A stretch of DNA of 64,000 nt. It comes from Ignavibacteriales bacterium (GTDB lineage: Bacteria; Bacteroidota; Ignavibacteria; UBA10030). The DNA is taken from positions 186,001-250,000 of the forward strand of contig JAPLFQ010000025.1 of the NCBI GenBank assembly GCA_026390595.1, in the 5' to 3' direction. The notes beneath the pieces were generated by a model. The model had not been told where the DNA came from and searched no databases. It saw nothing but the letters and a program-made list of their open reading frames with translations. This document shows, piece by piece, positions 1 through 64,000 of this stretch (position 1 is the first letter of the stretch; each line of letters begins with the position of its first letter). The translations under genes were made by a program, and so were the position numbers.

Positions 1-64
1 AATTTCGAAGCCTCTTTGATGGCAGGTGATTTCCCGCCCCCGCCTCGAAGATGAAGAGAAGGCA

Positions 65-92
65 AACCGCAAAGGGCGCGAAGAGCGCAAAG
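65..92. repeat. Arm of dispersed CGCAAAG palindromic repeat (copy R1)
   Basis: The stretch starts AACCGCAAAGGGCGCG and ends AGCGCAAAG. It matches the right arm of the complete palindrome copies at 519-620 and 61215-61309. Its CCGCAAAGGG (67-76) is the inverse of CCCTTTGCGG at 530-539, on the far side of the nuclease-like gene, so the gene sits between inverted copies. Confidence 0.7.
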
Positions 93-98
93 TGAACG

Positions 99-509
99 TT
101 GACGCTGACATCACCCGAGGTAAGCGTGAGCGAAAACGAGGTTGGCAAAATCATTGTTGATCGTGCATTTCAAGTGCATCAAGAGTTGGGGCCCGGATTA
201 CTCGAGTCCACTTATGAGGCTTGCCTCTGTCATGAATTGCGTGATGCGGGACTGCACATAGAGGTTCAGAAAGCCCTTCCGGTCATATATAAAGATGTGA
301 AACTCGATTGCGGTTACCGGATCGACCTTCTTGTCGAAAACAAAGTAGTCATTGAGGTGAAGGCTGTGGAAGCTCTCAATGATGTCCATCTGGCCCAAAT
401 CCTTACCTACTTGAAGCTGTCAGGCTGTAAACTTGGATATCTTATCAACTTCAACGTGAAACGGATCAAAGAAGGAATTAGACGGGTCGTCAACAATCTA
501 GATGAGTAA
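99..509 (+). CDS. GxxExxY family protein (PD-(D/E)XK nuclease-like)
   Basis: A 136-residue protein of the GxxExxY family. The name-giving motif is GPGLLESTY (about residues 31-39). It is followed by a nuclease-fold signature: an Asp in YRIDLL and an IEVK strand (about residues 73-89), the D...(D/E)xK arrangement of PD-(D/E)XK nucleases. Catalysis has not been shown for most of this family, so nuclease activity is inference. The start is TTG at 99; no in-frame ATG precedes the conserved part and no clear Shine-Dalgarno is visible. The gene stands alone, with repeat arms on both sides (65-92 and 519-620), which suggests it moved or duplicated together with the repeat. Family assignment is firm; function is open. 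Confidence 0.85.
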   Translation: MTLTSPEVSVSENEVGKIIVDRAFQVHQELGPGLLESTYEACLCHELRDAGLHIEVQKALPVIYKDVKLDCGYRIDLLVENKVVIEVKAVEALNDVHLAQILTYLKLSGCKLGYLINFNVKRIKEGIRRVVNNLDE

Positions 510-518
510 TATCTAAAA

Positions 519-620
519 GTCCTTTGCGCCCCTTTGCGGCCTTGGCGGTTAGAAACAAACCGCAAAGTGTGCAGAGAGCGCCAAGACATTTGAAGTGCAC
601 ATCTTGCGCCTTTGCGTGAT
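519..620. repeat. Dispersed palindromic repeat (copy R2)
   Basis: An imperfect palindrome. The outer arms are CTTGGCG (541-547) and CGCCAAG (579-585); the inner arms are GCGGTT (545-550) and AACCGC (558-563). It is preceded by CTTTGCGCCCCTTTGCGG (522-539) and followed by a partial CGCCTTTGCG unit. The same nested architecture recurs at 61215-61309, and related units occur at 39460-39545. The block reaches to within about 10 bases of the next gene start. Confidence 0.75.
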
Positions 621-628
621 ATCTTACC

Positions 629-2677
629 ATGGCTGTAAGACCAAAGAAAAACATACCACTTCTCTCCATCATCATCGTCAACTACAACGTGCGTGATTTT
701 CTCCATCACGCCCTGGTGTCGTTGCAGAAGGCGATGAAGGGGATCCGCGGGGAAATCATTGTAGTCGATAATGCTTCGGATGACGGCAGCGTCGAAATGG
801 TCCGTCGGCGCTTTCCGAAAGTCCACCTGATCGCCAGCAAGTCTAACCTCGGTTTTGCGAAGGCCAACAACGTTGGATTGAAGCAAGCCAGCGGGAAGTA
901 CATCCTTCTCATCAACCCCGACACGCTCGTCCAGGAAGATACGCTCCAGGTGATGATCCGGTTTTTCGAGGAAAATCCCGACGTGGGTCTTGCCGGCTGC
1001 AAGATCATGAACCCCGACGGGACATTCCAGCTTGCATGCCGCCGCAGTTTCCCGGCTCCCTGGGCTGCGTTCACCAAGATGACAGGTCTCAGCGCTCTCA
1101 TTCCGGGGTCGCGCCTGTTTGGCCGGTACAATCTCACCTATCTCAGTCCCGACGAAACGTACGAAATCGATGCCGTGAGCGGATCGTTCATGATGGTCCG
1201 ACGAGAGGCCTATGAGCAGGTGGGAGGGTTGGACGAAGATTTCTTCATGTACGGGGAGGACCTTGACTGGTGCTATCGCATTCAGCGCTCCGGGTGGAAA
1301 AACTACTACGTCCATACAACGCAGATCATTCACTACAAAGGAGAGAGCACGAAACGGAGCAGCCTGAATGAAATCCGGACCTTCTACCAGGCGATGCACC
1401 TCTTTGTGCAAAAACATCTGCGTGGGTCGCTGGTATTTGTGTTTCTTCTCCGTCTAGCGATCACGGTCTCCTCACGCATCGCCATCCTCCGGGCCTTCTT
1501 GAGGCCGCTGGCTGTTGCCCTCGTCGATATCATCCTCGTCGATCTGTCGCTGGTACTAGCCGAGCTCATCTGGTTTGGTACCGTCTTCCGGTTGCCGGCG
1601 CATGCATACCCGATAATCTATTCCGTCCCGGCGCTGATTGTCGTGGGAGGGATGTTCTGGGCAGGCGTGTACACACATCGGCGAATGTCGGTATCCCGCA
1701 CAATCCTGGCGACGGCAATCAGTTACGTCTGCATCGCTGCCCTGGTCTTTTTCTTCAAGGACTACGGATTCAGCCGCGGCGTGACAATTATTTCAGGAAT
1801 GCTCAGCACGATGCTGCTGCCAACGTGGAGATTCGCGCTTCGCATGATGGGACGGAGTTCATCGGAGGGGCGGAGAAGCATCCTGGGCCGTCGCACACTC
1901 ATCGTCGGTACAGACAAGTCTGCGGAGGAATTGCTCCGCCGGCTTCGAAGCCGCGTGAGCGATGGATATGATGTGCTCGGTTTTATCGACATCAACAGGA
2001 AACGGGTTGGGGAAGAGCTCTCGGGACTTTCCATCGTCGGTAGCACGGATAACATCGGGAAGGTCATCCAGGACCTCAAAGTGAGTGATGTGATTTTCTC
2101 CACGCAGACGCTTTCCTATACCGACATCCTTTCCGTGATAGGGCGAACACGTGAGCAGTCGGTCAATTTCCACCTGGTTCCCAATACATTGGAAGTTATC
2201 ATCGGAAAGGGGAGCGTTGATTCGCTGAACGAGCTCCCGCTGGTCCAAATCTCCTATAACATCGAAAAGACCACAAATCGGTCGCTCAAGCGACTGTTCG
2301 ACATCGGGGTGTCATTCCTGCTTTTGATTTCGATCTATCCTTTCCTATATTTGAAGAGAATCGTCACCGGGGCTTCGGCTTCGCAGTTCATACTCCGGCT
2401 CCCTGCGGTTCTATCCGGGAAACGAAGCCTCGTCGGCCCGCCAGAGACATTCCAGCAAGCGGTCGAAGCAAAAGCCAGCGGGTTCGCAGGTTCTCAGGGA
2501 CACGGAGGTTCGCTGTATCTCGGAAAGCCCGGCCTCACAGGTTTGATCCAGCTGCAGCGCAACCGCACACTTTCGGAACAGGAACGTGAGCAGTACAACC
2601 TGTACTACGCAAAAAACCAATCACTCGCGTTGGACGTAGAAATCCTTCTAAAGACCGTGCTGCAAGCACGGCAGTAG
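629..2677 (+). CDS. GT2 glycosyltransferase fused to a degenerate polyprenyl-phosphate sugar transferase
   Basis: A 682-residue membrane protein. Residues 10-245 are a GT2 rhamnosyltransferase-like domain (SIIIVNYN, VVDNASDDGS, NPDT near 97, EDLDW near 210). Residues 265-400 carry about five membrane segments, and 420-545 a nucleotide-binding-like domain (LIVGTDKSAEELL) as found in WbaP-type initiating transferases. The C-terminus has the family helix (KRLFDIGVSFLLL, 554-566), then SLVGP (600-604) and PGLTGL (634-639). The segment normally between these, with the FKFRSM motif and the catalytic Asp-Glu pair, is missing: only about 40 residues separate them. The phosphotransferase half is therefore probably inactive. 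A role in surface polysaccharide assembly fits the flippase at 4296. No strong ribosome site precedes the ATG. Confidence 0.85.
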   Translation: MAVRPKKNIPLLSIIIVNYNVRDFLHHALVSLQKAMKGIRGEIIVVDNASDDGSVEMVRRRFPKVHLIASKSNLGFAKANNVGLKQASGKYILLINPDTLVQEDTLQVMIRFFEENPDVGLAGCKIMNPDGTFQLACRRSFPAPWAAFTKMTGLSALIPGSRLFGRYNLTYLSPDETYEIDAVSGSFMMVRREAYEQVGGLDEDFFMYGEDLDWCYRIQRSGWKNYYVHTTQIIHYKGESTKRSSLNEIRTFYQAMHLFVQKHLRGSLVFVFLLRLAITVSSRIAILRAFLRPLAVALVDIILVDLSLVLAELIWFGTVFRLPAHAYPIIYSVPALIVVGGMFWAGVYTHRRMSVSRTILATAISYVCIAALVFFFKDYGFSRGVTIISGMLSTMLLPTWRFALRMMGRSSSEGRRSILGRRTLIVGTDKSAEELLRRLRSRVSDGYDVLGFIDINRKRVGEELSGLSIVGSTDNIGKVIQDLKVSDVIFSTQTLSYTDILSVIGRTREQSVNFHLVPNTLEVIIGKGSVDSLNELPLVQISYNIEKTTNRSLKRLFDIGVSFLLLISIYPFLYLKRIVTGASASQFILRLPAVLSGKRSLVGPPETFQQAVEAKASGFAGSQGHGGSLYLGKPGLTGLIQLQRNRTLSEQEREQYNLYYAKNQSLALDVEILLKTVLQARQ

Positions 2678-2722
2678 ACCCTGACGCACCGGGCGTACAC
2701 GCTGCCGGCACGAGGAGCAATT

Positions 2723-3673
2723 ATGGCGAAATTGGTACTGGAGTTTGAGAAACCGGTCATGGAGTTGGAGCAGAAGATCGAGGAGATGCGGAGGTATGCC
2801 GATAACCTCGATATCGCAGACGAAATCTCCACGCTGGAGAAGAAAGTCGATCAGCTCCGTGAATCGATCTTTTCGAACTTGACGCGCTGGCAGCGCGTAC
2901 AGCTGGCCCGGCATCCGGACCGCCCATATACGCTGGACTACATCCACCTGATGACCGAAGATTTCGTGGAACTCCACGGTGATCGCCTCTTCGCAGATGA
3001 CAAGGCGATTGTTGGCGGCTTTGCACGCATTGGCGATCAGCCCGTCATGATCCTGGGGCATCAGAAGGGGAGAGACACGAAATCGAACGTGTTTCGCAAT
3101 TTCGGCATGGCGAATCCGGAAGGATATCGAAAAGCCCTCCGGTTGATGCACCTCGCAGCCAAGTTCAAGAGGCCGGTCATTACGCTGCTCGACACACCGG
3201 GAGCCTATCCGGGTCTCGGCGCGGAAGAACGGGGTCAGGCTGAAGCAATCGCGCGCAATTTGTTTGAAATGTCCCGCCTGCTCGTACCGATCGTCGTTGT
3301 GATTATCGGTGAAGGGGCATCGGGGGGCGCACTTGGCATCGGTTTGGGCGACCGTGTGTTGATGTTCGAAAATGCCTGGTACTCCGTGATCGCTCCGGAA
3401 TCCTGTTCTTCCATACTCTGGAGGAGCTGGGATTACAAGGAACAGGCGGCGGAGGCGTTGAAGCTGACGGCGGCAGATCTGTTGGAACAAAAGATCATCG
3501 ACCGGATTGTGCCCGAGCCGCCAGGCGGAGCTCATCGAAATCATGAAATGGTGGCATCAACACTCAAAAAGATCCTGCTGGAAGAACTGAAAGCGTTGAT
3601 GAAATTCAAGCCCGACAAACTTGTGGAAAAACGCGTGGAGAAGTTCTCGAAGATGGGAGCGTGGAAGGAATAG
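2723..3673 (+). CDS. accA: Acetyl-CoA carboxylase carboxyltransferase subunit alpha
   Basis: A 316-residue protein of normal AccA length. With AccD it forms the carboxyltransferase that moves CO2 from carboxybiotin to acetyl-CoA, the first committed step of fatty-acid synthesis. Visible features are the N-terminal helical region with LEQKIEEMR, the YTLDYI and FVELHGDR blocks, GHQKGR, TPGAYPG, and the oxyanion segment [12 protein letters not shown] followed by [18 protein letters not shown] ribosome site lies 6 bases before the ATG. It starts 45 bases after the sugar-transferase gene and is followed within 10 bases by a thioesterase. AccD is not in the window. The call is secure. Confidence 0.97.
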
Positions 3674-3683
3674 TCAGGGCTTT

Positions 3684-4106
3684 ATGGTCAAGAACACGAC
3701 GACAACCCGCGTGCGGTACGCAGATACCGACGCAATGAAGTTTGTATACTACGGTAAGTATTTCGAGTACTTTGAACAGGGCCGATCTGAACTCTTGAGG
3801 GAGATCGGCATGCCCTACACGGAGATCGAGAAGCACGGCATCCTGATTGCTGTCGTTGAAGCATATGCAAAGTACCGGAAATCGGCCCGCTACGACGACG
3901 TCCTGACGGTGGAAACCAGGTGTTCGGAAATGCCGGTCGCAAGGATTCGCATTGAGTACCGCATCATGCTCGAAGGTGAAACCGAACCGATCGTCGAAGG
4001 GTACACGGTGCATAGTTTTCTCAATGAATCGACCGGGCGTCCCACGCGTGCGCCGGCGCAGTTCCTCCAGGTGCTGCAAGAAGCGATGAACAATTTCCGG
4101 GAGTAG
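3684..4106 (+). CDS. Acyl-CoA thioesterase, YbgC/4-hydroxybenzoyl-CoA thioesterase family
   Basis: A 140-residue hotdog-fold thioesterase that should hydrolyse acyl-CoA thioesters. The N-terminal strand [20 protein letters not shown] holds the active-site Asp of the YbgC family. The usual second block [10 protein letters not shown] follows. The ATG at 3684 is preferred over an upstream GTG because the family motif begins a few residues after it and AGGG lies just upstream. It sits 10 bases after accA, and a Trm112-like gene starts one base after its stop, so the three are probably cotranscribed. YbgC proteins elsewhere act in phospholipid metabolism or near Tol-Pal; the exact substrate here is unknown. 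Confidence 0.92.
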
Positions 4107-4107
4107 C

Positions 4108-4272
4108 ATGCTCAAACCTGAGCTCCTCGCAATTCTCTGCTGTCCCAGCTGCAAAGGGGACCTTGACTACAAGGCAGATCAACAAACTCTCACCTGCAAG
4201 TCCTGCGGACACGTCTACCAGGTGAAAGACGATATCCCCATCATGCTGGTCAATGAGGGCGGGAAGAGCTGA
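4108..4272 (+). CDS. Trm112/UPF0434-like zinc protein
   Basis: A 54-residue protein starting [19 protein letters not shown]. Two CPxC/CxxC pairs (CCPSC near residue 11 and CKSCG near residue 31) form a zinc-ribbon-like site, and the C-terminal block DDIPIML is typical of the Trm112/UPF0434 (YcaR) family. In other organisms Trm112 proteins stabilise or activate partner methyltransferases; bacterial members are mostly uncharacterised. The ATG is one base past the thioesterase stop, so translation is likely coupled. The gene is short but all family residues are present. Confidence 0.88.
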
Positions 4273-4295
4273 CCTCTCCCCCCATCCCCTCCTCC

Positions 4296-5771
4296 ATGCT
4301 CGATCGCATTTTCAAGCTGGGAAAAGAAGCAGCCGTCTACGGTCTCAGTTCGATCGTCGGCCGGTTCCTTAATTTCCTGCTCGTGCCGGTCCTGACGAAC
4401 TACCTCTCGAAGGGGGAGTATGGTGTCGTCTCGAACGTCTTTGCCTACATCGCGTTCGCCTTTGTGCTGTACGGCTATGGCATGGATTCCGCGTACATGC
4501 GTTTTGTGTCTTCTGCGGATCCGGCCGACAAGAAGCAGACCCTCAGCATGCCCTTCTATTCGCTGGTGGTCACCTCGATACTTTTCTCGTTGGTGGTTCA
4601 CTTCAACGCAGCATCCATTGCCGGTGCCATCGGGGTCGATCCCCTTCAGGTGAACCTGATCCGGTATGCCGGCTGGATCCTCTGTTTCGACACGCTGGTC
4701 ATCGTTCCTTTCGCTTATCTCCGGATGGAGAATCGCGCCAGACTGTTCGCGAGCCTTCGTCTGGTGAACATCCTGATCAACATCTGTCTGACGGTGTTCC
4801 TGCTTGTGGGACTCAGGATGAAGGAAGATGCCGTCTTCATCGCAAACCTCGCCGCCTCGGCTGCCACTGCTGTGTTCCTGATCTGGATCATTGTCCCTCA
4901 ACTTACCCTTCGGCTCTCCGGCAGGTTGTTCAAGGATATGCTGCGGTTCGGGCTTCCCTATATCCCGGCCGGACTTGCAGGCATCGCCATCCAGGTTATT
5001 GACCGGCCGATTGTCAAGGCGTTGACAAACGATGACACCCTCGGCGTCTACCAGGCGAACTACAGGCTCGGCGTGTTGATGATGCTTGTGGTCGGCATGT
5101 TCGACTACGCATGGAGACCGTTCTTCCTGACCCACGCGCGGGATCACGACGCACCGAGGCTCTTCTCGAAAGTGTTTACATACTTCGTCGCACTTCTCAT
5201 GCTCGTGTTTGTGACAGGGTCGCTCTTCGTGGAAGACGTGATTCGGATCAGGTTCTTCGGCCGGTATTTCATTCACCCGGATTTCTGGGGCGGCCTTTCG
5301 ATTGTCCCGATTATACTGCTCTCGTATGTTTTTACCGGTGCGTACGTGAATTTCGTCGTCGGGATATATCTGGAGAAGAAGACGAAGTTCCTCCCATATA
5401 TCACCGGCGCAGGAGCGCTGGTCAATGTCGTTGTCAATCTTACCCTGATACCGAAGCTCGGAATCACCGGTGCTGCCCTGGCTACGCTTCTCAGCTACAT
5501 GGTCATGGCCATCGGAATTTATTTCCCCTCGCAGCGGTTGTATCATGTAGAGTACGAATGGGGACGTCTGGCGCGTCTCGCGCTCGCGGCATTCGCAATC
5601 GTTGTCCCGGTCCTTCTGCTGGGACTTCCACCGGCTACTGCTGTCGGTATAGCTGTCAAGATCGTTTCCACAGTCCTCTTCGTTCTTCTCGTGTTTGTGC
5701 TGAAGGTCTTCGACGGTGCGGATATCAAGGAAACAAGGGACGCGCTCTCGAAAATGTTTGTTCGATCCTGA
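4296..5771 (+). CDS. Oligosaccharide flippase family protein (Wzx-like)
   Basis: A 491-residue integral membrane protein with about twelve to fourteen hydrophobic segments from residue 8 to 475. The first helix region (AAVYGLSSIVGRFLNFLLVPVL) is typical of polysaccharide biosynthesis/Wzx transporters of the MOP superfamily. Such proteins flip lipid-linked oligosaccharides to the periplasmic face of the inner membrane. It starts 23 bases after the Trm112-like gene, and with the glycosyltransferase fusion at 629 suggests a small surface-glycan locus, although no other glycan genes are nearby. A long antisense reading frame across it is not considered real. Confidence 0.9.
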   Translation: MLDRIFKLGKEAAVYGLSSIVGRFLNFLLVPVLTNYLSKGEYGVVSNVFAYIAFAFVLYGYGMDSAYMRFVSSADPADKKQTLSMPFYSLVVTSILFSLVVHFNAASIAGAIGVDPLQVNLIRYAGWILCFDTLVIVPFAYLRMENRARLFASLRLVNILINICLTVFLLVGLRMKEDAVFIANLAASAATAVFLIWIIVPQLTLRLSGRLFKDMLRFGLPYIPAGLAGIAIQVIDRPIVKALTNDDTLGVYQANYRLGVLMMLVVGMFDYAWRPFFLTHARDHDAPRLFSKVFTYFVALLMLVFVTGSLFVEDVIRIRFFGRYFIHPDFWGGLSIVPIILLSYVFTGAYVNFVVGIYLEKKTKFLPYITGAGALVNVVVNLTLIPKLGITGAALATLLSYMVMAIGIYFPSQRLYHVEYEWGRLARLALAAFAIVVPVLLLGLPPATAVGIAVKIVSTVLFVLLVFVLKVFDGADIKETRDALSKMFVRS

Positions 5772-5805
5772 TCGCCAATCCGTGTATCTCTCATCGGGCT
5801 CCACT

Positions 5806-6123
5806 GTGCGAATAGTATCCAGCGGCGGTTGTCTCATTGCTGTCATGCTTCTTTGCGCGTGTTCTGCGCAGAAGGAACTCCCCCCTGCGCTGTGTACGGT
5901 GGTGGGGATTGTCTGCATCACCGGCAATGTGCCGTTTACAAATCTCTCTCTCCAAACAGCGGACGGCGCGATGGTGAAGATCCGGAAAGACACATCGGCG
6001 ATCGTCCGGAAGCTGATCGAACTCCAGGGTCAGAGGCTGCGCGTGCAATTCAGATCAACTCAATCACAATCAGATACCTCCTCCATCGTGGTCGAGCATG
6101 TTGAACTGGTCAAGATTCCATAG
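5806..6123 (+). CDS. Small predicted lipoprotein, possible OB-fold
   Basis: A protein of about 105 residues. GTG at 5806 gives a short lipoprotein signal sequence ending LLCAC, with the acylated Cys near residue 17. GTG at 5782 is an equally possible start; neither has a good ribosome site. The mature part alternates beta-strand-like segments (VVGIVCITG, LSLQTADGAMVKI, LRVQF, VEHVELVK) and could be an OB-like barrel, but I do not recognise a family. It begins 34 bases after the flippase and its end overlaps the next gene by 26 bases, which argues for coexpression with the secreted metalloprotease. Confidence 0.6.
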   Translation: MRIVSSGGCLIAVMLLCACSAQKELPPALCTVVGIVCITGNVPFTNLSLQTADGAMVKIRKDTSAIVRKLIELQGQRLRVQFRSTQSQSDTSSIVVEHVELVKIP

Positions 6124-9121
6124 AGCGGTGACGTGGACCTTCCTCGCTCTTTCGGCGTGGGCGCACTCAGCCTTCGCCCAGGACCTTATTCCTATGGAGA
6201 ACGGTTCGCACGCAATCTGCGCGAGCCCTGCGGTCAACGATCCGAGGTTGATTCGGGAAGCATGGGCAAACACGCGCCTGCAGCACCCCGGACTTATTGA
6301 GTCGATGCAACAACGGGGCTTGCAGAAGGGGACCGTGGATCTCCGTGCAGGTGACCAGAATCTCTTCTGGGTCTACAGCATCAAGAACAGAGTGTTTGAC
6401 ACGGTGCGTGCCGAACTGAAGACAATCGGGACGATCAGCTACGTGTGGGTGGCGCTGGCTGAATGGAACAACGGTCATGTCACGTCAACAGAAGTCGATG
6501 CCGTGTCAAGTGCTCTCGAACGGTCCACCAGCAGGACTTCGCTTGATTCCACCAAAGGTATCCTGCAGATCGACCGCCAGGTGTACGGCGATCCTCCCAA
6601 TATCAACGCGAATTTTCAGAAAGGGGGGGGTGACGGTAGAACCCACTTCCTTCTCTGTGACATACAGGACGGATGGGAGGGGACAGGGAGTTACGTAGCA
6701 GGATACTTCTACTCAGTAGACGTGGACCCAAACAGCGGCGCGGTCAACACCAGCAACAAGCGCGACATGTTGTATATCGATTCATACCCCGGCATTTTCT
6801 ACAACGGAAATCGCCGCACGAGCACGGCTCTTTCCACGCTTGCTCACGAATTTCAGCACCTCATTCACTGGAATTATGATCCTTCGGAATTCACGTTCTT
6901 CAACGAAGGGCTTTCGGAGTATGCCGAATATCTGAGCGGATTTCCGTTCCGCAGCGCGTCCGGATACTTCGGCAACACCAATCTCATGCTGACGGGCTGG
7001 AACAGTACCGTGGAGGACTACAGCCGTGCCGCACTCTGGACCCGGTTCGTCGCCGACCAATTTGGAATCTCGTTCCTTAAGAAACTCGTCCAGAATCCGG
7101 GCCATGGCACTTCGGCGTTCGATCAGTCCCTCGTTCAGTCCGGCTACGCGACGTCATTCAGCACGACGGCTTTGAATTTCTTTGCGGCTAACTGGTTGGG
7201 CACAGCCGGAGCCGACCCGGCCACCCGGTACTCATCAGCGCTGGGTGTGAGGCCGGTCCTGAGGGCCGACTACGTGGACCCAAATGTGCAGCGGACTGAT
7301 ACGCTCCAGCAACTGGGAGTGCAGTACATCTCTTTCGCTGGCGCGAAGAATTTCCGGGCAACGTTCGCCGTTCCTTCGGGAGTTTCTGTTCGAGCGATCG
7401 AATCAGGCCCGTCCTCAGTGCGGGTGAGAGACGTCGCGAGCGGAGTGGAGTTCACATCTCCCGAGCTGGGGACGCTGTTCACTTCTGTCGTGTTTGTGGT
7501 GGCCGACTTGCAGCCGGTCTTGATCACAACGTACTCATTTTCTGCGACGGGAGAGTTGACACGCTTCATCGCCGAGGAATCGTATGACAGCGGCGCGCCT
7601 CATCCCTTCTCCCAGGGATTTTCCCCGTATCTCGGGTTCGGAAATAACTCCGCCACGCAGGGCATGGCGGTCCGCTTTCAGCCGTCAGCCGGGGGAAACA
7701 TCCTGCGCAAGGCGAGAATGATGGTAGCGTTCAATCAGGAGTTCAGCAACGGGACGGCACTTCCGAGCGACAGTAAGAACTTTGTTTTCCACGTCTGGGG
7801 GGACCGGAACGGCCGGCCGGGCACGGATCTCATTCAACCGTTTCTTGTGAGTGTGAACAGAGACCTCTATCCTTTCGGATCGTTCGCCGAGATCGATCTC
7901 TCAGCGTACGAAAGATCATTGACGAATCTGAAAGGGCCGGTCTATCTGGGGTTCATGGAGGATGCGGGCGACTCGGTCGGCACATACCTCGCGGTTGACA
8001 ATTTCACGCAGGGGGATTACTCCTATGTCTACCGCGGCCCGAAGTATACGAGGATTCCAAATACTTGGGAAACGATGACGGAAGTGAGTGCTGTCAACAG
8101 TCATCAACTCGACGGTTTCAACGTCATGATCCGTGCCGTTTTCGAATATAGTGATTCAAGCGCCCCGCCGCCGCTCGCGGTCGGGTACCTTCAAAACCCG
8201 CTTCTCAGCGAGTACATCGATGTCGTCGCAGCGAGTTCTTCCGACCTCAGGATCTCGAGTTTGAGCGGCTCTGTGACGCAATTGACCGGCACATCGATCT
8301 TGAAATTCTCCGCCGTACCCGGAACATCGAAGGTCTTTCTCGACAGCACGCAGCAACTCAAAGGCAGCGGCCCGGTCTCGATCAGGGTGCGGGGAGCGAG
8401 GAAATACGGTGTATTCTTTTCCGACACAACGGTCACCTTCAATGCCAGATTGTTGAGGGCCGATGAGACCGCGACGATTTCGACACCCGGGGGTTCGCTC
8501 ACTGTATCATTTGATGCGGGTTCGGTTGGCTCATCCGTCTACGTGACGGCTTGTGATGGAGCCGGTGATCCCGGTTTTGCTCTATCAACTGCCAGATCAT
8601 CTTCGGGTCTCTTCTCAGTGGGCCCTCCAGATATGGGACTCCTGCACCCATCAGCCGTCCGGATTTCGGGTGTTCAAACTGATGAATTGTCAACGATTGC
8701 CCAATATCGCAACGGGAAATGGCTCGCGGTTCCATCTGTGCTGGACAAATCCACCGGGGCGTTGTCGGCCTCATTATCCCGGCTCGGTGTTCTTACTGTG
8801 ATGAAGAAAGGGGAGGTGGATGGTCAGGTTGAAGACCTTCCTGGCCGGTTCGCTCTGGATCAGAACTATCCGAACCCGTTCAATCCGACAACAGCGATCA
8901 GTTATCAGCTGTCAGCCGTCAGCTCCGTGGCGCTGAAAGTGTATGATGTGCTTGGAAGAGAAGTCATGACCCTTGTCAATGGGGTCCAGGCACCTGGAAG
9001 CCACTCGGTGGGATGGGATGGCAGAGACAGCAGGGGTGAGGCGGTCTCGTCGGGAGTTTACCTTTACCAATTGCGTGCCGGAGGTTCGGCGATGACCAGG
9101 AAGATGGTCTTGTTGCGATAG
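6098..9121 (+). CDS. Secreted HExxH metalloprotease with T9SS sorting domain
   Basis: A 1007-residue exoprotein. A signal peptide ends about residue 27 (AHSAFAQ). The zinc site is HEFQH (250-254), with a third ligand probably Glu270 in NEGLSEY, a gluzincin (peptidase MA) layout. Beta-rich regions follow. From about residue 917 there is a T9SS C-terminal sorting domain (NYPNPFNP, YDVLGREV, GVYLYQL, KMVLL), so the protein should cross the outer membrane and be anchored or released. The start overlaps the lipoprotein gene by 26 bases. Bases 8888-8942, inside the sorting domain, are almost identical to bases in the gene at 23221. Substrate unknown; protease assignment rests on the motif pair. Confidence 0.87.
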   Translation: MLNWSRFHRAVTWTFLALSAWAHSAFAQDLIPMENGSHAICASPAVNDPRLIREAWANTRLQHPGLIESMQQRGLQKGTVDLRAGDQNLFWVYSIKNRVFDTVRAELKTIGTISYVWVALAEWNNGHVTSTEVDAVSSALERSTSRTSLDSTKGILQIDRQVYGDPPNINANFQKGGGDGRTHFLLCDIQDGWEGTGSYVAGYFYSVDVDPNSGAVNTSNKRDMLYIDSYPGIFYNGNRRTSTALSTLAHEFQHLIHWNYDPSEFTFFNEGLSEYAEYLSGFPFRSASGYFGNTNLMLTGWNSTVEDYSRAALWTRFVADQFGISFLKKLVQNPGHGTSAFDQSLVQSGYATSFSTTALNFFAANWLGTAGADPATRYSSALGVRPVLRADYVDPNVQRTDTLQQLGVQYISFAGAKNFRATFAVPSGVSVRAIESGPSSVRVRDVASGVEFTSPELGTLFTSVVFVVADLQPVLITTYSFSATGELTRFIAEESYDSGAPHPFSQGFSPYLGFGNNSATQGMAVRFQPSAGGNILRKARMMVAFNQEFSNGTALPSDSKNFVFHVWGDRNGRPGTDLIQPFLVSVNRDLYPFGSFAEIDLSAYERSLTNLKGPVYLGFMEDAGDSVGTYLAVDNFTQGDYSYVYRGPKYTRIPNTWETMTEVSAVNSHQLDGFNVMIRAVFEYSDSSAPPPLAVGYLQNPLLSEYIDVVAASSSDLRISSLSGSVTQLTGTSILKFSAVPGTSKVFLDSTQQLKGSGPVSIRVRGARKYGVFFSDTTVTFNARLLRADETATISTPGGSLTVSFDAGSVGSSVYVTACDGAGDPGFALSTARSSSGLFSVGPPDMGLLHPSAVRISGVQTDELSTIAQYRNGKWLAVPSVLDKSTGALSASLSRLGVLTVMKKGEVDGQVEDLPGRFALDQNYPNPFNPTTAISYQLSAVSSVALKVYDVLGREVMTLVNGVQAPGSHSVGWDGRDSRGEAVSSGVYLYQLRAGGSAMTRKMVLLR
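8888..8942 (+). repeat. 55-bp block shared with 23385-23439 (inverted), inside a T9SS sorting domain
   Basis: This block (contains ATCAGCTGTCAGCCGTCAGC) matches the reverse complement of 23385-23439 at 54 of 55 bases. Both copies encode the SYQLSAVSSVALKV part of a sorting domain. The flanking codons for the same protein family differ much more. Confidence 0.85.
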
Positions 9122-9177
9122 TCCCCGGCCGTGCGTTGGTTGCGGTTGCTGGGTATATGAACTCGTGTGGCAAAACA

Positions 9178-9206
9178 TTTTGGAAACTTGGGAAAAAGGG
9201 TATATT
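9178..9206 (+). promoter_or_regulatory. Possible sigma-70-like promoter
   Basis: TATATT (9201-9206) is preceded at 17 bp by TTTTGG (9178-9183), a weak -35. It lies only 10 bases before the ATG at 9217, so a transcript from it would be almost leaderless. Tentative. Confidence 0.35.
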
Positions 9207-9216
9207 CCTTTCAGCC

Positions 9217-9654
9217 ATGAGAATCCTGAACTCCATAGCGGCAATTCTCTCGGTCATTGTGCTGGTTTCGTGCAGCAGCCGAGAGGCGAAAAAACATGAA
9301 ACTCAGGCTGAACAGTATGAATCTCTTGCCCTGCAGAAGTATGGTAAGGTAGCAGATCTCATACGCAATACGTCGGGGACCGCAGTGCTGTGCGTGAAGA
9401 GTTCAAAACCGACACAGCTTCAACCGCAGCGGCAGATTGCCTTCTTTGTCTATGATATCGCGGCCAGAACCGTATTGTTCGAAGACAATCTGCCCAATGG
9501 TTCGGTCAGCTGGATGGACGACGTTTCGGTGGTCGTCAATGTGTTTCCCGGAACGGTAAAAGACGATGACAAAACACCGGCTGCACGGCAGGGTTATATC
9601 TTCGATCTTCGCAGCAGGAAAACCAGAGATCTCGAAAGCGTCAATGTCAGGTGA
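9217..9654 (+). CDS. Predicted lipoprotein of unknown function
   Basis: A 145-residue protein with a lipoprotein signal peptide (MRILNSIAAILSVIVLVSC, acylated Cys at about 19). After a charged linker the body resembles the first blades of a beta-propeller-like or PQQ/WD-type repeat (VLCVKSS, IAFFVYDIAARTVLFED, VSWMDDVSVVVNV, GYIFDLRSRKTRDL), but it is too short for a full propeller. The start is the ATG at 9217; an in-frame GTG upstream would only lengthen the tail before the signal peptide. The next gene begins 22 bases downstream with its own ribosome site, so the two probably form an operon. No family recognised. Confidence 0.7.
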   Translation: MRILNSIAAILSVIVLVSCSSREAKKHETQAEQYESLALQKYGKVADLIRNTSGTAVLCVKSSKPTQLQPQRQIAFFVYDIAARTVLFEDNLPNGSVSWMDDVSVVVNVFPGTVKDDDKTPAARQGYIFDLRSRKTRDLESVNVR

Positions 9655-9676
9655 CTATCACAGGGGAGGCTTTTTC

Positions 9677-12600
9677 ATGAAACGCACACTGTTACACTTT
9701 TGCATGTCCTTGGCAGTCTGCGCGATGTTTTTCGCGCTCTCGCAGCGTCCGGCACTTCAAAAGTTCTCCATCACTGAAGACTTGCCGCGCCCCGTCGTCG
9801 TGCGCGATCCAGATGTTCATGAAGGAAAGGCGGATGAGGCCGATGCTCCGGAAGAATTCGAGCGCTACGAAAGAGATATCCGCACGCGGGATGGCGAAGC
9901 AGGGCCGGCATACTCCCCCAACTACAAGATTCTGGAGGTGCAGAAAGCAGTTGAACGGAAAGCAGCTTCTCTGAACAAGGTCGCGGCACTTCCCTGGTCC
10001 GAGGTGGGACCGGGAAATGTCGGGGGAAGGACGCGCGGAATGATCGTCGATCCTGACGATGCGACGAAGAACACGTGGTTTGCCGGATCGGTCGGAGGCG
10101 GTATCTGGAAGACGACGAATGCAGGTTCGACGTGGACTAACAAGACGCCCGGACTCCCCAATCTTGCAACAGTCACGCTCGCGATGGCGGCCTCCAATCA
10201 TCTGGTTATCTATGCAGGGACTGGTGAAGGATTCGGCAACACCGACGCCATCCGCGGTGACGGCATCTGGAAGAGTACAAATCGCGGCGAAACCTGGACA
10301 CAGCTCGCCAGCACTGCGTCGAACACAGATTTCTCGTATGTCAATCGTGTCATCGTAGATCCCGCAAACGCCAATGTCGTGTTCGCGGCAACCAATACAG
10401 GAATCTTCAGGTCCACGGATGGCGGTTCCACGTGGACTGCTGTCTACTCGAGTGGAGGGAACGGCGGGTCATTCAGGATCCAACAGATTATCGCGAATCC
10501 CCAGAACTTTAACACATTGTATGCAACGCGCAATTCAAACGGTGTCCTGAAGTCCCGGGACCGCGGGTTGACATGGTCCGCATCCTCTACAGGTGTCGGA
10601 TCTGGCGCCCGAGGCGAGCTTGATATCTCTCCAGCCGATACCGCGCGCCTGTTTCTTGCCGTGGAAACCAGCAGCACAGTTTCAGATCTCTATGTATCGG
10701 ATGATGCGGGCACATCATGGGCAAAGGCAGCGCACAACAGCGGAACTCCGCCAAACTGGTTGAATGGACAGGGGTGGTACGACAACGCGGTCGCAGCTCA
10801 TCCATATGACCGGGATATCTGCTACGTCGGTGGTCTTGATATCTACAAGGTGCAGATTACTGCCGGAACCTCACAGACACCGGGTGTACTGGACGTGACG
10901 CAAAACGGGACATCATCGTTTCTCAGTTTTGTGAACTGGGGAGGGCCATATGCCGGGGGCGGAATTGGAACCGGGAAGGACTTCTACGGTACCACCAGCG
11001 CGCCGGTAAGCCTCGCTGATTCGGAGTACACATCGATCGAGATCCGATTCGGTCCGGGCCTGAGCCAGAAGGCCCATAGGTTTGTTTCCGGAGCGAGTTT
11101 CCAGTACCCGTATCTCGACTATGTGACCGTTCCATTCCAGGTTTGGGATGTCACGCGCAACCGGCAATTGATGGCGTCGTGGAGGGATACCGATACCTCC
11201 GGTGTCTACAAACTCATCCCGTATGATGCTGCGAACCCCCAGCGTGAGTACATTTTTGTTCACGCTGTCCCGTATGATCCGTTGGTCCCGAACGGGAGCA
11301 TAGCCATCACGGGGGGCGAACGATACAAGAACATTTACGCCTTGTGGCCCGTTTTGACGACGGGGGGGACCTGGACCGCGAGCAACCTTCCAACGTCCAA
11401 TGTCCGCATTAACTATGGATTGATCGTGGGCAGAACCAGAACAACGGCGCGCATGACGAACTGGGTCCAAAACCAGTCGCAGCCGTACGTCCACGCGGAC
11501 CACCACAACATTACCATCATTCCGCTTAATCAGTCCACACAGAGTTTTCGCATGCTCAACGGGAGCGATGGCGGAGTTGGCATCTCTGACAACAGCGGAA
11601 CGTCGTTCGCAAACCCAAACCTTGGGTACAACACGAGCCAGTTCTACGGAGTCGACAAGAAGCCGGGAGAAAGTCAATACATCGGCGGGACTCAGGACAA
11701 CGGCACGTGGCTTTCGCCTGCTGCGCCGACTGCCACATCGTCCTGGACAGCTGTGATCGGCGGAGACGGTTTTGCGAGCATCTGGAACTACAAAGACCCC
11801 AGCAAGATCATTGGAACGTTGTACTACAACGACATACGCAGATCCACAAACGGCGGCACGTCCTTTTCCTCAGCTACGGGCGATCTCACGGATGTCGGGA
11901 GCGGCCTCGGTCCGTTTATCACGCAAGTCGGGAAATCCAACAGCGATCCCGACATGTTGTTCGTAGTCGGCAGCACTGGTGTCTGGAGGTCGGATAACTT
12001 TGCCGACAACTGGACACAGTTCACCATCGCGTCTGCAAACTGGGGTTTTGGAACGGGCGCAAACGCCGAGATCTCCGTCGCTGATCCCCAGGTTGTGTGG
12101 GCCGGCATCCGAATGTCGAACGGCGGCACCACTGGAAAAATCCATGTTTCGACGAACGGTGGTGTGACCTTCTCGCCGACAACAAACTATGCCAGTGCAA
12201 CGCTCGGCCGTCTCTCGGGCCTCGCCACGCATCCCAAAGATTCCAGGACGGCGTTCGCCCTCTTCTCATTTGCCAAGGGTCCGAAAGTCTTACGGACGAC
12301 CGATCTCGGACAGTCGTGGCAGGATATTTCAGGGTTCGGATCCGGGACCGCGAGCACCAACGGATTCCCGGATGTTGCGACGTACAGCCTCTTGGTGATG
12401 CCGCACAATCCAAATGAGATCTGGGCCGGCACGGAGATTGGCCTCTTCATCTCGACGAACAACGGCGTTTCATGGACGTACTCTAATGACGTGCTGCCGG
12501 CTGTCGCAATCTGGCAGATGCGCGTGGTCGACGACGAAATCGTTGTTGCTACACACGGCCGGGGCATCTGGTCGGTCAAGATCCCCGCGCTGCTGACTGC

Positions 12601-13732
12601 TCCGCCGCCGACGGTCACCCTCTCGCCCCGATTGAACAAGCCCGCCCAGGGACCTGACGGCGGTCTGGGGATAAACATCAGTCTCCGTTCGGGATACGAT
12701 TCGACCCAGGTGTTTGTCAAGGGAGCGAAGTACCTCACCCTGGCGTCCAACGCGAGCGCAAAGGATACGATCGTTCGATTCCAGGTCGCCAAGGCCGAAT
12801 CGTTGACGATGAGTGTAACGTCATTCAAGGCAGGAAAGCCGTACGTCACACCTGTGCGGGGCACGAATGTGATACTTGCCCAGGCACCGCGCACATCCTA
12901 TGTCGACAATTTCAACGCGGCAACCTCGAATTTTGCTTTGAGCGGAATGACGCGCCAGCGGCCGTCGGGGTTTGCAGATTCGGCATATGGATCGCCGCAC
13001 AACTATTCGAGCAATCGTAACTACACGCTGACGTTGACAATTCCGATCACGGTGCAGCCAACGAACGCGTTTCTCAGGTTCGATGAGGTCGTACTGGTCG
13101 AGCCCGGTGAGCCAGGTTCCCTCTACGGCTCGACCGCATTCTATGATTACTGCGTCGTCGAAGCAACGAAGGACGGGGCGACATGGATTCCGATTGAGGA
13201 TGGATATGATTCACGGAGGGAGGCGGATTGGTTGAGCGCCTGGAACGCGAAAACAGCCGGGACGCCCTCGCTCATGAAGAAACACGTCATGAATCTGCTG
13301 GGCAGGTTCTCCCCGGGTGATGTCGTGTTCATTCGCTTTAGGATGTATTCCGATCCCGGAACAACCGGATGGGGATGGTTGATCGACAACCTCGAAATCC
13401 AGGGGAGCCTGGTCTCGGTCGAGCATGACAAGCAATTCACTCCGGCGAGTTTCGCCCTGGCGCAGAACTATCCGAACCCGTTCAATCCAAGCACGACGAT
13501 CCGGTTCGATGTGCCAGTTCAGGCCCGGGTGACATTGACGATTTACGATGCTCTGGGACGCCGTGTGAAGACTCTTGTTGATCGTCAGTTGAACCCTGGG
13601 ACCTATTCCGAGCAGTGGAACGCAGTTGCGTTTTCGAGCGGTGTTTATTATTGCCGGATGGACGCGAAGGAATCGGCGCAGGGATCGAATAGACAATTCA
13701 GCGCAACGACAAGGCTTGTGCTTGTGAAGTAG
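9677..13732 (+). CDS. Secreted BNR/sortilin-type beta-propeller protein with T9SS sorting domain
   Basis: A 1351-residue exoprotein. AGGGGAGG lies 8 bases before the ATG, and a hydrophobic N-terminus (to about residue 20) serves as signal sequence. Residues 100-980 hold many BNR/VPS10-like repeats (IWKTTNAGSTW, IWKSTNRGETW, IFRSTDGGSTW, IHVSTNGGVTF). These build the propeller seen in sialidases, xyloglucanases and sortilins; GxxxGGGIWKT resembles the GH74-like group, but no catalytic pair was identified. Beta-sandwich regions follow, then a T9SS sorting domain (NYPNPFNP, YDALGRRV, SSGVYYC). It follows the lipoprotein gene and ends at a hairpin (13737-13780). Likely a surface or secreted binding protein or hydrolase. 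Confidence 0.88.
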   Translation: MKRTLLHFCMSLAVCAMFFALSQRPALQKFSITEDLPRPVVVRDPDVHEGKADEADAPEEFERYERDIRTRDGEAGPAYSPNYKILEVQKAVERKAASLNKVAALPWSEVGPGNVGGRTRGMIVDPDDATKNTWFAGSVGGGIWKTTNAGSTWTNKTPGLPNLATVTLAMAASNHLVIYAGTGEGFGNTDAIRGDGIWKSTNRGETWTQLASTASNTDFSYVNRVIVDPANANVVFAATNTGIFRSTDGGSTWTAVYSSGGNGGSFRIQQIIANPQNFNTLYATRNSNGVLKSRDRGLTWSASSTGVGSGARGELDISPADTARLFLAVETSSTVSDLYVSDDAGTSWAKAAHNSGTPPNWLNGQGWYDNAVAAHPYDRDICYVGGLDIYKVQITAGTSQTPGVLDVTQNGTSSFLSFVNWGGPYAGGGIGTGKDFYGTTSAPVSLADSEYTSIEIRFGPGLSQKAHRFVSGASFQYPYLDYVTVPFQVWDVTRNRQLMASWRDTDTSGVYKLIPYDAANPQREYIFVHAVPYDPLVPNGSIAITGGERYKNIYALWPVLTTGGTWTASNLPTSNVRINYGLIVGRTRTTARMTNWVQNQSQPYVHADHHNITIIPLNQSTQSFRMLNGSDGGVGISDNSGTSFANPNLGYNTSQFYGVDKKPGESQYIGGTQDNGTWLSPAAPTATSSWTAVIGGDGFASIWNYKDPSKIIGTLYYNDIRRSTNGGTSFSSATGDLTDVGSGLGPFITQVGKSNSDPDMLFVVGSTGVWRSDNFADNWTQFTIASANWGFGTGANAEISVADPQVVWAGIRMSNGGTTGKIHVSTNGGVTFSPTTNYASATLGRLSGLATHPKDSRTAFALFSFAKGPKVLRTTDLGQSWQDISGFGSGTASTNGFPDVATYSLLVMPHNPNEIWAGTEIGLFISTNNGVSWTYSNDVLPAVAIWQMRVVDDEIVVATHGRGIWSVKIPALLTAPPPTVTLSPRLNKPAQGPDGGLGINISLRSGYDSTQVFVKGAKYLTLASNASAKDTIVRFQVAKAESLTMSVTSFKAGKPYVTPVRGTNVILAQAPRTSYVDNFNAATSNFALSGMTRQRPSGFADSAYGSPHNYSSNRNYTLTLTIPITVQPTNAFLRFDEVVLVEPGEPGSLYGSTAFYDYCVVEATKDGATWIPIEDGYDSRREADWLSAWNAKTAGTPSLMKKHVMNLLGRFSPGDVVFIRFRMYSDPGTTGWGWLIDNLEIQGSLVSVEHDKQFTPASFALAQNYPNPFNPSTTIRFDVPVQARVTLTIYDALGRRVKTLVDRQLNPGTYSEQWNAVAFSSGVYYCRMDAKESAQGSNRQFSATTRLVLVK

Positions 13733-13736
13733 TATG

Positions 13737-13780
13737 GAAACGGCGGACAGGAATTTCCATCGATCATGCTCCGCCGTTTC
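13737..13780 (+). terminator. Hairpin after the propeller gene
   Basis: A perfect 11-bp inverted repeat (GAAACGGCGGA, 13737-13747; TCCGCCGTTTC, 13770-13780) with a 22-base loop starts 5 bases after the stop codon. The downstream tract is only mildly T-rich, so it may stabilise the transcript end or terminate weakly. Confidence 0.5.
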
Positions 13781-13827
13781 GCTTGTTCCTCATTGCGGAA
13801 TTCGGCAGGCTTCCTTAGGCGGCGTTG

Positions 13828-13846
13828 CATGCAGCTTCGCTGCATG
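13828..13846. other. Tight hairpin CATGCAGC-TTC-GCTGCATG
   Basis: A perfect 8-bp stem with a 3-base loop lies between the propeller gene and the TPR lipoprotein. There is no T-tract. It could be a protein-binding palindrome or an mRNA processing structure. Confidence 0.45.
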
Positions 13847-13914
13847 GAGGCTGCATCAGAACGATGTTAGTGTCAAATCCGAAGGATCTCATGGAGGTAG
13901 CGACTCAATAAGTC

Positions 13915-14532
13915 ATGCATTTCTCTCATAGAATACTGGCAGGATTGTTCGCAGCCCTCACGCTTCTCGCGTGCTCGAAGGATTCCACGCCCTCCGGCCC
14001 CGGTCTGACGCTGACAGACAAGGACCATCTCGCACAAGGCTGGCAGCAGTTCGAGGCGCAGCGGTATGACTCGGCTGCGTCGAGTTTCACGAGCGCGTAT
14101 GCCGCGGCCTCGACACCAGCGATCCGGGGTGAGGCTCTCGAAGGAAGAGGTTGGTCTTCGATGTACAAGCGAGATCTGCCGAATGCGAAAAGCGATTTCT
14201 TTGCGGCAATAGCGACATCAGGCATTGCGGCAAACGTCCTGAACGACGCCCGCGTGGGGTTGTCGTTCACACTCTATGCCCTCAACATGTTTCCCGATGC
14301 GGTCCTCTACGCGAACTCCGCATTGACGGAGAATCCCGCGTACGGGTTCTTACACGATGGAAAAGTAACAACCCGGCGTCTCAGGTTGTTGCTCGTTCAA
14401 AGCTACTACGCTAACGGTCAATTTGTTCCGGCCGCCGCTCAACTCGACATCGTTGACGCGGCTCGGGCGCCGCATTCAGCAGACCCTGCCATCCTTCTCG
14501 GAAACATCACTGCCGCGTTGAATTCACTGTAG
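13915..14532 (+). CDS. Predicted TPR-like lipoprotein
   Basis: A 205-residue protein. The signal sequence ends in the lipobox LLAC (Cys about residue 20), followed by a Ser/Pro/Gly-rich linker. The mature part is helical and fits three to four tetratricopeptide-like units (LAQGWQQFEAQRYDSAASSF, EALEGRGWSSMYKRDLPNAK, ARVGLSFTLYALNMFPDAVL, LVQSYYANGQFVPAAAQL). TPR lipoproteins usually act as periplasmic or outer-membrane scaffolds. GGAGG lies about 17 bases before the ATG, a little far. It stands between two hairpins upstream and the promoter of the DUF1385 gene downstream. Specific role unknown. Confidence 0.75.
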   Translation: MHFSHRILAGLFAALTLLACSKDSTPSGPGLTLTDKDHLAQGWQQFEAQRYDSAASSFTSAYAAASTPAIRGEALEGRGWSSMYKRDLPNAKSDFFAAIATSGIAANVLNDARVGLSFTLYALNMFPDAVLYANSALTENPAYGFLHDGKVTTRRLRLLLVQSYYANGQFVPAAAQLDIVDAARAPHSADPAILLGNITAALNSL

Positions 14533-14576
14533 GACGGTTGATGACATCTCGCAGCGGTCCGGACTGGATCGCGGCG

Positions 14577-14605
14577 TTGATAGTCGCACCATTCTTTGGT
14601 ATATT
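14577..14605 (+). promoter_or_regulatory. Sigma-70-like promoter for the DUF1385-prfA genes
   Basis: TTGATA (14577-14582), a 17-bp spacer and TATATT (14600-14605), 33 bases before the TTG start at 14639. Confidence 0.65.
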
Positions 14606-14638
14606 GTCTCAAGCACCGATTATTGTGAGGAGAGAGAA

Positions 14639-15688
14639 TTGGCACCAGAAAATCAAGAATCAAGCTGGGTACCTACAAATCCGCTTTATGACCCGGCCAA
14701 ACCCATGCAGGTCGGGGGACAGGCCGTCATCGAGGGGGTCATGATGCGGGCGTCCGGTTCCGTGGCGACGGCCGTGCGCCGTTTGAACGGAGCAATTGTC
14801 GTCAGGCAGGAGCCTTATATGTCTGTGGTGGAGAAGTACAAGATCCTCAGGCTGCCGGTTCTCCGGGGAGCAGTTGGACTCGTGGACATGATGTACCTGG
14901 GCATTAAAACCCTGAATTTTTCAGCCGAGATCGCCATGGCGGATCTTGAGCCGGACAATGGAATACAGAACAAGAACGGCCGGAAAAAGAAGAGCCAATC
15001 GTCACTTGCGCTCGCCGCTACCCTGGTGTTCGCGCTCGCTCTTGGCATCGGAATCTTTTTCATCCTTCCAATTGTCATCACGACAAAAGTGTTTCACTTC
15101 GAGCAGAGCGCATTGGAATTCAACCTGGTCGCTGGCCTCATTCGGATCAGCATCCTGTTGGCGTACCTGTCGGCAATAGCGCTTTCGAAGGAGATACAGC
15201 GGTTGTTCCAATTCCATGGCGCAGAGCATAAGACGGTTTTTGCTTTCGAGCTCTCCGATACGCTTGTGCCGCCAGTTGTCGCCGGGCGCAGCCGGTTCCA
15301 TCCCCGCTGCGGAACGAGCTTTCTTTTGATTGTCATGTTCGTCGCGATTCTCACGTTTAGTCTTCTCGATGCAGTACTTATCCAGATCCTTGGAAGCCTG
15401 ACGATCGTGACGCGTCTCCTCACGCATCTCCCGTTCATTCCGGTGGTCGGCGGTATCTCGTATGAGGTGATTAAGTTCTCCGCGAAACACACAGCCACGT
15501 GGTGGGGAAAACTCCTGATTGCTCCCGGTCTCTGGTTGCAGCGTGTCACCACACGGGAACCGGACGAATCGCAGGTTGAAGTTGCCATTGTTGCCCTGAA
15601 GTGCGCCCTGGGGCTCGACGATCCCGCGAAGTACCCTCTTCATGAACGGTCAGAGGCTGAGAGCGTCCCGGCGGCATCGGCCAACTAA
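14639..15688 (+). CDS. DUF1385 (YqhQ-like) membrane protein
   Basis: A 349-residue protein. The start is TTG, fixed by GAGGAG seven bases upstream. The family-defining block is VGGQAVIEGVMMR (about residues 23-35), followed by LRLPVLRGAVGLVDMMYLGIKTL. Membrane segments lie near 120-145, 160-182 and 225-265; in the cytosolic part between them is FHGAEHKTVFAFE, which has conserved His/Glu residues. DUF1385 proteins (YqhQ of Bacillus) have no settled function. The gene lies directly upstream of prfA, a neighbourhood seen in several phyla, 46 bases apart. Family certain, role unknown. Confidence 0.92.
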   Translation: MAPENQESSWVPTNPLYDPAKPMQVGGQAVIEGVMMRASGSVATAVRRLNGAIVVRQEPYMSVVEKYKILRLPVLRGAVGLVDMMYLGIKTLNFSAEIAMADLEPDNGIQNKNGRKKKSQSSLALAATLVFALALGIGIFFILPIVITTKVFHFEQSALEFNLVAGLIRISILLAYLSAIALSKEIQRLFQFHGAEHKTVFAFELSDTLVPPVVAGRSRFHPRCGTSFLLIVMFVAILTFSLLDAVLIQILGSLTIVTRLLTHLPFIPVVGGISYEVIKFSAKHTATWWGKLLIAPGLWLQRVTTREPDESQVEVAIVALKCALGLDDPAKYPLHERSEAESVPAASAN

Positions 15689-15734
15689 TTCCTCAAATAA
15701 AAACCAAAGGGTCATCGAACCCCTCTGATTAAGT

Positions 15735-16802
15735 ATGTTTGATAAGCTCGAGAAAATTGTAGAAAGAGTGCAGGAGATCCAGCAGCTTCTATCTGATCCG
15801 GCGATTGCCGCAGACCAGAAACGTTTTCGCGACCTGGGGCGGGAACTCCGTACGCTGGAACCGATCGTTGCCTCCTATCAACGATATAAAAAGGCAAGCA
15901 ACGACTACAAGGGGAGCAAGGAATTGCTCGAGTCTGCCGGTGATCCCGAGATGAAGGCGCTTGCACAGGAAGAATACGATACGCTGAAAGTGCAGGTCGC
16001 CGTTCTTGAAGAAGAGCTGAAGCTCCTCCTTGTTCCGCAGGATCCGAACGACACGAAGAACTTCATCATGGAGATTCGAGCGGGAACCGGGGGCGAGGAG
16101 GCCGCACTCTTTGCTTCTGATTTGTACCGGATGTACACCCGCTACGCGGAACGCAAGCGCTGGAAAGTCGAGCTGATGGACTGGAACGAGACCGGGAAGG
16201 GGGGCTTTAAGGAAGTTGTGTTCGCCGTGTCCGGCGAAAACGCCTTCGGTCAGATGAAATTTGAAAACGGCGTTCATCGCGTGCAGCGCGTGCCCGAGAC
16301 AGAGGCACAGGGCAGAGTTCACACCTCGGCAGCATCGGTGGTCGTGATGCCTGAAGTCGAAGAGGTTGAAGTCGAAATCAACCCGGCTGACCTGGACTTC
16401 GACACCTATCGGTCGGGGGGAAAAGGGGGGCAGAACGTCAACAAGGTGGAGACGGCGGTGCGTATCACACACAGGCCTTCCGGGATTATCGTGGCCTGCC
16501 AGCAGGAGCGCTCGCAGTTCCAGAATCGCGAACGGGCGATGAAGATGCTTCGGGCCAAGCTGTATGAATCCAAGGTGAACGAGCAGAACGCATCTGTTGC
16601 CGCGACGAGGAAGTCGATAGTCAAAAGCGGCGATCGAAGCGACAAGATCCGGACGTACAACTTTCCCCAAAACCGGATTACGGACCACCGGATTGGTCTG
16701 ACACTCTACAATCTAGCCGGCGTGATTGACGGTGATCTGGATGAGATGATTGAGAGATTGCGCGTGGCAGACAGAGCGGAAAAACTCCAGTCAGAGGTCT
16801 GA
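15735..16802 (+). CDS. prfA: Peptide chain release factor 1
   Basis: A 355-residue class I release factor that recognises UAA and UAG stop codons and triggers peptide release. The catalytic GGQ is in [10 protein letters not shown] (about residues 232-241). The stop-codon recognition motif is PxT (VPETEAQG, about residue 190), which marks RF1; RF2 would carry SPF. Length is normal. It follows the DUF1385 gene. No strong ribosome site is visible before the ATG. Its stop is 10 bases from the stop of the convergent tadA gene, with no obvious terminator between. PrmC, often nearby, is absent. Confidence 0.97.
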
Positions 16803-16812
16803 TCGGGTATCG

Positions 16813-17280
16813 CTACTTCCGTGCACCGACCTTTCGTACTCTGCCAAAAAAAACCTTTAACAATTCTTCGCTTTCCCTGTCACAAACTCCGGAAATGACG
16901 TGTACCGTGTGGTTCAGGCGCTTGTCGTGCACGATGTTGTACAAGGTGCCGCAGGCCCCTGCTTTTGGGTCGAAGGTGGCAAATACAAGCGTAGGAATTC
17001 TCGACAGGACGATTGCTCCCGCGCACATTGAGCAGGGTTCGAGTGTAACGTAGAGAACGCAATCTTCGAGCCGACGAGACTCGAGATGGTTTGTGGCGGC
17101 GGTGATCGCGATCATTTCTGCATGGGCCGTCGGATCCTGTAACCGCTCGATCTGGTTGTGCCCGCGGCCGATGATCTTCCCCTTCTGCACGACAACCGCA
17201 CCGACGGGTACCTCATCCTCCTCGTATGCCCACTCAGCTTCGCGAAGGGCCTGTTTCATCCATTGATCGTGCTGGGTCAT
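16813..17280 (-). CDS. tadA: tRNA-adenosine deaminase (TadA family)
   Basis: A 155-residue zinc-dependent deaminase that should convert A34 to inosine in tRNA-Arg(ACG). The catalytic motif is TAHAEM (His and Glu near residue 58), with zinc Cys ligands in LEPCSMCAGAI (near residue 88). The VPVGAVVV start block is typical. The ATG at 17280 overlaps the end of the upstream kinase-like gene by 47 bases in another frame, implying cotranscription. A cytosine or guanine deaminase relative is possible, but the EDEVPVGAVVV and DPTAHAEM blocks favour TadA. Confidence 0.9.
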   Translation of the reverse strand: MTQHDQWMKQALREAEWAYEEDEVPVGAVVVQKGKIIGRGHNQIERLQDPTAHAEMIAITAATNHLESRRLEDCVLYVTLEPCSMCAGAIVLSRIPTLVFATFDPKAGACGTLYNIVHDKRLNHTVHVISGVCDRESEELLKVFFGRVRKVGARK

Positions 17281-17839
17281 CCTGTTTGCGTGGTGTAATA
17301 AGGCCGCCGACGGGAGAATCAACAGTCTCGATTCCCTGGGCATGGGCAAACTCGCGCAGTGTCGCTGAAATCCGTTCCGCGCTCTCTTTGATTTGCGTAA
17401 GGATGTCGAGAGACTCGGGTGTGCCTTCTCCTTTGCGCAGCGCGCGTTGAACATAGAGAAGGATGACAGTGAGGGGGTTGTTGATCTGGTGCTGCAGTGT
17501 GCGGATCAGTTGATGGGCGGTTTCCAGCTGCACACCCTTCAGCTCCAGCTCCTTTTCCCTCTCCAGCCGTATCTTCTCCTGTTCGTTCAACTTGTTGCGG
17601 TACTCGATGACTTTAACGAGGACGACGGCGAGAAGCCACATCCAGATGAGCGCATCGAATCGTTCAAAAATGCCCCTCACCTTAAAATGGGATTGTTTCA
17701 CGTCGCGGTAGAAGTTCATCGTCGTGACGAAGAAGTACGCATAGATGATGTAGCCAGAGAGCACCGCGGGATGCCTGATGAAAAAATCCCTTGCGGGCTT
17801 CAAGACCGTCATGAATTGCTGTCTGATCTGCTCAATCAT
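17234..17839 (-). CDS. Membrane protein with histidine-kinase dimerisation domain but no ATPase domain
   Basis: A protein of about 201 residues (ATG at 17839; a TTG at 17866 would add nine). Two membrane segments (about 27-41 and 63-78) are followed by a charged coiled coil (82-110). Then comes a HisKA-type dimerisation/phosphoacceptor helix, LQHQINNPLTVI, with the candidate phospho-His at 117, and a second helix (DILTQIKESAERISATLREF). The protein then ends: no N, G1 or G2 boxes follow. Overlap with tadA shows that this stop is real in the sequence given. It could be phosphorylated by a partner kinase, form heterodimers, or be a truncated remnant. On the minus strand, TTGATT with 17 bp to CACATT (around 17876-17904) may be its promoter. 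Confidence 0.75.
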   Translation of the reverse strand: MIEQIRQQFMTVLKPARDFFIRHPAVLSGYIIYAYFFVTTMNFYRDVKQSHFKVRGIFERFDALIWMWLLAVVLVKVIEYRNKLNEQEKIRLEREKELELKGVQLETAHQLIRTLQHQINNPLTVILLYVQRALRKGEGTPESLDILTQIKESAERISATLREFAHAQGIETVDSPVGGLITPRKQDDPARSMDETGPSRS

Positions 17840-18043
17840 CGAGGTAAGTTCTTTTCTGTCTTCCAATTTCGACTAATGTGCACAAAAAAAAGAGTGGAAT
17901 CAACGAATGATCGTTCCACGGAATGAACGCCATTCTGAATCCGGGTCCGAACAGATGGAAAGCCTCCAATTCACGTCAACGTGATTCTCAACCGCATCCC
18001 CGCACAGTACTGCGACTAACTGTGTACCAACCCTTTGTTGTGG

Positions 18044-18072
18044 TTGTGGAAATCGTTTCCTAACCTTACATT
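18044..18072 (+). promoter_or_regulatory. Possible glgX promoter
   Basis: TTGTGG (18044-18049), 17 bp, TACATT (18067-18072). Transcription would start near 18079, inside the palindrome CCCGC-AAT-GCGGG (about 18078-18090), so the mRNA would begin with a hairpin. This supports the ATG at 18114 rather than the ones inside that palindrome. Confidence 0.45.
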
Positions 18073-18113
18073 TGAGTCCCGCAATGCGGGAAATCAATTC
18101 ATTGGAATCGACT

Positions 18114-20219
18114 ATGACGAAGAAAAAGCAGAAGATATCGATACTGGATGTTGTGACGGAGCAGTTCGAAATTGTGCGCGGACACCCGCTTCCGCTCGGG
18201 CCCACATCCGTCCGGGGAGGCGTGAATTTTTCGCTCTTCTCCCGACACGCCACCGACGTGAGCCTCGTGCTGTTTGCCCAGGGGCAGGCGGAGCCGCTGG
18301 CGGAGTTTCCACTCGATCCCCGATACAACAAGACCGGGGATATTTGGCATGCGTGCATCCGGGGTCTCGACCCGGGAGTCGAATACGGATTCAGGGTTGA
18401 AATGTCCGGCAATCCCGCTCTTCACCTCCACAGGTTCGATGCCGACAAAATCCTGGTCGATCCGTATTCCCGCTCGCTGAGCGGAGGAGAAATCTGGGGC
18501 CGCGGACGGACAGACCGTCGCGCTTCCTGGCTCAGACGTTCTTGCGTCATCGATCCTGAATTCGATTGGAAGTACGATCAGCCTCTCAACAGGCACCTGG
18601 CTGATTCTATTATCTACGAGCTCCATGTCCGCGGTTTCACGCGCCATCCGTCATCCGGTGTCAGCCATCCGGGAACATTCCATGGCCTTTCGGAGAAGAT
18701 ACCCTACCTGAGGGACCTGGGGGTGACCGCTGTGGAGCTAATGCCCGTGAACGATTTTCTGGAGACTGATTGCCTGGTACGCAACCCGGCCACAGGAGAG
18801 CAGCTGTTGAACTTCTGGGGTTATCACCCCATCAGCTTCTTCGCATTGAAAGCTTCGTACGCTTCAAATCCCTCCCTCGGTGCCGAGGTCCGTGAATTCA
18901 AATCGATGGTCAAAGACTTCCATGATGCCGGTATAGAAGTGATCCTTGATATGGTCTTCAACCACACGGGTGAAGGGGATGAACAGGGGGCAACGATATC
19001 CTTCCGCGGACTCGACAACCCGATCTATTACATCGTCGATCCGAATACAGGCGGGTACCTCAATTTCTCTGGGTGCGGTAACACCATGAACTGCAATCAT
19101 CCGGTCGTGAGGGATCTAATACTCGGTTCCCTACGCTACTGGGTGACAGAGATGCACGTTGACGGTTTCCGATTTGATCTGGCATCCATTCTTGGGCGAG
19201 GAACAGACGGCAGCGTGCTCGCGAATCCGCCGCTGCTCGAACGGATCGCCGCTGATCCGGTTCTGGCCAACGTGAAGCTCATTGCCGAAGCATGGGATGC
19301 CGCCGGTCTTTATCAGGTGGGGAGTTTCCCGAGTTGGGGGCGTTGGGCTGAGTGGAATGCGCGCTTTCGCGACGATGTCCGGCAATTCTGGAAAGGGGAA
19401 CCTGACAAAGTGCGCTCGCTTGCGACGAGGTTCTGCGGGAGTGCTGACCTGTATCGCGGGAGCGGCAGGGCGCCGTTCCACAGCGTCAATTTCATTACGA
19501 GCCATGACGGATTCACGCTGGCCGATCTCGTGTCATACAACGAGAAACATAACGAGGCGAACGGGGAACAGAACCGCGACGGACTCAATGGGAATGACAG
19601 TTGGAACTGCGGGGAGGAGGGACCTACTGCGGATCCGTCGATCCAGAAGCTCCGCAATCGACAGATCAAGAACCTGGCCGCGACGCTCCTTCTCTCCCAG
19701 GGCGTCCCGATGATTTTGGCAGGAGATGAAATCGGGCGGACGCAGAGTGGAAACAACAACGCCTATTGCCAGGACAATGAAACCAGCTGGCTTGACTGGG
19801 TTGCTGCAGAAAACAACAAAGATCTGCTGAGGTTCTTCAAGTGCCTCATCGCGTTCCGGCTCAGTCACACGTTGTTCCGTCAGCGAAAATTCATTGGGCA
19901 AGGGTCTGAAATTCCAAGGATCATATGGCATGGCACCGAACCATACAGCCCGGATTGGTCGTGGCACTCGAAGTCGATTGCAGTGGAACTCCAGTTCGAC
20001 GGGCAGGATGACGACCTGTATTTCGTGTTCAACGCTTTCTCAGACGAACTGACCTTCCGTCTTCCGCCACCCGCGGGCGTGAGGCAATGGCGTCGATTCC
20101 TCGATACATCTCTCACCAGTCCCCACGATTTCGCGGATCCGGGCGACAAAGAAGCGACGATTGTGCAGGACGCTTACGTGGTCTCATCCCGCACAGTGAT
20201 TGGGTTGCGTCTGCACTAA
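18114..20219 (+). CDS. glgX: Glycogen debranching enzyme (GlgX-type)
   Basis: A 701-residue GH13 enzyme that hydrolyses alpha-1,6 branches of limit-dextrin-like glycogen. An N-terminal CBM48-like sandwich (HPLPLGPTSVRGGVNFSLF, about residues 20-115) precedes the TIM barrel. GH13 conserved regions are all present: DMVFNHTGEG (region I), GFRFDLAS (nucleophile Asp), EAWDAAG (acid/base Glu) and FITSHDGF (transition-state Asp). The block LLLSQGVPMILAGDEIGRTQSGNNN is typical of GlgX/TreX. The start was chosen because it lies downstream of a promoter-like sequence and hairpin. No other glycogen genes are adjacent. An isoamylase is the main alternative name. Confidence 0.95.
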   Translation: MTKKKQKISILDVVTEQFEIVRGHPLPLGPTSVRGGVNFSLFSRHATDVSLVLFAQGQAEPLAEFPLDPRYNKTGDIWHACIRGLDPGVEYGFRVEMSGNPALHLHRFDADKILVDPYSRSLSGGEIWGRGRTDRRASWLRRSCVIDPEFDWKYDQPLNRHLADSIIYELHVRGFTRHPSSGVSHPGTFHGLSEKIPYLRDLGVTAVELMPVNDFLETDCLVRNPATGEQLLNFWGYHPISFFALKASYASNPSLGAEVREFKSMVKDFHDAGIEVILDMVFNHTGEGDEQGATISFRGLDNPIYYIVDPNTGGYLNFSGCGNTMNCNHPVVRDLILGSLRYWVTEMHVDGFRFDLASILGRGTDGSVLANPPLLERIAADPVLANVKLIAEAWDAAGLYQVGSFPSWGRWAEWNARFRDDVRQFWKGEPDKVRSLATRFCGSADLYRGSGRAPFHSVNFITSHDGFTLADLVSYNEKHNEANGEQNRDGLNGNDSWNCGEEGPTADPSIQKLRNRQIKNLAATLLLSQGVPMILAGDEIGRTQSGNNNAYCQDNETSWLDWVAAENNKDLLRFFKCLIAFRLSHTLFRQRKFIGQGSEIPRIIWHGTEPYSPDWSWHSKSIAVELQFDGQDDDLYFVFNAFSDELTFRLPPPAGVRQWRRFLDTSLTSPHDFADPGDKEATIVQDAYVVSSRTVIGLRLH

Positions 20220-20270
20220 AAAGGTTTGTGCCGCAAGCGGGGGAGCGAAGATCGATTCCCCTGAACGGCA

Positions 20271-20313
20271 GAAAAACAAGAAGGCCCGGAATCGTTACTT
20301 GATTTCGGGCCTT
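20271..20313 (-). terminator. Rho-independent terminator of the pilin-like operon
   Basis: A stem of 13 bp (20281-20293 with 20301-20313, one G-T pair) and a 7-base loop. Read on the minus strand it is followed by CTTGTTTTTC (20280 down to 20271), a good U-tract. It ends the minus-strand operon (stop at 20363) and may also serve glgX from the other side. Confidence 0.75.
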
Positions 20314-20362
20314 CCACTGTAATTTAGCTTCTTCAGATCAAACCAAACTCCCGGTCGCTGCG

Positions 20363-21595
20363 CTAACGTTCATACCAGGAGAGAATCTCATAGCTACCTG
20401 TCGTTGGATAGAAAGGTGGATTTCGATTCATCATCCGATCGTCATACCTGTAGCTTTTTGAGAAGCCGGAGTTCACGACGCCACCAGAGAGCGTGCCGAC
20501 TGCGGCGCGCTGTTTCTGTGAGATTCCTCCAAGCAAGTTGATTCTTCCCCGAATATCACCGTTGTTGTACTGCTCGACGCCCAATCCCCCTTTCAGAGAA
20601 AAAAGAGCTCCCTGAATTGTGACGTCGTTGGCGTTGTTGGCGTTGTTCGTGATGACGATGCTGTCTTCAGCACACAGACCGAGCAGATCCGGCGGGTTAG
20701 GGTGGTCCAACGGGTTTCGGCAATAGGCAACGCTGCTATCAAGATACATTTTCCCCTTACCCGCTTTTCCCCCCGATTGAACTGAAAGCGTCAACTGGCC
20801 TTTGAACTTCCCCTTGATGCGGACATTTCCGCTGTCGATCAGGAGAGCACCGTTTGGGCAGTAGGTGCTTATGAGCACTCTTGTGGCTGCCGCTGCTCCG
20901 ATCTTGATTGTCATATATCCGGTGCTCGCGCTATCGAAGGCGATAGTCACATCCGAACCATGGATGTACTTCCCTCCGCTGATGGCTGCATTCTTCAATG
21001 GGGCGAAATCCGTCGGCATTGGAATGTCGATGCCTGACTGATATCCGTTGTGGAACTCGGGCGTTGTGGTTGCCGGGCTTTTCGTCATCCCCAGCTTGTT
21101 CGTCACTTTGCCCCAGAAGACCGGATTAGCTATAGGCGGCGTGCCTCCATTGACAGTCATCTTGTCCTGGGTGTGGAACGGTCCGAAGATGGTGTCCTTG
21201 CCCGCCCAGTTGATTGCTCCCTCGATCTGACTGTAATATGCGAACTTCGAGAAATTGCTCTGTCCCCATACGATGCTGACGGTGTCGAGATATCCTTTGT
21301 AGTTGCTCGCAGCCGTCAACCGTATTCTTCCGAGCGAGTCCTCTGTCTTCGTCCAGAGATTCACGGTGCCGCCGCCAAAAGCGAGGCCTGTCCATTTTGG
21401 GAAGGCATTCGGCACGCGGTAGATGACATTGCATCCCATATTGGCGACACCCGCGGCGATATTGTGCGACGCGGCCCTGGTGTAGTAATTGACAACATTA
21501 TTGTAGGCATCAGAGGAAACAGCTGAAAGGTTGAACCCTTTCAGCAAGAGGGCCATACTGAACCCCATAACCATGATCAATGACGATCGTCCCAT
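20363..21595 (-). CDS. PilX/DUF4900-like pilin-associated protein, third gene of the operon
   Basis: A 410-residue protein starting MGRSSLIMVMGFSMALLLKG: a hydrophobic N-terminal segment directly after the start, with no basic leader and no prepilin Glu. A short helical stretch (VSSDAYNNVVNYYTRAASHNIAAGVANMG) resembles PilX-like N-terminal helices. The rest is beta-rich: IEGAINWAGKDTIFGPFHTQDKMTVNG, then GGKYIHGSDV and SIVITNNANNANDVTIQGALFS, which read like a beta-helix or adhesin repeat. It is 17 bases downstream of the PilW-like gene and ends before a strong terminator. Assembly into a pilus is inference; it could instead be a secreted or surface protein tied to a pseudopilus. Confidence 0.7.
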   Translation of the reverse strand: MGRSSLIMVMGFSMALLLKGFNLSAVSSDAYNNVVNYYTRAASHNIAAGVANMGCNVIYRVPNAFPKWTGLAFGGGTVNLWTKTEDSLGRIRLTAASNYKGYLDTVSIVWGQSNFSKFAYYSQIEGAINWAGKDTIFGPFHTQDKMTVNGGTPPIANPVFWGKVTNKLGMTKSPATTTPEFHNGYQSGIDIPMPTDFAPLKNAAISGGKYIHGSDVTIAFDSASTGYMTIKIGAAAATRVLISTYCPNGALLIDSGNVRIKGKFKGQLTLSVQSGGKAGKGKMYLDSSVAYCRNPLDHPNPPDLLGLCAEDSIVITNNANNANDVTIQGALFSLKGGLGVEQYNNGDIRGRINLLGGISQKQRAAVGTLSGGVVNSGFSKSYRYDDRMMNRNPPFYPTTGSYEILSWYER

Positions 21596-21612
21596 CTGTG
21601 GTTCCTCTCTCC

Positions 21613-22254
21613 TTATCTGCTTTTTAGATTCCTGGCCGCCAGGCGAAGCTGTCGCCAGAACACCTGAAAGTCCTGGACGCTATCGGTCCCTCCCGCGGAA
21701 GCTCGCCACTGTTCGGAGAACTTGTACGGGCTCTGGCAGGCGATCGAGATTTGGATTTCGTAGATCTCGTCAGGGCTTGACACCGGAGCCGTCATTTCCG
21801 TGCGGTTCAATCTGAAATACCTCAATCTGAACTGCGTCACGCCGAGATTCCATCCCTTTGGCGTCCCATTGTTGACGACGCGATAGATAAGCCGGTCATT
21901 AGGATTCGGCGTTTGATTGACGATGTTGTCATTGGTACCGCCGATGTACCAGCGAATTGAGTCCTTGTTCCCGGCATTGTTTACATCCGTCCAGAACGTG
22001 ATATCGGATGTATCTGCTCTTCTGAATGAATCTGATGACTTTGGGATCTTCGTCCAATCCCTGCAATATCCTATCTGGCGAAAATCATGCTCGATCCAGC
22101 CGACGAGGGTTGTGATATTTTGCTGAAGAATGACGCTGCCGTTGTACACCGTCGTGGATTCGTTCGCCTGAGCGTTCAGTCTGAGCGCGATCAGAAGAAG
22201 CACCCCGGCCATGACAGCGGACGTTATGATGTCGAGAATAGTACTTGTGCCCAT
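21613..22254 (-). CDS. PilW-like pilin protein, second gene of the operon
   Basis: A 213-residue protein. The N-terminus is MGTSTILDIITSAVMAGVLLL, a hydrophobic helix without the canonical G-FxxxE prepilin site. After it comes ILQQNITTLVGWIEHDFRQIGY, close to the conserved helix of PilW/GspJ proteins (xxEHDLRxxGY), then a beta-rich C-terminal domain. The ribosome site AGGTGA contains the stop codon of the preceding gene, so translation is coupled. The assignment rests on operon order (PilV-, PilW-, PilX-like) and this helix; sequence similarity is otherwise low. Confidence 0.7.
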   Translation of the reverse strand: MGTSTILDIITSAVMAGVLLLIALRLNAQANESTTVYNGSVILQQNITTLVGWIEHDFRQIGYCRDWTKIPKSSDSFRRADTSDITFWTDVNNAGNKDSIRWYIGGTNDNIVNQTPNPNDRLIYRVVNNGTPKGWNLGVTQFRLRYFRLNRTEMTAPVSSPDEIYEIQISIACQSPYKFSEQWRASAGGTDSVQDFQVFWRQLRLAARNLKSR

Positions 22255-22258
22255 AGGA

Positions 22259-22828
22259 TCACCTGAACCACCAGTAACTGTATATGTATGACATGATTAC
22301 TGTATCGGGTTTCGCTTTGCCGGACGCTGTGGTCTCTCCCCACGGCACGATTGTAGGCCACACCTTCACAATCATTTTCTTGTGCCAGGTTCGCGTGTTG
22401 AGCTTGAAATCGGGAGCCGTCGTGTCTACGTAGAATACCTCGGCTTTTATATGGAAGGAATCGACTCCAGCGACATACATGACATATGGTGTATTGTACC
22501 AGGAGTTATAATCATCGAAATCATCGAAACCCTTGTTTACATCCGTGTAGTTGTCGTCGGCTTCTTTGCCGAGCAAGGTTGGGTCGGTAAGCTGTGCCAG
22601 GGCTGTAATGACCATGCCGCTAGCTACCGTATCGCTCGCGCTGTAATGGTCGAACGCCTTTCCGGCCGCTTCTTCAATGATGGATTCCGCGAGCGAAACG
22701 GAGTAGATATCGATTTCAGTCTGGTTGATGATCGTGCCGTATTGCAACGAAGTACGATTCGTCAGCAGTACCGTAAAGCTAAGGAGTACCAAGGCTCCCA
22801 TAGTGAGGATCGTTTGACCCGTGCCCAC
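22259..22828 (-). CDS. PilV-like pilin protein, first gene of the operon
   Basis: A 189-residue protein with GTG start; GAGGAAGGA lies 7 bases upstream. The N-terminus MGTGQTILTMGALVLLSFTVLL is a hydrophobic helix, again starting Met-Gly and without prepilin Glu. YSVSLAESIIEEAAGKAFD (about residues 42-60) resembles the amphipathic helix of PilV/GspI minor pilins. A strong promoter lies at 22910-22938, and a 7-bp palindrome occupies the leader. The three genes share the Met-Gly start and architecture, so they probably work together at the cell envelope. Confidence 0.7.
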   Translation of the reverse strand: MGTGQTILTMGALVLLSFTVLLTNRTSLQYGTIINQTEIDIYSVSLAESIIEEAAGKAFDHYSASDTVASGMVITALAQLTDPTLLGKEADDNYTDVNKGFDDFDDYNSWYNTPYVMYVAGVDSFHIKAEVFYVDTTAPDFKLNTRTWHKKMIVKVWPTIVPWGETTASGKAKPDTVIMSYIYSYWWFR

Positions 22829-22867
22829 AGTATCGTCCTTCCTCTAATTCACATTGGTTGTTCAAAA

Positions 22868-22886
22868 TGAGGGACACTTTCCCTCA
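22868..22886. promoter_or_regulatory. Palindrome in the leader of the pilin-like operon
   Basis: TGAGGGA (22868-22874), 5-base loop, TCCCTCA (22880-22886). It lies between the promoter (22910-22938, minus) and the start codon at 22828, so it would fold in the mRNA leader or serve as an operator. Confidence 0.45.
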
Positions 22887-22909
22887 CGGGATCTTCCGCT
22901 CGCTGGGGT

Positions 22910-22938
22910 ATGATACCATATTTTGGAAGTCATGTCAA
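22910..22938 (-). promoter_or_regulatory. Sigma-70-like promoter of the pilin-like operon
   Basis: On the minus strand TTGACA (22938-22933), exactly 17 bp, TATCAT (22915-22910). This is one of the best matches in the window and gives a leader of about 75 bases. Confidence 0.75.
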
Positions 22939-23220
22939 ATGACGCGTATCACAGGGCCTTTGAGCGTGTTCCCCAGGTGCCGGAGGATGATGATTTCAAG
23001 ACCCGCAGGGCGACAAATCACATACGCAGTGATTCAATCTGCGTGCCACACAGCATTTGAATCGAGGAGAGGTTTCTACGGGGGTTTTTGGTCCGGCCGA
23101 AGTGGAGATTCTACATTTTACAGGCCAAGATGAGAAAGTGTCTCAAGTTGTGCAGGAATATCTGTCGCATTGAAGGTCGGGTAGGGGTGCCGCAGGAAAG
23201 TCCTTTATCACCAAGGGGGG
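22939..23220. other. Intergenic region, no gene seen
   Basis: Between the pilin-operon promoter and the end of the minus-strand exoprotein gene. A plus-strand reading frame crosses it but has no ribosome site and no recognisable product. No clear terminator was found for the exoprotein; nothing else supported. Confidence 0.4.
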
Positions 23221-26200
23221 CTATTTGAGGACGAGCATCCTCTTCGTCAGGAACACGTTGTTTGTCTCCAGGCGGTAGTAGTATACGCCGCTTGGCACAT
23301 GAGAAGCGTTCCACTGGACGATGTGGGTGCCCGGCTGCTGCTTGTCGCTGACGATGGTCGCGATCTCCCTGCCCAAGACATCGAACACTTTCAGCGCCAC
23401 GGAGCTGACGGCTGACAGCTGATAGCTGATCGCTGTTGTTGGATTAAACGGATTCGGGTAGTTCTGAAACAGGAGACACCCCTCCGGTAACGCGTCCCCG
23501 TGCCCAATAGCGGAAATCGTTGAGAAGAACTTCAGGATGTTCGCAAACACCTGGGTGCGAATACTCTCAGGATACATCGTTTCAAACGGAAACCCGAAAG
23601 CGACGAGCCGGCCTTCCTTCATGCCTGAAGGGAACATCCCCTGGAAAGAGACTGCGCTGAAGCCGAACGATGTGTCCAGGCCGGCATACTTCGCGCACCC
23701 TACAGAGCCGGAGAATGGCCTGATGACATCCGGCCACGTAACATCGAACGTCCCATGCGTCCCGTCATCGAAGGAGATGATTCCCACGTCCGCCAGGACG
23801 GTCCCGGTCAGGCCTTCAGCCTGATAGGTTGAGGAAGATGATCCGTTGGGGGCATCTGCGGCGTATTTCATTTTCAGATAGTTGTTGAAAAAGTCTTTGT
23901 CTGTGACACTCCCTTTCGCGTCGAGGTCCCACGCGATCTCGCAGCCAGAAACGAAAAGTCTTCCCCCGTTTTGCAGGTATGTCTTTACCTTCGCCTGTTC
24001 CGCTGCGCTGAATGTTTCATCCGCCGTGCTTTCGTCTCCCAGAATGTAGTCGACGATCGTGTAATCTCCGAGGGAGAACAATCCGTCGGCAATGGCATCA
24101 TTTGTCGCCGAGGCGATTGGCGTCTTGTTTGCCATGAACGCCCCCGCGTGCTGCCTGATGAAATCGCGCGTGTTGTTGGATGAGGCTCGGTCGAATCCGT
24201 TGACAACCAGCGTTTGCGGCTGGGTCGAAGATGGAACCCCCGCAAGAACCTCAGAGAATGCCGATGCGCCGATAAGGTTCACGGCCTTGATCTTGATGAA
24301 GTAGAGGGAGTCCTTCTGCAGATTCGATACGACGATGTTCCCCGAAGCGAATGTGAGAGAGTCTGGAAAGGTCGTCCCGTTTTTTCCAGTGACGACAACG
24401 TACTGCGCTGCAGATGAGTCCGGCTTGATGACGAGGCGCAGGGATGTCCCTGATTCCGGCCTTATCCCCAAAGATTTCGGCACCGCCGGAATTGAGTTAT
24501 CCTTGAGATAACTTGTTTGGGACATCGGGCTGGTCTCATTGCTCAGGATCTTGTACATCGTTGCGTTCGTCAGGATCTGCCCGCTCGTCATCACGACGCT
24601 GTCGACCAGCATCTCGTTGTTGATCAGGCGTATGCCATGGCTGTAATCCACGTAGGAGTTGATGTGGCCGCTGTAGGCCGGCTGGATGGGGACCCCATTC
24701 AGTTGATGCCAACCGTAGATCACAACGTGATTCGCGCTTGCCGGATCAGTGATCTTATTGCTGAGGACAACATCTTTCTTTGTGCCGCCGACAATCGAAC
24801 CAAGTGGTTTGCCAGTTGCAGTCCGCTGGACTTCAATCGCACTGTTGTGCTCGACGAATTTCGAAACGAGTTCATTTTGGTTCCCGACAGGTGTGTACGT
24901 GACAGGTGCGAGTTTCACATCGGCCTTGAGGTAGATGTCGTCAACGATCTTCGGCGTCGGCATGGTTGCCCCGAATAGGTTGGCCAGCTTCTGAGCGGTG
25001 ATCGGTCCCATCGGGATTCGACAGAAATCTTCGTTTGAGCCGATGCAGAGATAGTCAGGCATGACCCCGTAGATCACGGAATGTGCGACACCGCTGGCAT
25101 CCGTGAAAGAGGACTGAAGTTTCCTGAGATAGCGCATGAAATCGGGAATGTTCCCCTTTGAAATCTCCTTGTAGATTTCTGATTCACGCTGATCGAACGT
25201 CATGGAATTGACCGAGGTCATGAATTGCGAGCCGGTCATGGAGCCCGTCGGCCGGGCCGGGATCTGCACGAGTTTCGGGAGTGCCTTGCCGGTTTGCACG
25301 AACTGCGAGTAAGCCCTCGGTCCGTAGTATACGTATCCCTGCTCCTCGTGAGGCGTGCCGGAGAGAACCGTTTGCATGAACCCATTCAGCTCGACCTGCA
25401 CTGTGTGCAGGATTGCGCGTGCTGGGTTCTGTTTCAGGATGATGGAAATGCGGCCGTTGAGCGCACGGCAGGTGATAAACGTGTCGCTCACTGTCGTCGT
25501 GACAGAATAGAATCCCGAGAGGTAAGCAGCCATCATCCGGGTTCTGTACCACGTCCCTCCCGTCGCGCTCACGAACGGTTGGCCGTTCAATAGGGCTATG
25601 CTGTCATTATACGCGAGGACGCTGAGGAAATGCTCCGGTGAGGCATCCAGCCACTGCCGGAGCTTCGCGCCGTACGAGTTATCATAGTTGTAGTCGCTGT
25701 CGAGGAAGGCGATCCGTCGGACCTCGTTCGGTATCGAGGTTACGCTGTTCATGTAACCAAAGGTAAAACTTCCTCCTCCGCTATGGCTGGAGAGAACGAC
25801 ATAGGGGTGATACGAGGCAAACAGCGTCATCATCGAATCGACGAGTCCTTTGATCATGGCGGCATTGTTGGCGTATTGGTTTCTCCAGGTCGACCAAGCA
25901 AGTGAACCCGCGGATGCGTTTGCCTCGAGATAAATGGTAACGATGTTGGTGTCCTTGACCGCCTTCCGCAGAAACCGGCTCTGCGCCCCGATATGTTGAA
26001 TATCGAAGTGCCAGTCATCGCCCGGCAGCAGCTGCTTCCCGACAGTCTGCTCAATAGTGTTGCCGTTGGGGAGAGCGAAGAAGATCAGGGCTGTCGGTTT
26101 CGACGGATCGAACGAATCGGGGGCCGGGGCGTTGATGTGTATCCGCACCTCAGGATAGTATTTGAAGGTGGTGACTTGCTCGCTAAAATAGGGACTGATC

Positions 26201-26301
26201 GAGAAGCCGGGAATGAGGGTTGTTGCGCGTTGCCTCCCAACCAAAAGTGAGAGCGGCGTGAGGAGCGCGAACGAGACAAAAAGAAGGAATCGTTGTGTCA
26301 T
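23221..26301 (-). CDS. Large multidomain T9SS exoprotein (hydrolase-like, FN3, DJ-1-like domains)
   Basis: A 1026-residue secreted protein. The signal peptide covers residues 1 to about 25. The N-terminal part looks like an alpha/beta hydrolase (SSHSGGGSF near residue 180 gives a candidate nucleophile Ser). A middle region has a conserved-looking block (YGWHQLNG, HINSYVDYSHGIRL) that could be a metal or substrate site. An FN3-like domain follows (about 640-730), then a DJ-1/GATase-like flavodoxin fold (VVNGFD through NGGRLFVSGCE, about 735-860), and a T9SS sorting domain (NYPNPFNP, YQLSAV, KMLVL). ATG at 26301 is chosen because it begins the signal peptide. Promoter at 26356-26384. Function not recognised; peptidoglycan or polysaccharide processing is only a guess. 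Confidence 0.8.
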   Translation of the reverse strand: MTQRFLLFVSFALLTPLSLLVGRQRATTLIPGFSISPYFSEQVTTFKYYPEVRIHINAPAPDSFDPSKPTALIFFALPNGNTIEQTVGKQLLPGDDWHFDIQHIGAQSRFLRKAVKDTNIVTIYLEANASAGSLAWSTWRNQYANNAAMIKGLVDSMMTLFASYHPYVVLSSHSGGGSFTFGYMNSVTSIPNEVRRIAFLDSDYNYDNSYGAKLRQWLDASPEHFLSVLAYNDSIALLNGQPFVSATGGTWYRTRMMAAYLSGFYSVTTTVSDTFITCRALNGRISIILKQNPARAILHTVQVELNGFMQTVLSGTPHEEQGYVYYGPRAYSQFVQTGKALPKLVQIPARPTGSMTGSQFMTSVNSMTFDQRESEIYKEISKGNIPDFMRYLRKLQSSFTDASGVAHSVIYGVMPDYLCIGSNEDFCRIPMGPITAQKLANLFGATMPTPKIVDDIYLKADVKLAPVTYTPVGNQNELVSKFVEHNSAIEVQRTATGKPLGSIVGGTKKDVVLSNKITDPASANHVVIYGWHQLNGVPIQPAYSGHINSYVDYSHGIRLINNEMLVDSVVMTSGQILTNATMYKILSNETSPMSQTSYLKDNSIPAVPKSLGIRPESGTSLRLVIKPDSSAAQYVVVTGKNGTTFPDSLTFASGNIVVSNLQKDSLYFIKIKAVNLIGASAFSEVLAGVPSSTQPQTLVVNGFDRASSNNTRDFIRQHAGAFMANKTPIASATNDAIADGLFSLGDYTIVDYILGDESTADETFSAAEQAKVKTYLQNGGRLFVSGCEIAWDLDAKGSVTDKDFFNNYLKMKYAADAPNGSSSSTYQAEGLTGTVLADVGIISFDDGTHGTFDVTWPDVIRPFSGSVGCAKYAGLDTSFGFSAVSFQGMFPSGMKEGRLVAFGFPFETMYPESIRTQVFANILKFFSTISAIGHGDALPEGCLLFQNYPNPFNPTTAISYQLSAVSSVALKVFDVLGREIATIVSDKQQPGTHIVQWNASHVPSGVYYYRLETNNVFLTKRMLVLK
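23385..23439 (-). repeat. 55-bp block shared with 8888-8942
   Basis: On the minus strand this is the partner of the block in the metalloprotease gene, differing at one base of 55. It lies inside the codons for the sorting domain. Confidence 0.85.
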
Positions 26302-26355
26302 AGGTGAACCCCGGGATCGTGAGGCTGCAAAAGAGAACGGTGCTGCGTATGTCAC

Positions 26356-26384
26356 AGTATAAAGCTATTCTCATTCTCCCGCAA
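26356..26384 (-). promoter_or_regulatory. Sigma-70-like promoter of the large exoprotein gene
   Basis: On the minus strand TTGCGG (26384-26379), 17 bp, TATACT (26361-26356), about 55 bases before the ATG at 26301. Confidence 0.6.
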
Positions 26385-26559
26385 GAATTGTCCAGGTCAA
26401 TGCGGAACAGGAGTCACCATCGTCTGGTTGATTTTGAGAACGAAGTGCGGTAGCTTTCCTCACGCAAGGTCCCATATTGCACCCAACAGCCTACACTCTG
26501 CTTTCAATCCACAAGCCGGGATCTTTCCGTCTGACAATGCTGATCTGGAGGATTTGTCA

Positions 26560-27594
26560 ATGAGTTTCAAAAATGGTCTGATCGATCTGCGAAGTGATAC
26601 CGTCACACATCCCACGCCCGCCATGCGAGCCGCCATGTCAGATGCAGATGTCGGGGATGATGTGTTCGGAGATGATTGTACTGTTATCAAGCTGGAAGAA
26701 ATGGCGGCGGAGATGACCGGTTGTCAGGCCGGGCTGTTTATGGCTTCCGGCACGATGGGTAACCTGGTCGCATTGCTTACACACTGTGAGCGTGGAACCG
26801 AAGCGATCATGGGAAATCGGTCGCATGTTTTTCTACACGAAGTTGGCGGGATGGCGGCGCTTGGCGGCATACAGGCGAACCATGTGCCGAATCAGCCGGA
26901 TGGGACGTTGAGATTGGAGGATATCTCCGGCGCTATACGGGAGGACGACGTGCATTATCCACGCACCCGGCTGATATGCCTCGAGAATACACAGAACTCC
27001 TGCGGCGGTGTTGTGCTGACTCCGGAATACACGCGCAGTGTTGCTGAACTGGCCCATAGCCGGGGTCTCAAACTGCATCTGGATGGTGCACGGCTGGCGA
27101 ATGCAGCAATTGCGTATGGGGTGGAGATGAAAACGCTGGTCGGAGGAGCCGATTCGGTGATGCTTTGTTTGTCAAAGGGACTCTGCGCGCCGATCGGGTC
27201 GATGTTGTGCGGAACGAAGGAGTTCATTGCCGAAGCGCGGCGGAATCGGAAGCAGGTGGGGGGAGGGATGAGGCAGGTGGGTGTGGTAGCTGCCCCTGGA
27301 ATCGTCGCGTTGAAGACGGCGATCCAGCGTTTAGAGGAAGACCACGCAAACGCCCGCCGCCTGGCCGATGGTTTGCGCGGCATCCCGGAAATTGTACTCG
27401 AGACAGAGTCGCCGCAAACGAACATGGTCTATTTCCATCTGGCCCCTTCAGCAAAAGTGACTGTTCCACACATGCTCGACCGTTTGAAAGAGCGGGGAAT
27501 TCTGGCTGACCTTCGGCTTGTCACGCACTACTGGATAACGGCGAAGGACGTTGAGAAGGTGTTGGCAGCGATTGCGGAGGTGATGAAGAACTGA
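26560..27594 (+). CDS. ltaE: Low-specificity L-threonine aldolase
   Basis: A 344-residue PLP enzyme that cleaves threonine or allo-threonine to glycine and acetaldehyde. The start block IDLRSDTVTHPTPAMRAAM and VGDDVFGDD are diagnostic. The cofactor Lys is in LCLSKGL (about residue 204), and LHLDGARLANA carries the PLP-pyridine Asp and Arg. GGAGG lies 8 bases before the ATG; the longer upstream reading frame lacks family residues. The divergent neighbour is the large exoprotein; a sequence at 26429-26457 (TTGATT, 17 bp, TAGCTT) might be a weak promoter. The gene is followed by repeat-rich DNA and a tRNA. Confidence 0.93.
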   Translation: MSFKNGLIDLRSDTVTHPTPAMRAAMSDADVGDDVFGDDCTVIKLEEMAAEMTGCQAGLFMASGTMGNLVALLTHCERGTEAIMGNRSHVFLHEVGGMAALGGIQANHVPNQPDGTLRLEDISGAIREDDVHYPRTRLICLENTQNSCGGVVLTPEYTRSVAELAHSRGLKLHLDGARLANAAIAYGVEMKTLVGGADSVMLCLSKGLCAPIGSMLCGTKEFIAEARRNRKQVGGGMRQVGVVAAPGIVALKTAIQRLEEDHANARRLADGLRGIPEIVLETESPQTNMVYFHLAPSAKVTVPHMLDRLKERGILADLRLVTHYWITAKDVEKVLAAIAEVMKN

Positions 27595-27648
27595 AAGGAG
27601 ATTGCGGAGTGCGGATTGGGAATTGCGAAATGAATGAATAAGAAGTCA

Positions 27649-27697
27649 TCAATTCCAAATTGACAATTCGCAATTGCATTGTGCACCCAGAAGGACT
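27649..27697. repeat. Direct repeat ending in a tRNA-Arg 3'-end fragment (left copy)
   Basis: 27649-27675 matches 27820-27846 at 24 of 27 bases. 27681-27697 matches the last 15 bases of the tRNA-Arg gene plus two flanking bases (27859-27875) at 16 of 17. Thus the left copy carries a short piece of the tRNA 3' end, as seen at tRNA attachment sites or partial duplications. Confidence 0.65.
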
Positions 27698-27819
27698 TGG
27701 CTATTGATGTCGAGTGGGTTGTGGAAATACCGTGGGGACGAGAGTCTGTGAATTGCCGATTTGGATGATGTTCCAGATGGGGAAGCGAAATTCCGGGGCT
27801 AGTTGTCAATTGCCAACGA

Positions 27820-27846
27820 TCAATTCGGAATTGACAATTCGCAATC
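27820..27846. repeat. Direct repeat beside intact tRNA-Arg (right copy)
   Basis: Right-hand partner of 27649-27675 (core AATTGACAATTCGCAAT), 13 bases before the 3' end of the tRNA gene. Confidence 0.6.
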
Positions 27847-27859
27847 CGAAATTCAGTAG

Positions 27860-27933
27860 TGCACCCAGAGGGACTCGAACCCCCAACCACTTGATCCGAA
27901 GTCAAGTACTCTATCCAATTGAGCTATGGGTGC
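27860..27933 (-). tRNA. tRNA-Arg (anticodon UCG)
   Basis: The minus strand folds as a full cloverleaf: acceptor GCACCCA/TGGGTGC, D-stem GCTC/GAGT, anticodon stem CTTGA/TCAAG with loop CTTCGGA (27901-27895), T-arm loop TTCGAGT, discriminator A. Loop positions 34-36 are TCG (27899-27897), reading CGA and possibly other CGN codons. The CCA end is not encoded. Confidence 0.95.
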
Positions 27934-27943
27934 AAAAAGACTT

Positions 27944-27971
27944 TCGATTGCCGATTTTCGATTGTCGATTC
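27944..27971. repeat. CGATTG-type short dispersed repeat (copy 1)
   Basis: TCGATTGCCGA...GATTGTCGATT; 25 of 28 bases match 57901-57928. Both copies are intergenic, here just upstream of tRNA-Arg. Confidence 0.55.
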
Positions 27972-28505
27972 GGGGGATGAACCCAGGCCGACGATTTCGT
28001 CACTGGTGCTTATGACAAGAGCGCAGATCCCGACAGTTCTTCGACTCCAGTCTGAAATTGAGTATCCTTCGGGTCACGCCGATTGCAGCAAAACAGATCC
28101 CGATCAATTCAGCGATTCGCAATGGAGATCGGGACGCCCGCCTGCCCTCACTGATCTTGTTGTGGCGGGTAGGCTCAAAACGGCAACTGTCGCAGGCCGT
28201 GTTGGCGATTGAAAGATACGGGTATGTGGGCGAAAAAACAACTGGCACCGGGCCGAATGCTGATGATGCCGTGGTTGGGATGACGATGGAATTGCGCTGC
28301 CGCGACTGAGGATGTCGGCGCATGCAGGCCGGTTTGGATGCGGGGCTGGACTTCGGAGCGAAGTCGAGTGAATCAGGTTTTTGGGAGGCATCGATCATAG
28401 GGATTTCCGGGCAGCACGGTGCTGAGGTGGGCCGGAGCTCGGGATTGCTCGACGCGAGACATTTGTTTCGGGAACATCGGAAGACACATGAGCTGCTGCA
28501 CCGCG
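27972..28505. other. Intergenic region, no gene seen
   Basis: Short reading frames occur on both strands but none has a ribosome site, family resemblance or neighbour support. It contains a tight hairpin GACTTCG-GAG-CGAAGTC (about 28348-28364) and leads into a strong terminator at 28506-28533. A decayed gene or a small RNA is possible. Confidence 0.4.
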
Positions 28506-28533
28506 GCCCCGGCGAGAGTGACCGGGGCTTTTT
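28506..28533 (+). terminator. Strong rho-independent terminator without an evident gene upstream
   Basis: GCCCCGG (28506-28512), 9-base loop, CCGGGGC (28522-28528), then TTTTT. No plus-strand gene ends nearby (threonine aldolase stops 911 bases earlier), so it may end an unseen RNA. Confidence 0.8.
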
Positions 28534-28570
28534 CTTTCGTCATCATTCCTTCGTCGATCGCAGGAATCGG

Positions 28571-28599
28571 TTGACATTCCGCGAACGCCTGGGTATGTT
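28571..28599 (+). promoter_or_regulatory. Sigma-70-like promoter of the M16 peptidase gene
   Basis: TTGACA (28571-28576), 17 bp, TATGTT (28594-28599), about 70 bases before the start codon and just after the terminator. Confidence 0.75.
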
Positions 28600-28667
28600 C
28601 ATAGAGGTCTGAAGAGTCCCAACGTCACTCAAATCTTCACATTCTTTCACTCATGGAGATATCGATC

Positions 28668-31277
28668 GTGCGAAGAATTCTTATTACAATTGTCGTCTTG
28701 CTGACAGTCAATGGAGCTTTGGCGTTTCCACATGCAAATGCCGTGGTCCCTGGCGATTCTGCGCAGCGCCTACAGATGCTGCCGAAGGGGGTTTCTGTCT
28801 ACCAGCTCAACAACGGCATGAAGGTCCTCCTGATCGAGAATCCGGCCCTCCCGATGGTCGGCGCCAACGTCGTCGTGAAGGTCGGCTCGGCCTACGAGAC
28901 GTTTTCAACCAGCGGCATGAGCCATATGCTGGAACATCTGCTCTTCAACGGAACGACATCGCGCATGCAGAAAAAGCTGTACGACGATGTGGATCGGATC
29001 GGCGGCTACAACAATGCGACCACAGCGGAATTCTATACGAACTACATGATGGTCACGCCGGCCGAAAACATCAAAAAGGGGATGGAACTCCAGGCGGACA
29101 TGCTCTTCAATTCGACGCTTCCGACAGACAAATTTGAGAAGGAAAAGGGGATAGTCCTGGAAGAGATCTCAAAAAGCCTGGCCGACCCGCAGGAACAGCT
29201 CGAACGCAACACTCTATCCATACTCTACCGGGGGCACGCGCTCTCACTGCCAACGCTCGGTACCTACTCCACAATTCAATCGCTTTCCAGAGATGACGTC
29301 AACTCGTTCTATAAGAACAACTACGTCCCAAACAACATGATCCTCAGCGTCATCGGGAATTTCCGGACAAGCGCAATGCTCTCTCTTGTTCAGGAAATCT
29401 ATGGCAAAGCACGGCCGGGGCGTGTCGAACGTCAGGAAGACCTGGAATGGGCAACCGGCTTTCAGATCCCTTCGTTGACGGGATCTCCAAACTCTGAAAC
29501 GTATCACCGATTCTATGAAGGCGAGGACGTTGTCCTTCAGGCGTTGTATCAGCTCCCTCCGTCCAAACCGTCCGAGTATTATCAGTTGCTGTCGTTCGTT
29601 ATCGAAAAGAACAAGGACGCACTGCAGTCATCTGTGAAAGCTGAGTTCGGCAAGAACGTGAAATCTGTCAAACTCTCGACGCGCGTCTCGCATCTCGGCA
29701 GCCTCTTCGAGGCAGCGATCATTCTGAAACCCGGGACCAATCTTGATGCAGTGGTGAGCTCGCTGTCGGTGAAACTGGCCGGACTGAATTTCGCATTGGC
29801 GCCTGATGTCGTCAAGTCCGAGGTGACGAAGGCACGAACGGAGTTTGCGAGGAATATCGAGAAGCCGCACATGTTCGGAATCTACAACGCCGACGGCATC
29901 GCGAAGAGCGGCATTGAATCTGTCCTTGGATCGTATACCGGCGACGGATTGATCAAAGCAGCAGGGGAACTCGCAACGCTGAAACTGGGATTCCATCCTA
30001 TGGTCCTTATCCAGGCCCCCTCGGCGAAGAAGGACACGGCAAAGGCCCGGGCAGCCGGACTGACGAGGCGCTTCCGCGATGACGCATCCGGCAAGAACCT
30101 TATCGTAGCGCAGAACGAGGCGAGCAAGCTGCTCGCTGTTCATTACCTGGTGAAACACAAGTCGGCGTCTGAGGCGAAGTTTGGCAACGAGGCTTCCAAG
30201 ATTCTCCATGAGTGCCTGGACCAGCGGCTGAAGTCCGACGCGAATCGAAAAGCGAGCAGTCAGTTCGGTTTCACGTTTACCGTGAACGACAATCCGTTTA
30301 TCCCGATGGACGATATTTATCTCCACCCCGATTTCGGGTATGTCAGAGTAGAAGGCCTCGCCGACGACATTCCCGGGGCAATCAGGTACCTCAATGGTCA
30401 GCTGAAAGATTTCGTGCCGACAGAGGATGAGTTCAAGAAGGCAATTGAGAAGTACAAAGGAATCGAAGCGATGTTGATGGGAGGAAACAAACCTCAGAAG
30501 CTCTTCGATGAAACATATAAACCGGTCGTGTACGCGCCCGAGCCAGTTCCTCAGCCGCGGCCCGTGCTGACGTACGATGGTCTGGCCGCGTTCGCCAGGG
30601 AGTACTTCAAGCCTTCGAACATGATCATCTCGGTTGTCTCGCCAGCCGCCCCGGAGAGCATCGATTCATTGTTCAACCAGTTTGGCTTCTCGCCAACAAA
30701 AGAGGAGCCGCCTGTTTTCACTCCCACGTTTGTTTCTCACGATCAGCCTGTGAAGATCGAGAAAGCAGGAAACGGTGAGCGGTCGTACGTATTCTGGGGA
30801 GCCATCAACAAGATCGACCCGGCCGATGCCCCTTTCCTGCAGGCCCTCTCGCTTGTTCTGTCTGACAATATCGTCTTTGACATCAGGGAGAAACAGGGAA
30901 TGGCATACGGTATGTCCGCCGGTGTGGAAATCATCCAGGACAAGGCGCTGTTCTTTGTGTCGCAGGGTACGAGGCCCCAAAATGTGGATAAGCTCGTGCC
31001 TCAGTATCCGAAGTTCTTCCAGATGTCAGTGCTGGACTCGCTGACCGAGGACCAGGTGGAAAAATCGATCAACATGTACCTTGGGAGAATGATGTTCCGC
31101 AGGCTTTCGAGTATCAATCAGGCTTTCTATCTCGGCACGTCGGTCTACTTCCACAATGATGAGACCTACGACCAGCGATTCCTTGAACAATTGAAAAATG
31201 CGAAACTCGCTGACGTCAAGAATGTTGCCCGGAAATACATGCGAGTGACTTCTCCTCTGCTCGTTATCGTACGTTGA
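28668..31277 (+). CDS. Exported M16 family zinc metallopeptidase (two-domain, pitrilysin-like)
   Basis: An 869-residue protein with a signal peptide (RRILITIVVLLTVNGALAFPHANA). The inverted zinc motif HMLEH (about residues 86-90) lies in the first M16 domain (MKVLLIENPALPMVG onward). The third ligand Glu is expected in GIVLEEISKS. The second, inactive M16 domain fills the C-terminal half (LAVHYLVKHKSASEAKFGNE, FDIREKQGMAYGMSA). GTG at 28668 has GGAG nine bases upstream; ATG at 28653, five codons earlier, lacks a ribosome site but cannot be excluded. Such proteins degrade peptides in the periplasm. Monocistronic: its own promoter and a hairpin after the stop. Confidence 0.93.
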   Translation: MRRILITIVVLLTVNGALAFPHANAVVPGDSAQRLQMLPKGVSVYQLNNGMKVLLIENPALPMVGANVVVKVGSAYETFSTSGMSHMLEHLLFNGTTSRMQKKLYDDVDRIGGYNNATTAEFYTNYMMVTPAENIKKGMELQADMLFNSTLPTDKFEKEKGIVLEEISKSLADPQEQLERNTLSILYRGHALSLPTLGTYSTIQSLSRDDVNSFYKNNYVPNNMILSVIGNFRTSAMLSLVQEIYGKARPGRVERQEDLEWATGFQIPSLTGSPNSETYHRFYEGEDVVLQALYQLPPSKPSEYYQLLSFVIEKNKDALQSSVKAEFGKNVKSVKLSTRVSHLGSLFEAAIILKPGTNLDAVVSSLSVKLAGLNFALAPDVVKSEVTKARTEFARNIEKPHMFGIYNADGIAKSGIESVLGSYTGDGLIKAAGELATLKLGFHPMVLIQAPSAKKDTAKARAAGLTRRFRDDASGKNLIVAQNEASKLLAVHYLVKHKSASEAKFGNEASKILHECLDQRLKSDANRKASSQFGFTFTVNDNPFIPMDDIYLHPDFGYVRVEGLADDIPGAIRYLNGQLKDFVPTEDEFKKAIEKYKGIEAMLMGGNKPQKLFDETYKPVVYAPEPVPQPRPVLTYDGLAAFAREYFKPSNMIISVVSPAAPESIDSLFNQFGFSPTKEEPPVFTPTFVSHDQPVKIEKAGNGERSYVFWGAINKIDPADAPFLQALSLVLSDNIVFDIREKQGMAYGMSAGVEIIQDKALFFVSQGTRPQNVDKLVPQYPKFFQMSVLDSLTEDQVEKSINMYLGRMMFRRLSSINQAFYLGTSVYFHNDETYDQRFLEQLKNAKLADVKNVARKYMRVTSPLLVIVR

Positions 31278-31347
31278 ACATCGACCCGCTTGTGCCAGCC
31301 GGGCACGGCTTGGAAAGAAGCAACCCTCGCATCTGCCAAGAGGGGCC

Positions 31348-31376
31348 GCTCAGGGAACTCAAATCGTTCCCTGAGC
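31348..31376 (+). terminator. Hairpin after the M16 peptidase gene
   Basis: A perfect 11-bp inverted repeat (GCTCAGGGAAC / GTTCCCTGAGC) with a 7-base loop, 71 bases after the stop. There is no T-tract, so termination is likely but not certain. Confidence 0.55.
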
Positions 31377-31582
31377 ACGTCCGTTGAAGTTCCTCAGACT
31401 ACACCGCGGGGTGGGGGAACAAGCCAGCACGGGTCGCTCGTAAGTGACCCTCGCATGGCCCCTCGCTCTCCCGAAATTCTCCTCCGCCTCCCCGGCTTCC
31501 CGTTATCGACTCTCATCACATAGTGCATGATTTATCGGGAAACGCCTCATTTTCCAGGCATGATTCTCTGGACCATGTGATT
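31377..31582. other. Intergenic region, no gene seen
   Basis: GC-rich then AT-richer DNA between the M16 hairpin and the palindromic promoter of the hybrid kinase. No supported gene or RNA. Confidence 0.4.
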
Positions 31583-31629
31583 AATACGCTGTAAAGCGTA
31601 TTGACACTTTTGCCAAATTAGTCGAATCT
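31583..31629 (+). promoter_or_regulatory. Palindromic operator overlapping a TTGACA promoter box
   Basis: AATACGCT (31583-31590), 4 bases, AGCGTATT (31595-31602): a perfect 8-bp inverted repeat. Its last two bases are the first two of TTGACA (31601-31606). The best -10 at 17 bp is only GAATCT (31624-31629). A repressor or activator bound here would control the hybrid kinase gene that starts at 31706. Confidence 0.55.
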
Positions 31630-31705
31630 CATCATCATAAAAATCCCGCTCAGCCTTGAAGTCCCCTCAATTCCGGAAAAGGGGAAGTAACGATCGGATG
31701 AAGCC

Positions 31706-34700
31706 ATGAAGAAGCAACTTCAGGAATTCTCTCAATTTGTATTCAGATCGCCCGACAATCCTGAACCCGATCAGGCGAGGTTGGTGGCGCTGCTGCGGAA
31801 TTCCATCTGGGCAATTGTCCTCAGCGGTGGAATCAACTTCATAGGCAGTCTTGTGCTCTCATCGAACATTACCCGGTACGCGCTCATCCTTGCCGGCTGC
31901 GTGATGATCGCTCTTGCCGCGCACCTCCTCCTTGGGAGGGTCGGACTCCGGGTGGCGGCGATTTCCATGCTAGGCTCAGGATGGCTCATGACAACCGCAT
32001 TATGTTTGACTGGCGGAGGGCTCAGGTCCCCGGTTTTCCTATTGTTCGCTGTGCTCTCACTCGCGGCCGCTGTCCTTCTGGGAAGAAAAGCACTGTTTGT
32101 TTCCGTGGCCGCGACGATCCTAGTGGCCTTTGGCCTTGCGTCTCTTGAGGCGAACGGTCTTCTCCCTCAATCATCATCGACCATCACGCCGTACTCTCTC
32201 TTTTTCAACTACACGGCGCTTCTGGTACTCATTTGGTACTTACAACTTTTCATCACGGGCTCGTTGACGAAAGCGCTCGGGGATTCGCAAATCGAGGTAT
32301 CCTCCCGCAGAGAAGCCGAAGAGAGAGCAATCATGAGCCGTTTGCTTCTCAGGTCGGTTCTCGACAGTACGCAGGACTTGATTGTCGCTGTCGACAATGA
32401 GATGAACGTGATGGCCTTCAACAAACCTGTGTTTGAACGTGTCCAGAAGTTGAACAAGATCACACCCTTTGTGGGAATGCCGCTTGAGGATATGCTTCCA
32501 GAACACAGAAGGAGGGTGGTGCTGGAGGCGGGGGGGAGGGTGCTCAAGGGCGAACAAGTGACCCTGGAGTCTTCCTCTCCAACTGCGAATGGAGGCACCG
32601 CCATCAATGAAGAGGTCTATACGCCGATTCGAACCGTGGACGGAACGATCGAAGGCTTCACAATTTTCGTGCGCACGATTACAGACCGCAAGGCTTCGGA
32701 GAAGCGGCTGCAGGAGGCGCAATCGATGCTCGCACAGGTGTTGGATACGATACCCCAGTCGGTTTTTTGGAAAGACCGCGATGGCACATTCCTTGGGTGC
32801 AACAAGGCCTTTGCCCGCGATACACGCTTCCACACTCCGGGTGCGGTGATCGGTAGAAACGACTATGATTTGACCCCTTCCCATGACATTGCCGAGGCCT
32901 ACTGTGCAGATGACCGGGGGGTGATCGAGAGTGGCCGGCCAAAACATCACATCGTCCACCGCTCGAACAACGTCGATCGTCCGGGGCGCTGGATTGATAC
33001 CACAAAAATTCCATTGGTCGCAGAAGACGGGTCGATCTTTGGCGTTCTTGGGGTGTTTGAAGATGTCACTGAAAGAAAACAATCCGAAGAGGCCCTCCAG
33101 CAGGAACGGAACCTTCTTCGCACGCTGATCGACAGCCTGCCGGACTCGGTCTTTATCTACATCAAAGACTGCTCGAGCAGGTATGTGATTAACAATCTCG
33201 CACATATCCGCTCGCTTGGTGCCACGAGTCAGGATGAAGTGATAGGGAAACGATCGTTTGATTACTTTACCGGCGATCAGGCCTCCAGGTTTTTCGAAGA
33301 TGAGCAAGAGGTGATTCGATCGGGCGAGCCGCTTATTGACAGGGAGGAGATCACGTACGACAAGGAGCTTGCCGAGCCCCGGTGGCACCTGACAACAAAG
33401 GTTCCGCTGCGGGATTCTGCCGGCAACGTCGTTGGACTGGTAGGGATGAGCAGCGATATTACGGAACGTAAGAGAGCGGAGGAGGCGTTGAAGGAAAGTG
33501 AAGCGCGTTTCCGGAGCCTGTACGACAACTCAACAGTGGGCCTGTATCGCACCACGCCGGACGGTCGTGTCCTGATGTCGAACCCTGCTGTCGTGGAAAT
33601 GCTCGGCTACGATTCATTTGACCAGCTCATGCAGAAGAACATTGAGCAGCAGGATTTTGATCCGGACTATCCGCGGTCTGAATTCCGGGAGAAGCTTGAG
33701 CGGGATGGAACGATCAAAGGGCTTGAGAGCGCCTGGCGGCGCAGGGATGGCACGGTTATTTTCGTTCGAGAGAGCGCCACGGTCGTGCGCGATGAGGGAG
33801 GACGGGCGCTCTACTACGACGGAGTCGTCGAGGACATTACGGAACGAAAGCGGGCCGAAGAGGCGCTTTCTGAAGAGCGCGAGCGCCTGGCGGTAACCTT
33901 GCGAAGCATCGGAGACGGGGTTATCACGACCGATCTCCAGGGCAATATCCTCCTGATGAACCGCGTGGCGGAGCTCCTCACCGGATGGCCTCTGGATGAA
34001 GCGGTGGGAAGACCCCTGAGCGAAGTGTTCCGCATCATCGATGAACATACACGCGAGAATCGAAAGAACCCGGTCGAAGAGGTCCTGGAAACAAGACGGG
34101 TCATCGAACTGGCGAACCATACTGTGCTCGTGAACCGGAGCGGAGACGAGATCGTCGTTGCAGACAGCGGGGCACCGATATTCGACAAACAGAGCAACAT
34201 CATCGGCGTGGTGCTCGTGTTCCGCGATACGACCGAGAAGCAGAGGCTTCTGGCTAACATGCAGCGCGCGGACAAACTGCAGTCATTAGGCGTACTCGCA
34301 GGGGGGCTCGCGCACGATTTTAACAACTTGCTTGGTGGTATCTTCGGGTATCTCGAGTTGGCGCAGAATCACAGCGGTCCGAATGAAAAAGCCAAACGCT
34401 ATATCGAGAAGGCGATGACAACGTTCAATCGGGCGAAGGACCTGACCCAGCAGCTGCTCACGTTCTCCAAAGGGGGAGCTCCAAACCGGAAAACCGGTTC
34501 CATCGCGCCTGTGCTCAGAGAAAACACACTGTTCGCGCTGAGTGGTTCAAGCGTCTCACCGGCCTTTGCGTTGGAGAGCGATCTCTGGCTGTGCGATTTC
34601 GATGAAAACCAGATCGGTCAGGTAATCGACAACCTGGTCATCAACGCTCAGCAGGCAATGCCGCTTGGCGGTTCAATTACAATCTCCGCACAGAACGTCC

Positions 34701-35389
34701 GCCTCACGTCCGAGAGCAGTGTCCCTCTCGACGCCGGCAACTACGTACGGTTTTCTGTGACGGATTCTGGAACAGGCATCCCCCCCAACATCCTGCCGCG
34801 CATCTTCGATCCGTTCTTTACAACGAAGCAGAAGGGGAGCGGGCTAGGACTTACGACTGTGTATTCAATTGTCGAGAAACACAACGGAACAATCACGGTC
34901 GATTCCAAGCAGGATAAGGGGACGACGTTTCACGTCTATCTTCCCGCATCCGAGCTTACGATCGTCGAGGAGGCGCCGCAGGTTGTCACGAAGCACATCG
35001 GGAAGGGGCGTATCCTCGTGATGGATGATGAGGAGTCCATTCGCGAGACAACACAGGACATGCTCGAGAGCCTGGGGTATGAAGTGGTGTGCGCGCAGGA
35101 GGGTCAGGAGGCAATCGATTGCTACCATTCGGCCTCCACGGAAGGAAGGGCATTCGATGCGGTGATTATGGATTTGACCGTGCCCGGAGGAATTGGAGGG
35201 AAGGAGGGAATCCGGAAATTGCGAGAGCAGTATCCGAACGTCATCGCATTTGTCTCCAGCGGCTACTCCAACGATCCGGTGCTTGCGAATCCAACGGAAT
35301 ATGGGTTCACAGACAAGATCCAAAAACCGTTCCGTCTGGATGAACTCTCGAGACTCCTGCACCGGCATTTTTCGACAGAGAAATCATAG
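31706..35389 (+). CDS. Multi-PAS hybrid histidine kinase with C-terminal receiver
   Basis: A 1227-residue sensor. About six membrane segments (30-190) form an N-terminal MASE-like module. About five PAS domains follow (215-845; repeated linkers DITERKRAEEAL). The HisKA H-box is LAHDFNNLL (phospho-His near 870), and the ATPase has N-box DNLVINAQQA and G-boxes DSGTGIPP and GSGLGLTTVYSIV. A receiver occupies about 1105-1227 with acceptor Asp in VIMDLTVPGG (about 1156) and Lys in QKPF. Signals probably enter through the membrane and PAS modules; phosphate may pass on to a histidine phosphotransfer protein. No regulator is adjacent. The palindrome at 31583 suggests the gene itself is regulated. 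Confidence 0.93.
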   Translation: MKKQLQEFSQFVFRSPDNPEPDQARLVALLRNSIWAIVLSGGINFIGSLVLSSNITRYALILAGCVMIALAAHLLLGRVGLRVAAISMLGSGWLMTTALCLTGGGLRSPVFLLFAVLSLAAAVLLGRKALFVSVAATILVAFGLASLEANGLLPQSSSTITPYSLFFNYTALLVLIWYLQLFITGSLTKALGDSQIEVSSRREAEERAIMSRLLLRSVLDSTQDLIVAVDNEMNVMAFNKPVFERVQKLNKITPFVGMPLEDMLPEHRRRVVLEAGGRVLKGEQVTLESSSPTANGGTAINEEVYTPIRTVDGTIEGFTIFVRTITDRKASEKRLQEAQSMLAQVLDTIPQSVFWKDRDGTFLGCNKAFARDTRFHTPGAVIGRNDYDLTPSHDIAEAYCADDRGVIESGRPKHHIVHRSNNVDRPGRWIDTTKIPLVAEDGSIFGVLGVFEDVTERKQSEEALQQERNLLRTLIDSLPDSVFIYIKDCSSRYVINNLAHIRSLGATSQDEVIGKRSFDYFTGDQASRFFEDEQEVIRSGEPLIDREEITYDKELAEPRWHLTTKVPLRDSAGNVVGLVGMSSDITERKRAEEALKESEARFRSLYDNSTVGLYRTTPDGRVLMSNPAVVEMLGYDSFDQLMQKNIEQQDFDPDYPRSEFREKLERDGTIKGLESAWRRRDGTVIFVRESATVVRDEGGRALYYDGVVEDITERKRAEEALSEERERLAVTLRSIGDGVITTDLQGNILLMNRVAELLTGWPLDEAVGRPLSEVFRIIDEHTRENRKNPVEEVLETRRVIELANHTVLVNRSGDEIVVADSGAPIFDKQSNIIGVVLVFRDTTEKQRLLANMQRADKLQSLGVLAGGLAHDFNNLLGGIFGYLELAQNHSGPNEKAKRYIEKAMTTFNRAKDLTQQLLTFSKGGAPNRKTGSIAPVLRENTLFALSGSSVSPAFALESDLWLCDFDENQIGQVIDNLVINAQQAMPLGGSITISAQNVRLTSESSVPLDAGNYVRFSVTDSGTGIPPNILPRIFDPFFTTKQKGSGLGLTTVYSIVEKHNGTITVDSKQDKGTTFHVYLPASELTIVEEAPQVVTKHIGKGRILVMDDEESIRETTQDMLESLGYEVVCAQEGQEAIDCYHSASTEGRAFDAVIMDLTVPGGIGGKEGIRKLREQYPNVIAFVSSGYSNDPVLANPTEYGFTDKIQKPFRLDELSRLLHRHFSTEKS

Positions 35390-35408
35390 GTATTCCCTGT
35401 CTCAGGAG

Positions 35409-35424
35409 CTGGCGCAATCGCCAG
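35409..35424. other. Small hairpin between convergent genes
   Basis: CTGGCG-CAAT-CGCCAG, 19 bases after the hybrid kinase stop. No T-tract. It may help end the transcript; the rest of the 219-base gap to the thioredoxin gene shows nothing else. Confidence 0.35.
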
Positions 35425-35608
35425 AAGGGGAAATTGTATTGTGTTGTGGTTTCTGAGGCAGAGTCTCAGAGATCGCTGAGGTTTGCAGGGATTGTCAAAA
35501 ATCTTCTTCACCGATTCTCTGAGGGTTCTTCGTCCCCGCGTTGAAAGCTGCAATCCGATCCGCTTGAAATGGCAGGCGCAAACCCAATCGCACTCCCCGA
35601 GGTGGCTG

Positions 35609-36127
35609 CTACACTTTTGGCTTGAGCTGCGACTTGATCAGTTCAACCATCTTCGTGAACTCTTCAGTCGCGTATCCCATCGATTGGAACACTATCATTC
35701 CGTCTTTCCCAACCACATAGTTTCTCGGAATGAACTGCTTTGCGAACTTACTGTAGATTTCCCGTTTCGGGTCGGGGGCGATGAGAAACGTAAATCCTTT
35801 CTCCTTGTTGAACTTGACCAGCTCTTCCTTCGAGTGTTCCCGTCCGATCGCCAGGACAACAAGGCTTTCGTTCTTCAGCTGCTGCCAGATCTCTTTCTCG
35901 ACGTGCGGCATCTCCCCCATGCATGGCCCGCACCACGTCGCGAAGAAGTTGATGAGAACGACCTTGCCCTTCAGGTCCGCGATCTTCAAAACCTTTCCAT
36001 CCAGCGTCGTCACGTTGAAGTCCGGCACCGCTTGACCAACTTTCGTCAGGGTTGTGGTGTCAGGAGCCTGTGCAAACAATGTGAGGGCGATGCACATGAG
36101 CGCGAGCAAGAGCATGGTTTTCTTCAT
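35609..36127 (-). CDS. Exported TlpA-like thioredoxin domain protein
   Basis: A 172-residue periplasmic thiol-disulfide protein. The signal peptide is MKKTMLLLALMCIALTLFAQ. The redox site is WCGPC (about residue 67) in the AlkD/TlpA setting FFATWCGPCMGEMPHVE, with a cis-Pro expected in FIPRNYVVG. ATG at 36127 has GGAG five bases upstream. Proteins of this type reduce apocytochromes or copper-site cysteines, or resemble ResA. No cytochrome biogenesis genes are adjacent, so the partner is unknown. Confidence 0.9.
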   Translation of the reverse strand: MKKTMLLLALMCIALTLFAQAPDTTTLTKVGQAVPDFNVTTLDGKVLKIADLKGKVVLINFFATWCGPCMGEMPHVEKEIWQQLKNESLVVLAIGREHSKEELVKFNKEKGFTFLIAPDPKREIYSKFAKQFIPRNYVVGKDGMIVFQSMGYATEEFTKMVELIKSQLKPKV

Positions 36128-36271
36128 GAGAACTCCGGCAGAATGTTGGTGGCTGCGAAATGGGTTCGGTATCATCACTCTCAGACAATCTAATAAAAAT
36201 CTCCCGACTTTCAGGTCCCGCGCGATGTGTTCCCGTCAGGAATTTCCCTGTTCGCACATCGCATCTCGAAG

Positions 36272-36300
36272 TTGACAATGAACCCGGAGTTTCCTATTTT
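36272..36300 (+). promoter_or_regulatory. Sigma-70-like promoter of the alpha/beta hydrolase gene
   Basis: TTGACA (36272-36277), 17 bp, TATTTT (36295-36300). The leader contains ACGCCGT-GGAA-ACGGCGT (about 36307-36324), a small hairpin just after the expected start of transcription. Confidence 0.65.
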
Positions 36301-36416
36301 TGGCACGCCGTGGAAACGGCGTTTGCGGTTCGGCCCTGAAGGGGCTCGGCTCGTCGATTTGGAGCGTGAACGACTGAAGCAAGGATCGATTTCCGGAAGC
36401 TGATGAGGGGTGAACG

Positions 36417-37139
36417 ATGAGCACGTTTGTACTGATCCATGGAGCATGGCACGGCGGATGGTGTTGGAGCAAGGTCGCTCAGCTACTGCGGCAAAGCGGG
36501 CATCCGGTGCTCACTCCGGATCTGCCCGGGCATGGCGGGGATCAGACTCCGGTTGGAGAAATCACGTTAAAGAAGTACGCCGACTCTGTCGTTGCGTTGC
36601 TCGACCAGCAGCCCGCACCGGTAATACTCGTCGGCCATAGCATGGGGGGGCTCGTCATCAGCGAGGCGGCGGAGAAACGCCCGGAAAAGGTCAAGTCACT
36701 TGTGTACGTCTGCGCGTTTCTGCTCCGGAATGGAGAAACCCTTGGAGGAGTAGCCGGGCGTGACTCTCATGCGCTGGTAATGCCAAACCTGGTTGTTGCC
36801 CAGGACCAGGTGAGTGCCAGAGTAGCCGAGGGCATGATACGTCAAACGTTCTACACGAATTGCTCGCTCAACGACGCGTCCTCTGCTCAGTCGCGATTGG
36901 TGCCACAGGCTCTTGCGCCTTTTATGACTCCGCTTCAGCTTACAGAGGCAAGGTACGGCCGGGTGCCGCGCCAGTACGTCGAGTGTACGCACGATCGGGC
37001 CATTTCTATCGGCGTCCAGAGGGAGATGCACGCAAACTCCCCCTGCAGAAAAATTCACACGCTTGAGACGGATCATTCCCCGTTTCTCTCAGCTCCGCAG
37101 GAACTGGCTTCAATCCTCATCACGATCAGCGGCAGGTGA
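36417..37139 (+). CDS. Alpha/beta hydrolase, EstC/methylesterase-like family
   Basis: A 240-residue cytoplasmic hydrolase. The oxyanion block FVLIHGAWHGGWCW (residues 4-17) is typical of the hydroxynitrile lyase/salicylate methylesterase-like group. The nucleophile Ser is in GHSMGG (about residue 81). The catalytic Asp is expected near CTHDRAIS and the His in ETDHSPF (about residue 222). GGGG lies 8 bases before the ATG. The gene has its own promoter and no obvious operon partner. Substrate unknown; small esters are likely. Confidence 0.9.
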   Translation: MSTFVLIHGAWHGGWCWSKVAQLLRQSGHPVLTPDLPGHGGDQTPVGEITLKKYADSVVALLDQQPAPVILVGHSMGGLVISEAAEKRPEKVKSLVYVCAFLLRNGETLGGVAGRDSHALVMPNLVVAQDQVSARVAEGMIRQTFYTNCSLNDASSAQSRLVPQALAPFMTPLQLTEARYGRVPRQYVECTHDRAISIGVQREMHANSPCRKIHTLETDHSPFLSAPQELASILITISGR

Positions 37140-37238
37140 GTCCCCGCGGGAGGAGCGCTGTCCGTGCCTGTCCCGGCAATCGGTCGAGTCTTGTAACGCT
37201 GGAGTTTGACTCAATGCAGTTCATGATTCTTCTATAAC

Positions 37239-38726
37239 ATGACACTCTGGCTTTTTCAGCATCAGTGGAAATCCATCAGAAGATCCAGCGATTTCCGGAG
37301 CAAAGTCGCCGCGAACATCATCTTTGGACTTCTGATGCTCATCGTGGCTCTGGAATTTCTGCTCCTCGGCTTTTTCCTGGATCGCATCCTCAGCCGGAAC
37401 CTCCCTCCCGGAAGCGATTCCGTCGACCTTGTTGACGGTGTGCTGGTATTCTACTTTGGCATCGACTTTATCCTGAGACTTTTTTTTCAGAAGCTGCGGT
37501 CGATTACGGCCCGCCAATATGTGCTGCAGCCCGTAAGCCGGAAACGAATTGCGCACTTCGTTCTCGTGAAGACGATGGGGACTGCGGTCAACTTCCTTCC
37601 GCTCTTTATCCTTATTCCGTTCTTCTTCACCGGTGTGCTGAGGATTCATCCCTTCCTTGCTTCCACCGCCTGGCTCGTTTCACTGCTTTCGCTCCTGGTA
37701 TTCAACACCTTCCTTGCCAACTATTCAAAGATGAAGTTCTTCACACATCCGATACAAACGGTTCTCGCCGTTGGCGTTCTTGTCGCGATTGTCCTCCTTG
37801 AGAAATTCCAGGTTCTATCGTTCGAATTGCTCAGCGCTCAGCTCTTCGGTTCAGTGCTCCACCACCCGTTTCTCGCCGCCGTCCCGCTTCTCGCCTCGGC
37901 AGCGATCTATGGCATCAATCTCCGGTTTCTGATAGATCATCTGTATCTCGAAGACCTTGTGGCTGGAGGCAGGGCGAAATCGTTCCGGGAACATTTCCCG
38001 CTCCTAGGCGGATTCGGCGAAATCGGGACGCTCATTTCGTTGGACCTCAAGTTGATGATGCGGAACAAACGAGCGCGCATCAGTCTTTGGATGCCCTTCC
38101 TCATGGTGTTCTATGGGCTGCTGTTTTACCGGATGGAGCATTTCAACATCGGTTCCGCATTTACGGAGTTCATGCTGATATTCGTAGGTACGTTTATTAC
38201 CGGTTTCTTCATCATGTCCTACGGACTCACAACGTTCTGCTATGAGAGCAGACACTTCAGCCTGATCCTGACCAACAGGATAGACATGTTCATATATCTC
38301 AAAGCGCGGTACTATCTCATGCTGCTGGTCACCACGCTGGTATACATTCTATCTCTTTTCTACATCTACTTTGGGATGAGAGTGTTCGTGGTGAACAGTC
38401 TCATGTTTCTGTTCAACATCGGCTGCTCAACGTTCTACTTCCTCTACCTGTCAACGTTTAACAAGAGCAGATTCGATTTGAGCGGCAGCGTGTTCAGCAC
38501 CCAGGGGAAGGGAGCGAATCAGTTCGTGGCGATATTCGTGCTTATGATCGTTGTGGCGGTCCCGTTTCTTACTCTCCAGTGGTTGATCGGAGGGCAGGCC
38601 GGTCTTCTCGGCCTTGGAGTGCTTGGGGTGCTGGGATTTGTCTTCCACAATCAGATCCTCGTGCTTCTCACGAGACAATTTGAGCGAAGAAAATACATCA
38701 TGGCGGAAGGATTCAGACAACTATGA
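37239..38726 (+). CDS. DUF5687-type ABC exporter permease
   Basis: A 495-residue integral membrane protein with about twelve hydrophobic segments. The opening LWLFQHQWKSIRRSSDF and the block LVFYFGIDFILRLFFQKLRS resemble the DUF5687 permease family of Bacteroidota. It overlaps the next gene, an ABC ATPase, by four bases (ATGA), so the two almost certainly form one transporter. Substrate unknown. The region before the start holds TTGACT (about 37208) but no well-spaced -10. Confidence 0.87.
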   Translation: MTLWLFQHQWKSIRRSSDFRSKVAANIIFGLLMLIVALEFLLLGFFLDRILSRNLPPGSDSVDLVDGVLVFYFGIDFILRLFFQKLRSITARQYVLQPVSRKRIAHFVLVKTMGTAVNFLPLFILIPFFFTGVLRIHPFLASTAWLVSLLSLLVFNTFLANYSKMKFFTHPIQTVLAVGVLVAIVLLEKFQVLSFELLSAQLFGSVLHHPFLAAVPLLASAAIYGINLRFLIDHLYLEDLVAGGRAKSFREHFPLLGGFGEIGTLISLDLKLMMRNKRARISLWMPFLMVFYGLLFYRMEHFNIGSAFTEFMLIFVGTFITGFFIMSYGLTTFCYESRHFSLILTNRIDMFIYLKARYYLMLLVTTLVYILSLFYIYFGMRVFVVNSLMFLFNIGCSTFYFLYLSTFNKSRFDLSGSVFSTQGKGANQFVAIFVLMIVVAVPFLTLQWLIGGQAGLLGLGVLGVLGFVFHNQILVLLTRQFERRKYIMAEGFRQL

Positions 38727-39454
38727 TCCCTTCGATTCCGGAGCGCACCTCGATGATTGAAGCCCGCAATCTCACCAAAGTGTACGGCAAGGTTACAGTT
38801 CTCAACATACCTCAATTGACAATCGGGGAAGGGGAGAGCTTTGGACTCGTCGGGAATAACGGGGCGGGCAAGACGACATTCTTCAGTCTGATCGTGGACA
38901 TTATCAAAGCGGCCAGCGGGACTGTTCACTCGCGGGGGAAGAATGTGAAAATGAGCGACCACTGGAAAGCCTACACCGGGGCCTATCTTGACGAGAGCTT
39001 TCTGGTTGATTTCCTCACGCCGGAAGAGTATTTCGGTTTCATCGGCAGCATTCACGGTCTTACACAAGAAACCACGAGTGCAAGAATCCAGACTTACGCC
39101 GACTTCTTCGGCGGTGAAATCCTTGGAAAGAAGAAGTTCATACGTGAATTATCAAAGGGGAATCAGAAGAAAGTCGGAATTGTCGGCGCTCTCCTGCCGG
39201 AGCCGGCCTTGGTGATCCTCGATGAGCCGTTCCCCCACCTTGATCCGTCGTCAGTGATCCGTCTGAAGAGAATTCTGAAAGAGTTGAACGAGAAGGGCGT
39301 GACGCTACTTATTTCGAGCCACGATCTGAACCACGTTACCGAAGTCTGCAGGAGAATCGTCGTTCTCGAAAAGGGAAATATCATCAACGACAAGGAAACC
39401 AACGAAAATACGCTCAAAGAGCTGGAAGCGTATTTCGCGGTTCATGCCGACTGA
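38723..39454 (+). CDS. ABC transporter ATP-binding protein
   Basis: A 243-residue ATPase of an ABC-2 type exporter. Walker A is GNNGAGKTTFF (about residues 46-56), the signature is LSKGNQKKVG, Walker B is ALVILDEPF, and the switch His lies in SSHDLNH. The signature LSKGN is slightly unlike the canonical LSGGQ, as often in this subgroup. ATG at 38723 overlaps the permease stop; ATG at 38753 with GGAG upstream is an alternative that removes ten residues. Partner: the permease at 37239. Confidence 0.95.
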   Translation: MIPSIPERTSMIEARNLTKVYGKVTVLNIPQLTIGEGESFGLVGNNGAGKTTFFSLIVDIIKAASGTVHSRGKNVKMSDHWKAYTGAYLDESFLVDFLTPEEYFGFIGSIHGLTQETTSARIQTYADFFGGEILGKKKFIRELSKGNQKKVGIVGALLPEPALVILDEPFPHLDPSSVIRLKRILKELNEKGVTLLISSHDLNHVTEVCRRIVVLEKGNIINDKETNENTLKELEAYFAVHAD

Positions 39455-39459
39455 CTCCG

Positions 39460-39545
39460 TTCACTTTGCCACAAGGACGCTGAGCCAAAGGCTCGTGCGC
39501 CTCTGGCGCAAAAGGCACGAAGAAAAAGATGGGGAAAAATGAACT
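39460..39545. repeat. Dispersed CGCAAAG/CACGAAG repeat (copy R3)
   Basis: Contains two small hairpins, GAGCC-AAA-GGCTC and GCGCC-TCT-GGCGC, followed by GCAAAAGGCACGAAG. It is related to the R1, R2 and R4 units but more diverged. The following gap to 39716 also has GGGGCT-GAGT-AGCCCC (39632-39647) and nothing else recognised. Confidence 0.5.
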
Positions 39546-39716
39546 CCTCACGCACCTTCTGAGCTTGGGAAATCACATCTATTCTTCCTATCTTTCTGCG
39601 CACGTCGGCAGAAGTTGCCCTTCCTGCAGCGGGGGCTGAGTAGCCCCGCGGAAATCGAGGAACAACCGGCAGGAATCCCCGTCTAATCCACTGTTCCACT
39701 CGATGCGATCATACCA

Positions 39717-41228
39717 ATGACAAGCTCTCTGACCAATCCTATGAAGTTTCTCATCGCGCTTCTTTCGTTCGCCCTTCTATTCTCGGCTCCTCTCGCATTG
39801 TTCTGCCAGCAGGGGTCAAACTTCAATCCCCGGGACGACCAGTATAAGCTCCTCGGTCTCAAACGCGCACTCGCTGCCTACAACATATCCAAAACTGATT
39901 TCGAGAGGCAGAAGGCCCTTTTTGACAAAGGCCTAGCCTCAGCCGCGGATCTGCAGCGGATTGAGAGTCAGTTTCGCGAAACCGAAGTGAATTACCAGCA
40001 GTCGTTCCTGGCGGTCATCTACGAACGCCGGTACATCGCGATCCAGAAAGCTGTGAAGTCACAGCTCCCCAATGGACAGCGCAGGGTAAAGCTCACGATC
40101 GCGAACATGACGAGCGGGACGAGTGAGATCAAGCGGCTCCTGAACATCGAGGAAGGACTCTACTCCCTTGTGCAACCTGACGTCATTACGGATGTCTATG
40201 TTGCGGTGTTGAATGATCAGGGGGCTATTATCAGTCAGCCGTACGAGATCAAGATCGAAGCGCTCAAGGTCGGCGAGCCGCCGACGATCGAGTTCACGCT
40301 GCTTCAGGATGTCGACGTGGCGACCGTTCGCCTGATCTACTCGCAGAACCAGGACTCGAAGAAGATTTATTTCCAGAAAGACGCCGCTTCCAACCGTGTG
40401 GCGATCGTTGCGGAGCAGTTCAGCCAGGAGGCACCGCTCGCATCGACGGCGACGTACAGGATGAGGATGGAACTCTTCTCCAGCACAGAGAACACGTTCC
40501 GGCTCGAAGTTGCCAATCTTCCGCTCCAGCTGAACGTTTATTTCCAGGATCCGCTGACGCAGGCCCGCCTGACGCAGGTGAAGTACACCCAGGGGGTGAA
40601 CACGAAGGATGTTTCCCTCAACGTCCTGCTGCCTGCGCGTGCGAACGAAGAGCTCAAGATCGATCAACCGATCAAGTTCTACGTTTTTGCCATTCCCCAA
40701 AACAGCGGCATTCGCATCGACCGCTCCAAGAACATGACCATCGAGCAAGTGCGCGCCCTCAATATCGGATACGCGCAGCTCGAGCTGGTTCCGCGCGGGA
40801 TCGGTCAGTTCCAGATCCGGGCCCAACAACTGTACTATGAGATCAATCCGGATCAGACTGTCTCGATGACGTTGGACATTGTGAACGAAGGTTCCCGGTG
40901 GCTCGACAATATTCGCGTCGACGCCGATCTGCCGTTGAACTGGACGAAGGTGATCGATCCGAACACGCTGGACCGCCTCGATCCTTCGGCAGAAAAACGG
41001 ATCAGCTTCACCTTCAAGCCGGCACAGGATGTGGGTGTGGGGAAGTACGACATCCGCATCCGCATTACGGGCAGATCGGATAACCAGCCGCTCGAAGCCG
41101 AGCCGAAGACCGTCACCATACAGGTCTCGGCCAAGGCGAGCGTCTTTGGCACAGCGGCAATTGTACTTCTCATCGTCGGCCTGGTCATCGGCATTGTCGT
41201 GTTCGGAATTCGTCTCACGAAACGTTAG
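39717..41228 (+). CDS. Membrane-anchored periplasmic NEW3-domain protein with a helical hairpin
   Basis: A 503-residue protein. It has a signal peptide (to about residue 31), then a helical region (about 41-112) with KALFDKGLASAADLQRIESQ, a pattern like the alpha-hairpin of periplasmic adaptor (HlyD-type) proteins. Beta-sandwich regions follow (120-350), then a NEW3-like (COG1470) domain (about 385-475: LDIVNEGSRWLDNIRVDADL, ISFTFKPAQDVGVGKYDIRI) and one C-terminal membrane helix (478-500). ATG at 39741 is a possible alternative start. It lies upstream of an ABC ATPase and two permeases, so it probably is their extracytoplasmic partner; that link is inferred from position only. Confidence 0.75.
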   Translation: MTSSLTNPMKFLIALLSFALLFSAPLALFCQQGSNFNPRDDQYKLLGLKRALAAYNISKTDFERQKALFDKGLASAADLQRIESQFRETEVNYQQSFLAVIYERRYIAIQKAVKSQLPNGQRRVKLTIANMTSGTSEIKRLLNIEEGLYSLVQPDVITDVYVAVLNDQGAIISQPYEIKIEALKVGEPPTIEFTLLQDVDVATVRLIYSQNQDSKKIYFQKDAASNRVAIVAEQFSQEAPLASTATYRMRMELFSSTENTFRLEVANLPLQLNVYFQDPLTQARLTQVKYTQGVNTKDVSLNVLLPARANEELKIDQPIKFYVFAIPQNSGIRIDRSKNMTIEQVRALNIGYAQLELVPRGIGQFQIRAQQLYYEINPDQTVSMTLDIVNEGSRWLDNIRVDADLPLNWTKVIDPNTLDRLDPSAEKRISFTFKPAQDVGVGKYDIRIRITGRSDNQPLEAEPKTVTIQVSAKASVFGTAAIVLLIVGLVIGIVVFGIRLTKR

Positions 41229-41283
41229 GATTCCGATATTCGTACTTAGTATTTCCTCAATGTATTATCACTGATAACCACAC

Positions 41284-41302
41284 TCAGTCAAGAGGATTGT
41301 TC
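41284..41302 (+). repeat. Duplicated leader/ribosome-site block, left copy
   Basis: TCAGTCAAGAGGATTGTTC here matches 41596-41614, directly before the ABC ATPase start, at 18 of 19 bases. The copies are 312 bases apart. Confidence 0.75.
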
Positions 41303-41595
41303 CCCGTTGTCCGACAGTTGAACTGTCGGACTGAACTCATGCCAGAGTTCCACTCTCGGATCTCGCTCAAGGCGTCGATCTCGTCGAGCAAGGCACCTGT
41401 GCCCGAGAATACGGCAGGTAGAGCCCCTCGACTAACTCATCAGGACTTCTGGAGTCTAACGCCAGCATGGGCCTTCTTCGACAGTACAACTGTCGAAGAA
41501 CAGCAGGCGGGTTGACGAAAGAGAATAATAGAAAATGAAAAGCAATGGGCCCCGCGAAGCGGGATCCAAGAGTAGAAATCCAACATTACACACAA
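41303..41595. mobile_element. Palindrome-rich MITE-like insertion (candidate)
   Basis: The DNA between the duplicated leaders contains three hairpins with a three-base loop and the shared core AGT-nnn-ACT: GTCCGACAGT-TGA-ACTGTCGGAC (41309-41331), AGAGT-TCC-ACTCT (41344-41356) and a 12-bp stem at 41474-41500 (TTCTTCGACAGT-ACA-). No coding frame is convincing. Flanking duplication plus internal palindromes suggest a non-autonomous element or a duplication with repeat spread. Confidence 0.5.
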
Positions 41596-41614
41596 TCAGT
41601 CAAGAGGATCGTTC

Positions 41615-42349
41615 ATGGATCAAAACAACATACTTGAAGCGCAGACGCTGACCAAAGTCTACGAAGACGGACTCTGCGCGCTCGATCACGTCTCGTTCTC
41701 CGTCAAAGCGGGGGAGATTTTCTGTCTGTTGGGGGACAACGGCGCCGGGAAGACGACGACCATCAACCTGTTCCTTGGATTCTTGAATCCGACCGAAGGG
41801 ACCGCACTCATCAACGGGATTGACGTGACGAAAGATCCTCTCGCGGCCAAGCAGCACGTCGCGTATCTTTCCGACGTGGTGATGTTGTACCCGAATTTCA
41901 CCGCCCGGCAGAACCTGGACTTTTTTGCCCGCCTGGGGGGGAGACAGAACCTCAAGAAGGACGATTACTATAGTGTGCTTCGACAGGTCGGACTGCAGGA
42001 GAAGGCGTTCGAGCAAAGGCTGAAAGGCTTCTCGAAAGGCATGAGGCAGAAGGTCGGTCTCGCCATCGCGATCGTCAAAGAAGCTCCGGCGATCATTCTC
42101 GATGAGCCCACGAGCGGGCTGGATCCGAAAGCGGCGAACGAATTCCTGACCATCCTTCATCAACTCCGCGCACAGGGGCGTGCAATTCTGATCAGCACGC
42201 ACGATATCTTCCGCGCAAAAGAGATCTCGGACACTGTCGGCATCATGAGCGAAGGAAAGCTCCTCGCCATCAAAACGCGGGCGGAGCTTGAACACGAGAA
42301 CCTCGAAAAACTGTACCTGGATTACATCCAGGGCAAAGTCGCCGCTTGA
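41615..42349 (+). CDS. ABC transporter ATP-binding protein
   Basis: A 244-residue ABC-2 type ATPase. Walker A is GDNGAGKTTT, signature FSKGMRQKVG, Walker B AIILDEPTSGLDP, switch ISTHD. AGAGGAT lies 6 bases before the ATG; that leader is duplicated at 41284. Two membrane permeases follow (42405 and 43898), and a NEW3 protein precedes. The system probably exports a substrate or processes envelope proteins, as the related NatA/GldA-type ATPases do. Confidence 0.95.
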   Translation: MDQNNILEAQTLTKVYEDGLCALDHVSFSVKAGEIFCLLGDNGAGKTTTINLFLGFLNPTEGTALINGIDVTKDPLAAKQHVAYLSDVVMLYPNFTARQNLDFFARLGGRQNLKKDDYYSVLRQVGLQEKAFEQRLKGFSKGMRQKVGLAIAIVKEAPAIILDEPTSGLDPKAANEFLTILHQLRAQGRAILISTHDIFRAKEISDTVGIMSEGKLLAIKTRAELEHENLEKLYLDYIQGKVAA

Positions 42350-42404
42350 TGATTCCCAGACCCGATGTTGTCGCGGGCATCCATAGAATGATAAAGGCAC
42401 TGCC

Positions 42405-43829
42405 ATGTTGAAGATTCTCCTCGAAAAAGAGCTTCGTGACATCATTTACTCGACGAAATTCGCCATCACGTTTGCTGCCGCGGCGGTTCTCGTGTTGCTC
42501 AGTTTCTACGTGGGAGTACGAAATTACCACGAAAGCATGCGGGAATATGAAGCCGCAAAGGCAACGAACTCCGCATCCATTGCCGCGGCGACCGATTGGA
42601 GGCAGGTTCAGAACCGGGTGTTCCGGAAACCGCAGCCGTTGGAAGTGCTTGTCAACGGCGTCACGAACGATGTGGGCCGAACCACCGACATGCGTTCTTC
42701 GGGAGAGCTGACCCTGATCAACAGCCGGTTCAGCGCCGATCCGTTGTTTGCCGTGTTCAGATTTCTCGATCTGAACTTTGTCGTCATCATCGTCTTCAGT
42801 CTATTTGCGATCCTCTTCGGCTACGACGCGATCAACGGGGAGAAGGAGTCGGGGACGCTCAAGCTCGTCTTTTCAAACAGAGTCTCGCGTGCAAGCTTCA
42901 TCATGAGTAAATTGCTCGGGAGCGTGATCGCCCTCGGCGTTCCGCTGCTCGTGCCGCTGTTGATCGGCTGCCTGATGCTGCTCGGCCTCGGAGTGCCGAT
43001 GAGCGGGGACGAATGGATCCGGCTCGGGTTGCTCATCTTCGCCGGGCTCCTCAGTTTCGGCGTCTTTCTCACGCTCAGCATCATGATCTCGGCGATGGTC
43101 ACGCGCTCGAGCGTATCGTTCCTGCTGTCTCTGGTTGTCTGGATTTTCTCCGTTCTCATTGTTCCGAAGGGGAGCGTCCTGCTGGCGTCGCAGATTGCGT
43201 CGGTGCCCAGCATGGATGCGATCGAATCGCAGAAGCGGAAGTTCACCGCAGACCAGATGACGAAGCGGATGGCGGCGATGCAGCAGTGGTTCAGCAGCCG
43301 TTCGACGGGAATGGATACAAGTTTCGTATCGAAATTCGCCGCCTACCAGGACAGTGTGACGAAATCATCTGAACAGGAACGGCAGGACTTCTATGGCAGG
43401 CTCAACGAAGACTGGCGAAACAAGAAGGACTGGCAGGAGCAGTGGGCATTCGGGATCTCAAGGGTCTCGCCGACCGCCGTATTCCAGATTGCGGCGATGA
43501 ATCTTTCGGGTACGGACGTCGGGATGAAGTTCCGGTACTTGCAGGAGCTGGACCGCTACCAGGATTCCTATGCGAAATTCATACAGGCGAAAACGGGGTC
43601 GATGGCGGACTATATGCGCGTGGTGATCAGGCGATTCAGCAGCACGCAGAGCGACGAGGATAAACAGAAGAAGTTGAATCCATCTGAGCTTCCCGAGTTT
43701 GTCGCGCAACCCCGCCCGCTCGGGAGCACCATCGCCGCATCCTTGTTCGATCTAGGCTTGCTCGTTGTCTTGAATGCGCTGTTCTTCGGCGGGGCGTTTG
43801 TTGCGTTTCTGAGATTCGATCTGCGCTAA
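42405..43829 (+). CDS. ABC-2 type permease (first of two paralogues)
   Basis: A 474-residue membrane protein with the ABC-2 layout: one N-terminal helix (about 20-38), a long extracytoplasmic loop, five helices (125-265), a second large loop (270-440) and a final helix (445-470). The block NGEKESGTLKLVFSNRVSRASFI is the conserved coupling region. The next gene is a clear paralogue (same block NGEKESGTLKLVFANRVS and same ending). The start codon is 55 bases after the ATPase; no strong ribosome site is seen. Confidence 0.92.
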   Translation: MLKILLEKELRDIIYSTKFAITFAAAAVLVLLSFYVGVRNYHESMREYEAAKATNSASIAAATDWRQVQNRVFRKPQPLEVLVNGVTNDVGRTTDMRSSGELTLINSRFSADPLFAVFRFLDLNFVVIIVFSLFAILFGYDAINGEKESGTLKLVFSNRVSRASFIMSKLLGSVIALGVPLLVPLLIGCLMLLGLGVPMSGDEWIRLGLLIFAGLLSFGVFLTLSIMISAMVTRSSVSFLLSLVVWIFSVLIVPKGSVLLASQIASVPSMDAIESQKRKFTADQMTKRMAAMQQWFSSRSTGMDTSFVSKFAAYQDSVTKSSEQERQDFYGRLNEDWRNKKDWQEQWAFGISRVSPTAVFQIAAMNLSGTDVGMKFRYLQELDRYQDSYAKFIQAKTGSMADYMRVVIRRFSSTQSDEDKQKKLNPSELPEFVAQPRPLGSTIAASLFDLGLLVVLNALFFGGAFVAFLRFDLR

Positions 43830-43897
43830 TGCGCAGTTCGATTTTGATTTCTCATTCTGGTCCCTCGTGACTTCTTCATTATCAAGGACGGATTCGT

Positions 43898-45343
43898 ATG
43901 TGGAAAACGATCGCTGAGAAAGAACTCCGGGATCATCTCCAGAGTACACGTTTTCTTGTCGCGGCCAGCGTCAGCACGTTGCTTATTGTGATGAGTATCT
44001 GGTTGGGCATCACGCATTACAAAGCCAGGTCCGCCCAGTACGAACAGGGCGTTCAGATGATGCTGGATCTCGCGTCCCAGCAAACCAACTGGATGATGGT
44101 GAGCCCCTCCGCCTGGCGGAAACCGGGAGCGATGGAGATCCTCTCCAACGGCGTAAACAGCGACATCGGCCGGTATTCGGATATCGGACCGTACCGGGAC
44201 GTCCGGCTCGTCCGGAGCGAGTATTCAGACGACCCCATGCTTGCGGCGTTTCAGTTTCTCGATCCGACTTTTGTCGTGTTGATCGTGCTGAGCCTCATCG
44301 CGATTCTCTTTACGTACAACGCTGTCAACGGCGAGAAGGAGAGCGGCACGCTGAAGCTTGTCTTTGCGAACAGAGTTTCGAAAGCGGAGTATATTGTGGG
44401 CAAACTCGTCGGAAGCTGGCTCGCAATCCTCGCCCCTGTTCTGATCTCATTCCTTGTCGGAGTTCTCCTGCTCGTTCTTCTCGGAGTGAATCTGAGCGCG
44501 TCCTCCTGGGGGCAATATGCAATCTTTGTCCTCGCGTCCATTCTCTATGCCACGTGTTTCATGCTCCTGGGGGTATTCGTTTCCGCGTTGACACACAGGT
44601 CCAGCGTTTCGTTCCTTATCCTGCTCGTTGTCTGGATTTGCGCAGTGCTCATTGTGCCGAAGGCAGCGACGATGCTCGCAGGGCGTGCAATGCCGGTACC
44701 GACCGTTGACGAAATCGAGAGCAAGCTCGCAAGCTATTCGAGTCAGACCCGGACCGAAGGGATGAATGCGTTGATGAAGAGGTCGAGAGAACTCTTCAGG
44801 TCAGGAGCGGAAATGAAGCCCGAGGAGCGGCAGACCATGATCGCGACGCTGCAGAAGGAAAACGAAGCGAAGCGGAAGGAAATGGAACAGCAGATCACCG
44901 AGTATTCGGCGCGGGTGTACGAAGACTACTACAATCAGAAAAGCGGGCAGGAGCTCCTGGCGTTCTCTCTCGCGAAACTCTCGCCGGCTTCGCAATTCCA
45001 GCTTGCAACCATGAAGCTCTCCGGCACCGATGTCGCATTGAAGAAGCGTTACGAAGACGCCATGAAAGAATATAAAGCGCAGTACTCAGCCTACGCTCAG
45101 CAAAAGGGGGGCGGCGGAATGAATTTCCGTATGTCGGTTGGCCGCGGTTCATCTTCGGCTGCCATGGTCGGACCCACGCCGACTAAAATCGATGTCTCCG
45201 AGATGCCAAAATTCAAGGATCCTGACTACTCATTCGGCACGTCGGTGGTTGGTGCGCTGTTTGACCTCGGATTGCTGGCGCTGTTCAATGTTTTTGCCTT
45301 CGTGGGGGCCTTCGTGGCCTTCTTGCGTTTCGATATGAGGTAG
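43898..45343 (+). CDS. ABC-2 type permease (second paralogue)
   Basis: A 481-residue paralogue of the preceding permease with the same topology. It has a charged, partly coiled extracytoplasmic loop (METQ-rich, about residues 290-350). AAGGA lies 8 bases before the ATG. The two permeases probably heterodimerise, each related to the other by tandem duplication. A strong terminator follows at 45391, closing the operon that begins at 41615 or at the NEW3 gene. Confidence 0.92.
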   Translation: MWKTIAEKELRDHLQSTRFLVAASVSTLLIVMSIWLGITHYKARSAQYEQGVQMMLDLASQQTNWMMVSPSAWRKPGAMEILSNGVNSDIGRYSDIGPYRDVRLVRSEYSDDPMLAAFQFLDPTFVVLIVLSLIAILFTYNAVNGEKESGTLKLVFANRVSKAEYIVGKLVGSWLAILAPVLISFLVGVLLLVLLGVNLSASSWGQYAIFVLASILYATCFMLLGVFVSALTHRSSVSFLILLVVWICAVLIVPKAATMLAGRAMPVPTVDEIESKLASYSSQTRTEGMNALMKRSRELFRSGAEMKPEERQTMIATLQKENEAKRKEMEQQITEYSARVYEDYYNQKSGQELLAFSLAKLSPASQFQLATMKLSGTDVALKKRYEDAMKEYKAQYSAYAQQKGGGGMNFRMSVGRGSSSAAMVGPTPTKIDVSEMPKFKDPDYSFGTSVVGALFDLGLLALFNVFAFVGAFVAFLRFDMR

Positions 45344-45390
45344 ATCAGAAGTAGAAGCACGTCTTCTTTCCGGTTTCCAAATCTGAGTCT

Positions 45391-45422
45391 GGGTGTCAGC
45401 TATCGCTGGCACCCTTTTTTTT
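45391..45422 (+). terminator. Rho-independent terminator of the ABC operon
   Basis: GGGTGTCAGC (45391-45400), loop TATC, GCTGGCACCC (45405-45414; one T-G pair), then eight T. Textbook form, 47 bases after the permease stop. Confidence 0.92.
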
Positions 45423-45616
45423 GATTTCGAACCTCTCCGTTTTCGTCACTCCGCAAAGTGCGATGAATATGATCTGAACAGGAAGACGCAAACAATAACT
45501 GATGATTTTCAGCTGAGATTGCATAGGTCCGACATGTCTCTCTTTGTCGACAAAGGCGGTTTTACGCACGTGTGAGCGTCATGAGAGCTGCAATCTTCGC
45601 GATTTTCGGAGAACCT
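45423..45616. other. Intergenic region, no gene seen
   Basis: AT-richer DNA between the terminator and the promoter/operator of the XRE regulator. No feature supported. Confidence 0.35.
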
Positions 45617-45658
45617 TTGTAATGCCGCCGCTGTTGATGTACACATGAAGTCATGTGT
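45617..45658 (+). promoter_or_regulatory. Promoter with palindromic operator before the XRE regulator
   Basis: TTGTAA (45617-45622), 17 bp, TACACA (45640-45645). Overlapping the -10 is ACACATGA-AG-TCATGTGT (45641-45658), a perfect 8-bp inverted repeat. It lies 43 bases before the regulator start, so autoregulation is a plausible reading. Confidence 0.55.
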
Positions 45659-45700
45659 CGATTTCTGTGAACCGTAGCATCAGTGAGGTGGGGAGCAGCC

Positions 45701-45997
45701 ATGCGCAGCGAACGAACAGTCATGAGGACGATTCAGGCGAGATTCGGTTCTGTGGTCAGGGGTCAAAGGCTCAGCGCCGGGTTGTCCCAGCAAGAACTCG
45801 CTCACCGGTCCGGCCTGCATCGAACGTACGTCACCGACGTCGAGCGGGGAGCGCGTAATCCTTCACTCAACAGCATCAAAAAGCTCTCCGATGCACTTGG
45901 CGTGTCGCTTTCGAGTCTCTTCAATCTTGTCGAAGAACTTGAGCGCCAGGATCGCACTTCCGACCCCGTGTCGGGCGCGAAAAATCCCGGGAAATGA
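45701..45997 (+). CDS. XRE family transcriptional regulator
   Basis: A 98-residue DNA-binding protein. The helix-turn-helix covers about residues 13-70: VVRGQRLSAGLSQQELAHRSGLHRTYVTDVERGARNPSL, the Cro/C1 type. The short tail is polar. ATG at 45701 has GGGGAG five bases upstream; ATG at 45722 and an upstream GTG-type start are less likely. The HRTYVTDVERG sequence is close to controller proteins of restriction-modification systems and small phage regulators, but no such genes are nearby. The palindrome at 45641 is its likely target. Confidence 0.92.
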   Translation: MRSERTVMRTIQARFGSVVRGQRLSAGLSQQELAHRSGLHRTYVTDVERGARNPSLNSIKKLSDALGVSLSSLFNLVEELERQDRTSDPVSGAKNPGK

Positions 45998-46023
45998 TAT
46001 TGTGATTCCCGCCGCTATAGAAA

Positions 46024-46076
46024 GGGGCGACCAGTCGTCGCCCCCGAAACAGGGAACGCATGAAGCCGGCGTTCCC
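46024..46076. terminator. Two tandem hairpins between convergent genes
   Basis: GGGGCGAC-CAGTC-GTCGCCCC (46024-46044) and GGGAACGC-9 bases-GCGTTCCC (46052-46076). They lie between the stops of the XRE regulator and the hybrid kinase. T-tracts are weak, so they are probable rather than certain bidirectional terminators. Confidence 0.55.
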
Positions 46077-46096
46077 GCGCTCCATACATGTCACTC

Positions 46097-48082
46097 CTAT
46101 ATCCTGCTTGCCAGGACTCCTTCGACAGCATCCTGAAGCTCTTTCGACGACACCGGTTTCGTGAGGACCGCTTCGGCTCCGCTCAGAACGAGGCTCTCGC
46201 GTCCGTCCGCTGAATCCTTGCCGGTGATGATGAACACCGGAATGTCCTTTGTCTCGGGATCTTGTTTGACGAGTTTGAGGAACTCGAACCCGTTCATGCC
46301 CGGCATCGAATAATCTGTCACAATGAGGCGGGGGTGATACTTCTTGGCGTAGTCGAACGCCTCGTTGCCGTTTGACGCCTGCACCACCTGCGCGTCCGGG
46401 AACATGCGCTTCAGGTAGCGCGAGTGAAGCACCCGTACCCCCTGATCGTCATCCACAACCAACACCGCCTCGTCCTGAGGCTTCGCAAGTTTGTGGAGCC
46501 GGATCGTGAAGGTGGTCCCGGCGCCGACTTCGCTCTCGACCGTGATCGAGCCGGAATGTTTCTTGATGATCTCGGCGACCAGCGAGAGGCCGAGTCCGGT
46601 TCCTGTCTCGCCGCGCAATCCCACCCTGGTGTACTTTTCCTCGACCTTGAAGAGCCTCTTGAGATCAGCAGCCGGGATCCCGGCCCCCGTGTCCTTTACT
46701 GTGAGTATCCACTCCTCGTCCGCCGACTCCTTGAGATCGATTGAAATCAGCCCGTGCGCTGGCGTGAATTTCAACGCATTGCTGATAAGATTGTTGAAGG
46801 CCTGCGTCAACATCGCCTCGTCTCCCCGGATGCACGTATCGGCTGGGAGGGTCGAGCGGAGAGCGATTTCCTTGTTCATCGCTGTGCCGAGATGAGCCTG
46901 CACGCTGGCCCTGACGACTTTCTGGAGGTCGATATCGCGGATGTCCAGCGTGATGCGGCCGGTTTCCAGCCGTGACCAATCGAGTAGTCTCTTGACCAGC
47001 GCAAGCTGCTGCTGGGCTGAGTTGCGAATGTACGTGAGGAACTCCTTCCGCTCGGCATCGGTGAGCTTTTCGGTATCGTTGAGCAGAATCTCGCAAAATC
47101 CGAGGATGCTTGTGAACGGAGACTGGAGGTCGTGCGAGAGCACCGACATCAGCCGGTCCTTCTGCCGGTTCAGCTGGGTGAGCATCTCGCGTGAATCCTG
47201 CAGTGCAGAGAGATTCTCCTGAACCCGGGCTTCGAGCTCCTTCCGTTCTGTGATGTCTTCGAGGATCCCTTCGATCGAGACCACGTTTCCTGCGGCGTCC
47301 TTGACCGCACGCGAATGCTCCAGTACGATGATCGTTTTCCCGTCCTTGCGCCGCAAGGAGAGCTCGACGTTTGAACATGCTCCCTGTCCGGAAAGCTTCA
47401 TCGTCAGAGAAGCCCGCTCCGCGGGGTTGGTGTATAACTCTTCAAGATTGATCGAGGCGAGTTCTTCGATGGAATCGTACCCCAGCATGCGGAGGAGCGC
47501 TGCATTGGCCGAGAGGAGCTTCCCATCCACGGTGCTTTGAAAAATTCCCTGCACCGCGTTGTTGAACAAATCGTGATACTTACGCTCGCTTTCTTTCAGC
47601 GCTCTTTCGGCGATACGTCTGGTGGTGACGTTGCGGATGATGCTGAACACAAATGTCGAACCATCGGTCCCTTTGATGTAGGAGTTGATCGCCTCAACGA
47701 ATACCTCGTGGTGGTTTCTCAATCGCAGATGCCGGTTCATGACCGGCTCGACGCTGCGATCAAGGAATCGCTTGCTGTAGGTCGCAAGAAGAACCGATGG
47801 ATCAGCAGAAGAATCCAGGATCACAGTGAACGGCTCTCCAACCAGTTCCTCCCGCCGCATTCCCACCATTCTGCAGTAGGAGTCGTTGACCGCGACGATG
47901 ATCCCTGCTGCGTTGGTGATCCTCATCGCCTCGGCGGAATTCTCCCAGACCGATTCCAGGAGGGCTTGCTGGTCGGGCGTATGGACGGCGCCGGTCCTGG
48001 TATGGTTTTCACGGCCGAAGCTGAGAAGCGTCAGCGGCTGTTGATACGGTTGTCTGTTTGGTACCAAAGGTGGAGTTGCCAT
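46097..48082 (-). CDS. Hybrid histidine kinase (PAS-PAS-HisKA-ATPase-receiver)
   Basis: A 661-residue soluble sensor kinase. Two PAS domains (about 45-165 and 170-290, with ESVWENSAEAMRITNAAG and RKYHDLFNNAVQGIFQST) are followed by HisKA with H-box LSHDLQSPF (about residue 315), an ATPase domain (N-box FNNLISNALKF, DTGAGIP, GTGLGLSL), and a receiver with Asp in LIVTDYSMPG and Lys in LTKPVS. ATG at 48082 has AAGGA eight bases upstream; a longer reading frame upstream lacks domain content. No membrane segment, so the signal is cytoplasmic. Its output partner is not in the vicinity. Confidence 0.93.
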   Translation of the reverse strand: MATPPLVPNRQPYQQPLTLLSFGRENHTRTGAVHTPDQQALLESVWENSAEAMRITNAAGIIVAVNDSYCRMVGMRREELVGEPFTVILDSSADPSVLLATYSKRFLDRSVEPVMNRHLRLRNHHEVFVEAINSYIKGTDGSTFVFSIIRNVTTRRIAERALKESERKYHDLFNNAVQGIFQSTVDGKLLSANAALLRMLGYDSIEELASINLEELYTNPAERASLTMKLSGQGACSNVELSLRRKDGKTIIVLEHSRAVKDAAGNVVSIEGILEDITERKELEARVQENLSALQDSREMLTQLNRQKDRLMSVLSHDLQSPFTSILGFCEILLNDTEKLTDAERKEFLTYIRNSAQQQLALVKRLLDWSRLETGRITLDIRDIDLQKVVRASVQAHLGTAMNKEIALRSTLPADTCIRGDEAMLTQAFNNLISNALKFTPAHGLISIDLKESADEEWILTVKDTGAGIPAADLKRLFKVEEKYTRVGLRGETGTGLGLSLVAEIIKKHSGSITVESEVGAGTTFTIRLHKLAKPQDEAVLVVDDDQGVRVLHSRYLKRMFPDAQVVQASNGNEAFDYAKKYHPRLIVTDYSMPGMNGFEFLKLVKQDPETKDIPVFIITGKDSADGRESLVLSGAEAVLTKPVSSKELQDAVEGVLASRI

Positions 48083-48692
48083 ACGATTGATCCTTTCCAG
48101 ATGCGAACGGAAAGGCGCAAACCTGGTGCCATCAAAATCTTGAAGATTTCGATGAGAAAAGCAGATCGGATTGAGCAATGCGTGTAGTTTCTACAATTTC
48201 AGCTGGTCGGGTCCGGGCTTTTTCGAGATTACATTGAGAACGAAAAGGGGGAGCGACATCCAGGGAGGTGGCAGACAATGTTGAGGTTGGCCGCAGACTT
48301 TCGAGATACGCGAGCTTTGCCTCCCGAAAACACATCATGCTCAGCGTGAACTCTCTCATCCTGAGCGGAGGGAGCTTTTTTTGCGACCCCCTCCTTCGTC
48401 GGGGTAAACTCCGTCGAAGAATGCCCCCGATGCAACTTGGATCCATCAAAAAAACATGCGCTACCTTTCAATATTGAAGTCCTACCTCGAACCCCCATGC
48501 CTTATCCGATAATGTAGATTTTACATTTCCCGTCTCATTGTGGCACCGTCATCAATTCCGCTTCCGGCATTCTTACTCATTGTATTTCATCGTTTTACAA
48601 GGACGTTGTTGCGGGCGATCATCTTCGTGAGTCATTGGCACTCGCAATGCACAACTCCGGGCAAGACACCAAAACAGGAATAGGAGAGTACC
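48083..48692. other. Divergent intergenic region of 610 bases
   Basis: No convincing gene. It holds a small palindrome TGTAG-TTT-CTACA (48183-48195), and a run of seven T (48376-48382) preceded by GC-rich inverted bases (GCTCAG at 48339-48344, CTGAGC at 48361-48366) that could end a short plus-strand RNA. ATGTA-GATTT-TACAT lies near 48514-48528. The length suggests control signals for both flanking genes, but none is clear. Confidence 0.4.
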
Positions 48693-49463
48693 ATGCTCGG
48701 ACGCAGAAGAAATGAAAATTGGATTACGGCTCTGGCAGCACTGGCGGTGATGCTTCAATCACAGGCAGCGGTCGCTGACAACAGGCTTGTCCTCAGGAAA
48801 GAATCGGACAATCTCATTGCGGTGGAGCTGTCGAACACCGACGCCGTTGCGGGTTTCCAGTTTTCTGTCAACGGGCGTGGAGGAGTCACATTTGGAGAGT
48901 ATCAGGGAAGCGAACGGACCTCTGAGGCGAGCCTGGGTATTTATCAGTACCTCAAGGATGATTCGACACTGAATATCGTCATCCTTGCCCCGGTGCGCTC
49001 GGCTCTGCCGGTCGGTAACGGCGTGATCGGAAAGATCTTCTTCGCGCTGACGAAGAACGCCGGAGCCGATACCGCCCGCGTGTTCCTCAGCAAGGTTGTT
49101 CTGTGTACCGCGCAGGCGCAATATCTCGATGTCACCGCAACGCAGGTCGAATGGAATCTGCATGCGAAGGTGGATTCAAAGCAGATGAATTTTGCGCTTA
49201 ACCAGAACTACCCGAATCCGTTCAATCCCTCCACCACGATTTCATACCGGCTTGACAAACCAGCGCAGGTGCGGTTAGCGGTCTATGATATCACAGGTCG
49301 ACAGGTCGAAAGTCTGGTTGATCAGCATCAGCTGGAGGGGCAGTACACAGTGAAATGGAATGCATCTGTCCACGCGGCGTCCCAGCTTGCCTCGGGAATG
49401 TATTTTGCCAGATTGCAGGTAGGCGATCAGGTCGCAGTTCAAAAAATGATCCTTGCAAAGTAA
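48693..49463 (+). CDS. Short T9SS-sorted protein with cohesin-like domain
   Basis: A 256-residue exported protein. A signal peptide (to about residue 29) is followed by a beta-sandwich (30-150) with VAVELSNTDAVAGFQFSVN and VIGKIFFAL, a pattern like cohesin or dockerin-partner sandwiches. A T9SS sorting domain starts near residue 167 (FALNQNYPNPFNP, YDITGRQV, SGMYFARL, KMILAK). AGGAG lies 8 bases before the ATG. It is followed 19 bases later by the integrase-derived gene. Likely a surface or secreted structural protein. Confidence 0.85.
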   Translation: MLGRRRNENWITALAALAVMLQSQAAVADNRLVLRKESDNLIAVELSNTDAVAGFQFSVNGRGGVTFGEYQGSERTSEASLGIYQYLKDDSTLNIVILAPVRSALPVGNGVIGKIFFALTKNAGADTARVFLSKVVLCTAQAQYLDVTATQVEWNLHAKVDSKQMNFALNQNYPNPFNPSTTISYRLDKPAQVRLAVYDITGRQVESLVDQHQLEGQYTVKWNASVHAASQLASGMYFARLQVGDQVAVQKMILAK

Positions 49464-49482
49464 CGACTGAAGGAACAGCGCG

Positions 49483-50172
49483 ATGGCCGCACAGCATGTG
49501 CTTCTCAATCCGGATTCATGGAATCTCCAGGCGCTCCTCGAAGTTGACACGCTCCCGAGAGACCTTTCGCACCATGGGCTTCTGTATCTTGAGAAACTCG
49601 CGCTCGCAATCGACGAAGTGGCTCCGAAGCCCGGCCTTCTTGTCTATGTCGCCGCAACGATATTGGACCAGCCGATCAACGGCCTTGACGCTGTGCTCTT
49701 TTCCGCAATTGATGTGTGCACACACCTTCAGGTGGCGCAAGTGTATCACTCTCTGACCACAGCTGCTGCGGTCTCGTTTGTCGAATTTGTCGCGGAGAGT
49801 TTTCCCCTCCCGATTTCACAAATCAGGACGCTGGCTGAGCCCCCGTTTCATGATGGCTCAAATCAGGCTTCCAAAAGGAATTTCTCAGTCCTGATTGGCA
49901 GGCAGGGATTTGTTCACTCCCCCATAGCCGATCCTTCGCGGGACGCACTCTTGTCAATTACGGCGAAGGTTCATTTCAAGAGCCTCGCTGGCAAGGGCCT
50001 GGTGCGTGCTTCATCGCATGACCTGCAGAGAGAAGTGGGACAGTTCCTGCTCTTCCACAACAACTATCGAACGATCCCGTGGCTTGGCGGCAAAACCCCG
50101 CTCCAACGCCTGAAGTTTTTTGAAGGATTTGGCAGCATTCATTCCTTTAGCCCGAACGACGGGCAGGAATAG
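49483..50172 (+). CDS. Integrase-core-derived protein, probably catalytically dead (IS481-like)
   Basis: A 229-residue protein related to the DDE integrase core of IS481/IS3-type transposases. FSAIDVCTHLQVAQVY (about residues 73-88) matches the first catalytic Asp block, and FHNNYRTIPWLGGKTPLQRL (191-210) matches the conserved YNNYRPH..LGGKTP tail. The second block, normally TDxGxEF, reads TLAEPPF (116-122), so its Asp is gone. The third, normally NGKxERxH, is replaced around 155-165, so its Glu is gone. The N-terminal helix-turn-helix is absent. The frame is intact, with AAGGA before the ATG and no terminal inverted repeats nearby. This fits a domesticated gene better than a fresh relic. Confidence 0.7.
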   Translation: MAAQHVLLNPDSWNLQALLEVDTLPRDLSHHGLLYLEKLALAIDEVAPKPGLLVYVAATILDQPINGLDAVLFSAIDVCTHLQVAQVYHSLTTAAAVSFVEFVAESFPLPISQIRTLAEPPFHDGSNQASKRNFSVLIGRQGFVHSPIADPSRDALLSITAKVHFKSLAGKGLVRASSHDLQREVGQFLLFHNNYRTIPWLGGKTPLQRLKFFEGFGSIHSFSPNDGQE

Positions 50173-50280
50173 CATCCTCGCCCTGCGGTATTTGGACGAG
50201 CTGAGAGCTTGTGACGCTGACTTCGTTCCAATGCCCGGCACAGATGCTGAAAGTCTTTGTCTCGAAGCCGGAGGTACCCT

Positions 50281-51378
50281 ATGAAACGAATATTAATTGT
50301 TGATGATGAACCCTCGTACCGCGAGACGATCGGCAGCGTGCTCCGGCAGTCGGGATATCTCGTCTGCGAGGCGGAGGACGGAGACAAGGCCATTGACCTT
50401 GCGCAGAGCGCTCAGCCCGACGTTATTATCTCCGACGTGATGATGGAGCGCCTCGACGGATTCGGCCTCCTTGGCCGGTTGCGGATGGACCCGACAACAA
50501 GTATGATCCCGTTCATTTTCACCACGGGGCTGTCCGACAAGGATTCGATGCGAAAGGGGATGTCCCTGGGTGCGGACGATTTCCTCGTGAAGCCCTTCAG
50601 CAGCGCAGAACTCCTCTCCGCAATCGACACGCGCCTTGCGATGCGCGACGAACTCAGGCAGGAAGTGGAGAAGAGACTTTCGCAGCTTCGCTCGTGCATT
50701 TCGCTCGCGCTGCCGCATGAGATCAGAACACCGCTTGCAAGTATCATAGGGTTTGCCGACGTCCTCGCCGATGAAGCGTCCGTGCTCTCGTACGAGGAAG
50801 TCATGGAGAGCGGAAAGCTCGTGAAGAAGGCGGGCATGCGTCTCCGGCATCTTCTCGAAAACTTCATGGTCTATTCGCAGATCGAGATAGTCGCCACCGA
50901 CCCGGAGCGGCTTGCGGCGTTTAAGCGGGCGCAATTGCCCCACACGTCTGACCTCATCGAAGAGCTCAGCCGCATCAAGGCGGATTCCTGGGGGCGCTCA
51001 TCTGATCTGGTACTCGACCTTTCCCCCTGTCCAGCCGCCATATCCCAATTGTATCTGAAGAAAATTGGCGACGAACTCGTTGACAACGCGTTCAAATTCT
51101 CCGAAATAGGTACACGGGTGGAGGTTCGAGCCTGCCGTGAAGGGAATTCATTCGTCCTCTCCGTTGCTGATTCAGGCCGCGGCATGAACCGTGAACAGGT
51201 GGCAAGCCTGGGGGCGTACGTCCAGTTTGAAAGGGCGTACCATGAGCAGCAGGGAACGGGACTGGGATTGTCCATCGCCAAGCGATTGACGGAGATGCAT
51301 GGGGGGAAGATGGAATTCGAAGCGAATTTCGGTGCAGGATTGATCGTACGCGCGATCATCCCGCTGCCACCGGAGTGA
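50281..51378 (+). CDS. Response regulator-histidine kinase fusion (receiver first)
   Basis: A 365-residue cytoplasmic signalling protein. An N-terminal receiver (1-120) has Asp-Asp near 10-11, acceptor Asp in VIISDVMM (about 52) and Lys in VKPFS. It is followed by HisKA with H-box LPHEIRTPLASI (about 146) and an ATPase domain (GDELVDNAFKFSE, DSGRGM, GTGLGLSIAKRL). GGAGG lies 9 bases before the ATG. The receiver-then-kinase order suggests control of the kinase by an upstream phosphorelay. Together with 46097 and 31706 this makes three kinase-receiver hybrids in 20 kb. Confidence 0.93.
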   Translation: MKRILIVDDEPSYRETIGSVLRQSGYLVCEAEDGDKAIDLAQSAQPDVIISDVMMERLDGFGLLGRLRMDPTTSMIPFIFTTGLSDKDSMRKGMSLGADDFLVKPFSSAELLSAIDTRLAMRDELRQEVEKRLSQLRSCISLALPHEIRTPLASIIGFADVLADEASVLSYEEVMESGKLVKKAGMRLRHLLENFMVYSQIEIVATDPERLAAFKRAQLPHTSDLIEELSRIKADSWGRSSDLVLDLSPCPAAISQLYLKKIGDELVDNAFKFSEIGTRVEVRACREGNSFVLSVADSGRGMNREQVASLGAYVQFERAYHEQQGTGLGLSIAKRLTEMHGGKMEFEANFGAGLIVRAIIPLPPE

Positions 51379-51585
51379 CGGGATGATCGGGTTTGTCACA
51401 TTGGATCACAAGTAATCGCTGCCGCTCCACTTTCTCTGAATACTCCGCTCTATCCTTTTGTTCAGCTCGTCTACGCCCGTGTCAACAATGAAACGTGTGA
51501 CGATCTGAGAAAACAAATCCACCTCTTGTAGTTGAAGATATTTATCATAAACTTTCAACTACTGAACAACCACGCACCGGACCAT

Positions 51586-53277
51586 ATGCCCCCCCTTCAA
51601 AAACTGACGTTAAGCGCTCTTCTGCAAAACAGTGCAACTGAGTTTGCAGATCGCCCTGCTCTCTGCGCAATAGGCGGCGAGCAATTCACATATACATCAC
51701 TCAATCATCTCGTCCAGACTGTTTCTGATCTCCTGAACAACCGGGGTGTCATCACCGGGGACAGGGTGGCAATCCTGAGCGAGAACAAGCCGCAGTGGGG
51801 GATCGCCTACTTCGCCATCACGGTCATGGGGGCGGTGGCGGTTCCGATCCTTGCGGATTTTCACACGACGGAAGTGCACCACATCATCCAGCACGCCGAA
51901 TGCAAGGCCGTCTTCGTCTCGAAACGGCTGTACGGGAAAATCGAGACACTCGAACTTCGCAACCTCACGACGGTTATCCTGCTCGATGATTTCACGCTCG
52001 TCCCGCCCAGGACGGCGAAGGACAGCCTGAAGGAATTTTTCGAAGAAGGGGAGCGGGAGTTTGCTCGGCTGAAAGAGCGCGCCCTGAAGTTTGTCGGTCT
52101 GCTCTCGGCTACGGTGGAAGAGAGCGACCTGGCGGCCATCGTGTACACGTCCGGCACGACCGGTCATTCAAAAGGGGTCATGCTGACCCACAAGAACATC
52201 GTGGCCGACGCCATCGCAACGACCAAACTTGTCTCTATTGGACCTCAGGACAGAATGCTTTCCATTCTTCCTCTCGCGCATATGTATGAGTGCACGTTGG
52301 GGATGATCACGGCCATTCTGGCGGGAGCGTCGGTGTCATACCTCGACAAACCTCCGACAGCCGGCGTCCTGCTGCCGGCGTTGGAACTTGTGCGGCCGAC
52401 GATCATGCTCTCAGTGCCGCTGGTGATCGAAAAAATGTTCAAGACGAGGATCCTGCCGCGGTTGACGGGATCTCCGGTGACGCGCGGTCTGTATCGTGTA
52501 CCGTTTGTTCGGAAGCGGCTGCATAGAATTGCGGGAAAGAAGCTGCTGAAGACCTTTGGCGGGGCACTGAAGCTTTTCTGTATCGGCGGTGCGCCGCTTG
52601 CCGCCGACGTGGAGCAGTTCCTCCGCGAAGCAAAGTTCCCGTACGCAATCGGGTACGGGCTCACCGAGACATCGCCGCTTGTCGTGGGCACCGATCCTCA
52701 AACCACGAGGCACCAATCGGCCGGCAAGCCGCTTGTCGGCATGAACATCCGCATCGAAAACCCTGACCCTGCGAACGGGGAGGGGGAGATACTCGTCCAG
52801 GGACCGACGGTCATGAAAGGCTACTACAAAGACCCTGCGAAGACCGCAGAAGTGCTGACGAAAGACGGCTGGCTCCATACCGGGGATCTCGGCGTCATCG
52901 ACCGGGACGGATACGTGTTTGTCAAAGGGAGGCTCAAGAACATGATCCTCGGATCGAACGGCAAAAACGTGTACCCCGAGGAGATAGAATCGATCATCAA
53001 CGAGTTTGAAATCGTCCTCGAGTCGCTCGTGTTCCAGCAGAACAACCAGATCGCCGCCCGGATTCATTTGAACTACGAGGACCTCGACCGGAGATTCGCC
53101 AGCGAAAACCTCCCGGAATCAAAGATCCGGGAGCGTGTCAAGGCGCTCCTCGAAGACCTCCGCCGTCAGATCAACGCCCGCCTGTCGTCCCACTCGCGAC
53201 TCCAGGCGCTCATAGAACAAACCGAACCCTTCGAGAAGACTCCAACGCAGAAGATAAAAAGACATTTGTACGTCTGA
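51586..53277 (+). CDS. Long-chain acyl-CoA synthetase (AMP-forming)
   Basis: A 563-residue ANL-superfamily enzyme that activates fatty acids to acyl-CoA. The ATP-binding loop is VYTSGTTGHSKGVMLTHKN (about 200-218). Further landmarks are GYGLTETSP, GWLHTGDLG, the hinge GRLKNMI with the following NGKNVYPEEIE, and a C-terminal Lys in PTQKIKRHLY. ATG at 51586 begins just before TLSALLQNSATEFADRPAL; a TTG 54 bases upstream adds a non-conserved tail. Close homologues are long-chain (FadD15-like) enzymes. The gene ends before a terminator at 53375. Confidence 0.95.
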   Translation: MPPLQKLTLSALLQNSATEFADRPALCAIGGEQFTYTSLNHLVQTVSDLLNNRGVITGDRVAILSENKPQWGIAYFAITVMGAVAVPILADFHTTEVHHIIQHAECKAVFVSKRLYGKIETLELRNLTTVILLDDFTLVPPRTAKDSLKEFFEEGEREFARLKERALKFVGLLSATVEESDLAAIVYTSGTTGHSKGVMLTHKNIVADAIATTKLVSIGPQDRMLSILPLAHMYECTLGMITAILAGASVSYLDKPPTAGVLLPALELVRPTIMLSVPLVIEKMFKTRILPRLTGSPVTRGLYRVPFVRKRLHRIAGKKLLKTFGGALKLFCIGGAPLAADVEQFLREAKFPYAIGYGLTETSPLVVGTDPQTTRHQSAGKPLVGMNIRIENPDPANGEGEILVQGPTVMKGYYKDPAKTAEVLTKDGWLHTGDLGVIDRDGYVFVKGRLKNMILGSNGKNVYPEEIESIINEFEIVLESLVFQQNNQIAARIHLNYEDLDRRFASENLPESKIRERVKALLEDLRRQINARLSSHSRLQALIEQTEPFEKTPTQKIKRHLYV

Positions 53278-53374
53278 CAAAGAAGATAGGAGTGAGAATA
53301 CAGAAGTCAGAGGGGAAGTCGGACGGAGGTCTGTACCGCCTGGAATTGTCAGGCGAAGGCGACGTACCATTGGG

Positions 53375-53400
53375 AACCCCTGCGCAAACAGGGGTTTTCT
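53375..53400 (+). terminator. Rho-independent terminator after the acyl-CoA synthetase
   Basis: AACCCCTG (53375-53382), 6-base loop, CAGGGGTT (53389-53396), then TTCT; about 100 bases after the stop. Confidence 0.75.
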
Positions 53401-53436
53401 GCTTTCGTGAAGGTGCGCGGCAGATTGCCCCGCGCA

Positions 53437-53465
53437 TTGATCGCGTACCTGGCGATATGTATATT
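53437..53465 (+). promoter_or_regulatory. Sigma-70-like promoter of the ferredoxin-type gene
   Basis: TTGATC (53437-53442), 17 bp, TATATT (53460-53465), about 67 bases before the ATG at 53532. Probably serves the CDF gene as well. Confidence 0.7.
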
Positions 53466-53531
53466 CGATCTCCGTTCTACGGATATTCAAAGCGATGCGA
53501 TTGAGGGCTCAGAAGGAAAGGACCAAGCTCG

Positions 53532-54587
53532 ATGCAGGATGAAATCTACCGCCGCCTGGCCAGGGTGCTTGATGCGCTCCCGAACAAATTCCCGGCGACG
53601 GAAAGCGGAGTGGAATTGAAGATGCTCGCAAAGCTCTTCACCGAGGAGGAGGCATCGCTTGCCTGCCTGATGCAACTGGCGGCTGAGCCGGTGACAGATA
53701 TCGCCAACCGCGCTGGAACAGATCCGAAGGAGACACGAAACACGCTCAAGCGGATGATGGCAAAAGGGCTTATCGACATTCGAAAAGGGGAGGGAGAGTT
53801 TTCTTACGCCCTCCGTCCCTTTGTTGTGGGGTTCTACGAGGGGCAGCTGCAGAGGATGGATCCGGAAATGGCCGGGCTTTTTGAAGAGTATTACCGGCAA
53901 ACAAAAGGCGGCGTTCTGCGGCCGACCCCTGCATTGCATCGCGTCATTCCGGTCGAAAAAGCGATACCCCTTGAGGTCCAGATTCATCCTTACGAGCGAG
54001 CGTCTGATATACTGGAGGGGGCAAAATCATGGGGCGTGCGTGATTGTATCTGCCGCGTCCAGCAGCACCTTTTGGGAAAGAACTGCGCACATCCGGTTGA
54101 AACGTGTCTCGTCTTCTCGCACGGAGAGCACGCGTTCGACCGAAGCAAGGTTGACCGGGCCCTCACGAAAGAAGAGGCATTGAAAATTCTGCGTGAGACC
54201 GAGGAGGCCGGACTCGTGCATTCCTCCGGTAATTACCGCGATGGGGTCGAGTACATCTGCAACTGCTGTATTTGCTGTTGCGGCATCATGCGCGGTATTG
54301 CAGAGTTCGGGATCATGAGTGCCGTTGCGCATTCCGATTTCCAGATTGTTGTGGAAGGTGATTCATGTAATGGCTGCGAAGCGTGCGTCGGGCGATGCCA
54401 GTTTGAGGCGCTGACAATGACCGAGGGAGTCGCTGTGGCCAACTATCTCCACTGTGTCGGTTGCGGTCTGTGCGTTCTCGTTTGTCCCACCGACGCTCTC
54501 CATCTCAATCGCCGCAAGGCAGGAGAGGTCCCTGTGCCGCCGACGGACATCGCAGCCTGGAGGGAGCAGCGTGAATCGGCTCAATAG
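53532..54587 (+). CDS. Winged-helix and 4Fe-4S ferredoxin fusion protein
   Basis: A 351-residue protein. Residues 1-90 have a winged-helix look (EEASLACLMQLAAEPVTDIANRAGTDPKETRNTLKRM). A middle region has CICR (about residue 173) and the unusual run CNCCICCCG (about 238-246). The C-terminal third has two ferredoxin clusters, CNGCEACVGRC (277-287) and CVGCGLCVLVCP (307-318), each completing a 4Fe-4S site. AAGGA lies 9 bases before the ATG. Related proteins accompany redox enzymes as iron-sulfur subunits; the fused DNA-binding-like domain could make a redox sensor. Function is unknown. Confidence 0.85.
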   Translation: MQDEIYRRLARVLDALPNKFPATESGVELKMLAKLFTEEEASLACLMQLAAEPVTDIANRAGTDPKETRNTLKRMMAKGLIDIRKGEGEFSYALRPFVVGFYEGQLQRMDPEMAGLFEEYYRQTKGGVLRPTPALHRVIPVEKAIPLEVQIHPYERASDILEGAKSWGVRDCICRVQQHLLGKNCAHPVETCLVFSHGEHAFDRSKVDRALTKEEALKILRETEEAGLVHSSGNYRDGVEYICNCCICCCGIMRGIAEFGIMSAVAHSDFQIVVEGDSCNGCEACVGRCQFEALTMTEGVAVANYLHCVGCGLCVLVCPTDALHLNRRKAGEVPVPPTDIAAWREQRESAQ

Positions 54588-54653
54588 GAATTGCAGGATT
54601 GCCAGACGACATGTGGCGGAGTTGGGGAATCTTCAAGAGAAGGAATCAAGTTG

Positions 54654-55556
54654 ATGGACCGATCGTTTCTAAAACGGTACGCCTGGCTTTCTATCGCCGC
54701 AGCGATCATCACGCTTACACTGAAATCGCTGGCGTACTACGTCAGCGGCTCGGTTGGTCTTCTTTCAGACGCTGTCGAGTCAATTGTCAACCTCATCGGC
54801 GGTTTGGTGGCATTGGTCATGCTCACCATCGCCACCCGTCCGGCCGATGAAAGTCATCCGTATGGTCATTCGAAAGCCGAATACTTTTCGAGTATCATCG
54901 AGGGCTCGCTCATCATCTGTGCTGCCATCAGTATCGGTGTAACGGCTGTCAACCGGCTTCTGTTCCCTCAGTCTCTCGAACAACTCGGACTCGGTTTGCT
55001 TATCTCGGTGGGCGCCTCGATGGTGAATCTGGCTGCCGCGTTAGTCCTTCGACGGGCCGGACACCGTCATAACTCCATCGCCCTTACGGCCTCATCGCAA
55101 CACCTCCTTACCGACGTCTGGACCTCCGCAGGCGTGCTCGTGGCTATCGGAGCCGTGGCCCTGACCGGTTGGGAACTGCTCGACCCGCTTGTTGCTATTG
55201 CTGTCGGCTTCAATATCACCTGGGCCGGATTTTCCATCGTGCGAAAATCTGTCTTTGGACTGATGGATGGTGCAGTGACGGAGGGCGTTCAAGAGCAGCT
55301 CCAGTCGGCATTGACCACATACAGAGAGCAGGGGATACAATTCCATTCGATACGAACACGTCAGGCGAGCGCAACGTCCTTCATTTCCCTTCATGTCGTA
55401 GTTCCCGGCTCGTGGACCGTTCACCAGGGACATCAATTGACAACAGCGCTTGAGGAAGACCTGAAGCACCGTATTCCCCATTCGGTCATCTACACTCACC
55501 TCGAATCATCCGACGATCCGGCGACCTGGGATGATCAGGACTTGGCCAAGAAATAG
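54654..55556 (+). CDS. Cation diffusion facilitator (CDF) family transporter
   Basis: A 300-residue metal/proton antiporter of the inner membrane. It has six helices between residues 8 and 200; the metal-binding pattern is SDAVES (helix 2), HPYGHSKAE after it, and HLLTDVWTS (helix 5), where the Asp/His set defines zinc or iron specificity. A cytoplasmic C-terminal domain follows (215-290). AAGGA lies 9 bases before the ATG. It follows the ferredoxin-type gene by 66 bases and may share its promoter. Exact metal unknown. Confidence 0.93.
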   Translation: MDRSFLKRYAWLSIAAAIITLTLKSLAYYVSGSVGLLSDAVESIVNLIGGLVALVMLTIATRPADESHPYGHSKAEYFSSIIEGSLIICAAISIGVTAVNRLLFPQSLEQLGLGLLISVGASMVNLAAALVLRRAGHRHNSIALTASSQHLLTDVWTSAGVLVAIGAVALTGWELLDPLVAIAVGFNITWAGFSIVRKSVFGLMDGAVTEGVQEQLQSALTTYREQGIQFHSIRTRQASATSFISLHVVVPGSWTVHQGHQLTTALEEDLKHRIPHSVIYTHLESSDDPATWDDQDLAKK

Positions 55557-55639
55557 GTGCACAAATTAGTGCATTGCTCGCTTTCGAGCGGAATCATCAG
55601 AAACGAAGTCGGTCGATGCTGGTTTTGTCGCAGGGAACC

Positions 55640-55668
55640 TTGAAGATGGGACCAGCCACGATCATATT
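55640..55668 (+). promoter_or_regulatory. Sigma-70-like promoter of the S9 peptidase gene
   Basis: TTGAAG (55640-55645), 17 bp, CATATT (55663-55668), 64 bases before the ATG at 55733. Confidence 0.5.
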
Positions 55669-55732
55669 TTAGCAGCCAGCAACTGCTCGCCATGTTGAAT
55701 CCACAGACCTACACAGATAGAAGGAGACTGAA

Positions 55733-57892
55733 ATGAGGAAGTTCGTCTGGTTCTTGTTCGTTTGTCTGCCCGTTGTTGTTCAGCCTCAATCACGACTATT
55801 CACTGCCGACGACTACGCGCGGGCAGAGAAATTCCTGGCTCCTGGTGTGTCGCCGTTGGTTGTTGGCGGAACCGTGGCGGCCAAATGGCTGGAAGGGGAT
55901 CGGTTCTGGTATCGCAGAACCACAGATTCAGGAGCTGTGTATGTCGTGATCGATCCGGCAAAGCGGGTGCGAGTGCCATACGTCCCGACAGCCAGGGATA
56001 CGTCCGCACCGGACAGGCCGCGAGGCCGCAGAGGCTTCATGAATACAGCTGTCCTCTCTCCGGATGGCAAACGGGAAGCCTTCATACGGGACTGGAACCT
56101 CTGGGTGCGTGATGTGGCGACGAAACAGGAGAAACAACTCACCACAGACGGCGTGAAGGACTTTGGATACGCGACGGACAACGCGGGGTGGACCGGCAGT
56201 GACCGCGCGATTCTCCTCTGGTCTCCGGATTCGAAAAAGATCGCGACACAACAGCAGGATGAGCGCAACGTCGGGGATATGTATCTGGTAGAAACCACAG
56301 TTGGCCATCCCAAGCTGCGCGCATGGAAGTACCCGCTCCCCGGGGACAGCGTCGTTGCAATGATCCATCGCGTGATTATCGACGTGGACGCCCCGCGGAC
56401 CGTCCGGTTGCAGATGCCCCCCGACTTCCATCGTGCGACCCTGAGTGACGACATTTCCATGAATGACTATAAGTGGAGTCCGGACGCATCACGTCTCGCC
56501 CTCGCGTCCACTTCCCGAGACCACAAGCAAACGGTGATCCGCGTCGCCGACGCCACGACGGGCGCGGTCCGCACGGTCTTTGAGGAAACCGTGGCGACGC
56601 AGTTTGAATCGACCTCAGGGTGGGAAGTGCTCTGGAGCTCCAACGAGGTGATCTGGTACTCGCAGCGCGACAACTGGGGGCAGCTCTACCTCTACGACCT
56701 TGCGACTGGAAAACTCAAGAATCAAATCACGACAGGCCCGGGAATGGTTGTTCAGATCGTCAAGGTGGACGAGAAATCGCGGAGCCTTTTCTTTGGCGCA
56801 TACGGACGGGAGAAGGGGAGGGATCCGTATTTTCTCCATTATTATCGTATCGGCCTCGACGGAAAGAAACTCGTCCTTCTCACTCCTGAGGATGCACACC
56901 ACAGCATTCAGCTTTCACCGTCAGGGAGCTATCTGATCGATACATACTCGAGGCCCGATGTTCCCCCCGTGGTGGAAGTGCGCCATGCAAACGGCAAGCT
57001 CGTCATGCCGATTGAGAGAGCGGATATCTCGAAACTGATCGCTTCGGGGTGGAAGCCGCCGATCCCCATCACGATGAAGGGCCGCGACGGGAAGACAGAT
57101 ATCTACGGTCTGATGTTCCGGCCAACGAACTTCGATTCAACGAAGAAGTACCCGATTATCAACCATGCCTATCCGGGTCCGCAGGGCGCAAGCACGGGCA
57201 GCCGCGCCTTCGCGGTAGCGCGGGGCGACCACCAGGCTCTTGCAGAACTGGGCTTCATCGTTGTGACGATTGATGGAATGGGGAACCCCGACAGATCGAA
57301 ATCGTTCCACGACACCTACTACGGAGCGATGGGTAGGGATAACACGCTCCCCGATCAGGTCGGCGGAATGAAGGAGCTCGCGCAACGGTATTCCTGGATT
57401 GATATTGACCGGGCAGCAATGTACGGCCACTCGGGGGGCGGTTTCATCACGGCCGATGCGATGTTCCGTTATCCCGATTTCTTCAAAGTCGGTATCTCCG
57501 AATCCGGAAATCATGACCAACGCGTGTACGAGGATGACTGGGGCGAGCGCTACCAGGGTTTGCTCGTTCGCGATGCGGATGCCAAAGATAATTACGACGT
57601 TGAAGCCAACCAGAACTTCGCCAAGAACCTCAAGGGACACCTGATGCTTGCACACGGGCTGATGGACAACAACGTCCCGCCGTACAACACGCTCCTTGTC
57701 GTCGAGGCGTTGATCAGGGCGAACAAGGATTTTGACCTTGTCGTGTTCCCGAGCCAGGCTCACGGTTATGGCAATCAGTCAAATTACATGATGCGCAAGC
57801 GTTGGGACTATTTTGTGAAATGGCTTCTGAATTCTGAGCCGCCGAAGGAGTTTATGTTCAAGGGTGCAAGAGGGATGGGATTCGGAGGGTGA
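55733..57892 (+). CDS. Exported S9 family serine peptidase (dipeptidyl-peptidase-like)
   Basis: A 719-residue peptidase with a signal peptide (MRKFVWFLFVCLPVVVQPQ). A DPP IV-type N-terminal beta-propeller (about 30-450) is followed by the alpha/beta hydrolase domain. The catalytic Ser is in YGHSGGGF (Ser567), the Asp in HGLMDNNVPP (Asp645) and the His in SQAHGYG (His677). AAGGAG lies 6 bases before the ATG. S9 enzymes cut N-terminal dipeptides, often after Pro; the GHSGGG nucleophile block also resembles acylaminoacyl peptidases. Probably periplasmic or surface. Its 3' side carries a CGATTG-type repeat. Confidence 0.94.
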   Translation: MRKFVWFLFVCLPVVVQPQSRLFTADDYARAEKFLAPGVSPLVVGGTVAAKWLEGDRFWYRRTTDSGAVYVVIDPAKRVRVPYVPTARDTSAPDRPRGRRGFMNTAVLSPDGKREAFIRDWNLWVRDVATKQEKQLTTDGVKDFGYATDNAGWTGSDRAILLWSPDSKKIATQQQDERNVGDMYLVETTVGHPKLRAWKYPLPGDSVVAMIHRVIIDVDAPRTVRLQMPPDFHRATLSDDISMNDYKWSPDASRLALASTSRDHKQTVIRVADATTGAVRTVFEETVATQFESTSGWEVLWSSNEVIWYSQRDNWGQLYLYDLATGKLKNQITTGPGMVVQIVKVDEKSRSLFFGAYGREKGRDPYFLHYYRIGLDGKKLVLLTPEDAHHSIQLSPSGSYLIDTYSRPDVPPVVEVRHANGKLVMPIERADISKLIASGWKPPIPITMKGRDGKTDIYGLMFRPTNFDSTKKYPIINHAYPGPQGASTGSRAFAVARGDHQALAELGFIVVTIDGMGNPDRSKSFHDTYYGAMGRDNTLPDQVGGMKELAQRYSWIDIDRAAMYGHSGGGFITADAMFRYPDFFKVGISESGNHDQRVYEDDWGERYQGLLVRDADAKDNYDVEANQNFAKNLKGHLMLAHGLMDNNVPPYNTLLVVEALIRANKDFDLVVFPSQAHGYGNQSNYMMRKRWDYFVKWLLNSEPPKEFMFKGARGMGFGG

Positions 57893-57900
57893 GAACATTG

Positions 57901-57928
57901 TCGATTGCCGAATGCCGATTGTCGATTG
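57901..57928. repeat. CGATTG-type short dispersed repeat (copy 2)
   Basis: Starts TCGATTGCCGA; 25 of 28 bases match the copy at 27944-27971. It is intergenic, immediately after the S9 peptidase stop. Confidence 0.55.
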
Positions 57929-58021
57929 AGGAGTGCTGGAATAGGTTCAAGGGGTCTCCGGCTCCGGGCTGTTATTCGGAGTGTCCTATGAGATGATCTC
58001 AAGAATTCAGGAAGAAACCTC

Positions 58022-58588
58022 ATGAAGCTCAATACAACACATTGCTGCCGGCCGGATTGGTTGAGTGCCGTCATAGTTCTTTTGATCCTGAATTTGGTCT
58101 CTTGTGCCCCATCGGTGAATAATATGAAGCAAATCCAGAAGGGAAGTGCGGTCCCGCAATTCGCGTTGCCCGACCAGAACGGAAAACTCTTTGATATCGC
58201 CACCGTGCTCGGAAAGAAGAACCTTGTCATCTATTTCTATCCGAAGGACGACAGTCCCGGATGCACGAAGGAAGCGTGTACGTTCAGAGATCAATATGAG
58301 GTATTCAGAGAGGCGGATGCAGAGATCATCGGCATCAGCTCGGATGATGTTGAAAGCCACAGGAAATTCGCAGAGAAATATCATCTGACCTATACGCTCC
58401 TCAGCGACGGGGAGGGGAAAGTGCGCAAGCTCTTTAACGTGCCGTCAGACCTCTTCGGCATTTTGCCCGGCAGGGTTACCTACGTGATCAACAAAGAGGG
58501 AATCGTTATCCACACATTCGATTCTCAGACGCAGACAGAGAGGCATGTCGAAGAAGCCCTGGCGGCGCTGAAGAAGGCTGGAAAGTAG
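58022..58588 (+). CDS. Lipoprotein peroxiredoxin (Bcp/PrxQ type)
   Basis: A 188-residue thiol peroxidase. The catalytic block is SPGCTKEACTFRD, with peroxidatic Cys (about residue 80) and a resolving Cys five residues later, as in Bcp/PrxQ. Unusually, a lipoprotein signal precedes it (LSAVIVLLILNLVSC, acylated Cys about 28), so the enzyme would be membrane-tethered and extracytoplasmic. The rest (FDIATVLGKKNLVIYFYPKDD and following) is normal. No reductase partner is adjacent; the periplasmic thioredoxin at 35609 could reduce it, which is only a guess. Confidence 0.92.
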   Translation: MKLNTTHCCRPDWLSAVIVLLILNLVSCAPSVNNMKQIQKGSAVPQFALPDQNGKLFDIATVLGKKNLVIYFYPKDDSPGCTKEACTFRDQYEVFREADAEIIGISSDDVESHRKFAEKYHLTYTLLSDGEGKVRKLFNVPSDLFGILPGRVTYVINKEGIVIHTFDSQTQTERHVEEALAALKKAGK

Positions 58589-58627
58589 CAGTAGAGCGTC
58601 AGTAGATCCGTGTTACTTCACCGAACA

Positions 58628-58774
58628 TCATCTCTGCTTGATCCGCCGCACGGTAGATTTGAGAAGGTGGCGCAGGTCACCTACGCCCCGTATCGTAACC
58701 ACCACCGCAATGCCGAAGAACACCAGTGCGGCAATTCCAAAGAGTATAAGCCAGAAGAGTGCGCCGGCCGTCAT
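58628..58774 (-). CDS. 48-residue small membrane protein, third gene of the SLC5 trio
   Basis: Short protein MTAGALFWLILFGIAALVFF followed by GIAVVVTIRGVGD: one membrane helix (about residues 5-30) and a basic C-terminus (HLLKSTVRRIKQR), so the C-terminus should be cytoplasmic. It starts with an ATGA overlap on the symporter stop. Small partner proteins beside sodium:solute symporters are known in other systems, so an accessory subunit role is plausible. No family recognised. Confidence 0.7.
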   Translation of the reverse strand: MTAGALFWLILFGIAALVFFGIAVVVTIRGVGDLRHLLKSTVRRIKQR

Positions 58775-60258
58775 GGTTGCTCCGCGGTTGTGAGATGTTT
58801 GGGAGGTGATGTGCGCTGACTCGCCAGCGAGCCGACGATCATGCCAAGCGCCGCAAGAATGAAACTGAGGATGCCGGCAATGTTCACGTCAGCCATGAAG
58901 GCCAGCCACGCCGGTAACGAGTCACGCGACTTTTCCAGCACGAGGAAGCCGGCAGGCGCGAGCGCGCCCATGATGAGCGACGTGTAGGCTCCGACGTTGT
59001 TCGCCTTGCGCCAGTACATCCCCGCAGCGACGCACCCCAGAGCCCCTGAAGTGTACATCGCCCCTGTCACATACAGGTACTGGAAAGCGGTATCCGGAAT
59101 CTGATACCAGAGACCGAACACCAGGAGAAACGCCCCGATCACTCCCGCAACAACTCTGGTTATCGCAACGGTCGTCGATTCCGGAAAATCTTCAGGCCGC
59201 GCACACGCGATGACGTCTCGTGCCAGTACAGAACTCCATGCAAGCAAATACGCGCTGTAGGTGGACATCGACGCGGCGAGCATGCCCGCCACGAGCAACC
59301 CGAGAAATCCCGGGGGAACGACAGCGCCAAGGAGCCTCGGCATCGCAGCGGCGCTGGTCAGGCCCGGACCGAAAAACGCGAGTGCAGCAGCCCCCCAGAA
59401 CATTGGTATCATTGCCCGCCCCGCAAACGTCAGGCCCGTCCAGAAAAACACCTTCTTCGCCACTGCCGGACTTTCTGAGGCCAGGGCTTTCGACGTCCCG
59501 GGCTGCCACAATGCTCCTGCCGCCACACTGCACACGAGAATCCAAAGTACAAAAGTCCAGCCGAACCGCGGATTGACGAAGGGGTCAACCCCTGACGCCC
59601 CCAGCGTGTTTGACACCGCGGTGCTGATGCTTGTCAGGTCCACCCGCCACAACACGGCTATGGTCGCCACCAGCATTCCGAACGCCAGGACTACAAATTG
59701 CATGAAGTCCGTGATCACAATCGAAAACATGCCGCCGAGGATCGTGTAGGAAACGACGATCAGAATCATGACCGTCATGATGATCGCGAGCGCTCCCGGA
59801 CCGAACCCCATCACTTCCGAAAGGAAGATCCCGTCGAACTTCAGAAAAATCCCCATATTGAGCACACCCCCGAGGAAGAGGATGATCCCGCCCAGGAGAC
59901 GAACCTTGCGTGAGTATCGCAGCTCGTAGTACTCGGGGATGGTCATCACGCGGAGTCGGCGGAGATTCTCTATGATGAATCCCGTTCGACCCACAACCAC
60001 GTAGGCAATCATCGCCAGAATGCCGATGATGAACCCCGAAAAACCCGCCACGTACCCGAGTTCTCCGTAGTAGACAAACGTCACGGTCCCCAATTCGGTG
60101 GCTACAAATGTTGCAATGCCGAGGGAGACTTTCACTTTCCTGCCGGCAACCATGTAGCCGGCGAGGTTCTCAACGTACCTTTTTGCCCAGATGCCGAGGG
60201 CGACGCTGGCGAGCAGATATGCTACGGTCAATATCCAGTCGATGGCTCCGAAATTCAT
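58771..60258 (-). CDS. Sodium:solute symporter (SLC5/SSF family)
   Basis: A 495-residue membrane transporter with about 13 helices. Landmarks are AGRKVKVSLGIATFVATELGT near the start (substrate/Na+ site of helix 1), LGGVLNMGIFLKFDGIF, YTILGGMFSIVITDFMQF and AGMLAASMSTYSAYLLAWSS. It uses a sodium gradient to import a small solute, typically a sugar, amino acid or carboxylate. Translation is coupled on both sides by four-base ATGA overlaps, upstream with the GATase-like gene and downstream with the 48-residue protein. Substrate not determined. Confidence 0.93.
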   Translation of the reverse strand: MNFGAIDWILTVAYLLASVALGIWAKRYVENLAGYMVAGRKVKVSLGIATFVATELGTVTFVYYGELGYVAGFSGFIIGILAMIAYVVVGRTGFIIENLRRLRVMTIPEYYELRYSRKVRLLGGIILFLGGVLNMGIFLKFDGIFLSEVMGFGPGALAIIMTVMILIVVSYTILGGMFSIVITDFMQFVVLAFGMLVATIAVLWRVDLTSISTAVSNTLGASGVDPFVNPRFGWTFVLWILVCSVAAGALWQPGTSKALASESPAVAKKVFFWTGLTFAGRAMIPMFWGAAALAFFGPGLTSAAAMPRLLGAVVPPGFLGLLVAGMLAASMSTYSAYLLAWSSVLARDVIACARPEDFPESTTVAITRVVAGVIGAFLLVFGLWYQIPDTAFQYLYVTGAMYTSGALGCVAAGMYWRKANNVGAYTSLIMGALAPAGFLVLEKSRDSLPAWLAFMADVNIAGILSFILAALGMIVGSLASQRTSPPKHLTTAEQP

Positions 60259-61049
60259 CCGGCAAACACCTGCTTCCAGAACTGCTGGTACTGCTTCCAT
60301 TTCATGAAGTTGATCCCCCAGTGCGGGCTGGCGCCGGTCATCCAGCAGGTGACCCTCCCTGTGCCGAACTTCCGGGAGGCAAGCAAGGGATGCCAGGTTC
60401 CCTGATTCTGAATCTCCACCACTGCTTCACATCCGTCGCGGAGCCGCGACTCGTTAAAACCCAGAAGCGGAGGAAGTGTCGACCAATCGAGTCCTCTGAC
60501 CATCGGGTTCTTCGCATCGTTGCACCGCACTTCGTACCCTGCGGTCGACTCGATCAGGTCATCCCCCTGAAGGCAGACAACGGGGAACACGTCGTGTATG
60601 CGTGAGCGTCCCCACCCCCCTTTCCCCAGCTCCCCGCCGAAGCTGTACCATCCTCCGTTCATATGGAAATGTCCTCCCCGGGTGATCCAGTCGCGGAGTA
60701 TGTCAAACCGGTCAGGGAACGTCACAGGACTATCTCCCCACTTGGCACGCTGGAAAAAGTCGGGATGCAGCATCAGACATTTGGTTTCCACGTCCGCAAA
60801 GACGATGGCGGTTGACCATCGAAGCCGCTCCTCGAAAGCTTCGGGAGAGAGGTGATACAATTCCCATGACGGCTGAGAGATGACTTCTGCTCCGGGAATC
60901 GCTCTTAGCGCGTCGACGAACGGCTGCGCGTAATTGAGCATTTCGACATCTTTCACTTCAGACTTGAATGGGGATTCGATATAGGTCTGGCCGAGTTGGA
61001 TGCACCAGTTGCCGACGTGCCAGATCCGGGGCGTAGCGTGGCTAGTCAT
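60255..61049 (-). CDS. Glutamine amidotransferase-like protein (PF07090-like)
   Basis: A 264-residue cytoplasmic protein. The layout matches the putative amidotransferase family with a flavodoxin-like GATase fold (RIWHVGNWCIQLGQTYIESPFK at the start, then ALRAIPGAEVISQPSWE, IVFADVETKCLMLHP, FDILRDWITRGGHFHMNGGWYSFGG). No CxG nucleophile elbow is seen where class I GATases have one, so true amidotransferase activity is unlikely. ATG at 61049 is preferred over GTG at 61055. It is the first gene of the coupled trio with the SLC5 symporter, so a role in handling the imported solute is likely. Confidence 0.8.
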   Translation of the reverse strand: MTSHATPRIWHVGNWCIQLGQTYIESPFKSEVKDVEMLNYAQPFVDALRAIPGAEVISQPSWELYHLSPEAFEERLRWSTAIVFADVETKCLMLHPDFFQRAKWGDSPVTFPDRFDILRDWITRGGHFHMNGGWYSFGGELGKGGWGRSRIHDVFPVVCLQGDDLIESTAGYEVRCNDAKNPMVRGLDWSTLPPLLGFNESRLRDGCEAVVEIQNQGTWHPLLASRKFGTGRVTCWMTGASPHWGINFMKWKQYQQFWKQVFAG

Positions 61050-61099
61050 GGACACGGCTCTTTCTTTTTTGAAGAAGCGTTCCTTATGAATTGAAGGAC

Positions 61100-61128
61100 A
61101 TTATAATGAAACCCTCAATAAAAAACCA
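61100..61128 (-). promoter_or_regulatory. Possible promoter of the SLC5 trio
   Basis: On the minus strand a consensus -10 TATAAT (61105-61100) lies about 50 bases before the ATG at 61049. The -35 at 17 bp is only TGGTTT. Confidence 0.4.
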
Positions 61129-61214
61129 CGACTCTTGTTTGGAGGATAGATTGGGCTGAGTAGAAGTTATCTTTGAATCGTTATTACTGATTCCATCAGA
61201 AGATGTCTTTGCGA

Positions 61215-61309
61215 TTCTTGGCGTTCTTAGCGGTTGTCTTCTAACCGCAAAGGCCGCCCGCCTACCCCAACGTGCCTCATGAGGCGGGCAGGCAAAGAGG
61301 CGCCAAGAA
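61215..61309. repeat. Dispersed palindromic repeat (copy R4) with nested palindrome
   Basis: Outer arms TTCTTGGCG (61215-61223) and CGCCAAGAA (61301-61309), inner arms GCGGTT (61230-61235) and AACCGC (61243-61248), the same plan as R2. A second palindrome, GCCCGCCT (61256-61263) and AGGCGGGC (61282-61289), is inserted in the right arm. Confidence 0.8.
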
Positions 61310-61346
61310 GGTTTTTGAGAGGAGCTCAGGTGATGCAATCCTGAGC

Positions 61347-61375
61347 TTGACATTCAGCCGCGACTTTTCTAACAT
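61347..61375 (+). promoter_or_regulatory. Sigma-70-like promoter of the membrane-protein operon
   Basis: TTGACA (61347-61352), 17 bp, TAACAT (61370-61375), about 89 bases before the start at 61464. Confidence 0.7.
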
Positions 61376-61463
61376 AGGCCAGTTACCTGATTCTGGCTGG
61401 TAGCCGTCCCTCTGTTCCCTCCGATTTGTTGTTTTGTATTCCATTCATGATCCTGGAGGCGCT

Positions 61464-62108
61464 ATGGTCGTTCTCTGGCTCATCATCGGTTGCGTGGTTG
61501 TCTCCGTCGCTTTCTTCCTTCCTGGTCGCTCCCCGGAGGTTTGGCCGAATATCAACAGCGCCGGGATAGCGTTGCTTGTGTATCTTGTCGCACTCCTGGG
61601 AGTATACTCCCGGTCAAAACACCTCACGCTGCGACGCCGGAGTACTGTCCTCGTGATTGCCGCATTGGCCATTCTGGCCGGAGTGTTCTCCTGGAAGCAG
61701 ATGGAGGACCAATCCAAATGGCAGCGGCAGAAACTTGGGGAAATCGGTACAATCATCGGCCGCGGCATCTATGCCGCGATGATCACCGATTCGCTCCTCT
61801 GCGTGCTCGACGACTACCACCATCAAAAAGGGAAGACCAAAGTATCGTTGGGCGAGATCTACCGAAAAAGATATCCGCCTGGAAATGTCGGCGATCCCTG
61901 GAGCTCTATACGAGCGACGGGCAGGCCCAATCCTCCCGATGATATATTCCTCGCAGCGATTTCTGATACGCAGGTTGTCCTCGTCGCCCGGCATCCATGG
62001 TACAGGGGAGAGGATACTGCATTCGCCACTTACAACGGACCCAAAGGGACTCTGCAAGTCCGGGCGACCCTGACCGAGAAAGGACTTCAGTATGTCACAG
62101 AAAACTGA
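61464..62108 (+). CDS. Membrane protein of unknown function, first of three
   Basis: A 214-residue protein. Three hydrophobic segments (about 1-20, 33-50 and 62-77) are followed by a soluble domain (KWQRQKLGEIGTIIGRGIYAAMITDSLLCVLDDY...). GGAGG lies 4 bases before the ATG at 61464. Its stop overlaps the next gene by 17 bases. It shares the layout of membrane helices followed by a soluble C-terminal domain with the next protein. No family recognised. Confidence 0.65.
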   Translation: MVVLWLIIGCVVVSVAFFLPGRSPEVWPNINSAGIALLVYLVALLGVYSRSKHLTLRRRSTVLVIAALAILAGVFSWKQMEDQSKWQRQKLGEIGTIIGRGIYAAMITDSLLCVLDDYHHQKGKTKVSLGEIYRKRYPPGNVGDPWSSIRATGRPNPPDDIFLAAISDTQVVLVARHPWYRGEDTAFATYNGPKGTLQVRATLTEKGLQYVTEN

Positions 62109-62883
62109 ACCCACGGGCGCCGGCCCCGCGACGGAATTGTCCAATACATATCTTGTCAGTCTTGTTGTTGCTTCGGCATGTGTACTCGTGCTCGTCTTCG
62201 CCGGCTCACGGCTGCTGCCGAATCCACTCGCTGCTTTCCATATCGAGGGGGCTGGTCCGGTTCCACTTCTGTACCCGTGGATCCTGGCGGGCGGACAAAC
62301 GATCGCCAATGGCCTGACGGAATTCTCCGGTTCTTCACTGGCGCAGGCCGGCAATTCAATATTCATTACTTCCCTCCTGGGCATTCTCTTTTCCGGAGTC
62401 CTGGTTCCCACTCTTACTCTTCTTCTTATGGGCCGGCACAGGTCTGCAGCGGGACGCGGTCTCTATCTCGCTTGTCTCATTGTTTCCGTGACGCTCGCTG
62501 TCACTGTGCCGCTCACGGGTTACGTAGCATACACAGTACGGCTGTCACTGCGGGAAGCCCAGGCGGTACAAACAAACAGAGATTATGTTATCAATGAGCT
62601 CAACACCATTGCATGGAAACTGCGAGAGTACCGGATTGTTCCGAAGGCTCTTGGTGGAGGGGAAGGTGCAGTTGACGGATATGTCTTGCCCCCTTCGCTG
62701 GCAGAGACTGAGGATGCGACGTACGTGATACGGCAACCCTCTCACGAATCAAATGGATACATGGGACCGCTTATGGCGACACTGCGCGCGTCCTCAAAGA
62801 AGTATCCTGGCTGCGAGGTCGAAGTCTCTGTGGGGACTCGCGGGCAATTGGGGTTATGGTCCTACACAGGAAAATTTCAATAG
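62092..62883 (+). CDS. Membrane protein of unknown function, second of three
   Basis: A 263-residue protein. Four or so membrane segments (18-40, 58-75, 86-108, 122-148) precede a C-terminal soluble domain with NELNTIAWKLREYRIVPKALGGGEGAVDGYVLPPSL and the ending VGTRGQLGLWSYTGKF. That domain resembles a small conserved module found in uncharacterised envelope proteins of this phylum. The start overlaps the preceding gene by 17 bases, implying coupling. Function unknown; the paired architecture suggests the two proteins interact. Confidence 0.65.
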   Translation: MSQKTEPTGAGPATELSNTYLVSLVVASACVLVLVFAGSRLLPNPLAAFHIEGAGPVPLLYPWILAGGQTIANGLTEFSGSSLAQAGNSIFITSLLGILFSGVLVPTLTLLLMGRHRSAAGRGLYLACLIVSVTLAVTVPLTGYVAYTVRLSLREAQAVQTNRDYVINELNTIAWKLREYRIVPKALGGGEGAVDGYVLPPSLAETEDATYVIRQPSHESNGYMGPLMATLRASSKKYPGCEVEVSVGTRGQLGLWSYTGKFQ

Positions 62884-62932
62884 TTGATTATGGCAGCGGT
62901 TGCTTCTGATGACATTGGAAGGAGTAAATGAC

Positions 62933-63412
62933 ATGGGTGGTCAGACAAGGAGTTTGTTTTCACTCGACTGGAGATGGATCGTGGCAGGGTACTGCTATCT
63001 GATTCTGTTTCATCTGCTGCCAACGTACCTCATGGGAGGCTCTTCTGCCTTCCTCGTTCGTCCACATCTGCCTGGCGACGAGGGGGCCGGTTCTGGTTTG
63101 CAGCCTTGGGACATGGGGATAATCTGGTTGTTGGCTGGAGTGCTGGTGGTGGCGTTCGTGGTGGGGTGGAAGTCCAGGGGATTCACGATACTGGAGCCGG
63201 CGGTGTCAGGGGCACTGTATGCCCTAACAACGGCGCTCGCTTTTCACCAGTTGGCCACTCCCCGCATTCGTGAGCGAGCAGTACTTGCCATTACGTTCCT
63301 GGTGCTCATCGTTATTATTCTTTCGGTAGCGAGCGCATGGGTAGGGGAAACGGTGCAACGGTGGAGATTGAGGAAGAATGAAGAGTCCTCGAACCCGGAA
63401 GATGGAAGGTGA
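62933..63412 (+). CDS. Small four-helix membrane protein, third of three
   Basis: A 159-residue protein with four membrane segments (about 16-37, 62-81, 87-110, 118-140) and a charged C-terminus. AAGGAG lies 8 bases before the ATG at 62933; an in-frame TTG upstream is not needed. A terminator follows at 63487, ending the three-gene operon. Not recognised. Confidence 0.65.
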   Translation: MGGQTRSLFSLDWRWIVAGYCYLILFHLLPTYLMGGSSAFLVRPHLPGDEGAGSGLQPWDMGIIWLLAGVLVVAFVVGWKSRGFTILEPAVSGALYALTTALAFHQLATPRIRERAVLAITFLVLIVIILSVASAWVGETVQRWRLRKNEESSNPEDGR

Positions 63413-63486
63413 GGATTTTAAGTTCGATTGTGCCAGGAAGGCATTGTCCGGTGTAATGTCTTCCTGGGCAATTATCAAGATCCTGC

Positions 63487-63516
63487 AAGAAGGCTCGGCG
63501 ATCGCTGAGCCTTCTT
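63487..63516 (+). terminator. Rho-independent terminator of the membrane-protein operon
   Basis: AAGAAGGCTC (63487-63496) and GAGCCTTCTT (63507-63516) with an inner GGCGATCGCT extending the stem. The downstream bases are only partly T-rich. Confidence 0.75.
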
Positions 63517-63553
63517 CATTGTATCCCCTCAGATTGTTCGCGAATCAGCCGGG

Positions 63554-63582
63554 TTGAATCTCGGACAAACAAAGTCTATGTT
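63554..63582 (+). promoter_or_regulatory. Sigma-70-like promoter of the last gene
   Basis: TTGAAT (63554-63559), 17 bp, TATGTT (63577-63582), 27 bases before the GTG start at 63610. Confidence 0.65.
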
Positions 63583-63609
63583 CATCGTTGAACGTCTCTG
63601 GAGGTCAAC

Positions 63610-64000
63610 GTGCGTCTACGTCTGCCGGTTCAATCGACAGCCCATGTGTTGCGAGGATCCATCCCTCGCATGTCCAGCTTGCTGATGCCCGTTTTGCTTG
63701 CCATATGGCCCTGCTATTCCAGTGCGCAGAAGGTCGATCATCGTTTTGCCCCCGCGAACTACCAGACAGTCATCTGCTACCCCGACGACTGGCAAAAGAC
63801 CATGGTCAGTGAGCGCGGCGGGTTGTCATACGATTTCGGCCCAGGCCCGTATGCCCGGCCTCTCACGGAGATCACGGTGGGAGTTGCCGGCACGCGGATG
63901 ATCGCGGACAGACAATTTCTTGATGACGCTCGGATCCCCGTAGTGACCACCACGCTTCGAGCGGACTCCACACTCATCCGTCTCACAAGCTTCGCAATGC
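63610..64000 (+). CDS. Exported protein, start only (runs off the window)
   Basis: GTG at 63610 with GGAGGT 4 bases upstream opens a frame that continues to the end of the window (130 codons). The N-terminus includes a signal-like stretch (RMSSLLMPVLLAIWPCYSSA, about residues 20-40). The first mature part (YQTVICYPDDWQKTMVSERG, GPGPYARPLTEITVGVAG, DARIPVVTTTL) suggests a beta-sandwich domain of a glycoside-hydrolase-like or binding protein. Too little is visible to name it. Confidence 0.6.
   Translation, partial: MRLRLPVQSTAHVLRGSIPRMSSLLMPVLLAIWPCYSSAQKVDHRFAPANYQTVICYPDDWQKTMVSERGGLSYDFGPGPYARPLTEITVGVAGTRMIADRQFLDDARIPVVTTTLRADSTLIRLTSFAM

Follow-up and report, generated by a model that had tools for sequence, protein, structure and literature searches.

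Protein X, encoded at positions 49,483 to 50,172 of the window, has most likely lost the ability to cut or join DNA. It probably belongs to an old protein family that arose from a transposase of the IS481 type. This protein family would have lost the DDE triad before families f1, f2 and f5 diverged and would serve the host in a role without DNA cutting. We are confident that this dead transposase has been retained for a host role. The case is read from sequence comparisons: homology to IS481, loss of the triad, descent as one clade, conserved synteny, purifying selection on the clade, absence of the helix-turn-helix (HTH) in f1 and repetition of a gene cassette. The window is the whole stretch of DNA that was analysed (64,000 nucleotides, G000:C25:186001-250000). 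The genome that contains it comprises 36 contigs with a total of 4.77 Mb. Family f1 is the window's own family, and f1 to f6 are families of its order.

Protein X is derived from an IS481 transposase

The gene was defined from the ORF list, NCBIfam, the tree, the triad alignment and hhalign:

49483..50172, + strand: protein X, catalytically dead IS481-derived protein, 229 aa

The frame is open exactly over 49483-50172, and AAGGA is located ahead of the ATG. The start is 19 bases past the stop of a T9SS-sorted ORF (48693-49463). No terminal inverted repeats were found in 49300-50400 (ungapped search, minimum 10). An earlier reading of this DNA, made from the sequence only, had claimed an intact frame with a good ribosome site, the 19-base gap after a T9SS protein, the absence of inverted repeats and an IS481-like origin. 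All four claims were borne out. The window genome also encodes three paralogues of X with open frames (50, 44 and 40% identity), and the ORF is therefore not a chance one.

X matches the NCBIfam IS481 transposase family (NF033577) with an E-value of 7.1e-7. The score of 29 bits is below the curated cut-off of 224 bits. No Pfam match was found at E<=10. A profile of 10 f1 proteins was aligned to four DDE-intact proteins with an hhalign probability of 98.6 and an E-value of 6.7e-16, which refers to a single comparison. The alignment covers residues 19-214. Together with a tree in which the sister is DDE-intact IS481, this identifies X as IS481-derived by homology. X shares with IS481 this homologous core, the AID...T block and the NN..R....L.G.TP.Q.L tail. 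It differs in having no DDE triad, no inverted repeats and, as in the rest of f1, no HTH.

Other databases were less informative. A family profile search of the PDB found no chain at E<=1, and PADLOC gave nothing for X. Two HTH-less proteins scanned against PHROGs had no match; an HTH-bearing relative matched 11 families, with transposases at the top. An AlphaFold2 model of the window protein with L005 as input had a pLDDT of 31.9 and a pTM of 0.30.

All three catalytic acids are lost

According to PMC10045372, DDD/E transposases carry three catalytic residues on an RNase H fold, and in IS481 and related groups the first catalytic D is found 100 to 300 residues into the protein. We took the register of the triad from the DDE-intact protein L087, where the motifs are VQVDVK, RTDHGHEF and GKVERSH. 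Alignments place the following codons of X:

49651..49653, + strand: codon 57 (Ala), column of the first catalytic Asp (D1)
49711..49713, + strand: codon 77, the conserved Asp in the SAID block, which is not part of the catalytic triad
49831..49833, + strand: codon 117 (Leu), column of the second catalytic Asp (D2)
49954..49956, + strand: codon 158 (Ser), aligned with the catalytic Glu in two alignment modes, with a gap in the third

None of the three catalytic acids is left in X. The D1 column is occupied by Ala57, and Leu117 aligns with the D of RTDHGHEF. The Glu column is occupied by Ser158 in two MAFFT modes and by a gap in the third, and is located near a gap in the hhalign alignment. The Leu in place of the second Asp and the missing third Glu agree with what the sequence-only reading had described. 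It had also described a retained first Asp block, which is incorrect: SAIDVCTHLQVA does not contain the catalytic first Asp. Asp77 in SAIDVCTHLQVA is an extra conserved Asp, present in the DDE-intact controls besides their triad and in 18/18 f1 proteins, and the earlier reading therefore undercounted the loss of acids. The claim of an integrase core without its catalytic acids holds more strongly than it was stated.

The loss extends to the whole clade. Among its 33 members, D1 is kept in 5, D2 in 1 and the Glu in 7. No member has two of the three acids and none has the full DDE triad of a functional IS481 transposase (0/33 in each case, three alignment modes). The 33 include L073, a fragment without the D1 column. 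Nine of the 10 DDE controls score DDE; the tenth, the IS3-like L032, is probably misaligned at D1.

The core and the C-terminal segment are conserved in f1, with 44 columns conserved in at least 15 of the 18 rows. Residues H145, H192-N194, R196 and G203-P206 are candidates for a conserved surface of the predicted core. The columns of Ala57 and Leu117 are variable, and any one residue occupies at most 5 rows of either. The pattern does not extend to the Glu column, which is not free and has Ser in 12/18. Two residues past the D2 column, an Asp is present in all 12 aligned f5 rows and in the f10 row. The f5 motifs around this Asp are TPLDxxF and TKxDTVF.

The dead proteins form one clade

The tree contains 43 rows, the 33 clade members (18 f1, 12 f5, 2 f2 and 1 f10) and 10 controls. 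Fragments L108 (G047), L109 (G037) and L086 (G016), the partial DDE-type L104 and L106, and L099 (G282) were omitted from the tree and the triad count, and seven further f5 copies were left unaligned. The 33 dead proteins form one clade (support 100/98) beside DDE-intact IS481. The support is 99/95 for the clade with its DDE-intact sisters, 98/93 for the sisters and 100/99 for f1. The sister L087 scores 231 bits, over the NCBIfam IS481 cut-off of 224. The f5 proteins are not one group, as the f10 row is located inside f5 and three copies from G049 stand apart. The window protein groups with the cassette copies of its genus (97/88, seven rows). A long-branch warning applies to nine rows, of which six are controls and three are clade members (L085, L081 and L072); it does not concern the window row.

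Triad-less relatives are found in the genus, in the family and in two more families of the order. With the protein as query, 22 of the 61 related genomes searched gave a match at E<=0.001, fragments included. A search of the class with alignment A1 gave matches in 33/294 genomes at E<=1e-5. These include DDE-type proteins in G048, G088, G118, G146 and G168 and weak matches in G093, G269 and G276. The same search of the phylum gave matches in 25/345 genomes, those outside the class at less than 70 bits; three of the latter (L122-L124) were inspected and have an Asp at the D2 position. The clade is present in 18/22 f5 genomes (E<=1e-20) and 14/32 f1 genomes (E<=1e-10), including 6/6 of the window's genus, and no match was found in the other 4 and 18. 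Families f3, f4 and f6 have no clade member among the sampled genomes, and the f3 genome G048 holds a DDE-intact relative. No tblastn match at E<=1e-3 was found in 72,556 plasmids and 50,697 phages. The entry DMMN01000315.1 (Bacteroidetes bacterium isolate UBA10030) is the same sequence as the G021 locus.

Several copies look partial or broken, namely L086 (G016), L109 (G037), L108 (G047) and L030, the second copy in G045. The X gene may therefore have been lost in some lineages. Two DDE-type IS481 copies, L103 (G118) and L104 (G168), have broken frames and are decaying elements, in contrast to the dead but open clade. L089 (G224, another family of the same class) is 86% identical to L022/L091 of G040, a genome of another order, and is located near the same Fe-S gene. 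This likeness reflects either a transferred block or an error in contig assignment. No close orthologue of the window copy was found, the best relatives being 48-50% identical.

The HTH is absent in f1

HTH-bearing members of the clade (f5, f2 and f10; 15 aligned) have 312-363 residues. The three of them that were scanned, from f5 and f2, match Pfam HTH_23, HTH_28 and HTH_32. We built an HTH profile from the N-termini of the HTH-bearing relatives. The profile picks up the DDE-type L087 and L104. Neither the 18 f1 proteins nor the 19 f1 loci, translated in six frames, give a match at E<=1. By this profile and Pfam, X has neither the N-terminal HTH of an IS481 transposase nor the recognisable DNA-binding domain of a transcription regulator, which the three f5/f2 relatives have. 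We infer that the triad was lost first with the HTH retained, and that the HTH was lost later in f1.

The sequence-only reading had suggested DNA binding as a new role. This fits the relatives that keep the HTH. It is less apt for X, and the missing HTH in f1 weakens it. The net charge is +12 to +30 in HTH-bearing members, except L107 at +4, and -8 to +6 in f1. X has a net charge of -4 and a pI of 6.2. When cores alone are compared, X is at +2 with a pI of 8.9, and the DDE-type controls are at -4 to +10. Because several DDE-intact control cores are as little basic as that of X, charge alone decides nothing on DNA binding, and we give the charge argument against it little weight.

Inhibition by dead relatives of transposases is known, and X might likewise poison active IS481 or IS3 transposases as a dead subunit, through mixed multimers or by binding their ends. 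Conservation of the core and the C-terminal segment is consistent with such a role, and the window genome has IS3/IS481-like matches below the cut-off. However, it has no IS481 match over the family cut-off, and the lack of an HTH in f1 proteins also speaks against inhibition. Nor would an inhibitor be expected to be linked to tilS or to signalling and T9SS genes. We consider this role unlikely.

The genes are located at conserved addresses

Synteny was analysed by clustering the ORFs of 41 regions, plus L005. Two addresses recur in the clade. In f1, tilS is among the next three ORFs (at least 80 aa) downstream of X at 9/19 loci (L075, L077, L080, L082-L086 and L005), with hpt and ftsH after tilS in most. 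The same holds for 2/13 f5 loci (L092 and L098), and the tilS address is thus found in two families. L072 is located about 5 kb from tilS. At several f1 loci, moeA, moaD and moaE are on the other side of X. The second address is a heterodisulfide-reductase-type Fe-S gene. It adjoins X, or is separated from it by one small ORF, at 8/13 f5 loci and at L089 (f10), and slightly overlaps X at L090 and L097. Other addresses are found at L071, L081 (moeA side only), L093-L095 and the f2 loci.

We searched thirteen related genomes without X for tilS and compared 12 tilS regions. In 10/12, tilS is accompanied by hpt, ftsH or both, with other genes upstream. The exceptions are L153, where the tilS frame was not recognised, and L158, where tilS is alone.

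Vertical retention at conserved loci, those of tilS and the Fe-S gene, is thus seen for the clade and not seen for the window copy itself. Orthologues at the same place, which the earlier reading had asked for, exist for many members of the clade; the cassette site of the window copy is empty in one genome of the comparison (G004), and its nearest paralogues are elsewhere or on contigs that end first. A T9SS-cluster gene is located directly upstream of X on the same strand at six loci of the genus, at one f5 locus and at three f2 loci, of which L088 is assigned by cluster only. We do not claim a tie to T9SS genes across the clade. These may be few independent events, and the motif is found in 19/357 ORFs (at least 100 aa, 41 regions).

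X is part of a repeated signalling cassette in its genus

In the window, X is surrounded by the following features:

45495..51525, no strand: block of about 6 kb (five genes, 45683-51378), missing in G004 (blastn of L165 against the window)
45683..45997, + strand: small HTH_3 (Xre/Cro-type) regulator inside the inserted block (HTH_3, E 6.8e-16)
46097..48178, - strand: PAS-histidine kinase-receiver hybrid, 693 aa, divergent, cassette member (domain matches)
48693..49463, + strand: T9SS-sorted secreted protein, 256 aa, cassette member, directly upstream of X (Por_Secre_tail, E 1.6e-9; TIGR04183, E 1.2e-11; conserved upstream in the genus)
50257..51378, + strand: response regulator-histidine kinase hybrid, 373 aa, cassette member, downstream of X (Response_reg, HisKA, HATPase_c)

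The order sensor kinase, T9SS-sorted protein, X and regulator-kinase is found at seven loci of the genus: the window, L070, L073 (in part), L074, L076, L078 and L079. The window genome has two cassettes and a third copy of X. The gene that comes after its third paralogue, L003, encodes a response regulator with 41-45% identity to the cassette receivers. The four cassette genes group alike. L074 goes with L076, and L070 with L078, L079 and, where present, L073; the window stands apart. These groupings are taken from identity tables, not trees, with the divergent kinase in five loci and the T9SS protein in six. Compared to the other cassettes, the window is 54-57% identical in the receiver-kinase, 59-63% in the divergent kinase, 44-59% in the T9SS protein and 42-47% in X. 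The HTH_3 gene has no tblastn match in seven other regions of the genus (the six other cassette loci and L071). What we take to be a REP-associated tyrosine transposase-like protein is encoded next to the cassette at L070:1900-2475 and L078:298-873, in two genomes of the genus.

In G004, a permease gene (94% identical) adjoins a fadD-like gene (83%), and 24 bases replace window positions 45495-51525. The G004 site would be either an empty site or the product of a deletion. Comparison by eye with L165 of G004 revealed no clear target duplication at the edges of 45495-51525. In G003, a cassette-end gene (c11) is located upstream of fadD at a contig start, which hints at the same address as that of the window cassette and does not prove it.

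X could be mainly a passenger or accessory of this duplicating cassette and owe its spread in the genus to it. The window cassette is present or absent as one block of about 6 kb, its genes share their grouping by identity, and the window genome has the two cassettes and the third copy followed by a response regulator. On the other hand, the clade is also found at conserved loci free of the cassette, in other genera and families. Purifying selection is not expected of a passenger either, and the cassette copies L070, L074, L076, L078 and L079 have NG86 omega values of 0.18-0.28. This makes a mere passenger improbable.

The clade is under purifying selection

The sequence-only reading had proposed dN/dS as a check. 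We estimated omega with NG86 and YN00 for twenty pairs, 14 without the window protein and six with it. In 12 of the 14 non-window pairs, NG86 omega is finite, at 0.065-0.275. YN00 omega is as high as 0.505 (pair L073-L078). Two of the six window pairs are finite (0.210 and 0.219) and the rest are saturated, the window copy being too diverged for a firm omega. Between the window and six relatives, 65-72% of third codon positions differ, compared to 38-44% of first and 27-36% of second positions. The substitution patterns indicate that the dead clade is under purifying selection. The clade thus combines intact frames with purifying selection, as a domesticated gene would, and X shows neither the broken frame nor the relaxed selection of a pseudogene, although for the window copy omega is based on the two finite pairs.

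The domestication proposed by the sequence-only reading is supported by the triad-less relatives, the 33 open frames, the conserved positions and omega well below 1. That reading had also said that missing orthologues, or frames broken in relatives, would mark X as a decaying transposase. This was found in part, as 18/32 f1 genomes have no copy and those in G016, G037 and G047 are partial or broken. X could accordingly be a dead insertion sequence whose frame is open by luck, since it has neither DDE triad nor inverted repeats, and in a neutral simulation 17-24% of frames were still open after 0.1 changes per site. At 0.5 changes per site, however, 0.15-0.75% were open, and the window copy has third positions as diverged as given above. 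Luck would also have to account for a whole aligned clade that is triad-less yet keeps open frames, conserved addresses and low omega. For the clade, decay is largely refuted, and for X we regard it as very improbable. It is hardly credible that X is still a nuclease or transposase acting through other acids, such as an Asp or Glu two residues past the lost D2 or the f5 Glu, since the f5 and f10 Asp and the D1 or Glu kept in a few members stand against a clade in which no member has two of the three acids and X has none.

A model for the taming of an IS481 transposase

We rank decay, inhibition, an active nuclease and a passenger below a domesticated, non-catalytic role, which we regard as probable. 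More tentatively, we put forward a two-step reading. X would belong to a regulator family, present in at least three families, that first lost the triad but not the HTH; in f1 the HTH would then have been shed and the core would have become a protein-protein signalling part, repeated with a T9SS protein and hybrid two-component proteins. An IS481-type transposase would have lost its DDE triad before f1, f2 and f5 split. The first domesticated form may have been a DNA-binding regulator, because relatives keep the HTH. In f1, the HTH-less RNase H-like core would work through protein contacts, and its partners would most likely be the two-component and T9SS members of its cassette. In the genus, X may share a transcript with the genes for the secreted protein and the regulator-kinase, and act as an adaptor or regulator in a circuit of signalling and secretion. 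Such a role in the cassette circuit is possible, and we hold it with some doubt. The molecular function of X would be that of a non-catalytic regulator or adaptor, and any more defined function is suggested by its gene neighbours only. The new cellular role proposed by the earlier reading is thus supported as to domestication, and its DNA binding fits X less well.

In eukaryotes, the retention of dead transposases as host genes is well documented. To our knowledge, few such cases exist in bacteria, and those that we know of come from TnpB or tyrosine enzymes. Among the open-licence PMC papers listed by our searches, none reported an IS481 family that is catalytically dead and retained in bacteria. 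One related case is TldR, which presumably originated from nuclease-dead TnpB. TldR proteins are TnpB-related RNA-guided regulators of bacteria, phage-encoded in the cases described in PMC13418256. Like TldR, X would be a bacterial mobile-element protein that lost its chemistry and was put to use as a regulator. Unlike TldR, which comes from an RNA-guided nuclease, X comes from a DDE transposase, has no known RNA part and, in its window form, has no HTH. REP-associated tyrosine transposases (RAYT) are vertically kept in bacteria, retain their catalytic tyrosine and act on REP sequences. X is likewise a vertically kept relative of transposases in bacteria, but without catalytic residues. In Arabidopsis, ALP1 and ALP2 belong to what we take to be the Harbinger superfamily of transposons. 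They are domesticated transposases tied to PRC2, as stated in PMC7282668. As proposed for X, transposition was lost and the transposase became a regulatory partner protein; ALP1 and ALP2 are eukaryotic and of another transposase superfamily than X.

The intermediates of this history appear to survive side by side: a DDE-intact sister, dead proteins with the HTH, dead proteins without it and the copies in the signalling cassette. The order of the steps by which a bacterial transposase was tamed is therefore directly testable in this family.
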